Below, in pieces: positions 1-64,000 of a stretch of DNA of 64,000 bases. Under the pieces are notes generated by a model. It ran no database searches. It had not been told where the DNA came from and saw only the letters and a list, made by a program, of their open reading frames with translations. The DNA lies in assembly GCA_002841155.1 (NCBI GenBank), contig PHEH01000009.1, forward strand, positions 121,046-185,045. Reading direction: 5' to 3'. The position numbers were made by a program, and so were the translations under genes. Position 1 is the first letter of the stretch. Every line of letters starts with the position of its first letter. Source of the stretch: Alphaproteobacteria bacterium HGW-Alphaproteobacteria-18 (GTDB lineage Bacteria > Pseudomonadota > Alphaproteobacteria > Caulobacterales > Hyphomonadaceae).

Positions 1-383
1 GTCGCCCCGGAGGATGGGAGCGGCTGGGGCTAACGGTCCAGCCTCTCTCTAGGGACGTTGATCCAGGCAAGCCGGACCAAAAAGCCGGTAGAGAATCCCG
101 ACTGGCCCGCCTCTCTAACGAGAGGTCACGAGAGTGAGGGTAAGTGGTCAAGGCCTGGCAGCGCCGAAGTCATCCCGAAAACTGCCCGAAACTCCGGGGG
201 CAGCGCGGCGGGCGAAAGCGCCCAAACCGCAACACTTTTACCTTTCCGGGCGCCGCGGCGCCCGCCGCGCAGGCTCCACTCGGGAGCCACCCGAACTGCT
301 CCGACCCCGGATGGCAATGCCAGTCCGGATACAGCCCTATGGAGGTACGCCCCTCCCCTGCGTTACCCCGAAGGAAGAAAGAT
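1..383 (+). ncRNA. Candidate structured RNA (class unassigned; omega-RNA/HEARO-like layout possible)
   Basis: No convincing protein covers this stretch, but it is dense in pairable segments. Local hairpins: 22-27 with 38-43, 110-115 with 120-125 (TAAC loop), 182-187 with 198-203, 205-208 with 227-230 enclosing 210-213 with 220-223, a perfect 18-nt palindrome at 247-264, and 344-350 with 360-367. A long-range helix joins GGTAAGTG (139-146) to CACTTTTACC (233-242) and closes a multibranch domain. The last hairpin ends just before a GGAAGAAAG ribosome-binding site and an ATG at 385. A long folded RNA ending at an ORF start is the layout of HEARO/IscB omega-RNAs, but no IscB follows and I cannot match the family consensus by eye. 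The strand is inferred from this layout. The 5' end may lie outside the window. Confidence 0.4.
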
Positions 384-384
384 C

Positions 385-555
385 ATGACCCGCCGCCGCA
401 GAGTCCGCCGCTTCTGCCTTGAGGGCCTCTCGCCCGAGGAGTGTATCTGCCTGCTGCAAGACACCCGCGCGCAGCGCGCAGATACGCCCGCAAGACGCGC
501 CGCGCTGCACCACCCGGCCCGCTGGCCGGGGCGGCGCGTGCCCTTCCATGTGTGA
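385..555 (+). CDS. Possible 56-aa Arg-rich peptide of unknown function
   Basis: An ATG at 385 sits 4 nt after GGAAGAAAG, a fair ribosome-binding site, and the frame runs to a TGA that abuts the convergent truB stop. The peptide is very rich in Arg, Ala and Pro, has three Cys, and resembles nothing I know. GC-rich DNA often leaves such frames open by chance. It could be the relic of the protein that once followed the structured RNA, or nothing at all. In this group rpsO usually follows truB, so this sequence may be an insertion at that junction. Confidence 0.25.
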   Translation: MTRRRRVRRFCLEGLSPEECICLLQDTRAQRADTPARRAALHHPARWPGRRVPFHV

Positions 556-1497
556 TCAGCCGGCGAAGACGCGCACCGGCTCAAACTGGCCGGCGCGTAC
601 TTCGCCCAGCGCGACGGCCTCATCGCCGGCGAGGGCGAGGGCCACGCGGTCATCCTCATCCTTGCGGCCTTCGCGCCAGCCCTCCACCACATGCGGCAGG
701 AGGACCACCGATCGGCCCTGACGGATATTGGCCGCGTCATGCTGGCTGACCTGCACCTGCGGCATGCCTGAAAGCACCGCATGCAGCGGCTTCAGGATCG
801 CCATCAGCGCGGGCTTGTCTTCCTTCAGGGCTTCGAGCGCCTCGATGGACACCGCCGTGGGCGCATCAAACGCGCCCACGCGCGTGCGGCGCAGCTGAGT
901 GATATGACCCTCCGCCCCCAGATCAGCGGCGAGGTCGCGGGCGAGCGCCCGGACGTAAAAGCCCTTGCCGGAGACCACATGGATCACGGTATGGTCGGCG
1001 TCGGGCATGCCGATCACGCTGGCGGCGTGAACATCCACCTCGCGCGATTCCAGCTCGAACGCTTCCCCTTCCCGGGCAAGGTCATAGGCCCGCTCCCCGG
1101 CCACCTTGATGGCAGAGTATTTGGGTGGCACCTGCTGGATCGTGCCGACATAAGCCTTCAGCGCAGCCTCGATGGCAGCGCGTTCGGGGCGGACGTCAGA
1201 GGTCGCCGTCACCTCGGCTTCGGCGTCCTGGCTGGCGGTCGAGACGCCCCAGCGGATGGTGAAGACATACTCCTTGTGAGAGTCCATCGCCCATTGGACG
1301 GTCTTGGTCGCCTGGCCGAGCGCGATCGGCAGGATACCGTCCGCCAACGGATCAAGCGTACCACCATGGCCCACCTTCTCGGCATTATAGAGCCGCTTGA
1401 GGATGGCGACGGCCTGGGTGGACGTCATGTCCACCGGCTTGAAAAGGTTGATCCAGCCCGTAATGGGCTCGCCTTTGCGCTTACGTTGGCGGGCCAA
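556..1497 (-). CDS. truB: tRNA pseudouridine(55) synthase TruB
   Basis: 313 aa, normal bacterial length. It isomerises U55 in the T-loop of tRNAs to pseudouridine in the cytosol. The motif GGTLDP (residues 45-50) carries the catalytic Asp49; the N-terminal WINLFKPVDMTS segment and the KEYVFTIRWG strand are typical of the family. It is the last gene of the rimP-nusA-infB-rbfA-truB order. Here the DUF6232 gene lies between it and rbfA, with a likely terminator after rbfA, so truB may have its own promoter. rpsO, usually next, is not in the window. Confidence 0.97.
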   Translation of the reverse strand: MARQRKRKGEPITGWINLFKPVDMTSTQAVAILKRLYNAEKVGHGGTLDPLADGILPIALGQATKTVQWAMDSHKEYVFTIRWGVSTASQDAEAEVTATSDVRPERAAIEAALKAYVGTIQQVPPKYSAIKVAGERAYDLAREGEAFELESREVDVHAASVIGMPDADHTVIHVVSGKGFYVRALARDLAADLGAEGHITQLRRTRVGAFDAPTAVSIEALEALKEDKPALMAILKPLHAVLSGMPQVQVSQHDAANIRQGRSVVLLPHVVEGWREGRKDEDDRVALALAGDEAVALGEVRAGQFEPVRVFAG

Positions 1498-1641
1498 GAG
1501 TATCTCCAGAATGGCCGGCAGGCGGTTCGAACGCGCTGGCCAGCGGGGGGATGGGATTTGCTGGCGCGCTTATGCGCGAGCGGGCGGCATAGTCAATCGC
1601 GTCCGCTGCGGCGCGCGTCTGAAATTGCTCCAGACAATCAT

Positions 1642-2265
1642 TCAGAAGGTAATTCTGGGGCCGTCAAAGACATCGTCTTCCTGCGCCTCTGGCTTCGCTG
1701 CGGGCGCAGCAACAGCGGCCCCAAGCGCCCCGCTCTTGGGCACGCGCAGGTTCACGATGTCGAGATTGAGGTCAAAATCCCCGGTGATCGACGTGTCGCC
1801 GGTGTCCATTTTGTGGCGCACAACATCGCGGATCTTCACCAGAACGTCGCGGTTATTATCCACCAGCGGGATCTGACGGGCATCCGACGTGCCGATGAGA
1901 AGCCGGTAATAGGGCTCGCGCGCCTTCAGCTTCACGGCAATCATCGCTGCCCGGATACCAAGGAGAACCCCGAGCACCAGCAGGCCCATGCCGGCAAACA
2001 GGCCGATGACCCCATCACCCTGGCCGGGACGAAGCGCCCACCAGCCCAGCCCAAGCAGGCCAAAGAAAAGAAGCGCAACACAAAGCGTTGCGTAAACACC
2101 TTGGGTCTTGCGGTTACGCGGCGTGTCCCAGGGGGCAAACTCATGACGCTCGACCGACATGGTCGCAATCCGGCGGATAGCAATCGTGTCATCGCCCATC
2201 TGAAGCGATGCGGCGGAAACCTCGCCCTGGCGGGCGCCTTCCATGTCAAGTGTCTGACGGTCCAT
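1642..2265 (-). CDS. DUF6232-like membrane protein
   Basis: 207 aa. The N-terminal ~65 residues look like a short PH-like strand region, followed by two hydrophobic segments near residues 57-78 and 84-105. The C-terminal half, with YYRLLIGTSDARQIPLVDNN near 119-138, resembles DUF6232 proteins, which read a small-molecule or surface signal of unknown nature. The last ~45 residues are Ala-rich and probably disordered. It interrupts the usual rbfA-truB adjacency on the same strand, downstream of a terminator-like hairpin. Family assignment is by motif recall; function unknown. Confidence 0.7.
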   Translation of the reverse strand: MDRQTLDMEGARQGEVSAASLQMGDDTIAIRRIATMSVERHEFAPWDTPRNRKTQGVYATLCVALLFFGLLGLGWWALRPGQGDGVIGLFAGMGLLVLGVLLGIRAAMIAVKLKAREPYYRLLIGTSDARQIPLVDNNRDVLVKIRDVVRHKMDTGDTSITGDFDLNLDIVNLRVPKSGALGAAVAAPAAKPEAQEDDVFDGPRITF

Positions 2266-2330
2266 TCTGAGCCCAACTACCTTAGAAAGAAGGGCTGGCA
2301 GGCCCGTCCCATCCTGTCAAATGACAAAGC

Positions 2331-2362
2331 AAAAAGGCAGAAAAACGGCGGCCGTCTGCCTT
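2331..2362 (-). terminator. Rho-independent terminator after rbfA
   Basis: On the minus strand AAGGCAGA (2362-2355) pairs with TCTGCCTT (2341-2334), an 8-bp stem with a smaller GC helix in the loop, followed directly by a T-run (2335-2331). It touches the last base of the rbfA stop codon and would end the infB-rbfA transcript before the DUF6232 gene. Confidence 0.65.
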
Positions 2363-2769
2363 CAGTCTTCGCTTTCGACGTCGCGCCGAACCCGCGGATC
2401 ATTCAGCAGCCGGTCAATGGCAGTGGCTTCATCATAGGAGGCGTCCGCGATGAAGTGCAGCTCTGGCGTGAACTTCAGTTCGATCTCACGCCCAAGACGC
2501 GCCCGCAGGAACCCCTTCGCCCGGGTGAGCGCGTCGGTAAGACGCTTGCGCCCCTCCTCGGACTCGTCGCCCAGCGGCGTGACGAAGATGTTCGCGCGCT
2601 TGAGATCGGGCGAGCAGCGAACTTCGCCGACCGTGACGATCACATTGGTAAGATCAGGATCGCGGAAGTCTTCGCGCGAGATGATCTCGGCGAGGGCATG
2701 GCGGATGATCTCCCCAGCGCGCAACTGGCGCTGGGAAGGAAGTCCTGGAGGTGTGGCGCGGCGGGACAT
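2362..2769 (-). CDS. rbfA: Ribosome-binding factor A
   Basis: 135 aa, full length. RbfA binds the free 30S subunit near helix 1 of 16S rRNA and helps late maturation and cold adaptation. It shows the KH-like fold signature: GEIIRHALAEII near 19-30, EVRCSPDLKRANIFV near 49-63, and a C-terminal LHFIADASYDEATAIDRLL segment. It begins 9 nt after infB, as expected for translational coupling in this operon. A hairpin overlapping its stop probably ends the transcript. Confidence 0.96.
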   Translation of the reverse strand: MSRRATPPGLPSQRQLRAGEIIRHALAEIISREDFRDPDLTNVIVTVGEVRCSPDLKRANIFVTPLGDESEEGRKRLTDALTRAKGFLRARLGREIELKFTPELHFIADASYDEATAIDRLLNDPRVRRDVESED

Positions 2770-2778
2770 CTGGCGGTG

Positions 2779-5334
2779 TTACGCAAGCGTCCTTGCGATT
2801 TCCTCGACCTGGAAGCACTCGATCTTGTCACCGACGCGAATGTCATCATAGCGCTCAAACGCCATGCCGCATTCCATACCGGAGCTGACCTCGGCCACTT
2901 CGTCCTTGAAGCGCTTGAGCGTCTTGAGCTTGCCCTCGTGGATAACGATGTTCTCGCGCAGGAGGCGTACACCGCAGCCCCGCAGAACCTTGCCTTCGGA
3001 AATCCGGCAGCCGGCAACCTTGCCAACCTTCGTGATATTGAAGACCTCGAGAATATCGGCATAGCCGAGGAATGTCTCGCGCTTCTCCGGCGCAAGCATG
3101 CCCGACAGGGTCGATTTCACGTCGTCGAGCAGATCATAGATGATCGAGTAATAACGGATCTCCACGCCTTCGCGCTCAGCGAGGTCACGGGCCTGCTTGT
3201 TGGCCCGCACGTTGAACGCAAAGATCGGCGCATTGGACGACCGGGCGAGCAGCACATCGGATTCCGAAATACCGCCAACCGCGCCATGGATGACCTTCGC
3301 GCGAACTTCCTCGGTCGAGATCTTGTCGAGCGACATGGTGATGGCTTCGACAGAGCCCTGAACATCGCCCTTGAGGACGATCGGCAGTTCGCTTGTCACG
3401 ATCGCGCCGTCCTTGAGACGGTTCATCAGCTGGTCGAGCGACGCCCGCGCGGCAACCGATGCGTTACCCGCAATCTGGCGTTTCGTCCGGATACGGTATT
3501 CGGTGATCTCACGAGCGCGAGCTTCACTGTCAACCACGACGATGGCATCACCCGGATCGGGGGCGCCATCCAGACCGAGCACTTCCACAGGAAGTGACGG
3601 ACCGGCATCGGGAAGTTGCTGGCCGCGTTCATCAACGAGCGCGCGCACCTTGCCCCAATTGGCGCCGGCAACGACGATGTCGCCGCGCTTCAGCGTGCCG
3701 CGCTTGACGAGAACCGTCGCCACAGGGCCACGGCCCTTGTCGAGCTTGCTCTCGATCACCACGCCATCGGCCTGGCGATCGGGATTGGCTTTCAGTTCAA
3801 GCAGTTCGGCCTGGATCGAAATCGCATCCGTCAACTCATCAAGGCCTGCGCCCGTCTTGGACGAAACCGAGACAGCCTGCGTCACGCCGCCCATCGTTTC
3901 GACCTGGATGTCATGTTGCAGAAGGTCTGTCAGAACCTTGTCAGGATTGGCATCATGCAGATCAGACTTCGTGACCGCGACGATGATCGGCACACCGGCC
4001 GCTTTCGCGTGCTTGATGGATTCGATCGTCTGCGGCTTGACTGAATCGTCGGCCGCCACAACCAGGATGGCAATGTCGGTCGCATTCGCGCCGCGGGCCC
4101 GCATGGCTGTAAAGGCGGCGTGACCGGGCGTATCAAGGAAGGTGATCCGCTCGCCCGACTTCAGCTGAACCTGATAGGCGCCGATATGCTGGGTGATGCC
4201 GCCCGCTTCGCCACCGGCAACGTCTGTCTTGCGCAGCGCGTCGAGAAGCGATGTCTTGCCGTGATCGACGTGGCCCATGATGGTCACAATCGGGGCGCGT
4301 GGCTTCAGATCTTCCTCGCGGTCGTCTGTACCTTCCAGGCCGATTTCAACGTCAGCTTCGGAGACGCGCTTCACGGTATGCCCAAATTCACCGGCAATCA
4401 GCTCTGCCATGTCGGCATCGACGATATCGTTGCCGCGAAGCATCTCGCCCTGCTTGAACATGAACTTCACAACGTCCGCGACGCGCTCATTCATACGCTG
4501 GGCAAGGTCTTGCAGAGTAATGGTCTCTGGCAACGTAACTTCGATGGACACCTTGTCGTTATGATCAGCGCCACCGACGCGGCGTTCGCGTTCCCGTTCA
4601 CGGGCACGGCGAACAGATGCCAGCGACCGCTGACGGTCTGCATCATCGCCGAGCGCCGAAGCGATGGTCAGCTTGCCACGGCGGCGTTCACCCGCGTCGC
4701 CGCGGGACGGCTTGGTGGCAACTTCACGGGCCCGGTCATCGCGGGTGGGCTTGCTTGCGCCACCACCACCGCCACGTTTGGGCCGGCCAGCATCTGGCTC
4801 GCCGCCATCAGCCGCCGCAGGCGCCTGGGCTGCCGGAGCTGTCCGCGGCGCCTTGGACGGGCGCTCAACCGCTTCACGGGAAGCAACATCGGCAAGCTTG
4901 GCCGCTTCTTCTTCTGCGCGGCGGCGAACTTCTGCCTCTTCGCGTTCGCGAGCTTCCTGTTGCTTGCGCTCCTGCTCGGTGCGCAGACGGTCCTGGGCAG
5001 CTCTCTCGGCTTCGGTATCCTTGGCGCGGGAAGCCTCTTCAGCCTTGCGCTGTTCGAGAACCTTCTGGCGCGCCTTGAGCTCTGCGACTGTGATGCCGAG
5101 TTTCGCCGCGAGGGCGATGAGCTTGGCCTCCATTCCATCCGATGCGGACGGCGCGGAGGGGCCTGCATCGCCTCCCTGCCCGCCACCGGATACCGGGCGA
5201 CGCTTCTTGGTCTCCACAACCACCTGTTTGGAGCGCCCATGGCTGAAGCTCTGCTTAACCGTGCCGGCACTCTTGCGCACCACGGTCAGCGGCTTGCGCC
5301 CGCCGGAATTGCCTTGATCGTTCGTATCGCTCAT
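2779..5334 (-). CDS. infB: Translation initiation factor IF-2
   Basis: 851 aa. IF-2 is the GTPase that delivers fMet-tRNA to the 30S subunit and drives 50S joining. Residues 1-45 are the alphaproteobacterial N-terminal signature, ~90-150 a charged coiled coil of Arg/Glu repeats, ~160-260 a disordered linker, and ~265-315 the IF2N domain. G1 is GHVDHGKT (354-361) and G3 is DTPGH (401-405). Domains II, III and C2 follow. The G4 motif reads TKSD (455-458) instead of the usual NKxD. TKxD occurs in some GTPases (for example Ffh), so activity is expected, but it is unusual in IF-2. Confidence 0.97.
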
Positions 5335-5389
5335 TCGTCCTACATATCACATATTACGCCCGAACGCCTGTGCGTTCCGGCTGTTTCCG

Positions 5390-6076
5390 CTACCGGTCCG
5401 TTTCCTGGAACCAGGTTAATTCTGGCGCCTCGCGAAATCCGATGAGACGCCGATAGGCAATCTCCCAGGTTTCCGCGATGGCTCCCCTGCGGACGAGCCC
5501 GTGTATCACACGGTCACGTCCAAATGCCATGCCCAATTCAGGCGCGCTCAGCGCTCCGGCGACTTTCACGTCGCTATATAGGGCTTTTGCGAGAAAATAT
5601 ACCTTCGAGCGGCCATCTTCCGCACCATCTGCCGCTTCCAGCAGGAAGGCAGGATAACCCCCGCGCAAGGCGTCGCGGACCTGATCAAATCCACATATGG
5701 CTTGCCCCGCCTTGCGCGCAAGGGCCAGTGTATCAACGCAGCGCTTCAGAAGCAGGCGTTCGATCAGGTCACAAAGCCCGTCCGGGAGCGTGACCTGGGT
5801 TTTGAAGCCGCGCGCGAAGGCGCCCTTCTTTGCGGCTTGCTCAATGAGGGCTCGCTCTGCCTTTACCCAGACACCCCTGCCCGGCAGGCGCTCCGAGATA
5901 TCAGGCGTAACGACGCCATCTGGTGACAGCACAAAGCGCAGCATCGCCGCCTTCGGCAGCCGTTCGCGGGTTACCGCGCACTGGCGCTCAGGCGAGGAAG
6001 TATCTTCCTCGCCCAGGCCATCTTCAGCATTTTCATCGATCAGGCGCGGATCACTCTCGGGGTGCGGTTTCGTCAT
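5390..6076 (-). CDS. YlxR (DUF448) RNA-binding protein fused to an L7Ae-like domain
   Basis: 228 aa from the ATG at 6076; a longer frame exists but would overlap deep into nusA. The DUF448/YlxR part spans ~30-95, with RQCAVTRERLPKAAMLRFV and the GRGVWV turn. From ~105 the segment LLKRCVDTLALARKAGQA resembles the L7Ae/L30e RNA-binding fold, a fusion common in alphaproteobacteria. It starts 26 nt inside the end of nusA and precedes infB by 55 nt. YlxR homologues have been linked to rnpB expression and RNase P in Gram-positives; the role here is inferred to be RNA binding. Confidence 0.9.
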   Translation of the reverse strand: MTKPHPESDPRLIDENAEDGLGEEDTSSPERQCAVTRERLPKAAMLRFVLSPDGVVTPDISERLPGRGVWVKAERALIEQAAKKGAFARGFKTQVTLPDGLCDLIERLLLKRCVDTLALARKAGQAICGFDQVRDALRGGYPAFLLEAADGAEDGRSKVYFLAKALYSDVKVAGALSAPELGMAFGRDRVIHGLVRRGAIAETWEIAYRRLIGFREAPELTWFQETDR

Positions 6077-7820
6077 CACCGCCCTCCGCTTCAAGTTCGG
6101 AGAGGTCAATGCCGAGTTCCTCGGCGAGAGCCTCTTCGTCGTCATCATCATTACCTGAATTGCCCAGTTCGCCGAGGGCGAGGAGCGCACGCTCCTCTTC
6201 GGTCAGCTCCGGGGCAGGCTCGGTCGACTGCTGCTGCGCCAGCATCTCTTCAATCGCTTCAGGCTCAATCCAGCCAGCGGCGACACGCGCTTTCATGACG
6301 AACAGATTGGCGTCATCCTTGCGCATTTCGCCCTTCTTGAGGATGCCCTCAACCCAGACAGGCTTTCCATCCGGACCCGGCTCGCGATAGCCGGTGATGT
6401 CATCGGGAACGAGACCGGCAACATCCTCGACCGTTTTGACGCCCTGCTCACCAAGCTTTACAGCGAAGGATGGCGTCACGCCTTCAAGTTCCATGACTTC
6501 GTCGGCAACACCGAGTTCACGGCGTTTGGCGTCGTTCTCGGTTGCAACCCGTTCGAGATATTCGCGGGCGCGCTCCTGAAGTTCTTCGGCAACGTCCTTG
6601 TCAAAGCCTTCGATGGTGATGAAGTCATCGGACGCGACATAGGCGATCTCTTCGACCGACTCAAAGCCCTCCGACGCCAGCAGCTGGGCCAGCGTTTCGT
6701 CAGCATCCAGAGCCTTCATGAACAGATCGGTGCGCTCTTGGAATTCTTTCTGGAAGCGCTCGGAGTCTGCCGACTCCGTGATCAGGTCGATCTGCCAGCC
6801 GGTCAGCTGGGAGGCGAGGCGCACGTTCTGGCCCCGGCGGCCGATGGCCAGCGGGAACTGATCGTCAGCAACAACAACCTCGACCCGGCGCTCGTCTTCA
6901 TCGAGCACGACTTTGGAAACTTCAGCAGGCTGAAGACCATTCACGATGAAGGTCGCCGCATCGAAGCTCCACGGGATAATGTCGATCTTCTCGCCCGAAA
7001 GCTCGCCGACAACCGCCTGCACACGTGCGCCTCGCATACCGACGCAGGCGCCAACAGGATCGATTGAGGAGTCGTTGGAAATAACACCGATCTTGGCGCG
7101 CGAACCCGGATCGCGGGCACAGGCCTTGATCTGGATCACGCCTTCGTAAACTTCCGGTACTTCCTGAGCGAACAGCTTGCGCATGAAGTCCGGCGCAGCG
7201 CGAGACAGGAATATCTGCGGACCCTTCAATTCGCGGCTCACCTTGTAGAGGTAAGCGCGGACGCGATCGTTGGGTTGGAAGTTTTCGCGCGGGATGCCGT
7301 CATTACGGCGGATAATGCCTTCGGCGCGGCCGAGATCGACGATCACATGGCCGTATTCGACGCGCTTGACGATGCCCGAGACGATCTCGCCCACACGGTC
7401 CTTGTATTCATTATACTGACGCTCGCGCTCAGCATCGCGCACTTTCTGCGTGATGACCTGCTTGGCGGTCTGCGCCGCGACGCGGCCGAAGTCGAAGGGC
7501 GGAAGCTCTTCCTTCAGCTCGCTGCCGACCACAAGGCTCGCATCAATCTTCTTGGCCTCTGAAAGACGCAGCTGCTTGGCTTCGTCTTCAAAAGTTTCGT
7601 CGTCTGCGACAGTCTGAATGCGCCAAAGCGTCTGCTCGCCCGTTACCGGGTCGATCTTGGCGCGGATGTCATGCTCCTGGCCGTACTTGGCCTTGGCAGC
7701 CTTCTCGATTGCCTCCTGCATCGCCTCAATGACGATACGCTGGTCAATCGACTTCTCCTCCGCCACAGCTTTGGCGATCTGGAGGATTTCGAGCCTGTTG
7801 GCTGATACGCCGGCGCTCAT
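6051..7820 (-). CDS. nusA: Transcription termination/antitermination factor NusA
   Basis: 589 aa. NusA binds RNA polymerase and nascent RNA to modulate pausing, termination and rRNA antitermination. The order is an N-terminal RNAP-binding domain (to ~125), an S1 domain with GEIVSGIVKRVEYGHVIVDL near 148-167, two KH domains (VGMRGARVQAV and AIGRRGQNVRLASQL signatures), and C-terminal acidic/helix-hairpin repeats. The tail is a long Asp/Glu run. It overlaps rimP by 4 nt upstream and ylxR by 26 nt downstream, so the three are co-translated. Confidence 0.97.
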   Translation of the reverse strand: MSAGVSANRLEILQIAKAVAEEKSIDQRIVIEAMQEAIEKAAKAKYGQEHDIRAKIDPVTGEQTLWRIQTVADDETFEDEAKQLRLSEAKKIDASLVVGSELKEELPPFDFGRVAAQTAKQVITQKVRDAERERQYNEYKDRVGEIVSGIVKRVEYGHVIVDLGRAEGIIRRNDGIPRENFQPNDRVRAYLYKVSRELKGPQIFLSRAAPDFMRKLFAQEVPEVYEGVIQIKACARDPGSRAKIGVISNDSSIDPVGACVGMRGARVQAVVGELSGEKIDIIPWSFDAATFIVNGLQPAEVSKVVLDEDERRVEVVVADDQFPLAIGRRGQNVRLASQLTGWQIDLITESADSERFQKEFQERTDLFMKALDADETLAQLLASEGFESVEEIAYVASDDFITIEGFDKDVAEELQERAREYLERVATENDAKRRELGVADEVMELEGVTPSFAVKLGEQGVKTVEDVAGLVPDDITGYREPGPDGKPVWVEGILKKGEMRKDDANLFVMKARVAAGWIEPEAIEEMLAQQQSTEPAPELTEEERALLALGELGNSGNDDDDEEALAEELGIDLSELEAEGGDDETAPRE

Positions 7821-8419
7821 TGGACATCTCCTGTCTCTGGGTCTTCTTCTTCGTCGTCGGACTCGTCGATCTCGAAATCGGCGAGCATATCTTCGTCGTC
7901 TTCAGGCTGGGGCGGCAGGTTTCCGGCCGCACGCGCCGCCTCAATCAGTTCGTCTGTCAGCACCAGGCTCGCCCGGCTCATTTCATGGACGGCCGCCACG
8001 AGCTTTGTCTCATCGTCAAGCTCGATATGGGCGCCGTCATTGTCTTCGCCCGTGATCGTCCCCGTAAAACGGCGGCGGCCATCAATCGGACGCGCAAGCT
8101 CAATCCGCACAGCGTGGCCGATCCAGCGGGCAAAATCTCCCGGACGGGTCAGCGGACGGTCAATCCCGGGGGTCGACACTTCAAGCGTGTAGGCCTCCGA
8201 AATCGGGTCTGCCGCCTCCAGAACGGGAGAGAGCGCACGCGACAGGCGGGCGCAGTCTTCCACATCGGTAGGCGCGCCCCCTGCCCGCTCGGCCATGATC
8301 TGCAGGTGCGGGCGGCGCCCGCCCTGTACGCGCAGGCGCACAGTGTCCATGCCAAGGCCTTCAGCCACCGGCTGGACCAGGCTGAGAAGACGGCGTTCCT
8401 GTTCAGTCAGAACGATCAT
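7817..8419 (-). CDS. rimP: Ribosome maturation factor RimP
   Basis: 200 aa. RimP assists early 30S assembly. The N-terminal alpha/beta domain includes VQGGRRPHLQIMAE and DVEDCARLSRALSPVLE; EVSTPGIDRPL near 106-116 is the family hallmark, and an SH3-like C-terminal domain follows. The tail of ~40 acidic residues is longer than in E. coli, as is common in alphaproteobacteria. It is the first gene of the nusA-infB operon, and its stop overlaps the nusA start by 4 nt. Confidence 0.95.
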   Translation of the reverse strand: MIVLTEQERRLLSLVQPVAEGLGMDTVRLRVQGGRRPHLQIMAERAGGAPTDVEDCARLSRALSPVLEAADPISEAYTLEVSTPGIDRPLTRPGDFARWIGHAVRIELARPIDGRRRFTGTITGEDNDGAHIELDDETKLVAAVHEMSRASLVLTDELIEAARAAGNLPPQPEDDEDMLADFEIDESDDEEEDPETGDVQ

Positions 8420-8441
8420 GTGTAGAGGGCAGGCTCCGGAC

Positions 8442-8478
8442 TAAAGAAAAGCGGCGGACCCGTTTCCGGACCCGCCGC
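8442..8478 (-). terminator. Terminator between the TonB-C-like gene and rimP
   Basis: On the minus strand a 7-bp GC stem (8478-8472 with 8457-8451), extended by an inner CCG/CGG pairing, is followed by the T-rich CTTTTCTTTA (8450-8441). It would end transcription of the upstream gene at 8549-9664 and isolates the rimP operon start, which lies about 20 nt further on. Confidence 0.6.
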
Positions 8479-8548
8479 CGATATATTTCGACTTGGGCGC
8501 TAGATAGTCGCAATTGTTTGGGATGTCGAGAGGTCAGTGTGCCCGTTC

Positions 8549-9664
8549 TCAGCGAATGGCAAACAGGAACGGCTGAATAATATTATCGTGGTCCAGCCTA
8601 CATCCTGTCTTTGCAGGGTCTTCCGTGGGTACGTACACCCATTTGGAAACGGCTTTTACCACCTCATCCCTGAACCCATCTATCGGCACCGATGCGAGCA
8701 CCTTCGGCTCCGTCACTTTGCCATCCCGTACCTTGTAAGTAAGCATCACTGATCCGATACGGCCTCGGAAAGCCGCACTTGAGGGGTATTTGATGTCTGG
8801 TTTCTGGATGAACGTCCCCTCACAGAAGGGGGGCTTGCCCTCCTCCTCGTCGTCATGCGCCGGCGGCAGATCGGAAACATAGCTGGCAAGAATCTTGTCG
8901 ATTTCGCTGTCGGAGATCATCCGCTGGCTGCTTGATTGCAGGTATGCTTGCATTGCCCCCTGCCAGGCATTTGCTATCCAGTACGTCTCCTTCATCCAGT
9001 CAGGCTTATCTTCCGCTTGCGCCAGCATGCGCTTGAGTTCACCGCGCAAATGAACCATCTGCTGCAATTGACCCGCCTGCGGTGACGCGTTGAACGCCGA
9101 AGATATGCTGACAAGCTGCGCTTCGACCCGATATTGCGTAAGCGCATCGGCGGCCACGGCATAATGCGAAACGGCCCAACCAGCGACACGGCTTGCATCC
9201 TGCCATTTCTGGCCGGCAAGGTCTGCAGCATAGATTTCGCGAAACACCGACACCGAGACGACAGTCGGCATTTCTGCTCTCGCCCGCGAAAGAACATCTT
9301 CGACCGCTTTCCGCGTGCGCTTGCCGGGCTCTGTTTTCCAGCTGACATAGGCCGTCAGGAGCTCTGCAAACGGCGGCGCATCTTCCCGGCCCGCAGCGAA
9401 ATCAGCGGCGGGCTTTGCTCCATTGCAGCTGGAAAACCGGCAAAGCGTCCAGGCCGCCTCAAACGCCAGAAGGCTCGCATCCGGATGCCCTGGGTTCACT
9501 CTCGCTTCCTCGCCCAGCCGGATTGCTGCGGACTGAATTGCGGCAGCGTCGCCGGCCTCCAGCGCAGCGTTGTAGGCCGCAATCTCATCATTTCCGATAT
9601 CTGCCCAAGCTGGCGCTAGAAACATGCCGTAGAGCGTCAATGAAGCAACCAGTTGCCGTAGCAT
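8549..9664 (-). CDS. Secreted protein with a TonB C-terminal-like domain
   Basis: 371 aa from the ATG at 9664, chosen because GGAGATGG lies at good distance and the signal peptide (hydrophobic core to the AWA cleavage site near residue 22) then starts properly. Residues ~25-270 are helical and repeat-like with no family I recognise. Residues ~280-371, with IKYPSSAAFRGRIGSVMLTY and FRDEVVKAVSKWVYVP, match the fold of the TonB C-terminal domain. It lacks an N-terminal membrane anchor and Pro-rich spacer, so it is probably a periplasmic binding protein rather than an energy transducer. Confidence 0.75.
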   Translation of the reverse strand: MLRQLVASLTLYGMFLAPAWADIGNDEIAAYNAALEAGDAAAIQSAAIRLGEEARVNPGHPDASLLAFEAAWTLCRFSSCNGAKPAADFAAGREDAPPFAELLTAYVSWKTEPGKRTRKAVEDVLSRARAEMPTVVSVSVFREIYAADLAGQKWQDASRVAGWAVSHYAVAADALTQYRVEAQLVSISSAFNASPQAGQLQQMVHLRGELKRMLAQAEDKPDWMKETYWIANAWQGAMQAYLQSSSQRMISDSEIDKILASYVSDLPPAHDDEEEGKPPFCEGTFIQKPDIKYPSSAAFRGRIGSVMLTYKVRDGKVTEPKVLASVPIDGFRDEVVKAVSKWVYVPTEDPAKTGCRLDHDNIIQPFLFAIR

Positions 9665-9733
9665 ATTCCATCTCCAGAAGCTCAGTTTCAGCAACCTTAA
9701 GGTGTGCTCTAGGCTGGATCAACTACCACGCCT

Positions 9734-9770
9734 GAAAACGAAATCGGCGGCTCCCTTCCGGAAGCCGCCG
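9734..9770 (-). terminator. Terminator of the cold-shock gene
   Basis: On the minus strand CGGCGGCT (9770-9763) pairs with AGCCGCCG (9752-9745), with a further CTTCC/GGAAG helix inside, followed by the T-rich ATTTCGTTTTC. It lies 31 nt after the cspA-like stop and before the TonB-C-like gene. Confidence 0.7.
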
Positions 9771-9800
9771 TTCTCTGTTCCCGAGGGAGCCAGAAAAGAC

Positions 9801-10010
9801 TTAGAGGACTTTGAGGTCCACAGCCGAGGTCTTGCCGCGACGCTCGTCTTTATACAGTTCGTAGGAGATAGACTGGTTCTCAGCGAGGGTTTTGAGGCCC
9901 GAACGCTCAACCGCAGAAATGTGGACGAAAATGTCTGCGCCGCCATCGTCAGGCTTGATGAAACCAAAGCCCTTCTGATCATTGAACCACTTAACTTTGC
10001 CGGTTGCCAT
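9801..10010 (-). CDS. Cold-shock protein (CspA family)
   Basis: 69 aa, a single cold-shock domain. It binds single-stranded RNA/DNA and melts mRNA structure. RNP1 is KGFGFI (14-19) and RNP2 is DIFVHIS (26-32). It is monocistronic by appearance: a terminator lies 31 nt downstream, and a 185-nt leader holding a 10-bp hairpin lies upstream, as is usual for self-regulated csp genes. Confidence 0.96.
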   Translation of the reverse strand: MATGKVKWFNDQKGFGFIKPDDGGADIFVHISAVERSGLKTLAENQSISYELYKDERRGKTSAVDLKVL

Positions 10011-10101
10011 AATGGCTTTCCTTTGCCTTCCGTCGGCCGCGCAGACGCGGAATTACGCCGTGCGGTGCCTGTCGAAACTCGGAGGAGGGAAAGTCATTGC
10101 C

Positions 10102-10135
10102 GTCGGTCTGACGGGGTCTTGATATTCAGACCGAC
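10102..10135 (-). promoter_or_regulatory. Leader hairpin upstream of the cold-shock gene
   Basis: A perfect 10-bp stem, GTCGGTCTGA (10102-10111) with TCAGACCGAC (10126-10135), and a 14-nt loop lie about 92 nt upstream of the cold-shock start codon. No T-run follows on either strand, so a leader structure fits better than a terminator for trmB. Long structured 5' leaders control csp mRNA stability and translation in other bacteria; the role here is inferred. Confidence 0.4.
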
Positions 10136-10195
10136 CGGTTTCGATAGCCTAGATTTGTGCATGTACGGCCGTTTTCGTCAAGAAGCCCTATCAAA

Positions 10196-10894
10196 TCAGC
10201 GGACCCGGAAGTCAAACCAGACCGGCCGGCAGTCACCCAGCTGCTTGGTTTCGTAGCGCGTCGTCACATGGTCGGCAGGCGCACGGCGCCAGTTATCGGC
10301 TGAATTTGCCGCCCACTCAAACCGGCCATCGGACAGAAACGCCAACAAGGCTTCATCCGCATAGCTTTTCACATCCGTGGCGAAGCGTATCTGAGACCCA
10401 GACTTCATCTTTGGATGCAGCATGGCAAGGAATGCCGGCTGAACTAGCCTGCGTTTGTGTTGCCGGCGCTTCGGCCACGGATCCGGGAACAGAATAAAGA
10501 CCCGGTCCAGACTGTTGTCCGGCAAGCGCGCGATCAGGGGACGCGTATCGTCGGGCCATACGCGAACATTGTCTGCGCCTGTCTCGTCTATACCAGCAAG
10601 CGCCTTGGCAACTCCCTCCAGAAACGGCTCGCACCCGATTATGCCGGCAGCCGGATTATGCACCGCCTGCGTAATCATATGCTCGGCTCCGCCAAATCCG
10701 ATTTCCAGCCAGCAGGCCTGTTTGCCAGGAAACATCAGTTGAAGATCAATCGGCGCATCGCCGCCAGGTACGCGGCAGGCATCCAGCTTCTCGGCCATGA
10801 GAACCTTCTGCCTGGGCGAAAGAGGGCGCCCCCCTGTCCGGCCAAAACTCCGCAATGGACGGTCCCTGAAGTCTGTATTGTCTGGTTCGGTCAT
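10196..10894 (-). CDS. trmB: tRNA (guanine-N7)-methyltransferase
   Basis: 232 aa. TrmB methylates G46 in the variable loop of tRNA using S-adenosylmethionine. The SAM site is LEIGFGGAEH (residues ~63-72), and the family motif FILFPDPWPKRRQHKRRLVQ follows near 134-153. The N-terminal RSFGRTGGRPLSPRQ is typical of alphaproteobacteria. It overlaps the xre gene by 4 nt. In relatives metK normally sits between that xre gene and trmB; it is absent here. Confidence 0.95.
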   Translation of the reverse strand: MTEPDNTDFRDRPLRSFGRTGGRPLSPRQKVLMAEKLDACRVPGGDAPIDLQLMFPGKQACWLEIGFGGAEHMITQAVHNPAAGIIGCEPFLEGVAKALAGIDETGADNVRVWPDDTRPLIARLPDNSLDRVFILFPDPWPKRRQHKRRLVQPAFLAMLHPKMKSGSQIRFATDVKSYADEALLAFLSDGRFEWAANSADNWRRAPADHVTTRYETKQLGDCRPVWFDFRVR

Positions 10895-11322
10895 TCTGGG
10901 TTGCGATCTGAAGCCCGATTGTCAAATGCAGAGGCTGCCGCGCGAACGGTCGCAAGAAGCGAACTGCGCAAGGAGACATCTTCAATTTTCTGGAAGGCCT
11001 CTATGAGCTGAAGGACTTCATCGGAGAGCATCGTCAGACGCGCCTCATCATAATCCTCAGCGAGCCCGGTAACATCGCGAACGGCGATATCCTCAGCACC
11101 CTCAAAGAAATAGCTTACCGGGACACCCAGCACACCGGCGACTTCGAAAAGCCGGCCAGCGGATACCCGATTGACGCCCTTCTCGTATTTTTGAACTTGC
11201 TGGAAAGTGAGGCCAAGCAACTCTCCCAACTTCTCCTGAGTCAGCTTGAGCTCTCTCCGCCGGCGGCGAATGCTTTGCCCGACAACCCTGTCGGTATCGC
11301 TCGGCAGTTTGCTTTCTGACAT
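10891..11322 (-). CDS. Cro/CI-type HTH regulator
   Basis: 143 aa. A HTH_XRE domain spans ~15-70 (SIRRRRRELKLTQEKLGELL, then FQQVQKYEKGVNRVSAGRL). The C-terminal ~70 residues form a short helical region. This is the regulator conserved next to lnt in many alphaproteobacteria. It is translationally coupled to trmB by a 4-nt overlap and lies 42 nt after lnt. Its target is unknown; autoregulation of the cluster is a guess. Confidence 0.92.
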   Translation of the reverse strand: MSESKLPSDTDRVVGQSIRRRRRELKLTQEKLGELLGLTFQQVQKYEKGVNRVSAGRLFEVAGVLGVPVSYFFEGAEDIAVRDVTGLAEDYDEARLTMLSDEVLQLIEAFQKIEDVSLRSSLLATVRAAASAFDNRASDRNPE

Positions 11323-11364
11323 GCCTATCCCGGATATAACCGCTGCTTCTGCAAAGATTAGGCC

Positions 11365-13008
11365 TTATCGTCTCCAGGTCACAAAGGCCAGTACCGCGAA
11401 TAAGCAGAGCGTCAGCCAGAAAAGCGCGGCTCCGAAACGGCCCTGAAACACCGTGATATCGGCCGCAACTGGCAAGCGCGCCCGACCATAGGATGTCGAC
11501 CAGCCTTCCGGTGCGGTTTCAGCAGGAATTGTGCGCATGACTTCGCGGCCATAACCATCAACGATCCCGGAAGTACCCCGGTTTGCAGCCCGCACAAGCG
11601 GTAGACCGGTCTCGATCGCGCGATAGCGATTCTGGGCGTAATGCTGGGCAGGCCCCATGCCACGGCCAAACCAGGCATCGTTGGAAATCAGCACCATCCA
11701 TTGCGCACGGTCTGTCACATTCACCCCGCGCGAAATCTCGGGAAAGAGCCCCTCATAGCAGATCAGCGCAACGAAGGCCGGAAGCCCACCGGTATCGACA
11801 GCTGTTGCGCCCGCGCCTGGGCGAAACCCGTCTGCCGCAAGCCGCTGCACCGTCGGGGGCAGCATTGAGCTGAGCTGTGACCCGTAGGGAATGAAGTTGA
11901 TGGCCGCCAGCTCACCGAAGGGAACGAGCCTGTGCTTGTCATACAGCGCCAGCGGGCCGGTGTGATTGACCGTCTCATCCATTACGGCGAGGCTGTTGTA
12001 ATAGGTGCGGCTGTCGGTCGTGGTCAGCTCGTAGCGGGTGGTCCCCGCGATCAGCTTACGCTGACCTATATAGGCCGCGATGGCATCCAGCGCATTGGCG
12101 TCCTGAAGCAGGTAGGCCGGTATGGCCGCTTCCGGCCAGACGACAATGTCGCCCGGGCGGCTGTCTGGATATGTGAGCATCCGCAAATACTCATAAAGCA
12201 CCGGATCCGGGCCGAGCGTGTCCCACTTGTCCTGGGGTACGCCCGCATCCATCACGACAACAGCCTGATCTGTGAGGGGGGAGGTTTCCTCAGTCCGGTC
12301 TGCGCCCCATGCCCAGCCGAGCGCGAGTGCCACGACAGAGACCAGCGCCGGCGCAACGCGCAGAGGTATGCCGCGCCCCTCTCGCGTATCCACCAGTGCG
12401 GCGGGAGACGCCATGACGAACACAGTCATCAGGGTGAGCCAATAGACGCCGCCTAAAGAGGCGGCCTGCGACAACGCCCCGCCAGGAGTCCAGGTCGTGC
12501 CCGGAAGGTTCCAAGGGAAGCCCCCGAAGAGATGGCCGCGCGTGAACTCGGCAAGCGCAAAAAACAGGGAGAAAATGAAAACACGCGACGGCGACGCGGA
12601 CCAGAAGGCTCCCGCCATTGCCGTGAACACGCCCCAGATGATCGCCATACCGGCAGGCAGCAGAACAAGCGGCATCCAGATGAACCAGATTGTTCTGGCC
12701 GGATCGACCAGGAAAGGCATCGCCGTCCAGTGAAGGCTGATCAGAAAAAAGCCTGTGCCAAAAGCCCATCCCCGCAGGAAGACAGCCCTGCCCCAGCGGG
12801 CTTGCGACCGCGCACCGTCAATCATCCACACAAGTCCGGTGAACGATATGACGAGTACGGCGCTGAAGTGAAACGGCGCAAATGCAACGGCCGACAAGGC
12901 GCCCAGCGCAAATGCAGCAGCCATCGCAGGAAAGCCTGACAAGCGCGCAAAGGCCTCATGCAAAGGCCCAAGCGCAGTAAACCCGTGGCTGCGCACAGCT
13001 TTGCTCAT
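11365..13008 (-). CDS. lnt: Apolipoprotein N-acyltransferase
   Basis: 547 aa. Lnt adds the third acyl chain to the N-terminal Cys of lipoproteins in the inner membrane. Several membrane segments fill ~25-230, followed by the periplasmic nitrilase-like domain with the catalytic triad Glu293 (VVWPEAAIP), Lys358 (YDKHRLVPFGE) and Cys417 (ICYEGLFPEI), and a final C-terminal membrane helix. It begins 6 nt after the corC-like stop, so it is part of the miaB-to-trmB cotranscribed block. It would serve the lipoproteins coded elsewhere in this window. Confidence 0.96.
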   Translation of the reverse strand: MSKAVRSHGFTALGPLHEAFARLSGFPAMAAAFALGALSAVAFAPFHFSAVLVISFTGLVWMIDGARSQARWGRAVFLRGWAFGTGFFLISLHWTAMPFLVDPARTIWFIWMPLVLLPAGMAIIWGVFTAMAGAFWSASPSRVFIFSLFFALAEFTRGHLFGGFPWNLPGTTWTPGGALSQAASLGGVYWLTLMTVFVMASPAALVDTREGRGIPLRVAPALVSVVALALGWAWGADRTEETSPLTDQAVVVMDAGVPQDKWDTLGPDPVLYEYLRMLTYPDSRPGDIVVWPEAAIPAYLLQDANALDAIAAYIGQRKLIAGTTRYELTTTDSRTYYNSLAVMDETVNHTGPLALYDKHRLVPFGELAAINFIPYGSQLSSMLPPTVQRLAADGFRPGAGATAVDTGGLPAFVALICYEGLFPEISRGVNVTDRAQWMVLISNDAWFGRGMGPAQHYAQNRYRAIETGLPLVRAANRGTSGIVDGYGREVMRTIPAETAPEGWSTSYGRARLPVAADITVFQGRFGAALFWLTLCLFAVLAFVTWRR

Positions 13009-13014
13009 ATTCCT

Positions 13015-13875
13015 CTACTCCTCAGCGGCAGACTGCTGCGGGGGCTCTGGCAAGCGTAACCGCAAGCGACGCACACGCCGCGAGTCCGCATCGACAATCT
13101 CGATCTCCGTACCACCGGGATGGCGCAACACTTCTCCGCGGACCGGAACCTTCCCAGCCAAGGCGAACGCAACGCCTCCAAGCGAGTCGATGTCCGCATC
13201 CAGATCATCGAGACTGAGATCAATGCCGGTTTCCTCCTGGAAGTCTTCGATCTCGGTGCGCGCATCCGCTTCCCAGACACGCGCGCTGCGGCGGACGAAC
13301 ATTGCCTCTTCATCATCATGCTCGTCTTCAATGTCGCCCACGATGACTTCAACCAGGTCTTCCAGTGTGACCAGGCCATCCGTGCCGCCATACTCATCTA
13401 CAACCAACGCCAGATGAATACGGGTGGCCTGCATCTTCACAAGAAGATCCGTCAGCTTCATCGAGGGGGGGACGTAGAGTACCTCACGGTGAAGCCGCTC
13501 CAACGGGCGGCGCGGTGGCGTCCCGCCTTTGGCCAGCTCCCCGACAAGATCCTTGATGTGAACAAAGCCGATGGGATCGTCCAGAGTTTCCCGGAACACC
13601 GGCAGGCGTGAATGCGTGACCTCCGCAAAAAATTCCAGCAGATCCTGAACACCCGTTCCCGCCTCGACGGCTTTGATGTCTGCCCGAGGCACCATCACGT
13701 CGTAAACACGCAACTCTTCAAACTCTGCAAGCCTGAGCCGCATCACCTGGGGAGCGTCAGTGGGATCTGCATCCCTATTGGCAACCGCCACAGGCTCGGG
13801 CGTATTCCTGCGGAACCCGAAGAGGCGTCGCAATCGGCCAGTCGGGGCGGCGTCGGAGGGGTCTGAGTCGCTCAT
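13015..13875 (-). CDS. CorC/YbeX-type CBS-domain protein
   Basis: 286 aa without a DUF21 membrane domain. Two CBS motifs span ~55-180 (VMVPRADIKAVEA, then RIHLALVVDEYGGTDGLVTL), followed by the CorC_HlyC domain at ~205-280 (TGIDLSLDDLDADIDSLGG). Homologues bind adenine nucleotides and are linked to Mg/Co efflux or to ribosome-associated functions of the ybeY-ybeX-lnt group. Its 1-nt spacing from ybeY and 6-nt spacing to lnt support one operon. It is often annotated as hemolysin, but there is no sign of a toxin. Confidence 0.92.
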   Translation of the reverse strand: MSDSDPSDAAPTGRLRRLFGFRRNTPEPVAVANRDADPTDAPQVMRLRLAEFEELRVYDVMVPRADIKAVEAGTGVQDLLEFFAEVTHSRLPVFRETLDDPIGFVHIKDLVGELAKGGTPPRRPLERLHREVLYVPPSMKLTDLLVKMQATRIHLALVVDEYGGTDGLVTLEDLVEVIVGDIEDEHDDEEAMFVRRSARVWEADARTEIEDFQEETGIDLSLDDLDADIDSLGGVAFALAGKVPVRGEVLRHPGGTEIEIVDADSRRVRRLRLRLPEPPQQSAAEE

Positions 13876-13876
13876 T

Positions 13877-14332
13877 TCAACAGTCAGTCAGATATGGATT
13901 AGCAATGTCGAGAGAGGCAAGCGCCTTTATTTCCAGCGCTTCCATTTCTGCAGCCTCATCGTCCGTCTCATGATCGTATCCGAGCAGGTGCAGGTAGCCA
14001 TGAATCAACAAATGGACAAGGTGAGCATCGAGCCCCTTCCCCTGGATTTTTGCGTCAGATGCAGAAACGCCCCAGGCGATGGCAATGTCTCCCAGAAAGG
14101 GCCGGTCCATTGGCAGCGACGGAAAGGAGAGCACGTCTGTCGGTTTGTCCTTGCTGCGGAAATCGAGGTTCAGCTGATGCAGGGCGGCGTCATCAGCCAG
14201 CAGCAGGGCGATGTTGCCTTCAGCGACGGGCGCAACAGACCCGGCCGCTTCAAAGGCTTTCCGGCAAAGGGCTTCGAGGTCTCCGAGCGCCGCCCAACTG
14301 TCATCCTCGACGATAAGGTCGAAACTAATCAT
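13877..14332 (-). CDS. ybeY: Endoribonuclease YbeY
   Basis: 151 aa from the ATG at 14332; the longer frame would run into phoH. YbeY is a zinc RNase acting in 16S rRNA 3'-end maturation and late ribosome quality control. The zinc motif is H-x3-H-x5-H, seen in [15 protein letters not shown] near residues 108-122. [18 protein letters not shown] is the other family hallmark. It lies 10 nt after phoH in the conserved miaB-phoH-ybeY-corC-lnt order. Confidence 0.95.
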
Positions 14333-14342
14333 GGCGGGGGCT

Positions 14343-15329
14343 CTAGCTCTCCCCGGACGCGGCGTAGGCATCAATAATACGGCTGACGAGACCATGGCGT
14401 ACCACATCTGCCGCCGTCAGCCGGTGCACGGAAATGCCCTCGACATCCTTGAGGATGCGCAGGCCCTGTTTTAGGCCGGATTCCTGACTGCCCGGCAGAT
14501 CGACCTGATCGGGGTCTCCGGTGACCACCATGCGGCTGTCGCGGCCAAGACGGGTCAGCACCATTTTCATCTGTGCGGCGGTCGTGTTCTGCGCCTCGTC
14601 AACGATCACGAAGGCATTCTTCAGGGTTCGTCCGCGCATGAAGGCGATGGGCGCAACCTCGATTTCGCCACGCGCCATGCGGCGCTCCATCTGTTCCTGA
14701 CCCATCAGTTCGCGCAGCGCGTCCCAGATGGGCAGCATGTAAGGGTCCACCTTCTCTTCCAGCGTGCCGGGAAGGAAGCCGAGCTTCTCGCCTGCTTCGA
14801 CCGCCGGGCGCGTCACGATCAGGCGCTGCCGCAGGCCGGCATTGAGTTCTGCAACGCCGGTTGCGACCGCCAGAAAGGTCTTGCCGGTGCCCGCAGGCCC
14901 GACACCAAAGACCAGCGCATTGTCCGGATTGGCGAGAATATCGAGATATTTTGCCTGTCCCCGCGTCATTGCGGTAACGGACTTTTTCAAGCCGCGAAGG
15001 CCGGAGAAGGATTGTGACGGGGATTGCGCCGCCTGAAGCGCGCCGTCCAGCTCCATTTCGCTCGGCTCTCCACCGCCGCGCAAGCGCCGCTCGAAATCGG
15101 CAAGCGCCGCCTCAGCGATGGACACGCCCTCCTGCGTTCCGCTTAGCCGGATGCCGCCGCCCTGACTCTCCGCCTGGAGGTCAAACGCCTTGAGGCGCGT
15201 CTCCAGCAGGGTCAAATGGCGGTGATGGGGTCCGCACAGGTCGCGCAGCCGTTCACTGTCGCGCACTTCATAAAGGCGGCTGACCTTTTGCGGCTCGGGC
15301 TCGGAGGTTGATCGACGCTTTCCGGTCAC
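14343..15329 (-). CDS. PhoH-like ATPase (YbeZ)
   Basis: 328 aa. A P-loop ATPase of the PhoH/YbeZ family, a partner of YbeY in RNA processing. Walker A is [10 protein letters not shown] (143-152) and Walker B includes [10 protein letters not shown]. The N-terminal ~80 residues form the KH-like extension typical of YbeZ. Its start overlaps miaB by 4 nt. The family name comes from phosphate-regulated phoH, but this chromosomal version is better tied to ribosome biogenesis. Confidence 0.94.
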
Positions 15330-16702
15330 AGAGCAGCCTCAGTGACGCGCACAAGTTCCCCGGTCAGCGAGTTGAGGCTCGCGCCGACGATCTTCACGTC
15401 CACGATCTGACCATTCAGGGTCTCCGGCCCGTCAAAATGAACCGCCTGTAGATAGGGGGAGCGGCCATGCATCTGGCCTTCATTCCGGCCCTTGCCGGTG
15501 ACAAGCACAGGGAGCGTCTTGCCGATCTGAGAGGCGTTAAACTCCGTCTGTTGCGCCCGCAACAGGCTTTGAAGCGCCTGAAGGCGCTCATCTTTTACAG
15601 ATTCTGGCAGATGCCCGTGCATTTCAGCCGCCGGAGTGCCGGGGCGGGAGGAATACTTGAACGAGTAGGCAATGGCATAGCCGATATCCCGGACAAGCTG
15701 CATCGTCGCTTCAAAGTCAGCGTCACTTTCGCCGGGAAAACCGACAATGAAATCAGAGGCTATGGCGATGTCCGGACGCGCAGCGCGTACACGGGCAATG
15801 ATGTCCCGGTAGTGATCGGCCGTATGCCCGCGGTTCATCGCCTTGAGGATGCGGTCAGAACCCGACTGTACCGGAAGGTGCAGGAACGGCATCAGCGCAG
15901 GCGTGTCGCCATGGGCGGCAATCAGGTCATCATCCATGTCACGCGGATGGCTGGTCGTGTAGCGGATGCGCTCAATCCCGCCAATCTTGGACAAATGGCG
16001 ACAAAGCTGGCCAAGCCTCCAGTCCTCCCCGCCTTCGAGAACCGGCGCCGGTCCATGAAAGGCGTTCACATTCTGCCCCAGCAGGGTGATCTCGCGCACG
16101 CCCTGGCTGGCGAGGCTGCGGGTCTCGAACACGATGTCATCTACCCGGCGGGACATTTCAGCGCCGCGCGTATAGGGCACAACGCAGAAGGTGCAAAACT
16201 TGTCACAGCCTTCCTGCACCGAGACAAACGCGGCGGGGCCATCAGCCTCGCGCGTTTTGGGCAGGGCGTCGAATTTCTCGACCGTGTCGAACTCGGTTTC
16301 CAGACGGTCGCCAATCGCGCGGCTGGCGCGGGCGATCATCTCGGGCAGCTTGTGATAGGCCTGCGGGCCGAGCACCAGATCGACCGCAGGCTGGCGGCGG
16401 ATGAGCTCCTCACCCTCCGCCTGGGCGACGCAGCCCGCGACGGCAATCGTCATACGCCCGCCGGAGGCTTCCTTCATCCGCTTGAGTTGACCGAGTTCGG
16501 AATAGACCTTCTCGGTCGCCTTTTCGCGGATGTGGCAGGTGTTGACCACCACAAGATCAGCTGATTCCGGGCTATCCACAGGCGCATAGCCGAGCGGCCG
16601 CAGCACATCGCGGATGCGCTCGGAATCATACACGTTCATCTGGCAACCATAGGTCCTGATAAACAGGCCCTTCATGGGCTTCTCGTCGGGGGTGCCGGTC
16701 AT
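15326..16702 (-). CDS. miaB: tRNA-2-methylthio-N6-dimethylallyladenosine synthase
   Basis: 458 aa. A radical-SAM methylthiotransferase that thiomethylates i6A37 of tRNAs. The UPF0004 domain holds Cys20 (TYGCQMN), Cys56 (NTCHIRE) and Cys91 (AGCVAQ), which bind the auxiliary cluster. The radical-SAM triad Cys166/170/173 lies in CDKFCTFC, and a C-terminal TRAM domain starts near 385. It is the first gene of the downstream minus-strand run and is divergent from the symporter gene. Confidence 0.97.
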
Positions 16703-16849
16703 GTGGCGGCTTATGCCTCAAAAGTGGGCAAGCTGAAAGAACCTTCCTCCACGCAGCGTGCCCTACAGCAGCTTTAGGCTTCACAGGTGAGAGAAGCGGG
16801 GTAGTGTGCCCCCAAATTGACATCTTTGGCGCCGGGGAGGCCCTTGTCC

Positions 16850-18370
16850 ATGTTCGAGAATTTCTATGCCAGGCTTGAGACTGGCGTACAAAATGTCAGC
16901 GGCTTCATCTGGGGTGGGGAATGGGACGGCTTGCAGGTTCTGCCTGTAGGTCCGATCGCAGTCATCCTGCTCGGGACCGGCCTTTTCTTCATGCTTCGCC
17001 TGGGCGGGCGGCCCCTGCTCCGTTTCGTTCCGGCCATTGTCGAGGTCTGGAAAGGCCGCAAGGGCAATGGCGATCCAGCGGCCATCACGCCCTTTCAGGC
17101 ACTGTCGACCGCCCTTTCAGGCCAAGTCGGGACAGGTAACATCGTTGGCGTCGCCACCGCCCTGACGCTGGGCGGCCCCGGTGCAATCTTCTGGATGTGG
17201 GTGACCGCCATCTTCGGCATGGCGCTTGCCTTCGCCGAAAGCTCACTGGCCATCAAATACCGCGAGATCGACGAGAATGGCCGCATCAATGGCGGCCCGA
17301 TGTATTACATCAAGAAGGGCCTTGGAAAGAACTGGACCTGGCTCGCGGCGATTTTCTGCGTCGGAACACTGTTCTCCGCAACCGCCACAGGCGGCATGAT
17401 CCAAGCCAACAGCCTGACGGCAAACATTCACTCTGCCATGACAGATGGCGGAATCGGCGTTCCGCTTTGGCTGCTGGGCCTCATTCTGGCTGGCTTGGTC
17501 TTTGCCGTGATCGTCGGCGGCATCAAATCCATCGGCCGCGTGGCGGGCAGCCTCGTGCCGACCATGGCCGCCCTCTACATTCTCGCCTGTATCGTAATTC
17601 TGCTCCTTAACCTGCAATATATTCCCGGCGCGTTCGGGATGATCTTCTCTTCCGCCTTTGGCCTGAACCAGGCAGCTGGGGGGCTTGCAGGCTATGCCGT
17701 TCTTTCTGCAGTTCGTTTTGGTGTGGCGCGTGGCCTGTTCTCGAACGAAGCCGGCCAGGGCTCCGCCCCGATCGCGCACGCAGCCTCGCAGATGAAAAAC
17801 CCCGCCAAGCAGGGCGAGATCGCCATGATCGGTGTCTTCATCGATACGATGGTCCTGTGCACCATGACCGCGCTCGTGATCCTCACGGCCGAGGGCAACT
17901 GGGCAACGGCGGCGCAGTTCAAGGAATGGGCAGGCGAAACCACGACGCATATGTGGATGGCGGAAGGTCATAACCCGGCGACGCTGACCAATCAGGCCTT
18001 CACCGATGCGGTGCCCGGTCCCGTTGGCGGCTGGCTGGTGACGCTGTGTCTTGCCCTGTTTGCTTTCACCACGATCATCGGATGGTCCTACTATGCCGAA
18101 CAGGCGGTGACCTTCCTTGTTGGCGAATGGGCAACCAAACCCTTCCGTTATATCTGGGTGGTCATCATTTTCATTGGCGCGATGGCTGAGGTGAACATTG
18201 TCTGGCTGTTCGGCGATATTGCCAACGCATCCATGGCCCTTCCAAACCTGATCGCAATCCTGCTCCTGTCAGGGGTGGTCTATGGCATTCATAAAGCCAA
18301 TGGCGACCCGGAAACGCCTGATGGTGACAGCATTCTGGAAGACCTTCGCGAAAAAGCGCCCGCCGAATAG
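16850..18370 (+). CDS. Alanine/glycine:cation symporter (AGCS family)
   Basis: 506 aa from the ATG at 16850, preceded by GGGGAGG at 9-nt spacing. A sodium-coupled amino acid carrier of the inner membrane with about 11 hydrophobic segments. Family marks are SGQVGTGNIVGVATAL near 78-93, NGGPMYYIKKGLG near 147-159, and ANSLTANIHSAM. The substrate, alanine or glycine, is inferred from the family. It is divergent from miaB; a TTGACA at 16817-16822 could be a -35 element or chance. The 3' end is overlapped by a terminator serving the facing gene. Confidence 0.93.
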   Translation: MFENFYARLETGVQNVSGFIWGGEWDGLQVLPVGPIAVILLGTGLFFMLRLGGRPLLRFVPAIVEVWKGRKGNGDPAAITPFQALSTALSGQVGTGNIVGVATALTLGGPGAIFWMWVTAIFGMALAFAESSLAIKYREIDENGRINGGPMYYIKKGLGKNWTWLAAIFCVGTLFSATATGGMIQANSLTANIHSAMTDGGIGVPLWLLGLILAGLVFAVIVGGIKSIGRVAGSLVPTMAALYILACIVILLLNLQYIPGAFGMIFSSAFGLNQAAGGLAGYAVLSAVRFGVARGLFSNEAGQGSAPIAHAASQMKNPAKQGEIAMIGVFIDTMVLCTMTALVILTAEGNWATAAQFKEWAGETTTHMWMAEGHNPATLTNQAFTDAVPGPVGGWLVTLCLALFAFTTIIGWSYYAEQAVTFLVGEWATKPFRYIWVVIIFIGAMAEVNIVWLFGDIANASMALPNLIAILLLSGVVYGIHKANGDPETPDGDSILEDLREKAPAE

Positions 18371-18380
18371 GCGGGCGCTT
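18349..18380 (-). terminator. Terminator between convergent genes
   Basis: AAGCGCCCGCC (18354-18364) pairs perfectly with GGCGGGCGCTT (18370-18380), an 11-bp stem with a 5-nt loop. On the minus strand it is followed by a T-run (18355-18351), so it terminates the MDR dehydrogenase transcript. It overlaps the last codons and stop of the symporter gene. Confidence 0.75.
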
Positions 18381-18408
18381 GCCGGAAAATCCAATTCGCA
18401 GCCAGGCG

Positions 18409-19413
18409 TCAGATCGTCAGGACGATCTTTCCGAAATGCTTCTGACTTGCCTGGTGGGCGAAGGCAGCTGCGATCTGATCCAGCGGGAACTTGCTGTCGA
18501 TGACCGGGCGCATGGTTGAAGCCTCAAGGGCTTCGACCATGTCTTCCTGGTGGCGGCGCGAACCGACCGTAATGCCCGAGACCGTGATGTTGCGGGAAAA
18601 CAGCGCGGCGGTGGGAACTTCACCAGACACACCCGTCAGGACGCCAATCAGCGAAATATGGCCGCCGGGACGGCAGGCATTGATCGACTGCGCCATCGTG
18701 CCTGGACCGCCGATTTCGACGACCTCGTCGACACCACGCCCGCCTGTCAGCTCAAACGCTTTGCGACCCCATTCAGGCGTGTCCTTGTAGTTGATCACAT
18801 GATCGGCGCCGAGGGTCTTGAGTTTTTCCATCTTCTCATTGGAAGAGGAGGTCGCGATCACCCGCGCGCCGGCCATCTTGGCAAATTGCAGGGCAAAGAT
18901 GGAAACGCCGCCTGTACCCTGGACCAGGACCCAGTCGCCAGGCTTGGTCTTTGTTTCCACGAACATGCCGCGCCAGGCCGTCAGCGCCGCGCAGGGAAGC
19001 GTTGCCGCTTCTTCAAAGCTCCAGCCAGCAGGCATCCGCGTAAAGGATGTCTCCGGGGCGGCGACAAACTCTGCGCCGAACCCATCGGCGCCGTCGCCCG
19101 GCACGCTGGCAAAACCGGCCGCTTCAATCTGGCCCGACTGCCAGCTGGGGAAGAACAGCGAGATAACCTTGTCGCCAACCTTACACTTTGTAACGCCCTC
19201 GCCCACGGCCACAACTTCCCCTGCCCCGTCCGACATCGGGATACGCCCGTCCGGGGTCGGGATACCGCCGAGCACGACGACAAAGTCGTGATAGTTGAGC
19301 GAACTGGCACGCACGCGCACCAATACTTCACCGGCCTTCGGCTTGGGGTCGTCCCGCGTCTCGATGACGAGGTTCTGGAGCCCGCCGGGCTTTTTGACGG
19401 CTGCTACTTTCAT
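18409..19413 (-). CDS. MDR-family NAD(P)-dependent alcohol dehydrogenase/quinone reductase
   Basis: 334 aa from the ATG at 19413, with GGGAGGA 7 nt upstream. The GroES-like domain has SDGAGEVVAVGEGVTKCKVG near 72-91; the Rossmann motif is VQGTGGVSIFALQFAK near 160-175. The catalytic-zinc GHE motif and the four structural-zinc cysteines of classical ADHs are absent, so it is probably zinc-independent. Its neighbours on the same strand are an acyl-CoA ligase, a hydrolase and an SCP2 protein, so lipid or alkanol metabolism is the best guess. Substrate unknown. Confidence 0.88.
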   Translation of the reverse strand: MKVAAVKKPGGLQNLVIETRDDPKPKAGEVLVRVRASSLNYHDFVVVLGGIPTPDGRIPMSDGAGEVVAVGEGVTKCKVGDKVISLFFPSWQSGQIEAAGFASVPGDGADGFGAEFVAAPETSFTRMPAGWSFEEAATLPCAALTAWRGMFVETKTKPGDWVLVQGTGGVSIFALQFAKMAGARVIATSSSNEKMEKLKTLGADHVINYKDTPEWGRKAFELTGGRGVDEVVEIGGPGTMAQSINACRPGGHISLIGVLTGVSGEVPTAALFSRNITVSGITVGSRRHQEDMVEALEASTMRPVIDSKFPLDQIAAAFAHQASQKHFGKIVLTI

Positions 19414-19468
19414 GATCATGTCCTCCCTTGGATATGGCAGGACGGGACCTATAGCATCCTTGGGGAAG

Positions 19469-20929
19469 TCAAGAGGAAGCGGCGAGCCTTGCCTCGCGTA
19501 AAGCTTTCCGGCGAACCTTGCCGGCATCATCCCGGACGGCTTCGGCAGAATACTCGAAACTCCTGGGGATCTTGTAACGCACGAGGCGTTCCGACAGGTG
19601 GGCAATCATCGCCGCGTCCTCCACCGGTCCGTCAGGCCGGTCGATTACGGCATGCAGGCACGCGCCCATGTCCTCATCGGGCAAACCGATGACCGCAGAC
19701 GAGCGAACACCCGGATAGGCCTCAATCGCCGCTTCGACCTCGGCCGGATAGATATTGGCGCCGCCCACGATGACCATGTCTGACAAACGGTCAGAGAGAT
19801 AAAGAAAGCCGTCTTCGTCCATCCAACCCAGATCACCAAGGCTTTCCCAGCCCCCTTCGATCGCTTTGGCTTCAGCGCCGATATAGCGATAGGTTGTGCC
19901 CGCGCCAGCCACTGGCCGGATGAAGACTTCACCAACTTCACGCGGGGGAAGTGTTTCGCCATTTTCTCCGACAATCTTCATCTCACAGGTTTCCAGCGGC
20001 TTTCCGACCGAGCCCTTGTGCTGCAGCCAGTCCGTGCCCTGAATGGTGGTCGAGCCCTGCCCTTCGGTTCCCCCATAGAGTTCCCAGATCACCTCTGGTC
20101 CAAGCCACTCAATGAAGCATTCCTTCAGCCAGGCCGGGCATGGCGCGGCGAGATGCCAGAGCGCCTTGAGGCTGGAGAGATCATAGGCGGAGCGCGCCTC
20201 TTCGGGCAGCGACCAGATGCGGCGCATCATGGTCGGCACGGTATAGACCACATCAACCTTGTGTTTCTCGATCAGTTTCAACGTTTCTTCGGCGTCAAAC
20301 CGCGTGGTCACCACGACGGAACAGCCCTTGAACAGCGCCGTCATTGCCCAGAGGAACGGGCCATTGTGATAGAGCGGGCCGGGGATCAGCATGCAGCCCT
20401 GCTGGGGGATCTCCAGCAGCGGCACATCCGGATCTGCCGCGGCGGGCTGTTTGGAAACAATCAGCTTCGGGCGGCCGGTGGAGCCACCCGATGTCATGGC
20501 CTTGTAGCTGACCGCCGTTACTTCCGGCAACGGAGCATCTGAAAGGCCGGCGTCTGGCTCAAAGCCCTGAGGGATGCAGGCCGTCTGCGGGTAATCCCCG
20601 CCCGGCACGCCCACAACGAGGCTCGGCCCGCCGATCTCTACGATCTGATCCCGCTCCAGTTTCGGGAGGCGCGCAGAGATGGGCTGGGGCGTCGCGCCAG
20701 CTTTCCAGGTGGCAAAACAGGCCTCGAAAAACTCTATACCGTTGGGCAGAGAAATGGTGACGAAGTCGTCCTGCTTCACACCAAGCTTCTGATAGGCGCG
20801 CGCCAGACGGTTTGTGCGCGCATCAAACGCCGCCCAGGTTACATTCCTGCCTTCATGGCTGAGGATGGTCTTGTCCGGCTGCAGCGCGGCCCAGTGGGCA
20901 ATGATGCGCGACAGTGAAATGATCGCCAT
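19469..20929 (-). CDS. AMP-dependent acyl-CoA ligase (class I adenylate-forming)
   Basis: 486 aa. The AMP-binding P-loop TSGGSTGRPK is at 146-155. YGGTEGQGSTT and the hinge/GD motif SLGDLGWMDEDGFLYLSDRL follow, then GGANIYPAEVE and a C-terminal lid with the catalytic Lys in DDAGKVRRKAL. It activates a carboxylic acid with ATP and CoA; resemblance is to the BaiB/fatty-acid ligase subgroups, but the substrate is not readable. It lies 55 nt from the MDR dehydrogenase and 37 nt from the hydrolase on the same strand. Confidence 0.92.
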   Translation of the reverse strand: MAIISLSRIIAHWAALQPDKTILSHEGRNVTWAAFDARTNRLARAYQKLGVKQDDFVTISLPNGIEFFEACFATWKAGATPQPISARLPKLERDQIVEIGGPSLVVGVPGGDYPQTACIPQGFEPDAGLSDAPLPEVTAVSYKAMTSGGSTGRPKLIVSKQPAAADPDVPLLEIPQQGCMLIPGPLYHNGPFLWAMTALFKGCSVVVTTRFDAEETLKLIEKHKVDVVYTVPTMMRRIWSLPEEARSAYDLSSLKALWHLAAPCPAWLKECFIEWLGPEVIWELYGGTEGQGSTTIQGTDWLQHKGSVGKPLETCEMKIVGENGETLPPREVGEVFIRPVAGAGTTYRYIGAEAKAIEGGWESLGDLGWMDEDGFLYLSDRLSDMVIVGGANIYPAEVEAAIEAYPGVRSSAVIGLPDEDMGACLHAVIDRPDGPVEDAAMIAHLSERLVRYKIPRSFEYSAEAVRDDAGKVRRKALREARLAASS

Positions 20930-20966
20930 GGATGGCTCCTCCCGTTTCTCTTTTATTTGTGCCGGG

Positions 20967-21920
20967 TCAGATGCCCGCGCGTTTCAGCAATCTCTGAAAT
21001 CCATCCCAAAACTCGGCACGCCGGTCATCGGTTTCCATCAATATCTCGTGCATCGCGCCCTCCACCGTGATGTGGTCGCAATCCTTTAGGCGCGCGGCAA
21101 TCTTGCCATGGGCGGCATTGTCGATGAGCTTCTCGTCTCCCGCCGAGGCGACGAAGACCGGTATAGTCACATTTGCCAGAGACTTTGGCTTGGAGAAGGT
21201 CGCGAAGATATCCAGCGAGGCGCCGAGCCAGCCCCAGGTGATCGGGCCGAGTTCCAGATCGGGATGGGCGTCAATCAGGGCGCGCTGCATATCCCAGCGG
21301 CGTTTGTCATGCGTCACGATATTGGTTTCGAACCGTTCTGGCGGGCCGGGCTGCATGGCATAATCTCCCGACCGGCCGGTCGCGCGCATGGCCCAGACAA
21401 GATAGCGCATACCCAGGACGGGAGACTTCAGCCCCCACATCGGCGCGCAGAACGCCGCCGCTTCCACCTTCACCAGCCCCTTGGCGATGGCCGCCAGCGC
21501 AATGGCGCCGCCCATCGAATGGGCGAGCGAAACATAGGGACGCGGCAACCGGCTCTCGAGCGCATCGAGCCCCTTGGCCAGCGCGGTCATGAAGGTCTCG
21601 AAGCGGTCTATGTGACCCTTTTTGCTGTCTGGCAGAAGGCGGTCCGAAAGGCCCTGCCCCGGCCAATCCAGGATGACGAGCGCAAAACCCATCTGTTGCA
21701 ACTCGCGGCCCACCTCGAAATATTTTTCGATAAACTCGGTGCGTCCCGGACAGACGATAACCGTTCCGCGTGGTTTGGTCTTGGAGAGGGCGGGCGCGAT
21801 ACAGCCTCGCAGCCGGCGGCCTTCAGAGCCTTCAAACCATACGATTTCGGCGCCCTGGGGCGGCGTATTACCCGGAACCTCAACAAACTGGCTCCGCCTG
21901 TCACCGGAGGAATTCGCCAT
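20967..21920 (-). CDS. Alpha/beta hydrolase, lysophospholipase-like
   Basis: 317 aa from the ATG at 21920 (GGGAG upstream). Serine aminopeptidase S33/PldB-like fold: an oxyanion-region PGRTEFIEKYFEV near 58-70 is characteristic, the nucleophile elbow HSMGG (134-138) places Ser135, and likely acid and base lie in SAGDEKLIDN and EGAMHEIL. No signal peptide is seen, so it is probably cytosolic. It is grouped with a ligase and SCP2 protein, consistent with releasing acyl chains for activation. Confidence 0.88.
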   Translation of the reverse strand: MANSSGDRRSQFVEVPGNTPPQGAEIVWFEGSEGRRLRGCIAPALSKTKPRGTVIVCPGRTEFIEKYFEVGRELQQMGFALVILDWPGQGLSDRLLPDSKKGHIDRFETFMTALAKGLDALESRLPRPYVSLAHSMGGAIALAAIAKGLVKVEAAAFCAPMWGLKSPVLGMRYLVWAMRATGRSGDYAMQPGPPERFETNIVTHDKRRWDMQRALIDAHPDLELGPITWGWLGASLDIFATFSKPKSLANVTIPVFVASAGDEKLIDNAAHGKIAARLKDCDHITVEGAMHEILMETDDRRAEFWDGFQRLLKRAGI

Positions 21921-22007
21921 GCACAGGTCTCCCAGCACCAAAAAATTGAGCCGCCCGCAGGTCTCCCCGGGGCGGCCCAATGCGTCAAGCGATCTGATTC
22001 AGATGGC

Positions 22008-22313
22008 TCAGCCAGCGAGTTTCTTCATCAGCGACTGAAGCTGCATGGCGACCGACATGTCACCGGCAACTTTAAGTTTGCCCTGCATGAACGCCATGGT
22101 GGGGTCGAGGGCGCCAGCGGCGAGCTTGGTGAAATCGTCCCAGTTGACGGAGATGGTCGCATCTGCCGCGCTGTCGGAATTGTCGGCGACGCCCGCAGCG
22201 CCATCGATGAAGAGTTTACCGGCGCCGCCGAAGTCGAATTTTACTTTTTTCTTGAAATCGCTGCCGCCAGCAACGGCTGCTGCTGCGCGCTCAGTGAGTT
22301 GGGCGAGATCCAT
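22008..22313 (-). CDS. SCP2 sterol-binding domain protein
   Basis: 101 aa, one SCP2 domain, from the ATG at 22313 with AAGGAGG 8 nt upstream. The pattern KVKFDFGGAGKLFIDG ... ATISVNWDDFTKLAAG ... MAFMQGKLKVAGDM is the family core. SCP2 proteins bind lipids or acyl-CoAs. It lies between the hydrolase and the divergent acyl-CoA carboxylase, which strengthens a lipid role for the group. Confidence 0.93.
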   Translation of the reverse strand: MDLAQLTERAAAAVAGGSDFKKKVKFDFGGAGKLFIDGAAGVADNSDSAADATISVNWDDFTKLAAGALDPTMAFMQGKLKVAGDMSVAMQLQSLMKKLAG

Positions 22314-22421
22314 CAGGCGTCCTCCTTGGATTGATACCTGCTGGGGATAAAGCAAACCGGGCGATGCCCCGCAAGAAGAATCCCTTGACGCGCCTTGCGG
22401 CACATCGGTCAGGTGAAATCC

Positions 22422-23969
22422 ATGAGTTGGGAAAAATCGATCGAAGAACTCCGCCGCCGGGAACGTCTGGCCGAGGAGATGGGGGGAGAGGAGCCGGTTT
22501 CGCGCCAGCGCGGACGCGGCAAACTCACTGTTCGGGAGCGGGTAGCCTTCCTGGCCGACCCCGGCAGTTTCCATGAAATCGGAAAGATCGCCGGAAAGGC
22601 CAGCTATGGGCCGGATGACGAACTTGACGGTTTCATGCCGTCAAACTCCGTCATGGGGCGCGCGCGCCTCGATGGACACCCCGCCGTTATCCTGGCCGAC
22701 GACTTCACGGTTCGCGGCGGGGCCGCCGATGCCTCAATCTGGCAGAAGATGGTTCAGGCCATCAAGATGGCGGCTGAATACCGGATGCCGCTGGTCCAGA
22801 TGATCGATGGCACGGGCGGAGGCGGCTCGGTCAAGATGCTGGAGAAAGACCCGCGCACCTATATCCCCGAAACGCCCGGCTGGAATGAGATCGTCCATGG
22901 CCTGACGCAGGTGCCATTCGTATCGCTCGCCCTCGGGCCATGTGCGGGCATGGGCGCTGGCAGGGTCGCCGCCAGCCATTTCAGCGTCATGGTGAAAGAA
23001 CTCAGCCAGGTATTTGTGGCCGGCCCGCCGGTCGCCATCGCACTGGGCGAGAACGTCACCAAGGAAGAACTCGGCGGCTGGAAGATCCAGGGACAGAACG
23101 GCACGGTCGACAATGTCGTCGACAGTGAAGCCGACGCCTTCATCGCCGCGCGCCGGTTCCTGTCCTACCTGCCCCCTTCAGTCCATCATCTGCCAGAGCG
23201 CGTTCAGCCGGCAGACGACCCGAAGCGGAAAGAGCAAAGCCTTCTCTCCATCGTTCCCAAGGATGGGCGCACGCCTTACAAGCCGCGCCGTATTATTGAG
23301 GCTGTGGCAGACAAGGGCAGCTTCTTCGAGATCGGGCATGATTGGGGCCGGGGCATCGTGACCGGCCTTGCCCGGATTGACGGACATGCCGTCGGGATCA
23401 TGGCAGGCGACCCGTTCTTCTTGGACGGCGCCTGGACGGCAGATGTCTGTGACAAGGTCACCCGGCATATGGACCTCTGCTCGACCTTCCACCTGCCCGT
23501 GATCCACTTCGTGGATTGTCCGGGCTTTGCCGTAGGCGTGAAGGCAGAGACCGCCGGCGTCACCCGCGCGGGCGTGCGCGCGATGACCGCCGTCTATCAG
23601 GCCAGCGTTCCGGTCTGCTCGGTGATCATCCGCAAGGCTTATGGCCTTGCCGGGTCGGCCATGATGAACCAGTCGAAAACCAAATGGCGTTATTGCTGGC
23701 CAAGCGGCGACTGGGGCTCTCTGCCCATGGCGGGCGGGATCGAGGCAGCCTTCCGGAAAGAACTCTCCGAAGCAGAAGACCCCGAAGCCCTCAAGGACCA
23801 GCTCTACAAGAAATTTGACGCCATCCGCTCACCCTTCCGGACGGCGGAAAGTTTCTTTGCGGAGGAAATCATCGATCCGCGCGACACCCGCCCGCTGCTG
23901 GTTGATTTCGTGCAGCATGCCCAGCGTGTCCTCGAAGCGGGGGAAAGACAGACTGGCTTCCGACCCTGA
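22422..23969 (+). CDS. Acyl-CoA carboxylase, carboxyltransferase (beta) subunit
   Basis: 515 aa from the ATG at 22422 (AGGTGA upstream). Two crotonase-like halves form the carboxyltransferase; the N-terminal signature RQRGRGKLTVRERVAFLADP is family-typical. DGTGGGGSV and the DCPGFAVGVKAE segment line the acyl-CoA and biotin sites. It transfers CO2 from carboxybiotin to an acyl-CoA such as propionyl- or methylcrotonyl-CoA; the specificity is not clear. No biotin carboxylase gene is adjacent, so the alpha subunit must be elsewhere. Divergent from the SCP2 gene. Confidence 0.93.
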   Translation: MSWEKSIEELRRRERLAEEMGGEEPVSRQRGRGKLTVRERVAFLADPGSFHEIGKIAGKASYGPDDELDGFMPSNSVMGRARLDGHPAVILADDFTVRGGAADASIWQKMVQAIKMAAEYRMPLVQMIDGTGGGGSVKMLEKDPRTYIPETPGWNEIVHGLTQVPFVSLALGPCAGMGAGRVAASHFSVMVKELSQVFVAGPPVAIALGENVTKEELGGWKIQGQNGTVDNVVDSEADAFIAARRFLSYLPPSVHHLPERVQPADDPKRKEQSLLSIVPKDGRTPYKPRRIIEAVADKGSFFEIGHDWGRGIVTGLARIDGHAVGIMAGDPFFLDGAWTADVCDKVTRHMDLCSTFHLPVIHFVDCPGFAVGVKAETAGVTRAGVRAMTAVYQASVPVCSVIIRKAYGLAGSAMMNQSKTKWRYCWPSGDWGSLPMAGGIEAAFRKELSEAEDPEALKDQLYKKFDAIRSPFRTAESFFAEEIIDPRDTRPLLVDFVQHAQRVLEAGERQTGFRP

Positions 23970-24066
23970 TCTGACGCTTTCTCCTTTCAACCGCGCTTCG
24001 GGCATCCTCTTGCCATTTTTGAGGAGATGATGCCTGCTGACGCCCGTATCGGGGAGGACACACATT

Positions 24067-24948
24067 ATGCTCAGAAAATTTGCTGCCGCGGCTTTGCCGC
24101 TTCTCTTCATTGCCGCCTGCGGCGCGGAGCGCGGGGCCATGCCGCCGATGTCTGCGCCAGCACCAGAAATGGCAATGCTGCAATCCGGGGGCGGAGTGGA
24201 CGCCAAGATCCGGGGAGAAACGGGCTCCGCAGACCCCACCGTTCAGCAGTATATAGCCTACTCCCACACGGTCGGGATGCGTTTGCCGCTGAAGGCGATC
24301 GAACCAACCCAGCAGGCCCATGTCGCCGCCTGCAAAGCAGCGGGCCCTGCCGTCTGCGTCGTGACCAATTCCTGGATGAGCTCATACGATACAGATTACA
24401 TGAACGGCTCGCTGGGCCTGCGCGCCACGCCCACATGGATCGAAACATTCCTCAGCGGCGTGGAAGACGAAGCGAAAGCCGCCAAAGGCGAAATCTCCAA
24501 CCGGCAGACCACGGCAGAAGATCTTACAGTTTCCATCATTGATACCGGCGCGCGGGTGCAAGCGCTCGAAACCCTGAGAGGCCGCCTGCAACAGCTGCTC
24601 GCCGACCGGCCGGGAGAGTTGGGTGAAATCCTGGAGACGGAGCGCGAACTCGCCAGAGTGAATGGCGAACTCGACTCTCTGAAGTCGATCCTCACCACGC
24701 TTCGTCAGCGCGTCGACATGAGCCAGCTCACCGTCAGTTATGAGACCAAACGCGACGCCGTCACCCAAGGTGGCAATGCGATTGGCCGCGCCTTCAGCGA
24801 CTTCTTCGCCAACCTCGCCTCAGCCACCGCCGCAGTCATTACCGGCTTTGCCTTCGGCCTTCCCTGGATGCTCCTCCTCGGCGCACTCCTCTGGATCTGG
24901 CTGCGCCTGCTATGGCCCCGTATCCGCCGGAAAAAACCAGCCGCCTGA
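24067..24948 (+). CDS. DUF4349 lipoprotein
   Basis: 293 aa. Signal peptide with lipobox IAAC (Cys19), then a low-complexity stretch, a beta-rich region (~60-150), a coiled coil at ~170-225 (LETLRGRLQQLLAD through ELDSLKSILTTLRQ), a DMSQLTVSYE strand, and a C-terminal membrane helix near 262-284 ending in RIRRKK. This is the usual DUF4349 layout; function unknown, envelope-located. The lipobox and the C-terminal helix together suggest anchoring at both ends. A hairpin overlaps its stop codon. Confidence 0.88.
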   Translation: MLRKFAAAALPLLFIAACGAERGAMPPMSAPAPEMAMLQSGGGVDAKIRGETGSADPTVQQYIAYSHTVGMRLPLKAIEPTQQAHVAACKAAGPAVCVVTNSWMSSYDTDYMNGSLGLRATPTWIETFLSGVEDEAKAAKGEISNRQTTAEDLTVSIIDTGARVQALETLRGRLQQLLADRPGELGEILETERELARVNGELDSLKSILTTLRQRVDMSQLTVSYETKRDAVTQGGNAIGRAFSDFFANLASATAAVITGFAFGLPWMLLLGALLWIWLRLLWPRIRRKKPAA

Positions 24949-24967
24949 TCCGGATGCGGATCAGGCG
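24931..24967 (-). terminator. Terminator of gltB between convergent genes
   Basis: CGCCTGATCCG (24942-24952) pairs perfectly with CGGATCAGGCG (24957-24967), an 11-bp stem with a GATG loop. On the minus strand a T-run (24936-24931) follows after 5 nt, as expected for terminating gltB. The hairpin includes the stop codon of the facing DUF4349 gene. Confidence 0.65.
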
Positions 24968-24996
24968 CTGGTTCTGGTGCAATACTTGATCAGGCG

Positions 24997-27900
24997 TCAG
25001 GCGCGCTCGGCCTGCTTGCGTTTTGCGCCATCGCCTTTGCGCACAAGCAGGAGGCTTGCCACTTCCTTGGGAACGATCATCAGCATCTGGCTGAGGGTCG
25101 CGTCCCAGGCATCGATCAGCTCCTTACCGCGTATCGAGCCCGTGCGGCGAACATGCTCTTCGATCAGCGATTTTGCCTCGCCGATATATTCGTCCGGCAT
25201 GTCGGCCAGCGGATACCAATCTATCGAATCGGGGTTCACCACCCGCTCGAACCGCTCTTGCGGGTCCCAGACAAAGGCGACGCCGCCCGTCATGCCCGCG
25301 CCGAAATTGTCGCCAACGGGCCCAAGGATAACCGCGCGTCCGCCGGTCATGTACTCACAGCCATTCGCACCGCACCCTTCGACCACCGCCTTGGCGCCGG
25401 AATTGCGCACTGCAAAGCGCACACCTGCCGTGCCGGCGGCAAACAGCTTGCCGGAAGTCGCCCCGTAAAGGCAGGTGTTGCCGATGATCGCATCTCCCAC
25501 CGCAGCGCGCCGATCGCGCGGGCGCGGCGTGACGACGATGCTCGCGCCCGAGAGCCCCTTGCCGACATAATCGTTGGCGTCTCCCAACACTTCCAGCAAA
25601 AGGCCCTGGACGCTGAACGCGCCGAGCGACTGGCCCGCAGACCCTTCAAGCCGGATATGCAGGCGGCCTTCGGGCAGCGCGTGCATGCCGAACTTGCGCG
25701 TGATGCGGGAACTGGAGCGCGCGCCGATGGCCCGCATCGTGTTCTGCACGCCATATTCGAGCTGCATCTTCTCACCGCGCTCGAAGAAGGGTTCAGCATC
25801 GCGCAGGATCTGGGCGTCCAGTGTATCCTCCACCGGTTCACGCCGGTTCGGTTTGTAGACAACAGGGCTGTCGGTATCGACCTGAACCAGAAGTGGGTTG
25901 AGATCGAGATCGTCGAGATGCGTTGCTCCGCGGCTAACCTGTTTGAGCAGGTCGGTTCGGCCGATAGCTTCATCGAGCGATTTCAGCCCGAGCGACGCAA
26001 GAATCTCGCGAACATCCTCGGCGATGAAGCTCATCAGGTTCACTACCTTGTCCGGATTACCGGTGAAGTGGGCGCGAAGGGCCTCGTCCTGCGTGCAGAC
26101 CCCAACCGGGCAGGTGTTGGAATGGCACTGACGCACCATGATACAGCCCATTGCCACAAGCGAGGCGGTGCCGATGCCATACTCTTCAGCGCCAAGCATG
26201 GCCGCGATCACAATGTCACGGCCCGTGCGCAGTCCGCCATCCGTCCGCAAGGTGATCTTGTCACGGAGATTATTGAGCGAGAGCACCTGATGGGCTTCGG
26301 CAAGGCCGACCTCCCAGGGGAGGCCCGCATATTTGATCGAGGTCTGCGGGCTCGCGCCCGTACCGCCGACGCCGCCCGCAATCAGGATGATATCTGCCTT
26401 GGCCTTGGCGACACCGGCCGCAACCGTGCCGACGCCCGATTGCGAGACCAGTTTCACACAAACACGGGCATCAGGATTGATCTGCTTGAGATCATAGATC
26501 AGCTGCGCCAGATCTTCGATCGAATAGATATCATGGTGCGGCGGGGGTGAGATCAGGGTCACTCCCGGCGTCGCATGGCGAAGTTTGGCGATGAGTTCGG
26601 TAACCTTGAAGCCCGGCAACTGGCCACCTTCGCCGGGCTTTGCGCCCTGGGCGACCTTGATCTCGATCTCACGACATTCATTGAGATACTCAGCCGTCAC
26701 ACCAAATCGACCAGAGGCGATCTGCTTGACAGCTGAGTTCATGTTGTCGCCGTTGGGCAACGGCCGGTAGCGGGCGCGGTCTTCCCCGCCCTCTCCGGAT
26801 ACGGACTTTGCGCCGATCCGGTTCATGGCCACGTTGAGTGTACCATGCGCTTCAGGTGAGAGCGCGCCCATCGACATGCCCGGCGTCAGGAAACGTTTGC
26901 GGATTTCGTTGATCGACTGGACCTGGCTGAGCGGTACTTTCGGACCGGCGGCCTTGAAGTCCAGAAGGTCGCGCAGCTGTAGCGGGTCGCGGGCGTGAAC
27001 GGCGTCCACATACTTCCGGTAGATCGAATAATCGCCCCGGTCGCAGGCGGCCTGAAGCGTGTGGATCAGATTGCCGTCAAGCGCGTGGGGCTCATCCGAT
27101 GCGCGCAGCCGATAGAACCCGCCAACGGGCAGCGAGATCACATCCTCATCAAACGCCTTCTGATGGCGCACAAGGGCATTCTCCTCCAGGCCAGCGAGAC
27201 CAAGACCCGAAATCCGGCTCGACATACCGGGGAAATAATCCGCCACCAGAGCGCGGGAGAGGCCAAGCGCCTCGAAATTATATCCGCCACGATAAGAGGA
27301 GATGACCGAAATACCCATCTTGGATATGATCTTCAGGAGACCGGCTTCGATGGCCTCTTTAAAGTTCTGGACCGCCTTGCCGAGGCTGATATCCCCCAGA
27401 AGACCGCGCGCATGGCGGTCGGCAATAGCGTCCTGTGCCAGATAGGCGTTGACGCAGGTTGCGCCCACGCCAACCAGAACGGCAAAATAATGCGTATCCA
27501 GACATTCCGCTGAACGCACCGTGATCGAGCAGAAGGTCCGCAGCCCCTGCGCCACAAGATGCGAATGCACCGCGCCGGTTGCCAGCACCATCGGCACCGC
27601 GATGCGGCTGGCGGATTGATGCTCATCGGTGAGGATGATGTGCTCGCGGCCCGCGCGCACGGCTTCTTCCGCTTCTCGCCGAATACGCTCTAGCGCCTCC
27701 TTGAGCGCTGCGCCTTCGGCCGTGACATCGGCCGCATCGAATGTGCAATCGATTATTTCTGTACCGATTCCCAGACGTTCGATAAGCCGCTCATACATAC
27801 CCGTTGTCAGAACCGGGCTTTCCAGAACGAATACTTCCTGTTGGGACTTGTCCGTATCCAGCACGTTTCCGAGGTTCTTGAACCGCGTGCGCAGGCTCAT

Positions 27901-29538
27901 CACCCGGCCTTCACGCAAAGGATCGATAGGTGGATTGGTGACCTGGCTGAAATTCTGCCGGAAGAAATGGCTCATCGGCCGATAGGCCATGGTCAAAACG
28001 GCAGGCGCGGCATCATCCCCCATCGAACCGAGGGCTTCCTTGGCGCTCTCCGCCATCGGCGCGAGGATCAGTTCCAGCGTCTCCAGAGTATAGCCGGCAG
28101 CTGTTTCGCGACGCAGCAGTTCTTCCTTGTTGAACAGGACCGGTTCCGGGCCGGGACCGATTTCCGGCTCAAGCTCAGTTACTGCCTGCAACCACTCTTC
28201 ATAAGGCGCCTGCGCGGCGAGGAAGTCGACGATTTCGCGATGGTCGTAAAACTTGCCCGTACCAAGATCAGCGGCGATCATCCCGCCCGCAGGGATAGAC
28301 CCGCGGCGCGTGACCTCATGATTACCGAGTGGGCACATACCGGTCTCAGAACCAACGGCCAGAATACCGTCAGCTGTCAGAGAATAACGAAGTGGCCGCA
28401 AGCCATTACGATCAAGCCCGGCAACCGCCCAGCGGCCATCATAAGCGGCAATCGCTGCCGGCCCGTCCCAAGGCTCCATCACCGAGTTGCAGTAATCATA
28501 AAGCGCGCGGTGCGCTACCGGCATCACCGAATCCCGCTTGGACCAGGCCTCAGGAATCAGCATCGCCTTGGCCATCGGCGCGGGGCGGCCAGACTTGCAG
28601 AGCAGCTCCCACACAGCGTCCAGCGCGCCGGAATCGGATGTGCCATCCGGGATCACAGGCTTAACGTCCTGCGTATGATCGCCGAAGGTTTCGGAAACCA
28701 TGCGGATCTCATGGCTTTTCATCCAGTTGCGGTTACCGCGCAGCGTGTTGATCTCGCCATTGTGCGCGATCGTCCGGAAAGGCTGGGCAAGCGCCCATTG
28801 GGGAAATGTATTGGTCGAGTAGCGCTGGTGATAGATCGCGAAAGCTGACACGAACCGCTCATCGCGCAGATCGAGATAGAAATTGTCGATGTCCTGGGCC
28901 AGGAACATGCCCTTGTAGATCAGCGATTTGTGGCTGAGCGAGCAGATATAGAAAGACTGGATCGCCGCTTCCCGTGCCCGCCTTTCAATACGGCGGCGGC
29001 AGATATAAAGCGCCCGCTCCAGTTCTTCGGGCGAGCGGCCTCGGGCATCACGGAACATGATCTGCTCGATGGCAGGCCGCGTGTCTTTGGCTTTCTGTCC
29101 GATCACGGAGACATCCACCGGTGGCTGGCGCCAGCCATAGATGTAAAAGCCGAAGTTCAGGACTTCCCGCTCAACCAGCGTACGCGCAACGTCCTGGGCG
29201 CCGAAATCGGTACGCGGCATGAAAATCTGTCCGACACAGATTCTGTCATCTGTCGGGCTGTGCCCTGTGCGGCTGACATGTTCGCGGAAGAAATCCTGAG
29301 GCACATCGAGGCGAATGCCTGCGCCGTCCCCGGTCTTACCATCGGCATCAACGGCGCCGCGGTGCCACACATTCTTGAGCGCGCGGATGCCCATCTCGAC
29401 GATTTCGCGGCGTGGCTTACCATCCAGCGCCACGACAAGCCCGACGCCGCAAGCGTCACGTTCGTCCTCAGGGTTGTAAGCGCCTGCATCGATCAGGCGC
29501 TGGCGGTTCTGCTCATACTTCGTCACGTAATCCGACAT
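24997..29538 (-). CDS. gltB: Glutamate synthase (NADPH) large subunit
   Basis: 1513 aa, full length. GltB makes glutamate from glutamine and 2-oxoglutarate. The class II amidotransferase domain starts at Cys30 (DACGVGLVV) after a propeptide that is normally removed. Then come the central domain, the FMN-binding synthase domain (~800-1180), the 3Fe-4S cysteines in CIMVRQCHSNTCPVGVC, and the C-terminal beta-helix domain. It follows gltD by only 5 nt. The gltD-gltB order is the reverse of the E. coli gltBD order. Confidence 0.98.
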   Translation of the reverse strand: MSDYVTKYEQNRQRLIDAGAYNPEDERDACGVGLVVALDGKPRREIVEMGIRALKNVWHRGAVDADGKTGDGAGIRLDVPQDFFREHVSRTGHSPTDDRICVGQIFMPRTDFGAQDVARTLVEREVLNFGFYIYGWRQPPVDVSVIGQKAKDTRPAIEQIMFRDARGRSPEELERALYICRRRIERRAREAAIQSFYICSLSHKSLIYKGMFLAQDIDNFYLDLRDERFVSAFAIYHQRYSTNTFPQWALAQPFRTIAHNGEINTLRGNRNWMKSHEIRMVSETFGDHTQDVKPVIPDGTSDSGALDAVWELLCKSGRPAPMAKAMLIPEAWSKRDSVMPVAHRALYDYCNSVMEPWDGPAAIAAYDGRWAVAGLDRNGLRPLRYSLTADGILAVGSETGMCPLGNHEVTRRGSIPAGGMIAADLGTGKFYDHREIVDFLAAQAPYEEWLQAVTELEPEIGPGPEPVLFNKEELLRRETAAGYTLETLELILAPMAESAKEALGSMGDDAAPAVLTMAYRPMSHFFRQNFSQVTNPPIDPLREGRVMSLRTRFKNLGNVLDTDKSQQEVFVLESPVLTTGMYERLIERLGIGTEIIDCTFDAADVTAEGAALKEALERIRREAEEAVRAGREHIILTDEHQSASRIAVPMVLATGAVHSHLVAQGLRTFCSITVRSAECLDTHYFAVLVGVGATCVNAYLAQDAIADRHARGLLGDISLGKAVQNFKEAIEAGLLKIISKMGISVISSYRGGYNFEALGLSRALVADYFPGMSSRISGLGLAGLEENALVRHQKAFDEDVISLPVGGFYRLRASDEPHALDGNLIHTLQAACDRGDYSIYRKYVDAVHARDPLQLRDLLDFKAAGPKVPLSQVQSINEIRKRFLTPGMSMGALSPEAHGTLNVAMNRIGAKSVSGEGGEDRARYRPLPNGDNMNSAVKQIASGRFGVTAEYLNECREIEIKVAQGAKPGEGGQLPGFKVTELIAKLRHATPGVTLISPPPHHDIYSIEDLAQLIYDLKQINPDARVCVKLVSQSGVGTVAAGVAKAKADIILIAGGVGGTGASPQTSIKYAGLPWEVGLAEAHQVLSLNNLRDKITLRTDGGLRTGRDIVIAAMLGAEEYGIGTASLVAMGCIMVRQCHSNTCPVGVCTQDEALRAHFTGNPDKVVNLMSFIAEDVREILASLGLKSLDEAIGRTDLLKQVSRGATHLDDLDLNPLLVQVDTDSPVVYKPNRREPVEDTLDAQILRDAEPFFERGEKMQLEYGVQNTMRAIGARSSSRITRKFGMHALPEGRLHIRLEGSAGQSLGAFSVQGLLLEVLGDANDYVGKGLSGASIVVTPRPRDRRAAVGDAIIGNTCLYGATSGKLFAAGTAGVRFAVRNSGAKAVVEGCGANGCEYMTGGRAVILGPVGDNFGAGMTGGVAFVWDPQERFERVVNPDSIDWYPLADMPDEYIGEAKSLIEEHVRRTGSIRGKELIDAWDATLSQMLMIVPKEVASLLLVRKGDGAKRKQAERA

Positions 29539-29543
29539 CTGAC

Positions 29544-31016
29544 TTACTCCGCCGCCACTTTTGCGGCCGCCTCAGCGGCCCTCATTGCCTTGTGCATTGC
29601 TTCGGCCGCGTCGCGGCCATCCTTGATCGCCCATACGACAAGCGAAGCGCCACGAACGATATCGCCTGCCGCGTATACGCCGGGCAGACTTGTTTCCAGG
29701 GTTGCATAGTCAACCCGCACGGCGCCCCAACGATTTACCGTCAGCGACGGCTCATTGAACAAGACCGGCAGGTCTTCAGGATCAAAGCCGAGCGCCTTGA
29801 TAACCATGTCGGCCTTCACATCAAACGTCTCGCCGGTTTTCACCGGGGATTGGCGCCCGGACGCGTCCGGCTCACCGAGCTTCATGCGGCTGGCGCGGAC
29901 GGCTTTCACCTTCCCGCCTTTGGTATCGATGATGGCTTCGGGATTGGCGAGCCATTCGAAGACAGCCCCCTCCTCTTCCGCATTCTGAACTTCGCGCTGA
30001 GAGCCCGGCATATTGGCGCGGTCGCGGCGATAGAGGCAGGTGACCGATTTGGCCCCCTGGCGGATGGCCGTGCGTACACAGTCCATCGCCGTATCCCCGC
30101 CCCCGATGACCACGACACGCTTGCCTTCTGCATTGAGCATACCGGATTCGAACGCGTCCACCTTGTCGCCGAGATCAATCCTGTTGGAGGCGGTGAGATA
30201 ATCGAGCGCAGGAAGTACGCCCTCTGCGCCAATACCGGGGCATTTGAGATCCTTGGCCGAATAGACGCCGGTCGCGATGAGCACGGTATCATGCGTCTCG
30301 CGCAGGTCGACGAGCGAGACATCCGTCCCGACGCGCGTGTTGAAGCGAAACGCGATGCCCGACGCTTCCAGATGCTGGATACGGCGCTCGACAACATATT
30401 TTTCCAGCTTGAAGCCGGGAATGCCATACATCAGCAGCCCGCCACCACGGTCATAGGCGTCATAGACGGTCACCTGATAGCCCTTGCGGCGCAGCTGCTC
30501 GGCGGCGGCAAGACCACCCGGCCCCGCGCCGATGATGCCGGCCGACTGGCTGCGCTCACGCGGAGGCTTGACCGGCTGTATCCAGCCTTCGGCCCATGCC
30601 GTGTCCGTGATGTATTTCTCGACCGAACCGATCGTGACCGTGCCATGGCCGGACTGCTCAATCGTACAGATGCCTTCGCACAGACGGTCCTGCGGGCAGA
30701 TACGGCCACAGATTTCCGGCATGTTGTTTGTCGCCGACGATACGCGCCAGGCTTCTTCGAGCCGGTCTTCGGCCGCAAGTTTCAGCCAGTCGGGAATGTT
30801 GTTCTGCAGCGGGCAGCCCTGCTGGCAGAAAGGCACGCCGCACTGAGAGCAGCGGCTGGCCTGCGCCTTGGCAGCTTCGGGAGAAAATTCGCCATAGATT
30901 TCACGAAAGTCTTCCGCGCGCTCTTTTGCGCGCCGCTTCTCGGGCATGGCCCGGGAAACTTTGGTGAACTGCAGCATACGCTCGGCCATAGGCTTGCCCC
31001 AAAATTGCTCGAGCAC
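29544..31016 (-). CDS. gltD: Glutamate synthase (NADPH) small subunit
   Basis: 490 aa. Passes electrons from NADPH through FAD to GltB. The N-terminal Fe-S domain has cysteines at 56, 59, 64 and 68 (CSQCGVPFCQQGC), and a second group in CGRICPQDRLCEGIC. The FAD site is GAGPGGLAAAEQLRRKG near 164-180, and the NADPH site is VVIGGGDTAMDCVRTA. First gene of the gltD-gltB operon; its promoter must lie in the 212-nt region shared with uppP, which holds duplicated AT-rich operator-like sites. Confidence 0.97.
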   Translation of the reverse strand: MLEQFWGKPMAERMLQFTKVSRAMPEKRRAKERAEDFREIYGEFSPEAAKAQASRCSQCGVPFCQQGCPLQNNIPDWLKLAAEDRLEEAWRVSSATNNMPEICGRICPQDRLCEGICTIEQSGHGTVTIGSVEKYITDTAWAEGWIQPVKPPRERSQSAGIIGAGPGGLAAAEQLRRKGYQVTVYDAYDRGGGLLMYGIPGFKLEKYVVERRIQHLEASGIAFRFNTRVGTDVSLVDLRETHDTVLIATGVYSAKDLKCPGIGAEGVLPALDYLTASNRIDLGDKVDAFESGMLNAEGKRVVVIGGGDTAMDCVRTAIRQGAKSVTCLYRRDRANMPGSQREVQNAEEEGAVFEWLANPEAIIDTKGGKVKAVRASRMKLGEPDASGRQSPVKTGETFDVKADMVIKALGFDPEDLPVLFNEPSLTVNRWGAVRVDYATLETSLPGVYAAGDIVRGASLVVWAIKDGRDAAEAMHKAMRAAEAAAKVAAE

Positions 31017-31062
31017 TTCCTATAATCCTACCTTAGCGCCCCACAAGCTCCGCAAGCAGATT

Positions 31063-31084
31063 TGAATATTGATATGATATTTAT
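31063..31084. promoter_or_regulatory. Operator-like repeat, copy 1
   Basis: A 22-nt AT-rich sequence beginning TGAATATTGATATGATAT. It matches copy 2 at 31136-31157 in 20 of 22 positions. The copies are direct repeats 73 bp apart, close to seven helical turns, in the gltD/uppP divergent region. A shared regulator binding both sites is inferred. Confidence 0.45.
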
Positions 31085-31131
31085 ATGGCGACTTTTCTCG
31101 TTTTCGGGAGCATCCGAAGGCTATTTCCACC

Positions 31132-31157
31132 CATATGAATATTCATATGATATGTAT
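31132..31157. promoter_or_regulatory. Operator-like palindrome and repeat, copy 2
   Basis: A perfect 18-bp palindrome, CATATGAATATTCATATG, at 31132-31149 overlaps the second copy of the 22-nt repeat (31136-31157). It lies 80 nt before the uppP start and about 120 nt before the gltD start, in DNA far more AT-rich than the surroundings. A dimeric regulator site or promoter element is likely. Confidence 0.5.
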
Positions 31158-31228
31158 TATTTGGCCTGCTCTTATTTCCGGAATTGCAGTAGCGATGTCT
31201 CAACAAATCAGGAGGTATCCCGCGCGCC

Positions 31229-32086
31229 ATGTCGATTGTTCAGCTGGTTTTCATCGCCGTCATTCAGGGAATTACCGAGTGGCTGCCGATCTCTTCGTCG
31301 GCCCATGTGCTGCTCGCATCCGACTTTGTCGGTCTGGTGGGCCAGGATGAATTGCTGATCAACGCCGCCTCCAATACCGGCACCCTGATCGCGATGCTGC
31401 TGTATTTCCGCAAGGATGTGGGCGCGGCCATTCTGGGCGGATTTGAACTTTTGGGGGCGCCTGTAACAAAGCGCCCGCTTTCGAGCGGCGCTCGCCTGGC
31501 GCTCTGTATTCTCGTCGCAACGCCCTTCGCGCTGCTCGGCGCCGTCATCTACGAATATCTGGCGCCCGACGCAGTCTGGGCCGCGATGCGCAGCGTGTAC
31601 GCGGTTGCCGCCTCAACCATCATCTTCGGCGCTTTGCTTTGGTGGGCCGACGCGAAAGGCGCCCAGTCGCGGTCAGAGGGCGACATGACGCTTCGCGATG
31701 CCTTCCTGATCGGCGCCAGTCAGCTGATTGCCGTCATCATACCCGGCACCAGCCGCTCAGGCATCACCATGACGGCTGCGCGGGCGCTGGGCTATGAGCG
31801 GGTGGAAGCTGCGCGCTTCGCGATGCTGATCGGGGCGCCCATCCTTGCCGCGGTAAGTCTCTACGGAATGATGGGGCTTGCCGCAGCCCCGGCAGACGGC
31901 GCGGGCGCCACCATGTCAGACGGTCTTATCGTGGCGGCGCTGGCCTTTGTGTCAGGCTATGCGTCCATCGGGCTTCTGATGACGCTCCTGCGAAAAATGA
32001 GCTTCCTGCCATTTGTGCTCTACCGTTTCGCCCTGGGGATCGCCCTGCTGGTAACCTCCCCCATCGTGGCCGGTTCGCTCAGCTGA
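31229..32086 (+). CDS. uppP: Undecaprenyl-diphosphatase (BacA type)
   Basis: 285 aa integral membrane phosphatase that recycles the lipid carrier for peptidoglycan and polysaccharide synthesis. The two catalytic motifs are GITEWLPISSSAH (14-26) and PGTSRSG (172-178). Seven to eight hydrophobic segments are visible. An AGGAGGT lies about 11 nt upstream of the ATG. It ends 3 nt from the convergent NDUFA9-like gene, an adjacency common in alphaproteobacteria. Confidence 0.97.
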   Translation: MSIVQLVFIAVIQGITEWLPISSSAHVLLASDFVGLVGQDELLINAASNTGTLIAMLLYFRKDVGAAILGGFELLGAPVTKRPLSSGARLALCILVATPFALLGAVIYEYLAPDAVWAAMRSVYAVAASTIIFGALLWWADAKGAQSRSEGDMTLRDAFLIGASQLIAVIIPGTSRSGITMTAARALGYERVEAARFAMLIGAPILAAVSLYGMMGLAAAPADGAGATMSDGLIVAALAFVSGYASIGLLMTLLRKMSFLPFVLYRFALGIALLVTSPIVAGSLS

Positions 32087-32089
32087 GCT

Positions 32090-33079
32090 TCAGGCTTCGC
32101 TGGCCTTGTGGAACTCGCCATACGGCCGGAAGCGCCACAGATAGGACGGAACAATCGCCTCGACGGATTCAAGCTGGGTCAAACCAAGGTCAGCCGCGCC
32201 GAGCGCGCCCGCTGCAACGACATTATCCTTGGCAAGCATTTCGATCTGCGAACCTGTCAGCGGCGGATCCCCAAACAGGCCCCAGGAAAAAGGCGGGATG
32301 AAACGCCAGACGGCGCCGGTAATGTACGCCATAGGGCGGACGATAAAGAAGGGCAGCGGTATCTTGAACCGCGGGCGGCCAATAATCTTGAGAACGATAT
32401 CATAGACCTCATTTAGGCTGTAGCTGCGCGGCCCGCCCAATTCGAAGGTCTGCCCGGCAGCCTCTTCACGCTCAACCGCCGCAGCAATCGCTGCGGCAAC
32501 ATCACCTGCATACACTGGCTGGAACTTCGTCTTGCCCCCGCCAATGGATGGCATCAACGGGACAAACCGGGCCATATTGGCAAAACGGTTGAAGAACTGG
32601 TCTTCAGGGCCAAAGACGATGGATGGGCGCAGGATGACCGCATCGGGATAAACCTCCCGGATAGCGTCCTCAGCGGCAGCCTTCGTGCGTCCATACGGGG
32701 ATCTCGAACCAGGATCGGCACCGATTGCAGAAATCTGCACAAACCGGCTGACGCCCTTTTCCCTTGCCACCTCGGCCAGCATCGCGGCGCCGTCTGCTTG
32801 CTCGCCTGCAAAAGTCTGGCGGGCATGTTCGAACAGAATGCCGACAAGATTGACCACCGCATCCGCGCCATCCAGAGCGCGCTCCAGCGATGCGCGGTCG
32901 CGAATGTTGGCCTGAACCACATCGACCCAGCCGGGGGGGCCAGCCAGGCGCACATCAATTGCCGTGTGCACCCTGCGGCAGGCGACGCGGACACGCCAGC
33001 CCTTCTCCACCAGCGCACGCGCAGCGTAGCGCCCGATGAATCCCGAGCCGCCAACCAGTGTCACCAAGCCTTTGCTCAT
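32090..33079 (-). CDS. Complex I NDUFA9-like NAD(P)-binding protein
   Basis: 329 aa from the ATG at 33079 (MSKGLVTLVGGSGFIG). An atypical short-chain dehydrogenase with the nucleotide motif GGSGFIGRY and YGRTKAAAEDAIRE, where the Tyr-x3-Lys pair is kept. It resembles NDUFA9, a structural Complex I subunit in mitochondria and alphaproteobacteria, and is usually found beside uppP as here. Whether it joins Complex I or acts as a free oxidoreductase cannot be told from sequence. Confidence 0.88.
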   Translation of the reverse strand: MSKGLVTLVGGSGFIGRYAARALVEKGWRVRVACRRVHTAIDVRLAGPPGWVDVVQANIRDRASLERALDGADAVVNLVGILFEHARQTFAGEQADGAAMLAEVAREKGVSRFVQISAIGADPGSRSPYGRTKAAAEDAIREVYPDAVILRPSIVFGPEDQFFNRFANMARFVPLMPSIGGGKTKFQPVYAGDVAAAIAAAVEREEAAGQTFELGGPRSYSLNEVYDIVLKIIGRPRFKIPLPFFIVRPMAYITGAVWRFIPPFSWGLFGDPPLTGSQIEMLAKDNVVAAGALGAADLGLTQLESVEAIVPSYLWRFRPYGEFHKASEA

Positions 33080-33198
33080 CGTCCTGTCATCCCGTGAGGG
33101 CGCAAAAGCAGCCCTGATTCCGTTATTGCGTGCTTTCACCATTTTGCACGGCAGATGTCCATGCGGCCATGACGCCGTCACATTCCAGCACTGCGCGA

Positions 33199-33656
33199 CT
33201 ACCAGATAACAGTCATTGTCACAGCGTCTGAATAATTCCCTGAATTTACCTGCTGGTTCGCCGGGATAGTCCCGGTAATCGAATGATTTCGGTTGCGCGC
33301 GAAGACGCCCAGCAGGAAAAAGTCATTGATCGTCGAGCCCTGCACACCGTTGCCCCAGACCTGACCGTTATCAAGGTATATCTGATAGCCGAGTTCATGA
33401 CCGCTGCTGGCCTGCTGCATCTTGCGGGCATTGATATTGCCTGACTGGCCGCCTCCCAGGCGGACCTCATAGGTGGCGCCGAGGAACAGCAGGCCCGTAC
33501 AGCTCACATTGACCGTTGCGCTCCCGCGGAGGAATTGCCGGAGAAGGCATGGTAGGGCGTAAAGCTCATAGGCGTTGACGACACCGAGCACGATTGTGCC
33601 AACGCCGGACAAACCAGGACAATCAGGGACACAACGAGGACAATCAGGCGCCACAT
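33199..33656 (-). pseudogene. Spore coat U-domain protein, frameshifted
   Basis: From the ATG at 33656 the frame gives a clean signal peptide (MWRLIVLVVSLIVL ... ALAQ) and the first SCPU strands (CSVSSTPMSFTPYHAF), but meets TGA at 33508-33506. Reading one base back near 33519 restores the rest of the domain: ATVNVSCTG, then YQIYLDNGQVWGNG and a final VTMTVIW strand. So one base is missing near 33518-33525. SCPU proteins are secreted subunits of chaperone-usher systems. The start abuts the stop of the upstream gene, suggesting an old operon. Programmed frameshifting or a read error are alternatives. Confidence 0.75.
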
Positions 33657-34169
33657 TCAGTCAATTCCTGCCAGTCTGACAGACTCTCCAGGCCGAAGTC
33701 GCATTTCACCCCTGCCCCGCACCGAAGCGACCGCTTCAACGAACCGGCCCGAGGGTGTGGTTACCGCAACAGTGTCTCCCTCTTCGGCAACGGAACAGTA
33801 AACGCGGCCCTCAAACCCGACCGGACAGACAAGGCCTGGGCCGAGAAGCTCCAGACCAAGCAGGCCGTTCACAGGCTCACCATTGACCCGCGCCTCGACG
33901 GGCAGGGCCAGCGCTGAGAGGCCGTATCGCTGCGCGCGCCTCACCTCACGGGACGGATCGTGGTTGCGAAAGGCTGGCCCGTTCACTGAGTAGTTCAACG
34001 CGTTGACGCGCACCTGTATCGTGACATCATGCCCGAGATCAGAGCTCAGCATGAGGGACGTCGCCCCGCCCCCTGCTGGCGCTTCGACCATGATCGGGGC
34101 GATCGCCAGCCCTTGCGCATTTGCGGGCAACAGGAACCATGCAGCTCCGAGCGGGGCCAAGGGGCTCAT
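33657..34169 (-). pseudogene. Apparent fusion of chaperone N-terminus and usher C-terminus
   Basis: 170 aa open frame. Residues 1-20 are a signal peptide. Residues ~20-56 (LAIAPIMVEAPAGGGATSLM, then VTIQVRVNAL) resemble the first strands of PapD-like pilus chaperones. Residues ~90-150 (ALPVEARVNGEPVNGLLGLE, then CPVGFEGRVYC) resemble the C-terminal beta domain of fimbrial ushers. A normal locus has a ~250-aa chaperone and ~800-aa usher here, so an internal deletion joining the two in frame is the best reading. Assignments are from motif recall. It lies between two broken SCPU genes. Confidence 0.55.
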
Positions 34170-34180
34170 ATCAGACTTCC

Positions 34181-34632
34181 TTAGTAGGTAACCGTAACCT
34201 GCACTTCATCAGAATAGGCGCCGGCTGTATCGGGTGTGCTGGTTGTCCGGCCATAGACGGTGAGGGGTCTGTGAAGGCCCTGCCCCATCTGACTGACAAC
34301 CGGTGACACCATCGCCCCAAACCGTGGTCAGGCCTGCATCGGTATAGATGCTGATAATTGAAACTTGCCGGCAAGGAGGCGTGGGGCAGCGTCCAGGCAC
34401 TGATGTTACCGGACTCGCCGCCATCAAGCGCAACCGTGAAGGCACTCATATTCGTGCAGTTCACTGTGATCGAGCCGTTGGCGGTTACTTCGTGCAGACC
34501 GACACCTGCAAACACTACCGGCGTGGTAAGCACCACGCATGTGTTGACCACTGTTGCCTGAACGTCGAGCGTTCCTGCTGCCGTAGCCGCATTCGCGGCC
34601 TGCCCGCAGGCAGCCAAAGCTGCAACTGCCAT
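34181..34632 (-). pseudogene. Spore coat U-domain protein with two frameshifts
   Basis: Start ATG at 34632 with AGGA 5 nt upstream and a signal peptide (MAVAALAACGQAANA). The first frame gives VQATVVNTCVVLT and FTVALDGGESGN, to FNYQ. The domain then continues in a second frame (IYTDAGLTTVWGDG) after a shift near 34348-34353, and in a third (LTVYGRTT, then EVQVTVTY and TAA at 34183-34181) after a shift near 34300-34312. All expected SCPU strands are present but split over three frames, so the gene is dead unless the sequence has errors. Confidence 0.8.
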
Positions 34633-35026
34633 GAGTTTCCTGATCAAACTCCACCTATCCAGTCTTGAGTGTATTGTTTTGTTTTTGTGGCTCCACCATA
34701 GCGCAACTTTGTTGCTCGAGGCCATCTGAAGAGCCTCTGATTGGTTTACGGGAACACGTATTTGTACGGACGAAAAACAGATGCTTTTACAAAACGGACG
34801 TCCGGTATTTTCTGCAGTTTTCAATAGACATCCAGAATCCTTCTGGATTTCACAGCCGCAGCAAGTCTGCGAAGATTCCGATCGCACAACTTAATCAGAT
34901 AACAGACTCTGCACTCTAAGGCAGAATTCTGAAAGCGTGCGCTGAACCTGGAGGCAAAGGCTCCTTGTGCCCGCGCATCCATCAGCCGGGCCGCCTCTAT
35001 TGGATAGCTTTAGGAGCGAGCCAGGC
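34633..35026. other. 394-nt intergenic region, AT-richer, no gene seen
   Basis: Between the broken SCPU gene and the J-domain gene. Base composition is clearly more AT-rich than the neighbours, including a T-rich run at 34671-34686. A plus-strand frame at 34665-34919 looks non-coding (Cys/Ser-rich, no ribosome-binding site). It probably held the promoter of the decayed SCPU locus. No convincing hairpin or repeat was found. Confidence 0.5.
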
Positions 35027-35650
35027 TCAGCCCTTCATCAGGCCGGAAGCCTTGAGCAGCTTTCCTGCGCGCAGCACGCGGTCAAGCTTGTGCTCGCTGG
35101 AGCGATCACCCTTGTTTGAATCCGGATGGAAGCGGCGAACATATTCAGCATAACGTGCACGGATTTCCGCAGGTTTGGCATCTGTCTCAAGGTCAAGTTC
35201 CTTGAGTGCCCGGATCTGGAGGCTGGAGCGATGCGTATGGATACGCTGCTCGGCGGCCGGGGTGTCATCCATATCGAAGAAGCTGCGGCCCGCCCAACGG
35301 CGGGGATCTTGCGGATCGGTTGCCTTGCGGCCGCCGAGCGGCCCGTTCCCCATACGCCAGGTGCGCTTGTGTCCATAGCGCTCAGCCCGCAGAAACGCGG
35401 CCGCTTCAGCCTCGGACATACCTTCAAAAAAGTTGAAGGTGCGATTGTAAGCAGCGGCGTGCGCATCGCAGAACCAGTGGCGCCCTTTGCCGTTCCGGCG
35501 CGGCGCAGGGTGGGTGCCCTCAAGGTCGCAGCCGGGCTCCTCGCACACGCGTGTTCGCTTCGCCCGTGCACGCGACGTCTCGTCGGCGGGGGGCTTCACG
35601 CGTATATCCGTGAACTTGACTCGGTATCTAAATGGTTCGCCGTCTGACAT
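35027..35650 (-). CDS. J-domain protein with a Cys-rich N-terminal region
   Basis: 207 aa from the ATG at 35650. The J domain is C-terminal (~140-207), with RFHPDSN holding the HPD motif that stimulates DnaK. The N-terminal half has CEEPGCDLEGTHPAP and HWFCDAHAAAYN, a Cys/His set (C-x4-C, then C-x2-H) that may bind zinc. This layout is common next to bolA in alphaproteobacteria. Divergent from bolA, 31 nt apart, so the promoters overlap. The specific client is unknown. Confidence 0.9.
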   Translation of the reverse strand: MSDGEPFRYRVKFTDIRVKPPADETSRARAKRTRVCEEPGCDLEGTHPAPRRNGKGRHWFCDAHAAAYNRTFNFFEGMSEAEAAAFLRAERYGHKRTWRMGNGPLGGRKATDPQDPRRWAGRSFFDMDDTPAAEQRIHTHRSSLQIRALKELDLETDAKPAEIRARYAEYVRRFHPDSNKGDRSSEHKLDRVLRAGKLLKASGLMKG

Positions 35651-35681
35651 GGGGCCACATAATAGGGAGCGCCGGTTAAAC

Positions 35682-35963
35682 ATGCCACAACCAAACGACA
35701 GACAAATGCGCATTAAGGACATATTGACCGCAGCTTTCGAGCCTGTGTCCCTCATTGTGACGGACGACAGCCACAAGCATGAGGGCCATGCTGGCGCCGC
35801 GCCGGGCGGAGAAACCCACTATTCTGTAGAGATTGTCGCCGAAGCTTTCGCGGGCCTTTCGCGCGTCCAGGTGCAACGGGCGGTTATGATGGTGTTGCAG
35901 AAGGAGTTTGATACCGGCCTGCATGCCCTGGCGCTAAAGGCCCGCGCGCCCGATCCTGGGTGA
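35682..35963 (+). CDS. bolA: BolA family protein
   Basis: 93 aa from the ATG at 35682. The class II KH-like BolA fold shows LIVTDDSHKHEGHAG near 29-43 and FAGLSRVQVQRAVMMVL near 64-80, including the conserved His used to bind iron-sulfur clusters with monothiol glutaredoxins. It acts in Fe-S handling and stress response. The stop codon lies inside a three-copy 13-bp tandem repeat. Divergent from the J-domain gene. Confidence 0.95.
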   Translation: MPQPNDRQMRIKDILTAAFEPVSLIVTDDSHKHEGHAGAAPGGETHYSVEIVAEAFAGLSRVQVQRAVMMVLQKEFDTGLHALALKARAPDPG

Positions 35964-35996
35964 TGGGCCAGGGTGATGGGCCAGGGTGATGGGCCA
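35958..35996. repeat. Three tandem copies of a 13-bp unit
   Basis: GGGTGATGGGCCA occurs three times without interruption at 35958-35970, 35971-35983 and 35984-35996. The first copy supplies the bolA stop codon TGA. Since 13 is not a multiple of 3, copy-number changes after the stop leave BolA unchanged. Likely a slippage product between bolA and the convergent CBS gene. Confidence 0.9.
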
Positions 35997-36012
35997 GGCT
36001 GAGGCGACGGGG

Positions 36013-37287
36013 CTAGTCTACTTCTGCAACAGGCGCAGCTCTCGACACATTGATGCCGGTCACCTGGTTGCGCTGGCGTCGCAGCACATTGAAGCGATAG
36101 CCGTGGAAGACGAAGCTTTGCCCCGGCTCAGGGATGGTCTGGGCCTCGTGGATGACCAGGCCGGCGACCGTGACAGCCTCTTCATCCGGCAGATCCCATC
36201 CGGTTGCCCGGTTGAGATCGCGGATCGGCACCCAGCCATCGACATTGACCGAGCCATCAGCCTGCGGCCGCACGCCCTGAATCTGGACGTCATGCTCGTC
36301 ATGAATGGCGCCAACGATTTCCTCGAGAATGTCTTCCAGCGTGATGAGGCCCTGAAGCTCGCCATACTCGTCGATCACGAGCGCAAAGTGCTGACCGCGC
36401 GCCAGGAACTGGTTGAGCTGTTCCTGCACCGGCGTTGTCTCGGGCACAAACCAGGGTTTGCGCAGGATTGAATCGAGGTCGAGCTTTGAGACGTCCCCGC
36501 CCAGCGGCAGGGCGGCGCGTAGCAGATCCTTGGCATGCAGGATGCCGATGATCTCTTCCTTCTCACCGCGATAGAGCGGCAGGCGCGTATGCGGGCTTGA
36601 GAGGGCCTTCATTATCAGTTGGCGCGGCTCAAGGCTCGCGTCCAGCATGTAGATGTTCTTGCGGTGGATCATCACGTCTTCTACGGTCAGATCTTTCAGA
36701 TCGAGCGCGCCAACGAGGCGGAGATGGTTTTCCTTGTCCACCCCGCCCTCGGCCGCGTGCATATCAATTGCACCCCGGATTTCCTCTTCAGCCGAGAGCG
36801 GGCTTGTCGGCGCGCCGACGCCGATCAGCCTGAGAACTCCGTTCACGATCAACTGGATAAGCTTGATGATCCAGGATGCCGCTTTCACCACAAGTGAAAT
36901 GGGGCCCGCCACGACGAGCGCCACAGAATCCGGCCGCGTGATCGCATAGGTTTTCGGCATCACTTCGGAAAAGATCAGCACAAGAACGGTCATCACGGCT
37001 GTGGCAAGCACAAGCGCCAGGCCGCCCTGCCCGAACAGCGCCGTGAACATGGTGGTGGCCAGAACCGAGGCGAGAATATTGACGACGTTATTACCCAGCA
37101 GGATCGCGCCGATGAAATTCTCCCGGTTTGCAATCAGCTTGTTGACCGTGCGGGCGCGCTTGTCCCCGTCCCGCTCCAGAGCGTGCATCCGGGCGCGGGA
37201 GGCTGCCGTCAGGGCCGTTTCCGATCCTGAGAAGAAAGCAGATATCATCAGAAGGATGACAATGGCAAAGGCATATCCGGCGATCAT
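36013..37287 (-). CDS. DUF21/CBS/CorC-domain membrane protein
   Basis: 424 aa. DUF21 membrane domain with about four helices (1-150; FFSGSETALTAASRARMH at ~18-35 is characteristic), two CBS domains (~195-330; VIDEYGELQGLITLEDILEE), and a C-terminal CorC_HlyC domain. Family members are linked to Mg2+/Co2+ export. It is a paralogue of the protein at 13015-13875, which lacks the DUF21 part. It sits 28 nt after aroB on the same strand and converges on bolA. Confidence 0.92.
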   Translation of the reverse strand: MIAGYAFAIVILLMISAFFSGSETALTAASRARMHALERDGDKRARTVNKLIANRENFIGAILLGNNVVNILASVLATTMFTALFGQGGLALVLATAVMTVLVLIFSEVMPKTYAITRPDSVALVVAGPISLVVKAASWIIKLIQLIVNGVLRLIGVGAPTSPLSAEEEIRGAIDMHAAEGGVDKENHLRLVGALDLKDLTVEDVMIHRKNIYMLDASLEPRQLIMKALSSPHTRLPLYRGEKEEIIGILHAKDLLRAALPLGGDVSKLDLDSILRKPWFVPETTPVQEQLNQFLARGQHFALVIDEYGELQGLITLEDILEEIVGAIHDEHDVQIQGVRPQADGSVNVDGWVPIRDLNRATGWDLPDEEAVTVAGLVIHEAQTIPEPGQSFVFHGYRFNVLRRQRNQVTGINVSRAAPVAEVD

Positions 37288-37315
37288 GGTATGAGCTCAG
37301 TTCCTGTCGGGTGAC

Positions 37316-38437
37316 TTAGGCAAGTTCAGAAGCAAGAAAGCGTTCGACCGAGGCAAGGTCTGCATCAGGATGGACATAAGCCGCGCCAATCCCCCGCGCG
37401 AGGATCAGCGGCACACGGCCGGCACGGGCCTTTTTGTCCTGCTGCATGAGAGCGGCGAGGCGCGGCGCCGTAAAGCGGGCGCGGTCAAATCCATCAAGCG
37501 ATACCGGAAGCCCCGAGGCGCCGAGCACGTCCCTGACCCGCGCCGCGTCTGCGGGCGGGGTAATGCCGCTGGCCGCGCCATAGCGGAAGGCCAGCGCCAT
37601 GCCGAGCGCCACCGCTTCGCCATGCAGCAGATTTTCCCGGTATTCATTGGCCGCCTCGAAGGCGTGGCCGAATGTGTGGCCGAGATTGAGCAGCTGGCGC
37701 ACACCGGTCTCGGTTTCATCTTCGGCCACAATGGCGGCCTTCGCCGCGCACGACCGCGCCACCGCGTAGCGGGCGGCTTCGGGTTCCAGGGCGAGCACTT
37801 TCTGTCCGTTCACGGCCAGCCAGTCAAAGAAGGCGGCATCATTGATCAAGCCGTATTTGACGATTTCGGCATAACCGGCTTTGAGTTCCCGTTCGGGAAG
37901 CGTTGCCAGAAGCGCCGTATCGGCGATCACGAAACGCGGTTGATAAAACGCGCCGATCAGGTTTTTTCCGCGCGGGGTATTCACCGCGGTCTTTCCGCCA
38001 ACGGAGGAGTCGACCTGCGCCAGCAGCGTGGTCGGCACCTGCACGAACCCCATACCGCGCTTCATCAGGCTGGCGGCAAGCCCGCCCATATCCCCGATCA
38101 CGCCGCCGCCAAAGGCGATCAGCGTATCGCCCCGGTCCGCCCCGCCCGCGAGCAACCAGTCGAGCACGCCTTCAAGCTGGGAGAAGGATTTGGTCTTCTC
38201 GCCCGGCGGCAAGCTCAACCAGTCGAGCTGTATGCCGGCGGTTTTCACCGCCGCTTCCAGCGCGCCTCTATGATGGCGCGCGACCGTTTCATCGGTCAGC
38301 ACAAAAGCACGCGGACGTTTCAGCATCAGCGAGAGCCGCGGGCCGAGTTCAGCCAATGCTCCGTGGCCAACAAGAATGTCGTAAGCCCGCGCCCCGAGTT
38401 CGACGCGCACCGTTTCCAGCAGGGAGGTTGTGTTCAT
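37316..38437 (-). CDS. aroB: 3-dehydroquinate synthase
   Basis: 373 aa. Second step of the shikimate pathway: DAHP to 3-dehydroquinate, using NAD+ and a divalent metal. Key segments are [40 protein letters not shown] and the metal-ligand region [13 protein letters not shown]. Its start overlaps the aroK stop by 4 nt, so AroK and AroB are made together, as in many proteobacteria. Confidence 0.97.
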
Positions 38438-38994
38438 GAGGGTGTCCAGGTCTGAAGGGCTTTCAGGATCGCATTGACCGTTTGGGTGTGCGGACCGTCC
38501 TTGGAGTGGACGACCAGATCGGCCTGCGAATAGAAGGGCTCCCGGTCCAGGGCGAGGCTGGAGAGGTGGTCCTTGGCGTCGGCGCGTTTGAGGAGCGGGC
38601 GCGTGTCGCGCTTCTGGACGCGCCGCCAGAGTGTTTCGATGTCGGCATTCAGCCAGACCGTGATCGCCCGTTCGCGCAGGATGGCGCGCGTGTCGGCGTC
38701 GAGATAGGCCCCGCCCCCGGTCGCCAGCACGTGCGGGGACAGATCCAGCAGGCGGCGGATCACCTGTTTTTCGCCCCGGCGAAAATCGGCCTCGCCATGT
38801 TTTGCAAAAATGTCGGATATCGAGAGACCCGCCGCTTTCTCGATTTCATGATCACTGTCATAGAAATCCCGGCCGAGTTTCTCGGCAAGGCGGCGCCCAA
38901 CAGTCGATTTTCCTGCGCCCATGAGCCCGACAAGCGCAATCGTGCGGCCCTCGAAGGGCAGCGGCGTACTTGATGGCTCAGGATCGGACGGCAT
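38434..38994 (-). CDS. aroK: Shikimate kinase
   Basis: 186 aa. Phosphorylates shikimate with ATP. Walker A is GLMGAGKST (23-31); DSDHEIE near 46-52 holds the shikimate-binding Asp; the GGGAYLD segment and the RPLL lid follow. It is the first gene of aroK-aroB and is divergent from the small membrane peptide and xerD. Confidence 0.96.
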
Positions 38995-39099
38995 GTGTTC
39001 TTATTACCCGGCGTTGCGCAGATGTCCTAGGGGTGCCACATAGGCGGCGCAATCGGCAGGCAGATTCGCCCTGCCACACTTGCTTGCGGGACCGTTTCT

Positions 39100-39237
39100 A
39101 TGCGCAAATACCTTATCCTCCTCGTCATTCTCGCTATCGCGGTCATCGGGGCCATGTGGTGGCTTGGTCAGCGTGCCGTCAAGAACGCACCTCCCGAAGG
39201 TGAAATCCGCATACCCGTCGAAGGCGCCCTCGAATAG
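39100..39237 (+). CDS. 45-aa single-pass membrane peptide
   Basis: An ATG at 39100 opens a 45-codon frame. After MRK comes a strong hydrophobic helix at ~4-23 (YLILLVILAIAVIGAMWWLG), then a short hydrophilic tail ending in PPEGEIRIPVEGALE. The N-terminal charge pattern predicts one membrane helix with the tail outside, or an uncleaved signal anchor. It lies between divergent aroK and xerD, 42 nt before xerD on the same strand. I do not recognise a family; coding is supported by the signal-anchor layout and GC-rich third positions. Confidence 0.65.
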   Translation: MRKYLILLVILAIAVIGAMWWLGQRAVKNAPPEGEIRIPVEGALE

Positions 39238-39279
39238 GGTAGAAACGCCCCCTTAACCGCGTTTCCCTAGCGTTTGCGG

Positions 39280-40209
39280 ATGGATGACCGTTCGCGCATT
39301 GGCGCTTTTCTCGAAATGATGTCGGCTGAGCGGGGCGCAAGCCCCAATACGCTCGATGCCTATGGGCGCGACCTGCTGGATGCGTCCGAGTATTGCGGGA
39401 TGCGTCTCGTAACCGCCTCGTCCAGCGATCTTTCGGGCTGGCTGGCTGACCTGGCGGCGCGCGGCATGGCTCCCTCGACCCAGGCAAGGAAACTGTCTGC
39501 GGTGCGGCGCTTCTTCCGCTTTCTCTTCCAGGAGGGTGACCGGAAGGACGACCCCACAGCCCGCCTCGACGGCCCCTCCCCAGAGCGGGAGGTGCCCGAT
39601 GTGCTCTCACGAGAGGAAGTTTCCCGGCTGATTGAGGCCTGCGGAACAGACAGGCGCCTGAAATGCCTTGTGGAGCTGCTCTATGGCGCAGGCCTGCGCG
39701 CCTCAGAGCTGGTGACCTTGCGTGTGGGCAACCTGCCCCGCCGCAAGGCCGGGCAATGGATGAGCGCCGACATCATCATTCGCGGCAAGGGCGGCAAGGA
39801 TAGGCTCTGCCCGTTAGGCCGGGCCGCACTGATTGCGCTAGCAGACTGGCTCGATGTTCGTGAGGAGAGCCTTCCAGATAACCCCCTGATGCGCAGCAGG
39901 CAGGAAGGATTTGTGTTCCCGTCGCGCGGCAAGGAAGGTCATCTTACCCGCCGGAGACTTGGGCAGATGCTGGAAGACCTCGCTGGAAAGGCAGGCCTGC
40001 GCACGGAACGGGTCTATCCGCACGCGCTGCGGCACGCCTATGCCACCCATCTGCTTCAGGGCGGTGCGGACCTCCGGGTTGTACAGACCCTTCTGGGCCA
40101 TGCCGATATTGCGACAACGCAGATCTACACCCACGTCCTGACAGACGAGCTTGCCGAGCTTCTGGAGACGGCCCATCCGATGGCAACCGCGCCCGGCGCC
40201 CGGCGCTGA
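39280..40209 (+). CDS. xerD: Tyrosine recombinase XerD
   Basis: 309 aa. With XerC it resolves chromosome dimers at dif under FtsK control. The SAM-like N-terminal domain spans 1-100, the catalytic domain ~105-300. Catalytic residues are readable: Arg140 (GAGLRASELVTL), Lys172 in the beta-hairpin, His248 and Arg251 (HALRHAYATHLL), His274 (LLGHADIATTQIYTHV) and Tyr283. The start at 39280 is preferred over an upstream TTG; the ribosome-binding site is weak. A location beside aroK is conserved in alphaproteobacteria, so this is the housekeeping enzyme, not a mobile integrase. Confidence 0.94.
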   Translation: MDDRSRIGAFLEMMSAERGASPNTLDAYGRDLLDASEYCGMRLVTASSSDLSGWLADLAARGMAPSTQARKLSAVRRFFRFLFQEGDRKDDPTARLDGPSPEREVPDVLSREEVSRLIEACGTDRRLKCLVELLYGAGLRASELVTLRVGNLPRRKAGQWMSADIIIRGKGGKDRLCPLGRAALIALADWLDVREESLPDNPLMRSRQEGFVFPSRGKEGHLTRRRLGQMLEDLAGKAGLRTERVYPHALRHAYATHLLQGGADLRVVQTLLGHADIATTQIYTHVLTDELAELLETAHPMATAPGARR

Positions 40210-40213
40210 AGCG

Positions 40214-40384
40214 TCAGGCGATCGCCGAACCGCGCGTGTTGACCCAGAAGGCGTGAATCACGCCCGGCAGCCAACCGATCAGCGTCAACAGCACGTTCAG
40301 CAGGAATTGCAGGCCAAGGCCTTCCTTCAGCAGCACCGAGACAGGCGGCAGAAATATCGTAAGCAGGATCATGACCAGCGACAT
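40214..40384 (-). CDS. Pmp3/YqaE-family membrane peptide
   Basis: 56 aa from the ATG at 40384 (AAAGG upstream). Two hydrophobic helices, with the family signature LPPVSVLLKEGLG followed by LLTLIGWLPGVIHAFWV. Pmp3-like peptides are stress-linked membrane proteins affecting membrane potential; the bacterial role is unclear. Convergent with xerD, 4 nt apart. Confidence 0.92.
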   Translation of the reverse strand: MSLVMILLTIFLPPVSVLLKEGLGLQFLLNVLLTLIGWLPGVIHAFWVNTRGSAIA

Positions 40385-40509
40385 GGGAATACCTTTCGTG
40401 TTTTCTGTGGGCATCAACGCGCAAGGCTGGCGGGCGTTCCGTCACAGGCAGGCGGTTTGACGCGCCGCAGCATGGGCCCTAATCCTTGGCGCGCAAAAGG
40501 GAGCCACCA

Positions 40510-41565
40510 ATGAGCCAGAAAACGCCGCGCAGTTTTTTCAAGCCTCTGTCGATCGGCGCGCCGGAGCCCTATCGCGAACTCCCGGTCAAACTGGAGCGGA
40601 TGATCCATTTTGTGCCGCCCCATCTGGACAAAGTGCGCGCCAAGGTGCCGGAAATGGCGCCAACGGTCGACGTGATCCTGGCCAATCTGGAAGATGCCAT
40701 CCCGGCCGACGCCAAGGACGCGGCCCGCGCCGGCGCTATCGAGATGGCGAACATGTATGACTGGCAGGGCAAGGGCACCGGCTTCTGGAGCCGCGTGAAC
40801 TGCCTGAACTCCCCCTGGTTTCAGAATGATGTGTCCGAACTGGTCCTCAAGGCGGGCCATCAGCTGGACGTGATCATGCTGCCCAAGGTCGAAGGGCCAT
40901 GGGACATCCACTTTGCCGATCAATATGTGGCGCAGCTCGAAGCAAAAGCCGGCCTGACGCGCCCAATCCTCTTTCACGCTATCCTGGAAACGGCCGAGGG
41001 CGTTGCCCGCGTCGAGGAGATTGCCCTCGCCTCCCCCCGTATGCAGGGGATCAGCCTTGGCCCGGCAGACCTTGCCGCCAGCCGCAAGATGAAAACCACC
41101 CGCGTCGGCGGTGGCCACCCCTTCTACCGCGTGATTGAAGACCCCAAGGAAGATGGCATCGCCCGGATGAGCGCCCAGCAGGACCCATGGCACTACACCA
41201 TCGCCCGCCTGGTGGATGCCTGCCGGATGGCCGGGATCAACGCCTTCTACGGCCCCTTCGGCGATATCGGCGATCTGGAAGCCTGCGAGCAGCAGTTCCG
41301 CAACGCCTTCCTGCTCGGCTGCGCGGGCACCTGGAGCCTGCACCCCAGCCAGATCGCGGTGGCTAAGCGCGTCTTCAGCCCCGATCCGGACGAGGTGAAG
41401 TTTGCCCGCAAGATCCTCGCCGCCATGCCCGATGGCTCCGGCGTTGCGATGATCGACGGCAAGATGCAGGACGACGCCACCTGGAAACAGGCCAAGGTGA
41501 TCTCCGATCTGGCTGATCTGGTGGCTTCGAAAGATCCCGATCTTGCCGCCGCTTATGCAGGCTGA
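40510..41565 (+). CDS. HpcH/HpaI-type CoA lyase, malyl-CoA lyase-like
   Basis: 351 aa from the ATG at 40510 with AAGGGAG 7 nt upstream. A TIM-barrel CitE/malyl-CoA lyase family enzyme: [13 protein letters not shown] near 54-66 carries the metal-binding acid, [12 protein letters not shown] and [13 protein letters not shown] line the site, and [10 protein letters not shown] is typical of malyl-CoA/beta-methylmalyl-CoA lyases. It would cleave a malyl-type CoA thioester to glyoxylate and acyl-CoA, or the reverse. No ethylmalonyl-CoA genes are adjacent, so the pathway is uncertain. Confidence 0.85.
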
Positions 41566-41652
41566 ATTGCCCCTCGCCAAACGCGGCAGAGACGCATAGC
41601 TTCACCCTGACAATCCCTGCCCAGACGGGTCAGGAACGGATAGGAGCATGCC

Positions 41653-42081
41653 ATGGTGAGGACACTCGCGGGACTTTTCGGGACAATCCTGGTCATTTCA
41701 GGACACGCCCAGGCCGATGAAGTCTGGACGACGCCCGTGGGCGAGATCGTCTATGAGGCCGACCTTGAGACGGGTGAAGCGGTCCTCTCCTTCCCGGGCG
41801 AGAGCGGCGAGCGCCTGCTCGGGATCTTTCCAGGCCTGGCGGGGGTCAGTGAGGGACGCGGCTACTTTGCCGGCATCTGGATTGATCCCGATGCTGCCAT
41901 CGAAGGCCCCTGCCCCGGCGCGATGGCCGACCCGGTGAATGGCGGAACGAGCTATAGCTGGGGCCGGATGGACCTGATCTTCACCAAGCCGGACTTTCCG
42001 GCTGGTTTCGTCGTTGTAAAGGGGGACTGTTTCGACCCCCCGACAGACTATCTGATCGCCGAACCGGTGGTGGGAGAGTAG
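41653..42081 (+). CDS. Secreted protein of unknown function
   Basis: 142 aa. A signal peptide ends near AQA-DE (residue ~22). The mature part is beta-rich and acidic (IVYEADLETGEAVLSFPG), with two Cys near 86 and 124 that could form a disulphide. No family recognised. AGGAG lies upstream of the ATG. It is followed after 4 nt by a SnoaL-like gene and then a GNAT gene, so the three are probably cotranscribed. Confidence 0.75.
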   Translation: MVRTLAGLFGTILVISGHAQADEVWTTPVGEIVYEADLETGEAVLSFPGESGERLLGIFPGLAGVSEGRGYFAGIWIDPDAAIEGPCPGAMADPVNGGTSYSWGRMDLIFTKPDFPAGFVVVKGDCFDPPTDYLIAEPVVGE

Positions 42082-42085
42082 CGCG

Positions 42086-42520
42086 ATGGCGGGTTCCGGT
42101 CACACGATCGCCCTTAGCGGCTGGTCTCCCAACACGCAGGCCTGGTTGGACTGGATGCTGACCGACCATTCTGCGCAGGGCCTCGCGAAGATCCTCGCCG
42201 AGGACGTCGTCTTCAAAAGCCCGGTCGTTCACACCCCCCAGGAGGGCAAGGCCATCACCATGGCCTATCTGCTGGCGGCCGGTGAGACGCTCGGCAATGA
42301 CAGCTTTCGCTATACGCGCATGTTCGATTGCGCCGACAAGGCCGTGTTGGAATTCGAGACCCTGATGGACGGCGTCCTCGTCAACGGCGTCGACATGATC
42401 GAATGGAACACAGACGGCCAGATCATTGATTTCAAGGTAATGGTCCGCCCGCTGAAGGCCATCCAGACCGTGCACGCCGCAATGGGCGCCATGCTGGCCA
42501 AGATGAAGGCGGGTGCATGA
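42086..42520 (+). CDS. SnoaL/NTF2-like fold protein
   Basis: 144 aa. The cone-shaped NTF2-like fold is suggested by the order helix (WLDWMLTDHSAQGLAKILAE), DVVFKSPVVHTPQEGKAI, and strands VLEFETLMDGVLVNGVDMIE and IIDFKVMVRPLKAI. Such proteins are small isomerases, cyclases or ligand binders; the activity is not readable. Its stop overlaps the GNAT start by 4 nt. Confidence 0.8.
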   Translation: MAGSGHTIALSGWSPNTQAWLDWMLTDHSAQGLAKILAEDVVFKSPVVHTPQEGKAITMAYLLAAGETLGNDSFRYTRMFDCADKAVLEFETLMDGVLVNGVDMIEWNTDGQIIDFKVMVRPLKAIQTVHAAMGAMLAKMKAGA

Positions 42521-43035
42521 AGGCGCCAATAATTGAAACCGAGCGCCTGATCCTGCGCGGGGCGGAGCCGCGGGATATCGACTCGGCCGCAGCCATGTGG
42601 GGCAGCGAAGAGGTCACCCGCTTCATCGGCGGCAAACCCCGCTCGCGCCAGGACGCATGGTTTGCCTTGCTCCGCGGGGTGGGTCTCTGGGAAATGAAAG
42701 GCTTTGGCTACTGGGTCGTGACCGACAAGGCGACCGGCGACTTCCTCGGCGAAGCGGGCTTTGCCGATTTCGAGCGTGGCCTGCCCAAAGAGCTGATCCA
42801 TGGCCCGGAAGCGGGCTGGGCCTTCGGACCGCAGACCTGGGGCAAGGGCCTTGCCACCGAAGCGGTCAGCGCCATGCATGCCTGGCTGGACGCGCATGTC
42901 TCCACCTCAAGCTGCTGTGTCATTGATCCGGGCAATCTTGGCTCGCGCAAGGTGGCGGAAAAGATAGGCTACCGGCATACCGGCGAGACGCTGCTCGCGG
43001 GCCTGCCCGTCAACACCTACCGGCGCGGAACCTGA
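42517..43035 (+). CDS. GNAT acetyltransferase, RimJ/RimL type
   Basis: 172 aa. The N-terminal TERLILRGAEPRDIDSAAAM is the RimL-like entry motif; the acetyl-CoA loop region is FGPQTWGKGLATEAVSAMHA near 108-127, and NLGSRKVAEKIGYRHTG near 142-158 follows. It transfers an acetyl group to an amine, a protein N-terminus or a small molecule; the target is unknown. Its end overlaps the convergent EAL gene by 19 nt. Confidence 0.92.
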   Translation: MKAPIIETERLILRGAEPRDIDSAAAMWGSEEVTRFIGGKPRSRQDAWFALLRGVGLWEMKGFGYWVVTDKATGDFLGEAGFADFERGLPKELIHGPEAGWAFGPQTWGKGLATEAVSAMHAWLDAHVSTSSCCVIDPGNLGSRKVAEKIGYRHTGETLLAGLPVNTYRRGT

Positions 43036-44801
43036 TAGGCTTCCGGGCTGCCGGTCTCGTCATTGGCGCCCAGCGGTTTCCAGGCGCGCAGAAGTTCCAG
43101 GAAAGCCTGATCCGGAAGGCCGGGGCTGTAGAGGAAACCCTGCGCCATGGTGCAGCCGCGCCGCCGCAGGAAGTCGGCCTGCTTGGTTGTCTCGACGCCC
43201 TCGGCCACCGTTTTAAGCCCAAGCGTTTCGGCCATGGCGAGGATCATCTCGACGATCGCGGGCGCCTGACGGTCTGTCTCCAGCGCGGAAACGAATTGCC
43301 GGTCGATCTTGAACACATCAAACGGCAGCTGGGTCAGCGTGGCGAGGTTTGAGTGGCCGGTGCCAAAGTCATCAATGGCGAGTTTGGTGCCCATCGCGCG
43401 CAGCGGCGAGATGAACTCGGCCACACGCGCGGGGTCTGACACCGCCATGCTCTCGGTGATCTCCAGCTCCAGCCGGCGGGGATGAAGCCCGGAGCGGCGC
43501 AGCGCGCTCATGACGGTTTCTGTCAGGTCGTTGCGCTGAAACTGGCTGGGCGAGACGTTGACGGCAACCGTCACGTCATGGCCTTCGAGTTCCCATGTGC
43601 GGGCCGCTTCACAGGCCGCTTCCAGAATCTGTTTACCGATCTCCTCGATCAGGCCAGCTTCCTCCGCCACCGGAATAAAGGCGGCCGGCGAGATGAGCTT
43701 GCCATTCGAGCGCCGCCAGCGGGCGAGCGCCTCGGCGCCCACGATGCGGCCCGTGGCAAATTCGATCTTCGGCTGGAACACCGCCTTGAATTCGCGGTTT
43801 TCCACCGCGTCGCGCAGCTCTGCTTCAAACCGGTAGCGGCCTTGCACGATGCGCGTCAGGCGCGGGGTGAAGAAGCGGAAGCCCGACTGGGATTCGTTCC
43901 GCACAAGACGCAAGGCAAGCTTGGCGTTCTGCATCAGCTTCTGAGGCGAATCGGCGTCTTCCGGCGCCATCACGATGCCGCCTGACAGCGACATTGTGAA
44001 CGGGCGGCCAAGAACCGTGAAGGGCTCGTTGAACGCGTTGCGGATGGCACGGGCGATGGCAATGACATGCTCACGGCTGCCGGCATTGGGCATGAACAGG
44101 GTGAACTGATCGGCCGTAAGCGCCGCCAGCATCGAGCCGCGCAGGGCCGACGCCGAAGGATCAGGCACATCGCTCAGTGCTTTGGAGATGCGCTGGGCGG
44201 CAGCGTGGATCATCATCTCGCCATTTCCCGAACCCACCTGCTCTACCAGATGCGCAAACCGGTCGATGTCCAGGAGGATGAAAGCGGCGGGGCGCTCGAA
44301 ACTGGCCAGTGGCAGGGTGTCGAAAATGCGTTTTTCAGCGGCGACGGCATTGGGAAGGCCGGTGCGGCTGTCACGATAGGCAATCTTGCGGAGATGTTCG
44401 TTCTCCCGCCTCAGCTTGCGCACGGTACGCGTTGTTGCCACACGCAGGCGGCGCAGCTCGGGGAATTGCAGCGAATAGAGGTCGGCATCGGCATCACCGC
44501 GCGTCGACATCATGTAGTTGGTAAACCGGAGGAACACGCCCTGTAGCGGCCGCGCCAGCATGTAACAGACTGACGCAGAAATGCTGATCGTTCCCAGCAA
44601 CATGGCGCAGATCACGGGCAGAGGAACAGAGAATCTTATCGGGGCATTCTCTCCGGCCGTGCGGAAAGTCACCTCTATGGCGACGATCACGATGAACAGG
44701 AAAACGGATAAAAGCCCGCCTGCAATCGCGGCGAATGCCGGAATGGAAAGGCTGCCGGTCAACCGGCCGATGAGGGTTCCCTGTTTCAATCCATTGCCCA
44801 C
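43017..44801 (-). CDS. Membrane EAL phosphodiesterase with a degenerate GGDEF domain
   Basis: 594 aa. Two membrane helices (~15-40, ~60-85) and a linker helix precede a GGDEF domain (~140-310) and an EAL domain (~325-575). The GGDEF site reads TADQF instead of GGDEF, so cyclase activity is unlikely. The EAL domain keeps EALARW and DDFGTGHSNL, so it should hydrolyse cyclic di-GMP. The N-terminal segments probably sense a membrane or periplasmic signal. Convergent with the GNAT gene and divergent from hisB. Confidence 0.93.
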   Translation of the reverse strand: MGNGLKQGTLIGRLTGSLSIPAFAAIAGGLLSVFLFIVIVAIEVTFRTAGENAPIRFSVPLPVICAMLLGTISISASVCYMLARPLQGVFLRFTNYMMSTRGDADADLYSLQFPELRRLRVATTRTVRKLRRENEHLRKIAYRDSRTGLPNAVAAEKRIFDTLPLASFERPAAFILLDIDRFAHLVEQVGSGNGEMMIHAAAQRISKALSDVPDPSASALRGSMLAALTADQFTLFMPNAGSREHVIAIARAIRNAFNEPFTVLGRPFTMSLSGGIVMAPEDADSPQKLMQNAKLALRLVRNESQSGFRFFTPRLTRIVQGRYRFEAELRDAVENREFKAVFQPKIEFATGRIVGAEALARWRRSNGKLISPAAFIPVAEEAGLIEEIGKQILEAACEAARTWELEGHDVTVAVNVSPSQFQRNDLTETVMSALRRSGLHPRRLELEITESMAVSDPARVAEFISPLRAMGTKLAIDDFGTGHSNLATLTQLPFDVFKIDRQFVSALETDRQAPAIVEMILAMAETLGLKTVAEGVETTKQADFLRRRGCTMAQGFLYSPGLPDQAFLELLRAWKPLGANDETGSPEAYQVPRR

Positions 44802-44910
44802 TCAGGTGCCCAGCTAAGTAATTCCCGCAGAAACTGCGCTATAGATGTTTAGGAATCCGTGAACACAGATGCGCTAGCTGTGGCGCTCCCGGCAGTTTAT
44901 ATGGCCTCAC

Positions 44911-45507
44911 ATGACCCAGACCCGCACCGCAGACGTGACCCGCTCCACAAAGGAAACCGAAATCTCGGTTTCTGTTAACCTTGATGGCACCGGCAAAGCC
45001 GACATCGAGACCGGAATCGGCTTTTTCGATCACATGCTCGACAGCCTGGCGCGCCACTCGCTGATCGACCTGAAAGTGCGCTGCAAGGGCGACACCCATA
45101 TCGACTTCCACCACTCGGTGGAGGACACCGGCATCGTCATCGGCCAGGCCATTGCCAAAGCCCTGGGCGATTTTGGCGGCATCACCCGCTTTGGCCATGC
45201 CTATATCCCGATGGACGAAACGCTGACGCGCGCCTCCATTGACCTGTGCAAGCGCCCCTACCTGATCTGGAAGGTAACGTTCCAGCGCGACAAGATCGGC
45301 GAGATGGATACCGAACTCTTCAAGGAGTTCTTCCATGCCCTGGCCGGCAATGGCGGCATGTGCCTACATGTCGAGAACATCTATGGCGAGAACAACCACC
45401 ACATTGCCGAAAGCTGCTTCAAGGCGACCGCCCGGGCCCTGCGCACGGCGATCACGGTGGACCCGCGCCTCGGCGGCAAACCGGCCAGCACCAAGGGCAG
45501 CTTGTAA
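44911..45507 (+). CDS. hisB: Imidazoleglycerol-phosphate dehydratase
   Basis: 198 aa, monofunctional form without the phosphatase domain. Sixth step of histidine synthesis: IGP to imidazole acetol phosphate. Metal-ligand motifs: [14 protein letters not shown] near 36-49, [15 protein letters not shown] near 60-74, and the mirrored C-terminal set [14 protein letters not shown] and GENNHHIAE. First gene of hisB-hisH-hisA-(cargo)-hisF-hisE. No strong ribosome-binding site is visible before the ATG. Confidence 0.97.
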
Positions 45508-45537
45508 GCCTCCCCTCCCCCCGCTAAGAGCGCGGCC

Positions 45538-46170
45538 ATGACCCGCCTCGCCCTCATCGATTACGGCTCCGGCAACCTGCACTCCTGCGCGCGGGCGCTG
45601 GCGGCGGCCGCTGATGATCCAGGCAAGGTGATGGTTACCGCCCACCCCGAAGACATCCTGACGGCTGAGCGCATCGTGCTGCCGGGCGTTGGCCACTTTG
45701 CCGACTGCGCGGGCGCCCTTCGCGCCATTCCCGGCATGGTCGAGGCGCTTGATGAGGCCGTCATCCGCAAGGGGCGGCCCTTCCTCGGCATCTGTGTCGG
45801 CATGCAGCTGATGGCCGATATGGGTCTTGAGGATGGCGAGACGCGCGGCCTTGGCTGGGTGCATGGCATAGTCGAGGCGCTGGAACCGGCGCCGGGCCTG
45901 CCTGTGCCGCATGTCGGCTGGAACGAGCTGATGATCCCCGCGCCCCACCCGGTGCTCGAAGGCCTCGGCGACCAGCCCCATGCCTATTTCACCCATTCCT
46001 ACGCCTTCCGCCCGGAAGACGAGGCCAAAGTCGCCGCCTGGACCGACTATGGCGCCCCCATCGCCGCTGCCATCGCCCGCGACAATCTCATCGGCACCCA
46101 GTTCCACCCCGAAAAGAGCCAGCGCCTCGGGCTGAAGCTGCTGGCCAACTTCCTGAAATGGAAACCATGA
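45538..46170 (+). CDS. hisH: Imidazole glycerol phosphate synthase, glutaminase subunit
   Basis: 210 aa class I amidotransferase that hydrolyses glutamine and channels ammonia to HisF. The nucleophile is Cys86 (FLGICVGMQLM); the His-Glu pair lies in GTQFHPEKSQ near the C-terminus. LPGVGHFADC is the oxyanion region. It lies 30 nt after hisB. A perfect 22-nt inverted repeat follows before hisA. Confidence 0.97.
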   Translation: MTRLALIDYGSGNLHSCARALAAAADDPGKVMVTAHPEDILTAERIVLPGVGHFADCAGALRAIPGMVEALDEAVIRKGRPFLGICVGMQLMADMGLEDGETRGLGWVHGIVEALEPAPGLPVPHVGWNELMIPAPHPVLEGLGDQPHAYFTHSYAFRPEDEAKVAAWTDYGAPIAAAIARDNLIGTQFHPEKSQRLGLKLLANFLKWKP

Positions 46171-46179
46171 CCTTCAAGC

Positions 46180-46201
46180 CCCCTCTCCCGAGGGAGAGGG
46201 G
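46180..46201. repeat. Perfect palindromic hairpin between hisH and hisA
   Basis: CCCCTCTCCC (46180-46189) pairs with GGGAGAGGGG (46192-46201) around a 2-nt centre. No T-run follows, so it is not a canonical terminator. Such sequences recur as short interspersed palindromes in many proteobacterial genomes. It could protect or trim the his mRNA; that is inference. Confidence 0.7.
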
Positions 46202-46219
46202 TTCAAGTAGAGAAGCCCC

Positions 46220-46945
46220 ATGACCTTCACCCTCTATCCCGCCATTGACCTCAAAGACGGCGCCTGCGTGCGCCTGCTGCGCGGGGAGATGGACGCGGCC
46301 ACCGTGTTCAACACCGACCCGGCCGATCAGGCCGCCGCCTTTGCGCGCATGGGCTTTACCCATCTGCATGTGGTGGACCTCAACGGCGCGTTCGCCGGCG
46401 CGCCGGTCAACCGCGCGGCGGTGGAAGGCATCCTCAAGGCGACCTCTGCCCCGGTGCAGCTCGGCGGAGGCATCCGCACGCGGGCGCAGATTGACGCCTG
46501 GCTTGAGGCGGGCATCAGCCGCGTCATCCTCGGCACCATTGCCCTGCGCGACCCGGAACTCGTAAAGACCGCTGCCCGCGCCCTGCCCGGTCGCATCGTG
46601 GTGGGCATCGACGCAAAGGATGGCATGGTGGCCGTGGAAGGCTGGGCCGAGACCAGCGACATGAAGGCGACCGATCTGGCCAAGGCCTTCGAAGGCTGCG
46701 GCGTCGCCGCCATCGTCGCCACCGACATCGGCCGCGACGGCCTGAAAACCGGCGTCAATGTTCCGTTCACGGCAGAACTCGCCCATGCCGTCTCCATCCC
46801 CGTCATCGCCTCAGGCGGCGTCCGCGACGTAAACGACATCCGTGCCCTGAAGGCCAGCGGCGCGCCGATTGCGGGGTCTATCCTTGGCCGCGCGCTCTAT
46901 GATGGGGATATTGTGGCGAGTGAGGCGATTGGGGCGGCGGGCTAA
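46220..46945 (+). CDS. hisA: Phosphoribosylformimino-AICAR phosphate isomerase
   Basis: 241 aa TIM barrel performing the Amadori rearrangement of ProFAR to PRFAR. Catalytic acids lie in YPAIDLKDG (Asp10) and VVGIDAKDG; phosphate-binding loops are [11 protein letters not shown] and [12 protein letters not shown]. Its TAA overlaps the stop of the convergent macro-domain gene by 4 nt, marking the left border of the defence cargo. Confidence 0.97.
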
Positions 46946-47823
46946 TGCCTCATCAACCGGGACAAGTCATCTCGAATTTCCCATAGATTGATTTGGAAGT
47001 TTTTGGCGTCATCAGGATGCACAACAATCGCCAACTTATGCGTTAGTACGCCATCGATTGTTGCTTGCTTGAAGCTCAGAGCGATCAATTCAATCACTCG
47101 CTCTCGAGTTAAGCCAATTCTTCCTCGGCCGGTGCCAATCAACGGCACCGCCAACTCTTGAAGCTCTCCCTCAGTCCTTACAAAAGACCAAAGTCGATCT
47201 AGCGCAGCGTGCAAATCGCTTTCAGTTGTAGATGCAGTACCCGCATCGCTGAGAGTTGCCATCGCGCAAAAATAAAATGTTCTTCCGTGTGTGTTGAGCG
47301 GCACGACAGTTCCCATCGGAAAATTCTTGGTCTTTCCCTTTTGCTTGTTGGGGCGATCCTCGAAAGTCTTTCCGCTTAATCCGTCTTCAACCATCCGATC
47401 TAATTCTGTACTCTTTCCTAGGAAGAATTTCGCCTCAAATTGGCCTTGCAAGCTCTTCGCCGAAATCAGACCGGAACCCGTATCAGTATCAAAGGTCGTA
47501 TTTGTGCTGATAACCACCGCACCAGTGTGGTCGAGAATATCTCCAATTCGGACTTCAACTGAACAGTCTTTATTCGGAACTCTGACACTAACGGACTGTG
47601 TTGGTCGTCGCGTGAGAACCGACATTAATGTTGAAAAACATACCATCGCCAGAACAACTTCCGGGCCATAGTTTTCTCTTCTCAACACAGAAAACCAATC
47701 AAGCACCTGAAGGGTAAGAAACGCTCCTCCGAACCACGCGAAGATGGATTGGAGACCTCGCTTCGAAAAAAGCGCGAACTTCCAATAGGCCTGCGTGATT
47801 ATTGAATCGAAAAAGTACTTCAA
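46942..47823 (-). CDS. Membrane-anchored macro-domain effector, ThsA of type II Thoeris (putative)
   Basis: 293 aa. Two hydrophobic segments (~28-46 and ~56-70) are followed by a macro-like domain from ~83: [20 protein letters not shown] (92-111), then the ligand loop [12 protein letters not shown] (227-238). This TM-TM-macro layout, directly after a TIR gene, is that of type II Thoeris ThsA, whose macro domain is reported to bind histidine-ADP-ribose made by ThsB and then act at the membrane. The start is TTG at 47823, overlapping the TIR stop (TTGA), so translation is coupled. Base composition is AT-richer than the his genes, a sign of transfer. A stand-alone DUF6430/macro protein is the alternative. 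Confidence 0.75.
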
Positions 47824-48323
47824 TCTAGCCCCAGCTGTTTATAGACATGATCGGGGTAATAATAATCTCCCGACTTCCCTTCGCGCTTCAACGCGTGGTG
47901 CTGAGCGGGCCAATTATCCATGGCGTACTGAATAATTTTTTGCTTGAAGGCCACAAACATAACGAGTTCATCCTTGATGGCGCTTGGACAAAGCGGAGTC
48001 TTATTCTTTGAGCCGTTCAAGTTTACAGCGATAATTGGCAGCCCCAGCTTCAATGCTACCTCCATCTCCCACTTTACAAACTTGGTCAGTCTCCAAGTAT
48101 TGTTTCCAACAAGCACAACTAGCAGTTTTGAATTGGCGAAACGCTCGCGCAGTTGTTTTTTGATGCTTTCTTCCTGGCTGGAATCTCGCGCGACGTTGAG
48201 ATCATGCGCGTTGTAGAACTGAAAATCCTGTTTTTCGTTCTCTGACCACGCAGTCATAAGGCGATAATAACCCATGTCGTTGTCGCCATCGAAGCAGACA
48301 TAGGTCTTGTTGCGATATGGCAT
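47820..48323 (-). CDS. TIR-domain protein, ThsB of Thoeris (putative)
   Basis: 167 aa from the ATG at 48323; an upstream TTG would add 17 residues. The TIR-like (DUF1863/MTH538) fold opens with KTYVCFDGDNDMGYYRLMTA. SKLLVVLVGNNTWRLTKFVK is the central strand-helix, and KWEMEVALKLGLPIIAV holds the expected catalytic Glu (Glu86, after Trp85). ThsB proteins sense phage and convert NAD+ to a signal nucleotide; in type II systems this is reported to be histidine-ADP-ribose. It lies directly upstream of, and coupled to, the macro-domain gene. Sensor specificity cannot be read from sequence. Confidence 0.8.
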   Translation of the reverse strand: MPYRNKTYVCFDGDNDMGYYRLMTAWSENEKQDFQFYNAHDLNVARDSSQEESIKKQLRERFANSKLLVVLVGNNTWRLTKFVKWEMEVALKLGLPIIAVNLNGSKNKTPLCPSAIKDELVMFVAFKQKIIQYAMDNWPAQHHALKREGKSGDYYYPDHVYKQLGLD

Positions 48324-48463
48324 AAACTTACTCTGGCCTTCCCAATACAGATCGCTCGGCGAGGAATCTCGCAACTAAAGCGATTCTTTCGGAGGTGGAA
48401 GAAGGATAGCAGGCGTCAGCCTACTCGGCGTAAGAAGTTGCAAACCGAGTATAGAAGCCCCTT

Positions 48464-48552
48464 CGTAGGGTGGGTTAGGCGAAGCCGTAACCCACCATCA
48501 GAGGGTGCGGCTTGGAAGTGGTGGGTTACGGCTTCGCCTAACCCACCCTACG
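48464..48552. repeat. REP/BIME-like perfect inverted repeat
   Basis: Two 34-nt arms (48464-48497 and 48519-48552) are exact reverse complements around a 21-nt spacer. Each arm is itself nearly palindromic: GGTGGGTTA ... TAACCCACC around GGC-GAA-GCC with one extra G. Sequences of the GTAGGGTGGGTTAGGCG type are dispersed in many proteobacteria. It lies between the TIR gene start and the GGDEF gene end and may mark the right border of the inserted defence module or act as a transcription barrier. Confidence 0.9.
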
Positions 48553-48572
48553 GGTGCGGAGCAAACCTGCCC

Positions 48573-49337
48573 CTACCCCACCCGCGCCAGCGGCGGCACG
48601 GGGCCGTCCTCATACACCATCACGCGATTCTTGCCCGCTTGCTTGGCCCAGTAGAGGGCTTCGTCGGCGCGGCTGAGGAGGGTGGAGAGGTTTTCCTGGC
48701 CGGTTTCGCAGCAGAGGCCCATGCTGATGGTGACCGGGCGGGCAAGGCCGAGCGCGCCGTAATCGGCGCCCGCCACCGCGCCCACCAGGAGGGCGGCGGC
48801 GAGGCGCGCTTCGGCTTCACTGCCAAAAAGGCCTGCCAGGGCAAACTCTTCCCCGCCGAGCCGCGCGATGACGCCGGTGGCGGGGACAAGATCTCCCAAT
48901 GCTCTGCCTACGGACACCAGAACGGCATCCCCCGTCTCATGGCCATAGGTGTCATTCACGCGCTTGAAATCATCCACATCGGCAATGGCGCAATAAAACT
49001 GCCCTGCCCCGGCATCGGCATCGGCCTGCATCTGCAGCACGGATGCCCTGGCAAAGAAGGCGCGCCGGTTTGGCAGGCCAGTCAGCTCGTCTTCATTCGC
49101 AAGGCGGTGGTTTTCCTGCGCCAGGCGCTCTGCCCGCATCTGCGCGCGCAGGAGGAACCAGCTGCTGCATGGCGCAATGATCAGGGGAATGATGATGCAG
49201 GAAGTATAGACGGAGGCGGTATCAATGACCGGGTCTATCTGCAGCCAGATCCAGACGGGAACGAAGGTGAAAAACACCGACGCAATCGTGATGACGCCGC
49301 CCGCACGGATCGCCTTCCGGAGTTCAGGAGATAGCAT
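48573..49337 (-). CDS. Membrane diguanylate cyclase (GGDEF)
   Basis: 254 aa from the ATG at 49337. Two hydrophobic segments (~12-35, ~42-62), a short helix, then a GGDEF domain from ~88: NEDELTGLPNRRAFF, DVDDFKRVNDTYGH, and the active-site motif RLGGEEFAL, which keeps the GGEEF catalytic set. It makes cyclic di-GMP. No I-site RxxD is obvious just before the motif. A 16-bp palindrome lies 65 nt upstream and a hairpin covers the translation start. It lies on the minus strand inside the his region. Confidence 0.93.
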   Translation of the reverse strand: MLSPELRKAIRAGGVITIASVFFTFVPVWIWLQIDPVIDTASVYTSCIIIPLIIAPCSSWFLLRAQMRAERLAQENHRLANEDELTGLPNRRAFFARASVLQMQADADAGAGQFYCAIADVDDFKRVNDTYGHETGDAVLVSVGRALGDLVPATGVIARLGGEEFALAGLFGSEAEARLAAALLVGAVAGADYGALGLARPVTISMGLCCETGQENLSTLLSRADEALYWAKQAGKNRVMVYEDGPVPPLARVG

Positions 49338-49368
49338 GGTTCCCGCCCAATTCGTTGCGGGGGAACCT
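49338..49368 (-). promoter_or_regulatory. Hairpin covering the translation start of the GGDEF gene
   Basis: On the minus strand GGTTCCC (49368-49362) pairs with GGGAACC (49344-49338), extended by a CGC/GCG pairing, and ends directly against the ATG at 49337. The ribosome-binding region is therefore inside a stem, which should dampen translation unless opened. Confidence 0.45.
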
Positions 49369-49401
49369 AACAAAGCCTGCTTAAAACCGCCTCCGGAAGA
49401 C

Positions 49402-49417
49402 CGGTCAAATTTGACCG
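49402..49417. promoter_or_regulatory. 16-bp palindrome upstream of the GGDEF gene
   Basis: CGGTCAAATTTGACCG is perfectly self-complementary and lies 65 bp before the GGDEF start, where a dimeric regulator would bind. It could also include a -35-like TTGACC. It is 26 nt from the end of the small upstream gene. Confidence 0.45.
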
Positions 49418-49442
49418 ATCCCGGAAAGCGATTGCCGCGCTG

Positions 49443-49637
49443 TCAGAGCGCGGAGGAGAGCGGCCGGCGCAGGCGGCGGCGCGTGCGCAGGGCATGGGCC
49501 ATATCGCTTTCGTCTTTCTGCGATCCGTCCGGCCCGGCCTGAAGGCGCGACAGCCCGGCCGCCAGGCGCGCCAGCGTTTCGGCCTCATCATTCTGAAGCC
49601 TTGCAGCGGTCATCCGCTCCATGCGTTTCATATCCAT
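49443..49637 (-). CDS. Small basic/helical protein of unknown function
   Basis: 64 aa from the ATG at 49637 (GGAG at ~9 nt). Predicted helical at the start (MTAARLQNDEAETLARLAAG), then a short polar stretch and a basic C-terminus (RTRRRLRRPL). No family recognised. It is upstream of the GGDEF gene on the same strand and divergent from hisF. Length and composition allow a chance frame. Confidence 0.45.
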   Translation of the reverse strand: MDMKRMERMTAARLQNDEAETLARLAAGLSRLQAGPDGSQKDESDMAHALRTRRRLRRPLSSAL

Positions 49638-49789
49638 TCTTCTCATCTCCGTGGCTTAACTTTTGAAAGTTTGCTCGTTCGAGATCAGCCTCCCTTAACG
49701 TCAACATAAGCCCTAAGCCCGCCCTTTCCCACCCCGCACAACCTTACGGATTGTTTGCATTCGGGCCGCTTTGGCGGCAAAGGAGCGCC

Positions 49790-50548
49790 ATGCTGAAAAC
49801 CCGCATCATCCCCTGCCTCGACGTGAAAGACGGACGCACCGTGAAGGGCGTCAATTTCGTCGACCTGAAAGACGCCGGAGACCCCGTGGCCCTCGCCCGC
49901 GCCTATGACGCGGCCGGCGCCGACGAGCTCTGCTTCCTCGACATCACCGCCAGCCATGAAGGCCGCGGCACGCTGCTCGATACCGTCAGCCGCACGGCAG
50001 AGGCCTGCTTCATGCCGCTCACCGTCGGCGGGGGCGTGCGCTCGGTGGAGGATATGGTCGCGCTTCTGAGGGCGGGCGCCGACAAGGTGGCGATCAATTC
50101 CGCCGCCGTGGCAGACCCGGCGCTGATTTCCGCCTGCGCCGCAAAGGCCGGCCGCCAATGCGTCGTCGTCGCCATTGATGCGCGGGCGGTCGGCGACACC
50201 TGGGAAATCTTCACCCATGGCGGGCGCAAGGCCACCGGCATCAATGCCGTCGCGTTTGCCCGCGAGGCGGCAAAGCGCGGGGCGGGCGAAATCCTGCTCA
50301 CCTCGATGGACCGGGACGGCACCAAATCAGGCTATGACATCCCCCTGCTGAAAGCGGTGTCATCGGCCGTCACCATTCCCGTCATCGCCAGTGGCGGGGC
50401 CGGCAGCGTGGCAGACTTTGCCCCCGCCGTGCTCGAAGGCGGGGCGAGCGCCGTGCTCGCCGCCTCGATCTTCCATTTCGGGGAAGCGAGTCTGGCAGAA
50501 GCACGCGCCGCGTTGGCCAAAGCGGGCGCGCCGGTGCGGACGGTCTGA
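49790..50548 (+). CDS. hisF: Imidazole glycerol phosphate synthase, cyclase subunit
   Basis: 252 aa from the ATG at 49790, with AAGGAG close upstream. TIM barrel partner of HisH; makes IGP and AICAR from PRFAR and ammonia. [19 protein letters not shown] carries the first catalytic Asp, [20 protein letters not shown] the central strand, and [10 protein letters not shown] the phosphate loop. It is separated from hisA by about 2.8 kb of opposite-strand cargo, so it must use its own promoter in 49638-49789. Confidence 0.97.
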
Positions 50549-50569
50549 AGTAAAGTAAGCACTCAGTGT

Positions 50570-50691
50570 TTCGTCACACTCGATGCGCGAAAGCGCATCT
50601 GAGTGCCCATCTCCGAACTCCACCCCGAATACTCACGGATAAATTTGGAGATGGGCGCTCAGATGGCCTGGCGGCCATCGAGCGTGACGAA
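50570..50691. repeat. Double-hairpin inverted repeat between hisF and the enoyl-CoA hydratase gene
   Basis: Arms at 50570-50617 and 50645-50691 are imperfect reverse complements; each folds on itself, GATGCGC-GAAA-GCGCATC in the left and GATGGCC-TGGC-GGCCATC in the right. The shared flanks include CCCATCTCC and TTCGTCAC. It sits between convergent gene ends, so it may act as a two-way terminator or be a second BIME-like element. Confidence 0.7.
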
Positions 50692-50719
50692 GCTTGGGAT
50701 ACAGGGAGAGAGTAGCGCC

Positions 50720-51529
50720 CTACTCCGCAAACACGGCCTTGCGCTTCTGCATTTCCGCCATCACCGCTTCCATCTGGTTGGGTGTACGGATCACCTTCTC
50801 CTGCTCGGTGCTTTCCAGCTGCAGCAGGTCTGCGTCGCTCGCATCCGCCATCGCATTGCAAAGCCGCTTTGCGCCCCGCATTGCGGCGGGGTGTTTCACC
50901 GCCATCACGCGGGCGAGCGCCAGGGCGTCTTCCAGCGGGCTCTCCGACACATGCGTCGCAAAGCCGAGCGCCTGGGCCTCTGTGCCCCTGAACTCACGGT
51001 TTGTGTATGTCAGCTCACGGATCACATCATCGCGCACATTGCCGCGCCAGAGAGGGTATCCGGCCATATCCGGCACCAGGCCCCATTTCATTTCCATGAT
51101 GGCGCAGCGCGTCTCGGGATGGATGAAGCGGATGTCGGCGCCCGAGAGAATCTGAAAGCCCCCGCCAAACGCCACGCCGTGGGCGGCCGCAATCACCGGC
51201 ACCGGCAGCTCGCGCCAGCCCCAGGCGACATATTGGGCAAGGTTTGCCACCCCATGGCTACGCCCGCCGAGATTACCGGTGACATTGCCCTGCCCCGGCT
51301 TCTTCTCCTCGCTGGCAGCAAAATTCGAAAGATCGAGCCCGGCGCAGAACGCCCGCCCCTCGCCCGACAGCACCACGACGCGCAGGCCCTTCATGGCTTT
51401 CAGCTTGTCGATCGCCTCGGAAATGCCGGCAAACATGGCGCCGTCGAGGGCATTCATCTTGTCGGTGCGGTTGAGGCGTACATCGGCAATGCCATCCTCA
51501 AGCATCGTGATCAAAACGCGGTCGTTCAT
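50720..51529 (-). CDS. Enoyl-CoA hydratase/isomerase (crotonase family)
   Basis: 269 aa from the ATG at 51529 with GGAGG 8 nt upstream. Crotonase fold: RVVVLSGEGRAFCAGLDLSN near 55-74 forms the first oxyanion strand, and VIAAAHGVAFGGGFQILSGA the second with the GGG turn. The usual catalytic Glu pair is not fully clear: RFIHPETRCAIMEMKWGLVP keeps one Glu-rich segment. Acts on an enoyl-CoA or a related substrate. It lies antisense between hisF and hisE and is unrelated to histidine synthesis. Confidence 0.9.
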   Translation of the reverse strand: MNDRVLITMLEDGIADVRLNRTDKMNALDGAMFAGISEAIDKLKAMKGLRVVVLSGEGRAFCAGLDLSNFAASEEKKPGQGNVTGNLGGRSHGVANLAQYVAWGWRELPVPVIAAAHGVAFGGGFQILSGADIRFIHPETRCAIMEMKWGLVPDMAGYPLWRGNVRDDVIRELTYTNREFRGTEAQALGFATHVSESPLEDALALARVMAVKHPAAMRGAKRLCNAMADASDADLLQLESTEQEKVIRTPNQMEAVMAEMQKRKAVFAE

Positions 51530-51659
51530 CTGGTCATCCTCCGGAACTTTGACGCCAAGCTGGCGCCCTTCCGCTGGGGACGTCAAGGCGTGTCGCGGCG
51601 CGAAACCTTCGCCGCTTCGCCCCCTTCTACCTTCCCTGAGAACCGGGTAAGGAAAGCGC

Positions 51660-52022
51660 ATGACCGCCAAAGCCCCCCTTGCCTCGCCCAGCCGTCTTGT
51701 CGCCGCGCTGGCGCATCTTGCCGGCACCATTGACGCGCGCGCGCTCGAAGGGGACGCCGCCTCCAGCTGGACGGCCAAGCTGCTCGCCAAAGGCCCGGAC
51801 GCGGCCGCCTCCAAGGTCGCCGAAGAAGGTGGGGAGCTGGCAGAGGCCGTGCGCCGCGAGAGCGACGAGCGGGTGGCGAGTGAAGCCGCCGATGTGATCT
51901 ATCACGTCTTCGTCGCGCTCCGGTCGCGCGGGGTCGCGCTCGACGCCGTCGCCGCCGCCCTCGAAAAGCGCCAGGGCATTTCGGGCATCGCCGAAAAATC
52001 TGCGCGCCCGGCGAAGGACTGA
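51660..52022 (+). CDS. hisE: Phosphoribosyl-ATP pyrophosphatase
   Basis: 120 aa. Second step of histidine synthesis: PR-ATP to PR-AMP. MazG-like helical fold with SSWTAKLLAKGPDAAASKVA, EEGGELAEAV and EAADVIYHVFVAL, which carry the metal-binding acids. Monofunctional, not fused to HisI. It is the last his gene here; a strong terminator begins 2 nt after its stop. Confidence 0.95.
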   Translation: MTAKAPLASPSRLVAALAHLAGTIDARALEGDAASSWTAKLLAKGPDAAASKVAEEGGELAEAVRRESDERVASEAADVIYHVFVALRSRGVALDAVAAALEKRQGISGIAEKSARPAKD

Positions 52023-52024
52023 AA

Positions 52025-52050
52025 AAAACTCCAACGCCGTTGGAGTTTTT
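52025..52050 (+). terminator. Rho-independent terminator of hisE
   Basis: AAAACTCCAAC (52025-52035) pairs with GTTGGAGTTTT (52039-52049) around a 3-nt loop, ending in a T-run. Two partial copies of the 3' half (TTGGAGTTTT) follow at about 52061-52081, as if the terminator arm had been duplicated. Confidence 0.9.
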
Positions 52051-52117
52051 GGGCCTGCCGTTGGAGTTTTTTTGGAGTTTTCTGGCCGCTTATCCACGGG
52101 ATAAGCAGGCCTCAACC

Positions 52118-52852
52118 TCACATATCTTTGGGGGGCTTCAGGCGGCGTTTTGTCTGGTGGCTTTCGGCTTTTTCGCCGTCCGGTTTCTCCCCGCGCATAT
52201 AGTGGCGTTGCCAGCGGGCTTTCATGGCGTTCTCTTCGCCGGCCTTGAGGCGGGAATTGAAATCGGCCCGGCTCTCGCGCCAGCCTTCATATTCCTTCAC
52301 CAGCTCGGGATTGGACTTCAGCGCTTTGCGCTCGGGCGTGATTTCTTCCAACCGCTTGTGTTCCATAAGCGTAATGAAAGCAAAGGGTTCACCCTTTTCG
52401 AACACCACTTCGCCCGGCCGGGTCATCTGCCAGTTCATCGTGAAGGGAAAGGGCAGCCAGTCTGTCTCGACGAGCCCGGTGAGCGGCGCAATACCGTCCT
52501 TGGGCCAGTTGGGCGGCCCGGTCACCCAGACGCCCCAGCCCGGCGGCGTGCGGAAGAGGTGGCCGGTATGGAAGGTCACGATGCCGCGCATGAAATGGCT
52601 GTCGGCAAAGCTCGGAATCGCGCGCGGATCGCCCCTTGTGAGAAGCTGAATGTCTTCGTTCCGTGGCCCGCCATTCCATTTGATCTTGATGTCCATGGGG
52701 CAGAGAATTTCCCAGCCCGTCGCGTTCGCCATGGTCAGCGGCAGGCAGCGATAGGGATGGCGATCAACGAAGGCGTCCATCCACGCCCGGTCTGACCTTG
52801 CCGGCACAATTTCCGGCGCAACATCGTAAATCTTATAACATTCAAGGCGCAT
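52118..52852 (-). CDS. DUF6065-like protein
   Basis: 244 aa from the ATG at 52852. No signal peptide or membrane helix. It is rich in aromatic residues, with IVTFHTGHLFRTPPGWGVWV and NWPKDGIAPLTGLVETDWLP in the middle, features I associate with DUF6065. The C-terminus is a charged helix. The function is unknown; an oxygenase- or jelly-roll-like beta fold is possible. Divergent from the PrdX/YbaK gene. Confidence 0.7.
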   Translation of the reverse strand: MRLECYKIYDVAPEIVPARSDRAWMDAFVDRHPYRCLPLTMANATGWEILCPMDIKIKWNGGPRNEDIQLLTRGDPRAIPSFADSHFMRGIVTFHTGHLFRTPPGWGVWVTGPPNWPKDGIAPLTGLVETDWLPFPFTMNWQMTRPGEVVFEKGEPFAFITLMEHKRLEEITPERKALKSNPELVKEYEGWRESRADFNSRLKAGEENAMKARWQRHYMRGEKPDGEKAESHQTKRRLKPPKDM

Positions 52853-52914
52853 GGGCTGGCTTTCCGCTTCCTGGCTGCTTGACGGGCAGCCAAAGTCCTG
52901 CCCCAAAGGATACC

Positions 52915-53412
52915 ATGCCTGCAAGCCCTGAAGACCTGTTCGCCTATCTTGATGCCCTCGGCATTGCCCACCAGACCACCTGGCATGAGGCGATGTTCAC
53001 GGTGGAGCAGTCCTCCACCCTGAAGGCGGACATGCCCGGCGCGCACACGAAGAACCTCTTTCTCAAAGACGGCGCCGGCGATCTCGTCCTGATCGCGGCC
53101 GAGGCCCATAACCCGTTGAAACTGAACCAGCTTCACCGGAAGATCGCCACCAAACGCCTCTCCTTCGGCGCGCCGGAATTGATGACAGAGGTGCTCGGCG
53201 TGACACCTGGGTCGGTTACGGCCTTCGCCCTGATGAATGACCGCCCGCCTCGCGTGCGCTTCCTGGTGGACGCGATCCTGGCCGGCGCCGACATCGTGAA
53301 TTTTCACCCGCTGACAAATACCGGCACCACGGCCCTCTCGCAGGCCGACTTCCGCCGCTTCGTGGACGCCACAGAGCACAGCTTTGAAATCGTGGACTTT
53401 TCAGACCTCTAG
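52915..53412 (+). CDS. PrdX/YbaK-type aminoacyl-tRNA deacylase
   Basis: 165 aa from the ATG at 52915. YbaK/ProX fold with THWEA-like entry (TTWHEAMFTVEQSSTL), GAHTKNLFLKDGAGDLVLIA, and the conserved Lys/His environment LNQLHRKIATKRLSF. These enzymes clear mischarged tRNA, usually Ala- or Cys-tRNAPro; PrdX acts on Ala-tRNAPro. A terminator lies between it and the convergent asd. Confidence 0.92.
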   Translation: MPASPEDLFAYLDALGIAHQTTWHEAMFTVEQSSTLKADMPGAHTKNLFLKDGAGDLVLIAAEAHNPLKLNQLHRKIATKRLSFGAPELMTEVLGVTPGSVTAFALMNDRPPRVRFLVDAILAGADIVNFHPLTNTGTTALSQADFRRFVDATEHSFEIVDFSDL

Positions 53413-53450
53413 AAAAGGAAATCCCGGCCAACGCACCGCGCGGCCGGGAT
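53412..53450 (-). terminator. Terminator of asd
   Basis: ATCCCGGCC (53421-53429) pairs with GGCCGGGAT (53442-53450), a 9-bp stem. On the minus strand it is followed by a T-rich TTTCCTTTTC (53421-53412). It lies between convergent asd and the PrdX-like gene. Confidence 0.7.
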
Positions 53451-53476
53451 CTAATGTTCACCCAGAAACAGATCGC

Positions 53477-54517
53477 TTAGGCTTTGGCGAGCGCGGTTTC
53501 CGGCTTGATGATGCCGCGATTGAGCAGCTCTTCAGCGATCTGCACCGCGTTCAGGGCAGCGCCCTTGCGCAAATTGTCCGACACGCACCAGAAGGCGAGG
53601 CCGTTGGGCGTGGTGGGGTCGTGGCGGATGCGGCTGATATAGGTGGCCCACTCACCCACGCATTCTTTGGGCGTGATGTAGAGGTCTTCCTTGGGATCAT
53701 CGACCACCATGAGGCCCGGGCTTTCGCGCAGCAGGGCGCGGCATTCGTCGGCTGACATGTGCCCGATGGTTTCGATGTGGACCGCTTCGGAATGGCCGAC
53801 AAAGACCGGCACGCGCACACAGGTGGCGACGAGTTCAATGCTTTCGTCGAGAATTTTCTTGGTCTCGACGCGCATCTTCCACTCTTCTTTGGTGTAGCCA
53901 TCCTCCATGAAGACGTCGATCTGTGGAATGACGTTGAAGGCAATCTCTTTCTGGAAGACCTGCGGGGCAGGCTCGTCATTGACGAAAATACCGCGCGTCT
54001 GGTTCCAGAGCTCGTCCATAGCTTCCTTGCCGGCGCCAGAGACGGACTGGTAGGTGGCCACGACGACGCGTTTGATGCCAACGGCATCATGGATTGGCTT
54101 GAGCGCCACGACGAGTTGGGCCGTCGAGCAGTTGGGGTTGGCGATGATACGCTTCTTCTCATAGCCGAGAACGGCGTCCGCATTCACTTCCGGAACCACC
54201 AGCGGCACATCCGGGTCCATCCGCCACTGGGATGAGTTATCAATGACGATGGCGCCCGCCTTGGCGATCTTCGGCGACCATTCCTTCGAGACCTTGCCGC
54301 CCGCCGACATCAGGACGACATCGACGCGGCTGAAGTCGAATTGCTCCAGGTCATGGCATTTAAGGGTACGGTCCCCGTAGGATACTTCCTTGCCAATCGA
54401 CCGGCGCGAAGCAACGGCGAAGACTTCGTCGGCGGGGAAGAGTCGCTCGTCCAGAATATTGAGGAGTTCCCGCCCGACATTACCTGTGGCGCCGACAACC
54501 GCGATGCGTGTGCCCAT
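53477..54517 (-). CDS. asd: Aspartate-semialdehyde dehydrogenase
   Basis: 346 aa from the ATG at 54517 (GGAG upstream). Reduces aspartyl phosphate to the semialdehyde with NADPH, at the branch to lysine, methionine and threonine. The nucleotide motif is VVGATGNVGREL (7-18); the nucleophile is Cys130 in IANPNCSTAQLV; the substrate-binding RVPVFVGHSEAVHIE segment is near 240. It lies downstream of the leucine genes on the same strand, a common association. Confidence 0.96.
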   Translation of the reverse strand: MGTRIAVVGATGNVGRELLNILDERLFPADEVFAVASRRSIGKEVSYGDRTLKCHDLEQFDFSRVDVVLMSAGGKVSKEWSPKIAKAGAIVIDNSSQWRMDPDVPLVVPEVNADAVLGYEKKRIIANPNCSTAQLVVALKPIHDAVGIKRVVVATYQSVSGAGKEAMDELWNQTRGIFVNDEPAPQVFQKEIAFNVIPQIDVFMEDGYTKEEWKMRVETKKILDESIELVATCVRVPVFVGHSEAVHIETIGHMSADECRALLRESPGLMVVDDPKEDLYITPKECVGEWATYISRIRHDPTTPNGLAFWCVSDNLRKGAALNAVQIAEELLNRGIIKPETALAKA

Positions 54518-54642
54518 GATTATCTCCTCTGGTTCATGTTCGCGGGCTATATGGCCCATCTTACGCCCATCTTAAAGCGGCTTGTGCAATTCCGCCGCGT
54601 CGGGCAGGACTGCCCCGGGCTTAACAGGGCGGAGCAGTGACC

Positions 54643-55014
54643 ATGCTCGACGAAATCATCCGCAAATATATCGCCGCGTATAATGAGCGCGATATCGAGG
54701 GCATGCTGACCTATGTGACCGATGATGTGGTGTTCGAGAACATCTCCAATACCGGCCAGTCGATGCGGCTGGAGGGCAAGGAAATGATGCGCCAGGTGGC
54801 GGACGTTTCCGGCAATGCCTTCTCCTATCGCCGCCAGCGCCTCATCAATCTCGTCTCCGGCGCTGGCAAGGCCGCCGCCGAGATCGAGTTTGAAGGCCGC
54901 GCGGCCGTTGACCTGCCGACCGGGGTTAAAGCCGGCCAGTCGGTCAAGGTGCGCGGGGCAAGCTTCTTCGAATTCCGCGGTCCCCTCCTCTGCCGGATTG
55001 CTGATTACAGCTAA
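54643..55014 (+). CDS. SnoaL/NTF2-like protein
   Basis: 123 aa from the ATG at 54643 (GGAG at 9 nt); a GTG at 54637 is possible. The opening LDEIIRKYIAAYNERDIEGM followed by LTYVTDDVVFENISNTGQSM is the typical nuclear-transport-factor-2-like start. Small ligand-binding or isomerase-like protein of unknown substrate. It converges on the amidohydrolase gene, overlapping by 4 nt. Confidence 0.85.
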   Translation: MLDEIIRKYIAAYNERDIEGMLTYVTDDVVFENISNTGQSMRLEGKEMMRQVADVSGNAFSYRRQRLINLVSGAGKAAAEIEFEGRAAVDLPTGVKAGQSVKVRGASFFEFRGPLLCRIADYS

Positions 55015-56201
55015 GCGCTCGCGCGTTGCTGCGGTCTGCGAAGATCCGCCGCGAGCCCCTCCCCCATCAGGTTGATGAAGTTTTCCGAATAAAAGCCGGA
55101 AATCTGCGCCTGGGTGCAGCCAGAGAGTGTTTCATCGAAGCGTTTGAGCGGGTTACGGCCACCTTCCACATGAGGATAGTCCGAAGAAAAGAGGCACACC
55201 TCATCGCCAGAGTTGCGGATGATCCAGCCGGCATCCTCATGCGGATAAGGCGCCGCCCGGAACTGGCGGCGGACAATTTCGGAAAGTTTTGCCGAGAGTT
55301 TCTGCAACCGCTCCTCATTACGCCCAAAGGCATGGGCCGCCGAATCCATGGACCGCATCCATCCGGGCACCCAGGACGCGCCTAACTCGATGGCGCCCCA
55401 TTTCAAATTCGGAAAGCGATCGAACACACCATCGAAGATCAGTGTGGCGAGTGTCTGCATCGCGGCGTTCGGGATAGGCATGTAGGAAACCGAAGTGAAA
55501 TTGTCGTCGCCGCCATGGAAATCCTTCACAGGGGGAAGGCCGTTTTCCTTATAGGCCGGATTGAGTTTTTCCTCGCCGCCGACATGAAGAAGAATGGGCA
55601 GACCCGCCTCTTCTGCTACGCGCCAGACCGGATCAAGACGGATATGGCTTGGCGCGTGCTTCTGCGGGCAGAGTGAAGGCACCATGATTGCCTTAGCGCC
55701 AAGACGGATAGCCAACCGCGCCGTTTGTTCCGCCCTCTGAAAATCCTCCAACGGCACATACGCGACGGGGAGCAGGCGCCGGTCGACCGAGCAGAAATCG
55801 GTCATCATGCGGTTGTGGGCATCGGCAGCCGCGTAGCAGAGCTCCATGTCATCGCCCTGATCAAGACCGAAATTGCCAAGACAGAAGGTCGTGAAGACAA
55901 GCTGGCTGGCAAAGCCCAGCCGGTCCATCACGGCCGGGCGGTCTTCCCGGCGGAATGATCCGAGCGCCTCATAGTTCTTCTTGAGCAGGATCGCGTCTCC
56001 GGCGACCGCGCGGTAGGCGGCGTCTTCATGGCGCGCGCGTTCCTCGTTCATCCAGTGGGCGTGGGAATGCTTCCACTTGTAGACCGGCAGAGCATGATAC
56101 CGCTCCAGCAGGCGCGCCTCGAAATAGGGGTCAAGGCAATCGGTCATTTCCATCAGATGACTGTCGGCATCATGAATGAGCCGCCCGGCAGCATATGACA
56201 T
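55011..56201 (-). CDS. Amidohydrolase-2 family metal hydrolase/decarboxylase
   Basis: 396 aa TIM-barrel protein. RLIHDADSHLMEM near 7-19 holds the first metal-binding motif (DADSH in place of HxH), GLPILLHVGGEE near 210 the next His, and LFSSDYPHVEGGRNPLKRF near 340 the late Asp/His pair. The group includes ACMS decarboxylase-like and other C-C hydrolases; the substrate is unknown. No operon partner for aromatic degradation is adjacent. Confidence 0.88.
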   Translation of the reverse strand: MSYAAGRLIHDADSHLMEMTDCLDPYFEARLLERYHALPVYKWKHSHAHWMNEERARHEDAAYRAVAGDAILLKKNYEALGSFRREDRPAVMDRLGFASQLVFTTFCLGNFGLDQGDDMELCYAAADAHNRMMTDFCSVDRRLLPVAYVPLEDFQRAEQTARLAIRLGAKAIMVPSLCPQKHAPSHIRLDPVWRVAEEAGLPILLHVGGEEKLNPAYKENGLPPVKDFHGGDDNFTSVSYMPIPNAAMQTLATLIFDGVFDRFPNLKWGAIELGASWVPGWMRSMDSAAHAFGRNEERLQKLSAKLSEIVRRQFRAAPYPHEDAGWIIRNSGDEVCLFSSDYPHVEGGRNPLKRFDETLSGCTQAQISGFYSENFINLMGEGLAADLRRPQQRASA

Positions 56202-56282
56202 AGCTTGTTTCCTCCGCTGTTCTTTTGAGCGGAGGATGTCACAAGGTTGTCTGCTTGTCCAAATCTGGACGGGCAGCGCGCA

Positions 56283-57335
56283 TCAGAGCGCGGCGAGCAC
56301 CGCGTCAGCCATCTCGCGGGTGGTCAGCGTTCCGCCGAGATCGCGGGTGCGGGCGCCGCGGTCGAGGGCTTTACCAACCGCCGCAAAGAGCGTGTCAGCG
56401 GCTTTCTCTTTTCCGAGCGACCAGCGCAGCGCCATTTCCAGCGACAGGATCGCGGCGCAAGGGTTTGCGATGCCCTGCCCGGCGATATCTGGCGCAGAAC
56501 CGTGCACCGGCTCATAGAGCCCCGGCGTGCCTGGCGCGCCAAGAGAGGCAGATGGCAGCATGCCGATTGAGCCCGTCAGCATGGCGGCCTCATCCGACAG
56601 GAGGTCTCCGAAGAGATTGTCGGCGAGGATCACGTCGAACTGTTTGGGGGCACGCACGAGTTCCATGGCACAGGCATCGGCATACATGTGCGCAAGCTCC
56701 ACGCCGCCACCAAACTCCGCATGAGCCAGCGTCACTTCCTGGCGCCAGAAGAGGCCCGATTCCATCACATTGGACTTTTCGACGGAGGTGATCCGCCCCT
56801 TGCGGCCACGGGCAATGTCAAACGCGATGCGGGCAACACGCTCGATTTCAGGATGGGTATAGATCGCCGTATCATAACCCCGGCGCAGGCCGCCCTGCTC
56901 GTCGATACCGCGAGGCGTACCGAAGTAAACGCCGCCGGTCAGCTCCCGGACGATCATCAGGTCAAGACCCTCAACCCGGTCCTTCTTCAGACTGGAAGCA
57001 TCGACCAATGCCGGAAAGCAGAAAGCCGGCCGCAGGTTTGCAAAGACATCCAGCCCCTTGCGAAGTGCCAGAAGGCCCGCTTCGGGGCGCTTGTCGCGCG
57101 CTGCTGTGTTCCATTTCGGCCCCCCGACTGCCCCAAGCAGCACGGCGCTGGCCTTGCGGGCACGTTCCAGCGTCTCGTCTGTGAGAGGCGTGCCATGCGC
57201 ATCAAAGCTGACCCCGCCAACCAGACCTTCCTCAATCTGTATATCCGGAACGAGGGCCTCAGCGACGCGGCGCGCCTGAACGATAACTTCAGGACCGATA
57301 CCATCGCCCGGCAAAAGGAGGAGTGTCTGTTTCAT
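56283..57335 (-). CDS. leuB: 3-isopropylmalate dehydrogenase
   Basis: 350 aa. Oxidatively decarboxylates 3-isopropylmalate with NAD+ in leucine synthesis. LLLPGDGIGPEVI opens the fold; RELTGGVYFGTPRG carries the substrate Arg; EKSNVMESGLFWRQ and the DNLFGDLLSDEAAM metal motif follow, then EPVHGSAPDIAGQGIANP near the C-terminus. Same strand and order as leuD and leuC, but separated from leuD by two lipoprotein genes. Confidence 0.97.
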   Translation of the reverse strand: MKQTLLLLPGDGIGPEVIVQARRVAEALVPDIQIEEGLVGGVSFDAHGTPLTDETLERARKASAVLLGAVGGPKWNTAARDKRPEAGLLALRKGLDVFANLRPAFCFPALVDASSLKKDRVEGLDLMIVRELTGGVYFGTPRGIDEQGGLRRGYDTAIYTHPEIERVARIAFDIARGRKGRITSVEKSNVMESGLFWRQEVTLAHAEFGGGVELAHMYADACAMELVRAPKQFDVILADNLFGDLLSDEAAMLTGSIGMLPSASLGAPGTPGLYEPVHGSAPDIAGQGIANPCAAILSLEMALRWSLGKEKAADTLFAAVGKALDRGARTRDLGGTLTTREMADAVLAAL

Positions 57336-57361
57336 ATAAAATTCCGACTACTTCGGTTCTG

Positions 57362-57517
57362 CTAAACCACTTCCACGGCTTCCCGCGCGATCAAGAAAGC
57401 GTCGTGCATCTTCGTTCGTGGCTTGGTCAACAGCTTTCCACTCCGCCGCGCTCTAGCAGACCCCTCATCAGCTGTTGATGCACAGCCAGAAACACCCACC
57501 AGAAGGGTAACGGTCAT
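57362..57517 (-). CDS. Possible 51-aa small lipoprotein
   Basis: From the ATG at 57517 the peptide starts MTVTLLVGVSGCAS, with a lipobox-like VSGC at residues 9-12, and continues as a basic, featureless chain. The signal region is short and lacks an N-terminal charge, and the ribosome-binding site (GAGAG) is weak. It precedes leuB by 26 nt. It may be a chance frame. Confidence 0.3.
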   Translation of the reverse strand: MTVTLLVGVSGCASTADEGSARARRSGKLLTKPRTKMHDAFLIAREAVEVV

Positions 57518-57548
57518 GATGCTTCTCTCGCTAGCAGGAGTTGGGCGA

Positions 57549-57869
57549 TCAACAGGTGCCTTCGGCCTGTGTTGCACAACCAGATCTCAGACGCTGGAAA
57601 CCGTCAGTAGAAGATTTTGCATTCTCAGCCATTATCTTGTCAAATTCCTGCCAGGCTTTTTCTGACTTGCATTCCTTTGCCGGGAAGCGGCTACCGGTGA
57701 CCTGCATTGAGCGACACTTTATGGCGGTGCCATCATCGGTCATCTGACCTTCCATTGCGGCCGTGATCTTCGTGCCCGAAGCCTCAGCTGCTCCGTTTGC
57801 AGGCGTCGTGCAGGCCGCCAGAGCAATTGCCACAATTGCAACCGGCAGTGCTTTGAGGACGTTCAACAT
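57549..57869 (-). CDS. Small lipoprotein, paralogue 1 (CRSMQVTGSRFP family)
   Basis: 106 aa from the ATG at 57869 (GGAG upstream). Signal peptide with lipobox LAAC. The mature part contains KCRSMQVTGSRFPAKECKSE followed by KAWQEFDKIMAENAK and two C-terminal Cys. The next gene upstream codes a close paralogue. The CR-x5-GSR-x-C pattern recalls small Hyphomonadaceae/caulobacter secreted proteins of unknown function. The four Cys of the mature part could form two disulphides. Confidence 0.8.
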   Translation of the reverse strand: MLNVLKALPVAIVAIALAACTTPANGAAEASGTKITAAMEGQMTDDGTAIKCRSMQVTGSRFPAKECKSEKAWQEFDKIMAENAKSSTDGFQRLRSGCATQAEGTC

Positions 57870-57958
57870 TCCGTACTCCTTAATTTTGGTGTCAGCGAAA
57901 GGGCCGAGCGAGAACAGACGCTCCCTGTTCCGCATAAAGCTGAGGGTTATATTAGATT

Positions 57959-58279
57959 TCAGCAGGTTCCTGATGCGGAGCAGCCCGTGTTTACGCGCTG
58001 AAATTTGTCAGTTTCGTTCTTGGCATTTTCAGCCATAAGCTTGTCGAATTCGCTCCAGGCCTTCTCCGACTTGCAGTCCTTGACCGGAAAACGGCTGCCT
58101 GTGACCTGCATAGAGCGGCATTTCACGAGCGATCCATCGGGCGCCGTTTGCCCCTCCATTCCTGCTGTCATTCTATCGGCGTCAGAGGAGGCCGTTATTC
58201 CCGATGCATTCGTTGCGCAGGCGCTACACACGAGAAGACAGATACACGCAGCAAAGATGGGTTTGAAGGCGATTACCAT
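57959..58279 (-). CDS. Small lipoprotein, paralogue 2 (CRSMQVTGSRFP family)
   Basis: 106 aa. Lipobox CSAC after a hydrophobic signal (CICLLVCSAC). The core KCRSMQVTGSRFPVKDCKSE and KAWSEFDKLMAENAK is nearly identical to the neighbour at 57549-57869, while signal peptide and linker differ. This fits a tandem duplication with selection on the core. It lies between leuD and leuB on the same strand. Function unknown; envelope location inferred. Confidence 0.8.
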   Translation of the reverse strand: MVIAFKPIFAACICLLVCSACATNASGITASSDADRMTAGMEGQTAPDGSLVKCRSMQVTGSRFPVKDCKSEKAWSEFDKLMAENAKNETDKFQRVNTGCSASGTC

Positions 58280-58409
58280 CCGGCCTCTCCATCAGGATCC
58301 AGAAATCGATATCAAATCTATGGCAGTCGATGTCATGGGGTGCAATCGAATATCGATAAACTCCGATTCTTTTTCGAAGTGTGCCCTCAGGGCGCGCACC
58401 GGCCGGGCA

Positions 58410-59039
58410 TCAACCTACCGGATCCAGCCAAGGGGTCGTCAGCCGACGGTGGTCTTCGAACCTGTTTATATCTGTCGCCGCCGTCAGAGAGGCGCCGATT
58501 TCGTCAAGACCGGCAATCAGGTTGGACTTCCGGCCAGGGTCCACGTCAAATGCATGCACTTCACCTGTCGGGGTCGTGACTGTCTGAGCGACCAGATCCA
58601 CCGAAAAGACATGGTTGGGGCCGCCCGCTTCGGCGGCCAGCTTTTCGCAAACATCTGTCGGCAGGCGCACTGGCAGGATGCCGTTCTTGTAGCAGTTATT
58701 ATGGAAAATATCGGCAAAGGAGGGCGCGATGATGCAGGTGATGCCCTGGTCAGCCAGCGCCCAGGGCGCATGCTCCCGCGAGGAGCCGCAGCCGAAATTT
58801 TCGCCCGCGATCAGGATGCTTGCCTTGGCATATTGCGGCCGGTTGAGCACGAAATCAGGGTCTTCGGAGCCATCTGCCCGCGTTTTTAGCTCATAGAACA
58901 AGCCCTTGGCGAGACCCGTGCGTTCCGTGGTCTTCAGGAACTGTTTCGGGATGATCATGTCGGTGTCGACATTGGACATGGGTTTACCCTTGTCCATCAG
59001 CGGCGCGGCGGTTCCATCAAGGCGTGTGAAAGGTGTCAT
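58410..59039 (-). CDS. leuD: 3-isopropylmalate dehydratase small subunit
   Basis: 209 aa. Pairs with LeuC to isomerise isopropylmalate. DTDMIIPKQFLK near 26-37, ILIAGENFGCGSSREHAPWA near 74-93 and GITCIIAPSFADIFHNNCYK near 98-117 are the swivel-domain hallmarks. It begins 11 nt after the VOC protein gene. LeuC is about 4.5 kb away at the window edge rather than adjacent. Confidence 0.97.
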   Translation of the reverse strand: MTPFTRLDGTAAPLMDKGKPMSNVDTDMIIPKQFLKTTERTGLAKGLFYELKTRADGSEDPDFVLNRPQYAKASILIAGENFGCGSSREHAPWALADQGITCIIAPSFADIFHNNCYKNGILPVRLPTDVCEKLAAEAGGPNHVFSVDLVAQTVTTPTGEVHAFDVDPGRKSNLIAGLDEIGASLTAATDINRFEDHRRLTTPWLDPVG

Positions 59040-59050
59040 GGCGTCAGCTT

Positions 59051-59899
59051 CTAAACCGCCTCATGGGCAATGAACAAGGTCGGCACATTCATTGTGCCAT
59101 TGCGAACCGTAAAAACCTGGCTGCCGGGTTTGCGGCCCTTGCGGATTTCAGAGACATCAAAACCGCTGGCCGCGAGCCGGGCATGGGCGGTGCTGATGTC
59201 TGCAACCGCCCAGGTAAGGCCCCAGAAACTGTCTGGCTTCGCGCTGTCTTCAGGATCTGCAAGGCGCTGAGCAATCTCGATCGTCAGGCTGCCCGTGCGG
59301 AAGAAGATCAGGCGCACGCCCCAGTCTGGATTTGTCCGATCCATCGCCAGGCGCAGGCCGAGCCTGGCGCCATAGAAGGCCAGCGCGCGGTCTGGCGCGG
59401 CCGTATTGATCACTGCGTGATCCAGCCCGTTAACAGCGTCAGCGGCGGGCGCGAGAGGCTGAAGCGCCCCTTCCCTCGGCTCGATGATGAAGACCCTGAT
59501 CCCGCCGGTCTTCGTGGCTGGAATCCGGAAGCTCTGCCATGCCCGCGCCGCGCCAGTTTGCGTATGCGTGGACTGACCCTTGGAAAGAGGCTCGGGCTCC
59601 AGGCCACGCCGGGTGAAAGTATCATGATCAACCGCCAAAGCGTCACTGCCGAAAGCAAGCGTCTTCAGGCCGGGGCCGTCAGCATCAATGATGTCTGCAA
59701 GACGCTGAGCCAGAGGCCCGTCACCGGCAGGCGCCAACAGTTCCAGCGATGTATTGCCCAGCCGGAACAGCGCAGACGCGCCGCCACCCTCCACATCTGC
59801 CCGCCAGTCTGCCTTCCGGCCGAGCAGCTTCTCATACACCGCCACGCCGGAGTTAATCTCCGGGCAGACCAGAACGAGATGATCGAGCCCCGTGATCAC
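59051..59899 (-). CDS. VOC-family (glyoxalase-like) protein
   Basis: 282 aa from a GTG at 59899 that overlaps the GST stop (GTGA). VITGLDHLVLVCPEINSGVA opens the first beta-alpha-beta module and NGLDHAVINTAAPDRALAFY near 167-186 the second, so two VOC halves are present. It resembles the Glyoxalase_3/VOC group next to GST genes. The metal ligands are probably His and Glu of these modules; substrate unknown. Confidence 0.85.
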   Translation of the reverse strand: MITGLDHLVLVCPEINSGVAVYEKLLGRKADWRADVEGGGASALFRLGNTSLELLAPAGDGPLAQRLADIIDADGPGLKTLAFGSDALAVDHDTFTRRGLEPEPLSKGQSTHTQTGAARAWQSFRIPATKTGGIRVFIIEPREGALQPLAPAADAVNGLDHAVINTAAPDRALAFYGARLGLRLAMDRTNPDWGVRLIFFRTGSLTIEIAQRLADPEDSAKPDSFWGLTWAVADISTAHARLAASGFDVSEIRKGRKPGSQVFTVRNGTMNVPTLFIAHEAV

Positions 59900-60534
59900 G
59901 CCGCTTTCACGCTCACTTGCGGAAGGCAGTCCTGCGGGCCTTTGAAGCCAGCGAGGTCTTCCACTCGCGCCATCCATTTGCGGACATTGCCGAAGGGCTG
60001 CAGGTCAATCTGCGCCTGGCCGCAATAGCTGGCGATGCCGTAAATATCGATATCGGCGATGGTGGCCCCGCCCCCCACCAGCCAGCTCCGTCCAGCGAGC
60101 AGGCCGTCCAGCTCCTTCAGCGCGCCGAGCGCAGATTGCAGGTTTGCCGTGGCCACATCTTCCGGAAACTTGAAGAAACCGAGCTTCACGGCGCGCGTGC
60201 GGTAAATGCCGATGGTGAGCGGGCCCGCACCCCAGAACTGCCACTCCCGCGCGCTCAGGCGTTCGGAGCGGTCCTTGCCCGCAAATTGGCCCGTTTCATC
60301 GACGAGATAATCAAGGATCACCGAAGACTGGGAAAGACAGACATCCTTCTCATGATCTTCAAGCACCGGCACCTGACCGTAACGGTTCTTCGCGAGGAAG
60401 GCGTCGGCCTTGTGCGCCCCGGCCCGCAGATCGACATGCTCGTAATCATGCGGCGTATTGGTGAGGCGCAGCATCAGTCCGACCTTATAGGTCGGGCCCG
60501 ACGGCCACATTCCATGCAGGGTATATCGTGCCAT
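59896..60534 (-). CDS. Glutathione S-transferase
   Basis: 212 aa from the ATG at 60534 (AAGGAAG upstream). Thioredoxin-like N-terminal domain with YTLHGMWPSGPTYKVGLML and the cis-Pro/GSH motif RYGQVPVLEDHEKDVCLSQS, then a helical C-terminal domain (ATIADIDIYGIASYC). Conjugates glutathione to electrophiles. Translationally coupled to the VOC gene, which suggests a shared detoxification step. Confidence 0.93.
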   Translation of the reverse strand: MARYTLHGMWPSGPTYKVGLMLRLTNTPHDYEHVDLRAGAHKADAFLAKNRYGQVPVLEDHEKDVCLSQSSVILDYLVDETGQFAGKDRSERLSAREWQFWGAGPLTIGIYRTRAVKLGFFKFPEDVATANLQSALGALKELDGLLAGRSWLVGGGATIADIDIYGIASYCGQAQIDLQPFGNVRKWMARVEDLAGFKGPQDCLPQVSVKAA

Positions 60535-60588
60535 ATGATCTTCCTTGAAATCGCATGCTGGTTTGCAGCAACACGAAATCAAGCGCAA

Positions 60589-61395
60589 TCACCGATCCCG
60601 GTCAGCCCAGAAGTTCCGTCCAGTGCGAGCAGAATAGGGCTTGCGCGCGAGTCGCTGGATGTCCTGAACACGATTGGAAGATTGCAGGTAACGAGCCGCT
60701 CTTTGTACTTCCGCGTAATAAAAGGAGGATGTGAAAGGCTTGATCGCGGTCAGCTCAAACCCGCGCAACAAGATGAAGATCGCCAGATCAAAGGCACACT
60801 CGTACAGCGAAAGATACTCAATGCGCTGCCCGGTGCGTGAATCCTTGAATGCTGGCCGTCCATAGGTTGCGCCAAACATATGCTGATGAAAAACGCCGAA
60901 GCCCAAAAAAGTCGCGGTCAGATCCGTTGCAGCCTCAGTATTTCTCCGTCCACCCGGCGGTGGTTCCGGAATCGCTCCGTTCACAAAATGCCCCAACTCA
61001 TGCGCGAAAACGGCGATGAGCTTTTGGGGATTATCCGTGAGGCCTGCATTGTAACGAATTTCGGCGCTATGGTCATTTTCGATACCGAAGGTGGCGCAGG
61101 TCGTATCATGTGCGTAGCCCATGAGATCAACCAGATTGCTCTTCACAGTCGCCTCGGCGATCAAATGCAACCGATGGGTCTCAACCTGCGCTAACCGGCA
61201 GGTATCCTTGAAAATTATTCTCCCCAGCTCAGCGCCTGTGGCCGATGTCGAAGTAAAATGATCGGTATCGGGCATGACCAGCGGCGTCTGCTCGAACCGC
61301 CGGTGCGGCGTATTTCGGAGCAGCCACGCCCAGCAATCAATGTGAAACTGCTCTGTCGCTAAATCCAGCGGGCAGCGCGGTTTAAACCCAAACAT
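60589..61395 (-). CDS. HExxH zinc metallopeptidase-like protein of unknown family
   Basis: 268 aa from the ATG at 61395 (AGGGGG upstream); a TTG at 61449 overlapping the cysK stop would add 18 residues. HELGH (132-136), inside IAVFAHELGHFVNGAIPEP, and Glu154 in NTEAATD form a gluzincin-like HExxH-x(n)-E set. No signal peptide is seen. The N-terminal half has four Cys and many His. I do not know the family. Its orphan position between cysK and GST gives no hint of a substrate. Confidence 0.75.
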   Translation of the reverse strand: MFGFKPRCPLDLATEQFHIDCWAWLLRNTPHRRFEQTPLVMPDTDHFTSTSATGAELGRIIFKDTCRLAQVETHRLHLIAEATVKSNLVDLMGYAHDTTCATFGIENDHSAEIRYNAGLTDNPQKLIAVFAHELGHFVNGAIPEPPPGGRRNTEAATDLTATFLGFGVFHQHMFGATYGRPAFKDSRTGQRIEYLSLYECAFDLAIFILLRGFELTAIKPFTSSFYYAEVQRAARYLQSSNRVQDIQRLARKPYSARTGRNFWADRDR

Positions 61396-61445
61396 ACTAC
61401 CCCCTGAGCCGTCTACCCAAGGATTATTGTCTCGTCCGAAGCCTG

Positions 61446-62429
<984 letters not shown>

Positions 62430-62434
62430 GACTT

Positions 62435-62463
62435 TCTCCCTTCAGAGCTTTTCTGAAGGGAGA
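62435..62463 (-). promoter_or_regulatory. Hairpin sequestering the cysK ribosome-binding site
   Basis: On the minus strand TCTCCCTTCAGA (62463-62452) pairs perfectly over 12 bp with TCTGAAGGGAGA (62446-62435) around a 5-nt loop. The 3' arm contains the Shine-Dalgarno AAGGGAGA and the ATG is 5 nt further on. The stem would block ribosomes unless opened by temperature, a protein or translation of a leader. Confidence 0.7.
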
Positions 62464-62522
62464 ATATCGGGCCGCGCCGCCAGAATGGCAACCAAACTCG
62501 GATAAGCTGGGCTAAACTCAGC

Positions 62523-63485
62523 CTAGCACTTCGAACAACTGCCCCCGACGGATTCAAGCAGGCGGGCGTCTTTATCCATGGCCGGATTGGCGGTCGTCAG
62601 AAGGCGGTCGCCCACGAAAATGGAGTTGGCACCCGCCAGAATGCAGAGCGCCTGGCCTTCCGGGCTCATGGTTTCGCGACCCGCCGAGAGGCGCACCCAG
62701 CTCTTTGGGAACACGATGCGGCAGACCGCAATCGCGCGGGCAAGCTCCAGCGTGTCGAGCTCTTCGCTGTTTGCCAGCGGTGTGCCTTCGATGGGCACCA
62801 GCTTGTTGACCGGAACGCTTTCCGGATGCGGGCTCAGCAGGGAAAGCTCATGAATGAGGCCGACCCGGTCAGAACGCGACTCGCCCATTCCAAGGATACC
62901 GCCGCAGCAGAGTTTGATGCCCGCCTGACGCGCGCGGCCGAGCGTTTCGATCCGATCGTCAAACGTCCGTGTCGTGACGACCGTGCTGTAATACTCACGC
63001 GAGGTATCGAGGTTGTGATTGTAATAATCGAGGCCCGCTTCTTTCAGCGCTTCGGCCTGGCCTTCTTCCAGCATGCCGAGCGTCACGCAGGTTTCGAGGC
63101 CCTCGGCCTTCACGGCTGAAATCATCTCGGCGACTTTGGGCAGGTCGCGGTCTTTCAGGGAGCGCCAGGCGGCGCCCATGCAGAACCGGTCAGCGCCATT
63201 GGCCTTTGCGCGACGGGCGGCGTCGACGACCTCTTCCACCGGGAGCAGTTTTTCAGCCTTCAGGCCCGTCTTGAAGCTCGCCGACTGGCTGCAATAGCCG
63301 CAATTCTCGGCGCAGCCGCCGGTCTTGATCGACAGGAGCTGGGATTTCTGCACGGCCCCATCTGCCCAATGGGCAGCCTTCACGGCAAGCGCGCGCGCAA
63401 AAAGCTGATCGAGGGGCAGATCATAAATGGCCGCGATTTCCTCGCGGGTCCAGTTCTGGCGGGGGGTGAGGTCAGAAGACGTCAT
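62523..63485 (-). CDS. bioB: Biotin synthase
   Basis: 320 aa radical-SAM enzyme that inserts sulfur into dethiobiotin. The 4Fe-4S cysteines are Cys58, Cys62 and Cys65 ([13 protein letters not shown]); [14 protein letters not shown] and [19 protein letters not shown] are family segments, and RLSAGRE carries the Arg ligand of the 2Fe-2S cluster. The C-terminal GGSCSKC tail is typical. It lies between leuC and cysK on the same strand, away from other bio genes. Confidence 0.97.
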
Positions 63486-63510
63486 GAAATGATCCTGATC
63501 AGTTAACAGA

Positions 63511-64000
63511 TTATCCGAGGACGCCGTTGATGGCGGCCCGGGCAGCCAGTGCGGGGCTCATCAGATGGGTGCGCCCACCCCTGCCCTGCCGGCCTTCGAA
63601 ATTCCGGTTTGAAGTCGAGGCGCAGCGCTCGCCAGGGGAGAGAATGTCCGGATTCATACCCAGGCACATGGAACAGCCGGGCTCGCGCCATTCAAAGCCA
63701 GCCTCCATGAGGATAAGGTCGATACCTTCGGCTTCTGCCTGGGCGCGGACGAGGCCGGAGCCGGGCACGACCATGGCGCGCACGCCCTCGGCAACCTTGT
63801 TGCCTTTGGCGACTTCAGCAGCGGCGCGCAGATCTTCGATCCGGCTGTTGGTGCAGGAGCCGATGAAAACGCGCTGCACCGGCGTGCCGGCAATCGGCTT
63901 GCCGCCCTCAAGGCCCATATATTCCAGCGCGCGCTCGCAGGCGGCGCGCTTCACCGGGTCGGAAAAATCTTCCGGCCTTGGAATGATGCCGGAAAGCGCA
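63511..64000 (-). CDS. leuC: 3-isopropylmalate dehydratase large subunit, C-terminal part
   Basis: Partial: the frame stays open to the right window edge, giving about 163 C-terminal residues (from [12 protein letters not shown]). [20 protein letters not shown] and [20 protein letters not shown] hold the three Fe-S cysteines of the aconitase-type cluster; [20 protein letters not shown] is the substrate segment. It would be the first leucine gene of the minus-strand series leuC ... leuD ... leuB. Confidence 0.96.

Follow-up and report, generated by a model that had tools for sequence, protein, structure and literature searches.

The element and its neighbours at the truB locus

The window analysed here is a stretch of 64,000 nucleotides from a Hyphomonadaceae assembly (GCA_002841155.1, contig PHEH01000009.1), and its bases 1 to ~344 make up the greater part of one copy of a dispersed folded-RNA element of ~400 nt, lying on the + strand. 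The first-pass annotation of this DNA had described a strongly folding, hairpin-rich stretch that adjoins truB and ends at a ribosome-binding site and an ATG, and this is borne out by our analysis: the element is followed by a spacer, the sequence AAGGAAG, which resembles a ribosome-binding site, and a mini-ORF (385 to 555, + strand) encoding an Arg-rich protein of 56 amino acids (MTRRRRVRRF...), whose stop abuts that of the convergent truB at 556 (556 to 1497, - strand; Pfam TruB_N). The extent given there, an RNA of ~380 nt spanning 1-383, has to be revised; the folded stretch stands, but the element begins left of base 1 and its homology to most other copies ends near 344, with a single copy of the own genome matching to 353 by BLAST. 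Directly left of the window is a 23-N assembly gap (L009 2478-2500), and extension in that direction, which the first-pass annotation had proposed, located the missing 5ˊ hairpin in the gap. The window copy is therefore without its first ~50 nt, and the missing hairpin (P2/P2b) is the best-covarying part of the family.

The remaining parts can be followed along the + strand. The core closing helix (4 to 201) pairs GCCCCGGAG at 4-12 with CTCCGGGGGC at 192-201, as predicted by RNAalifold from 16 other full copies, and variants of it such as CGCCCCGGA/TTCGGGGCG in L078 were read by eye, outside any formal count. Inside it, hairpin P3 (22 to 43) is formed by GGCTGG at 22-27 and CCAGCC at 38-43; six of its seven pairs show both-side changes in the 5ˊ-domain alignment A5 (see below), in which 78.6% of its cells are paired, and a kissing contact is proposed between its loop TAACGG (31-36) and the GUACCGUU loop in the missing hairpin. 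The core is followed by a long GC hairpin (203 to 270), with an outer helix of 203-214 and 259-270, an inner helix of 218-223 and 248-253, and a variable loop; in alignment A6 the outer helix is paired in 100% of cells and is nearly invariant, so that it shows little covariation. Next come GGCTCC (272 to 277), the 3ˊ strand of a long-range helix whose partner is a bulge GGAGCC in the missing 5ˊ hairpin, and the terminal hairpin CCGGATGGC-GCCAGTCCGG (307 to 328), which is seen in most copies and is lost or replaced in L067, L072 and L078. The right end is the 3ˊ tail ACAGCCCTATGGAG (331 to 344), read from alignments and from a site at an Smr gene where the flank match stops at the tail; other subfamilies have GTGCTGG or GTGCAGGAGG in its place.

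The own genome (G000) gave ten BLAST matches, the window's and nine further ones, which represent eight copies; the seven further copies match at 87-100%, and four of them lie at contig ends, as is expected because repeats break assemblies. Full copies exist (e.g. L010 20-440), and the one-contig genome G007 holds six full copies and one partial copy.

A family of Arg-rich proteins behind some copies

A profile built from six mini-ORF proteins was searched in 42 genomes of the genus and gave 13 matches in 11 of them. Nine, the window's included, are convincing (E <=3.4e-8), and each of the nine is located 3ˊ of an element copy, or of an apparent remnant in the case of G028; the distance between element and mini-ORF is ~170 nt in G034. 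The proteins are Arg-rich and 56-82 amino acids long, and no convincing match to them was found in Pfam, PHROGs or NCBIfam. In four pairs of mini-ORFs, three of which share sequences and none of which includes the window's, dN is lower than dS (0.023/0.135, 0.093/0.349, 0.119/0.497 and 0.099/0.180), suggesting that the protein is or was selected at those loci. The mini-ORF noticed in the first pass is thus a member of a small family that looks coding at other loci, but the window's own ORF, with 56 amino acids, is shorter than its homologue at this site in G007 (64 aa) and is possibly in decay. The G011 mini-ORF is interrupted by a stop, and few of the listed element copies carry the ORF at all.

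Comparative evidence for a folded RNA

The structural case rests on 16 chosen rows, alignment A5, and on the count for the long-range helix. A5 comprises 16 diverse 5ˊ domains picked by us, on which a structure consisting of P2, its inner stem and P3 was written down by hand. This structure pairs 87.0% of cells, compared with 72.6% in shuffled alignments and 39-53% when the structure is slid along the alignment; both-side changes occur in 14 of the 20 pairs, compared with 8.7 (shuffled) and 6-9 (slid); and the covariation score is 0.481, compared with 0.202 and 0.108-0.173, respectively. Covarying pairs, which the first-pass annotation had wanted sought across homologues, were therefore found.

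The long-range helix joins the bulge (GGAGCC or GGGGCC) to a complementary segment near the 3ˊ end (GGCTCC, GGCCCC, GGCCCT etc.). All six pairs can form in 44 of 47 parsed distinct copies, the misses being L071, L072 and L148, and with shuffled partners the number is 39.0±1.4, with 0 of 2000 shuffles reaching 44; counted on Watson-Crick pairs alone, the values are 246 of 282 and 236.8±2.9, with 5 of 2000 shuffles reaching 246. Since the 47 copies are related, these counts are not independent tests. A kissing contact between the GUACCGUU loop and the P3 loop UAACGG may exist as well: the two are complementary, L072 preserves the complementarity by a double change (ACCCTT/AAGGG), and the contact is broken in L082. 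A different long-range helix, between GGTAAGTG (139-146) and CACTTTTACC (233-242), had been put forward in the first pass and is rejected here; its exact 3ˊ arm occurs in six of the eight own-genome copies and in none of 14 checked copies elsewhere, and its 5ˊ arm is unchanged in close copies.

Single-sequence folding is a weak witness. Against 100 shuffles, window bases 1-383 do modestly better than chance (z -2.5, matched by none of the shuffles), and L138 on its own does not stand out (z -1.7, matched by seven); the L184 fold (z -5.7) takes in downstream flank and was set aside. Folding of a 24-copy alignment (A1) gave 30 pairs, 13 of which change on both sides in one or more sequences, and a covariation term of only -0.52, a low value that reflects the module differences in the middle domain. 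This domain consists of exchangeable modules, and module exchange could be followed by eye among the eight copies of G027. Loops of some copies (L061, L063, L064 and L072) contain REP-like palindromes (GATCAG-AATCGCACTGCGATT and relatives), as does module B of L147.

In the 5ˊ domain, G-U combinations far outnumber A-C ones (41 and 7 in A5), indicating the + strand as the RNA strand. The 3ˊ domain shows no such bias (12 and 11) and little covariation, being too conserved in A6. By comparison, then, the element is a genuine structured RNA of the + strand. These data bear directly on the alternative that it is a DNA-level repeat, a MITE or a cluster of REP sequences, that folds as RNA only by accident. 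In favour of that explanation are the REP-like palindromes in and next to copies and the occurrence of the terminal hairpin and tail apart from the rest. Against it stand pairs that change on both sides in a layout of several stems that is not palindromic, the long-range pairing, and the excess of G-U over A-C in the 5ˊ domain, unexpected for a DNA hairpin, and we consider it quite improbable.

A box (A/T)ATCC(A/G) lies ~50 nt 5ˊ of the bulge, at a nearly fixed distance, in 50 of 54 copies and is perhaps a promoter or the end of the element. A CATACT-like hexamer is sometimes present 18 nt beyond the box. A scan of one copy found no sigma-70 promoter or terminator.

Genomic sites

The element adjoins truB, convergent each time, in 15 genomes (G000, G007, G010, G011, G023, G028, G041, G001, G014, G020, G021, G024, G039, G040 and G031), and in a sixteenth (G019) it lies within 1.5 kb of truB. 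The remark in the first-pass annotation that this is the place where rpsO normally follows truB was sound: rpsO is found 1.7 kb past truB in G040, G024 and G011, with the element between the two genes, and at 248-832 nt after truB in the element-free G030, G008, G004, G029 and G015. The truB-site copies are likely to be related by common descent, repeated insertion being the alternative.

Eleven sites were annotated, and the 3ˊ neighbour is convergent at nine of them (truB, transglutaminase, ABC1, HMGL, a Cys/Met enzyme, phosphoribosyltransferase, YmdB, sigma-54 and Smr) and co-directional at two (NAD synthase and glutaredoxin). This arrangement speaks against a role in cis as a 5ˊ leader of the riboswitch or attenuator type, whether for the mini-ORF or for whichever gene comes next. 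Such a role would account for the Shine-Dalgarno-like tail, for the mini-ORF 3ˊ of nine copies or remnants and for the sense position ahead of the NAD synthase and glutaredoxin genes, but with the next gene convergent at most annotated sites and the ORF present behind few copies we regard it as very unlikely. At the glutaredoxin site of G007 (L047 2147-2590), an ATG in the 3ˊ tail of the element is in frame with the glutaredoxin gene and could lengthen its N-terminus.

Distribution within and beyond Hyphomonas

Two models, R1 for the 5ˊ part and R2 for the 3ˊ part, were searched in the 42 genomes of the genus, which was taken as Hyphomonas. R1 gave 77 matches in 30 genomes, with one to eight per genome; R2 matched in 33 genomes, only weakly in G006, G026 and G032, and with a maximum of nine in G019. 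Twelve genomes are without an R1 match and nine without an R2 match, and near-complete genomes are among them. In an order-wide search, 30 of 398 genomes matched, 27 of them inside the genus and three outside at E 0.001 to 0.006, and BLAST across the family found two marginal matches, both in one other genus. When named genomes were scanned for a pattern, 26 stretches were returned, 16 of which are titled Hyphomonas (H. jannaschiana VP2 included, which was taken as G005 and has three R1 matches); BRH_c29 and DE15.006, both within the genus, also carry real copies, and the other eight stretches hold little besides the pattern (R1 <=26.6 bits, no R2). No copies were found in plasmids, phages or viral contigs. 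As far as searched, the element appears restricted to Hyphomonas, and the outside matches are unconvincing.

The distribution bears on the explanation that the RNA is the product of a host non-coding RNA gene at home in the truB-rpsO gap and acting in trans, extra copies of which arose by ordinary duplication and gene conversion as in multi-copy rRNA genes. Several relatives carry a single old copy, which would fit a host gene equally well. The convergent placement beside truB in 15 genomes and the homogenisation of copies described below agree with a host gene. So does the fact that, among the 13 genomes with exactly one R1 match, the truB copy is that match in seven. In the other six (G010, G012, G018, G025, G036 and G038) the single copy lies elsewhere, which does not suit a gene at home beside truB; G010 has in addition an R2 match that adjoins truB. 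The lack of R1 in 12 and of R2 in nine of the 42 genomes, near-complete ones included, and the presence of a copy at the very end of an Smr gene also count against this explanation, which we think rather unlikely.

Comparison with known RNA families and mobile elements

The whole window was scanned against Rfam 15 at the gathering cut-off with no match, HEARO (RF02033) and the group I and group II introns included. At E up to 10, window bases 1-700 gave three chance-like matches, none of them in the element and none to HEARO, and at E up to 1, five loci of the family gave no HEARO or intron match; the only sub-threshold match there was to the Brucella sRNA CI153 in L147, with 29.5 bits against a cut-off of 137. 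Among the possibilities raised in the first pass, a new RNA class is supported by this result together with the covarying family. A group I or group II intron, which the first pass had listed for checking, is rejected for lack of a match to the intron models.

The first pass had also pointed to a solo HEARO/IscB omega-RNA. HEARO is a structured RNA of some hundred nucleotides with an ORF behind it, present in several copies per genome, many of which are ORF-less, and the element resembles it in these respects. It differs in that the HEARO model does not match, no IscB was found, the ORF is tiny (56-82 aa), Arg-rich and matches no family, and the sites are mostly gene 3ˊ ends. The RRXRR domain of IscB was detected in none of the 42 genus genomes, in a weak search that was equally silent on all 14 controls. 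A solo omega-RNA or a remnant of one is largely refuted and in our judgement hardly credible.

Other candidates for a mobilising enzyme were sought in the same 42 genomes. Reverse transcriptase (PF00078, RVT_1) is present in six and Y1 transposase (PF01797, Y1_Tnp) in nine, four of them above its cut-off; neither is found in G000, G007, G019 or G023, and none of IscB, Y1 transposase and reverse transcriptase tracks the distribution of the element. The element is like the ORF-less group II introns in being a mobile-type structured RNA without its own enzyme, and unlike them in having no Rfam intron match, in a genus where reverse transcriptase is confined to six of 42 genomes.

REP/BIME, ERIC and Correia sequences and MITEs are intergenic, multi-copy and non-coding and lie near gene 3ˊ ends. 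The element shares their intergenic, multi-copy, non-coding character and their placement near gene 3ˊ ends and has REP-like hairpins mixed in, but it is a multi-stem covarying RNA architecture of ~400 nt rather than one palindrome. The ornate large bacterial RNAs OLE, GOLLD and ROOL are described as large, complex and conserved, with unknown function (PMC12286853). The element is likewise a large, complex and conserved RNA, and it differs in being genus-restricted as searched, in reaching up to about nine copies per genome and in having no Rfam match. What is unusual is a dispersed non-autonomous element that is a large covarying RNA. No description of a non-coding or structured RNA from Hyphomonas, of intergenic repeats of this kind or of a truB-rpsO RNA turned up in searches of an open-access library; one paper tabulates REP counts for H. 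jannaschiana (PMC12306157).

Presence, absence and exchange of copies

One site offers a comparison of occupied and empty states. G041 and G005 share a copy at the end of a convergent gene with an Smr domain, and the site is empty in five relatives (G001, G020, G021, G039 and G040), whose flank matches stop at the same base. The junction is the 3ˊ tail of the element. The Smr protein ends in WYVFLRQA* in the five empty relatives and in WYVFLRAST* in the occupied genomes; the former have 96-142 bases of other spacer in place of ~620, and ~100 bases of the empty site are absent from the occupied one. By eye, no terminal inverted repeats or target duplication were noticed, and the right junction is sharp whereas the left is not. 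G024 and G014, two of seven relatives with both flanks at this site, have a hairpin and a GTGCTGG tail like the 3ˊ end of the element with the rest absent (R2 E 0.13 and 0.08), and because of these an old insertion followed by loss in the five empty species has to be weighed against a recent gain. An insertion, as considered in the first pass, is plausible, given the dispersed copies and a site that two species have filled and five lack; the hairpin in G024 and G014 slightly reduces the weight that we give to a mobile origin. The terminal hairpin with a GTGCTGG-like tail also stands alone at L211 and L219 (Smr site) and in short matches of G039 and G017, and these may be remnants or a separate REP.

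Many sites are common to several species, which suggests that most copies are old. Nearest neighbours were read from a tree for 21 copies from G000, G007, G023 and G011, of which eight are incomplete and some lack an orthologue in that tree. Seventeen of the 21 have their nearest copy within their own genome, and none has it at the orthologous site. Judged by these trees of related copies, the sequences are homogenised within genomes. The left and right neighbours of copies are paired differently between species, suggesting that copies act as breakpoints of recombination (inversion or translocation).

Proposed nature and spread of the element

Our preferred explanation, to which we give about an even chance, is that of a non-autonomous element of mobile origin confined to Hyphomonas. 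Its body would be a structured-RNA gene of ~400 nt, and some copies have a gene for an Arg-rich protein behind them. The RNA would be transcribed from the + strand, perhaps starting from the (A/T)ATCC(A/G) box, and would fold into a bulged 5ˊ hairpin, P3, a modular core, a GC-rich hairpin and a terminal hairpin, held together by the long-range helix and perhaps a kissing loop; the folded RNA itself would be the object of selection. An enzyme supplied elsewhere may use this RNA, possibly with the small basic protein as a partner, to insert the element next to the 3ˊ ends of genes. Afterwards, gene conversion would keep the copies alike, and recombination between copies would rearrange the chromosome.

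A bolder extension is that the element represents a new class of mobile element, in which a pseudoknotted RNA of ~400 nt and a small basic RNA-binding protein bring about RNA-dependent spread to gene ends, followed by the behaviour of a multi-copy RNA gene (concerted evolution and rearrangement hot spots); this is speculative, and we think it unlikely. Large structured bacterial RNAs have been a frequent source of new biochemistry, and in the present case a structured RNA is connected, within one genus, with dispersal of copies, with gene conversion and with rearrangement of the chromosome. It is recurrent and covarying, it occurs in cultured species such as H. jannaschiana, and it is single-copy in some, so that its expression, function and mobility are directly testable.

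One copy carries other DNA within it. At the glutaredoxin locus of G011 (L065 1878-4266), the core of the element contains an insert of 2.4 kb with a SocA/Panacea-type antitoxin gene and three other ORFs that have no Pfam match; the insert may be cargo or a nested insertion.
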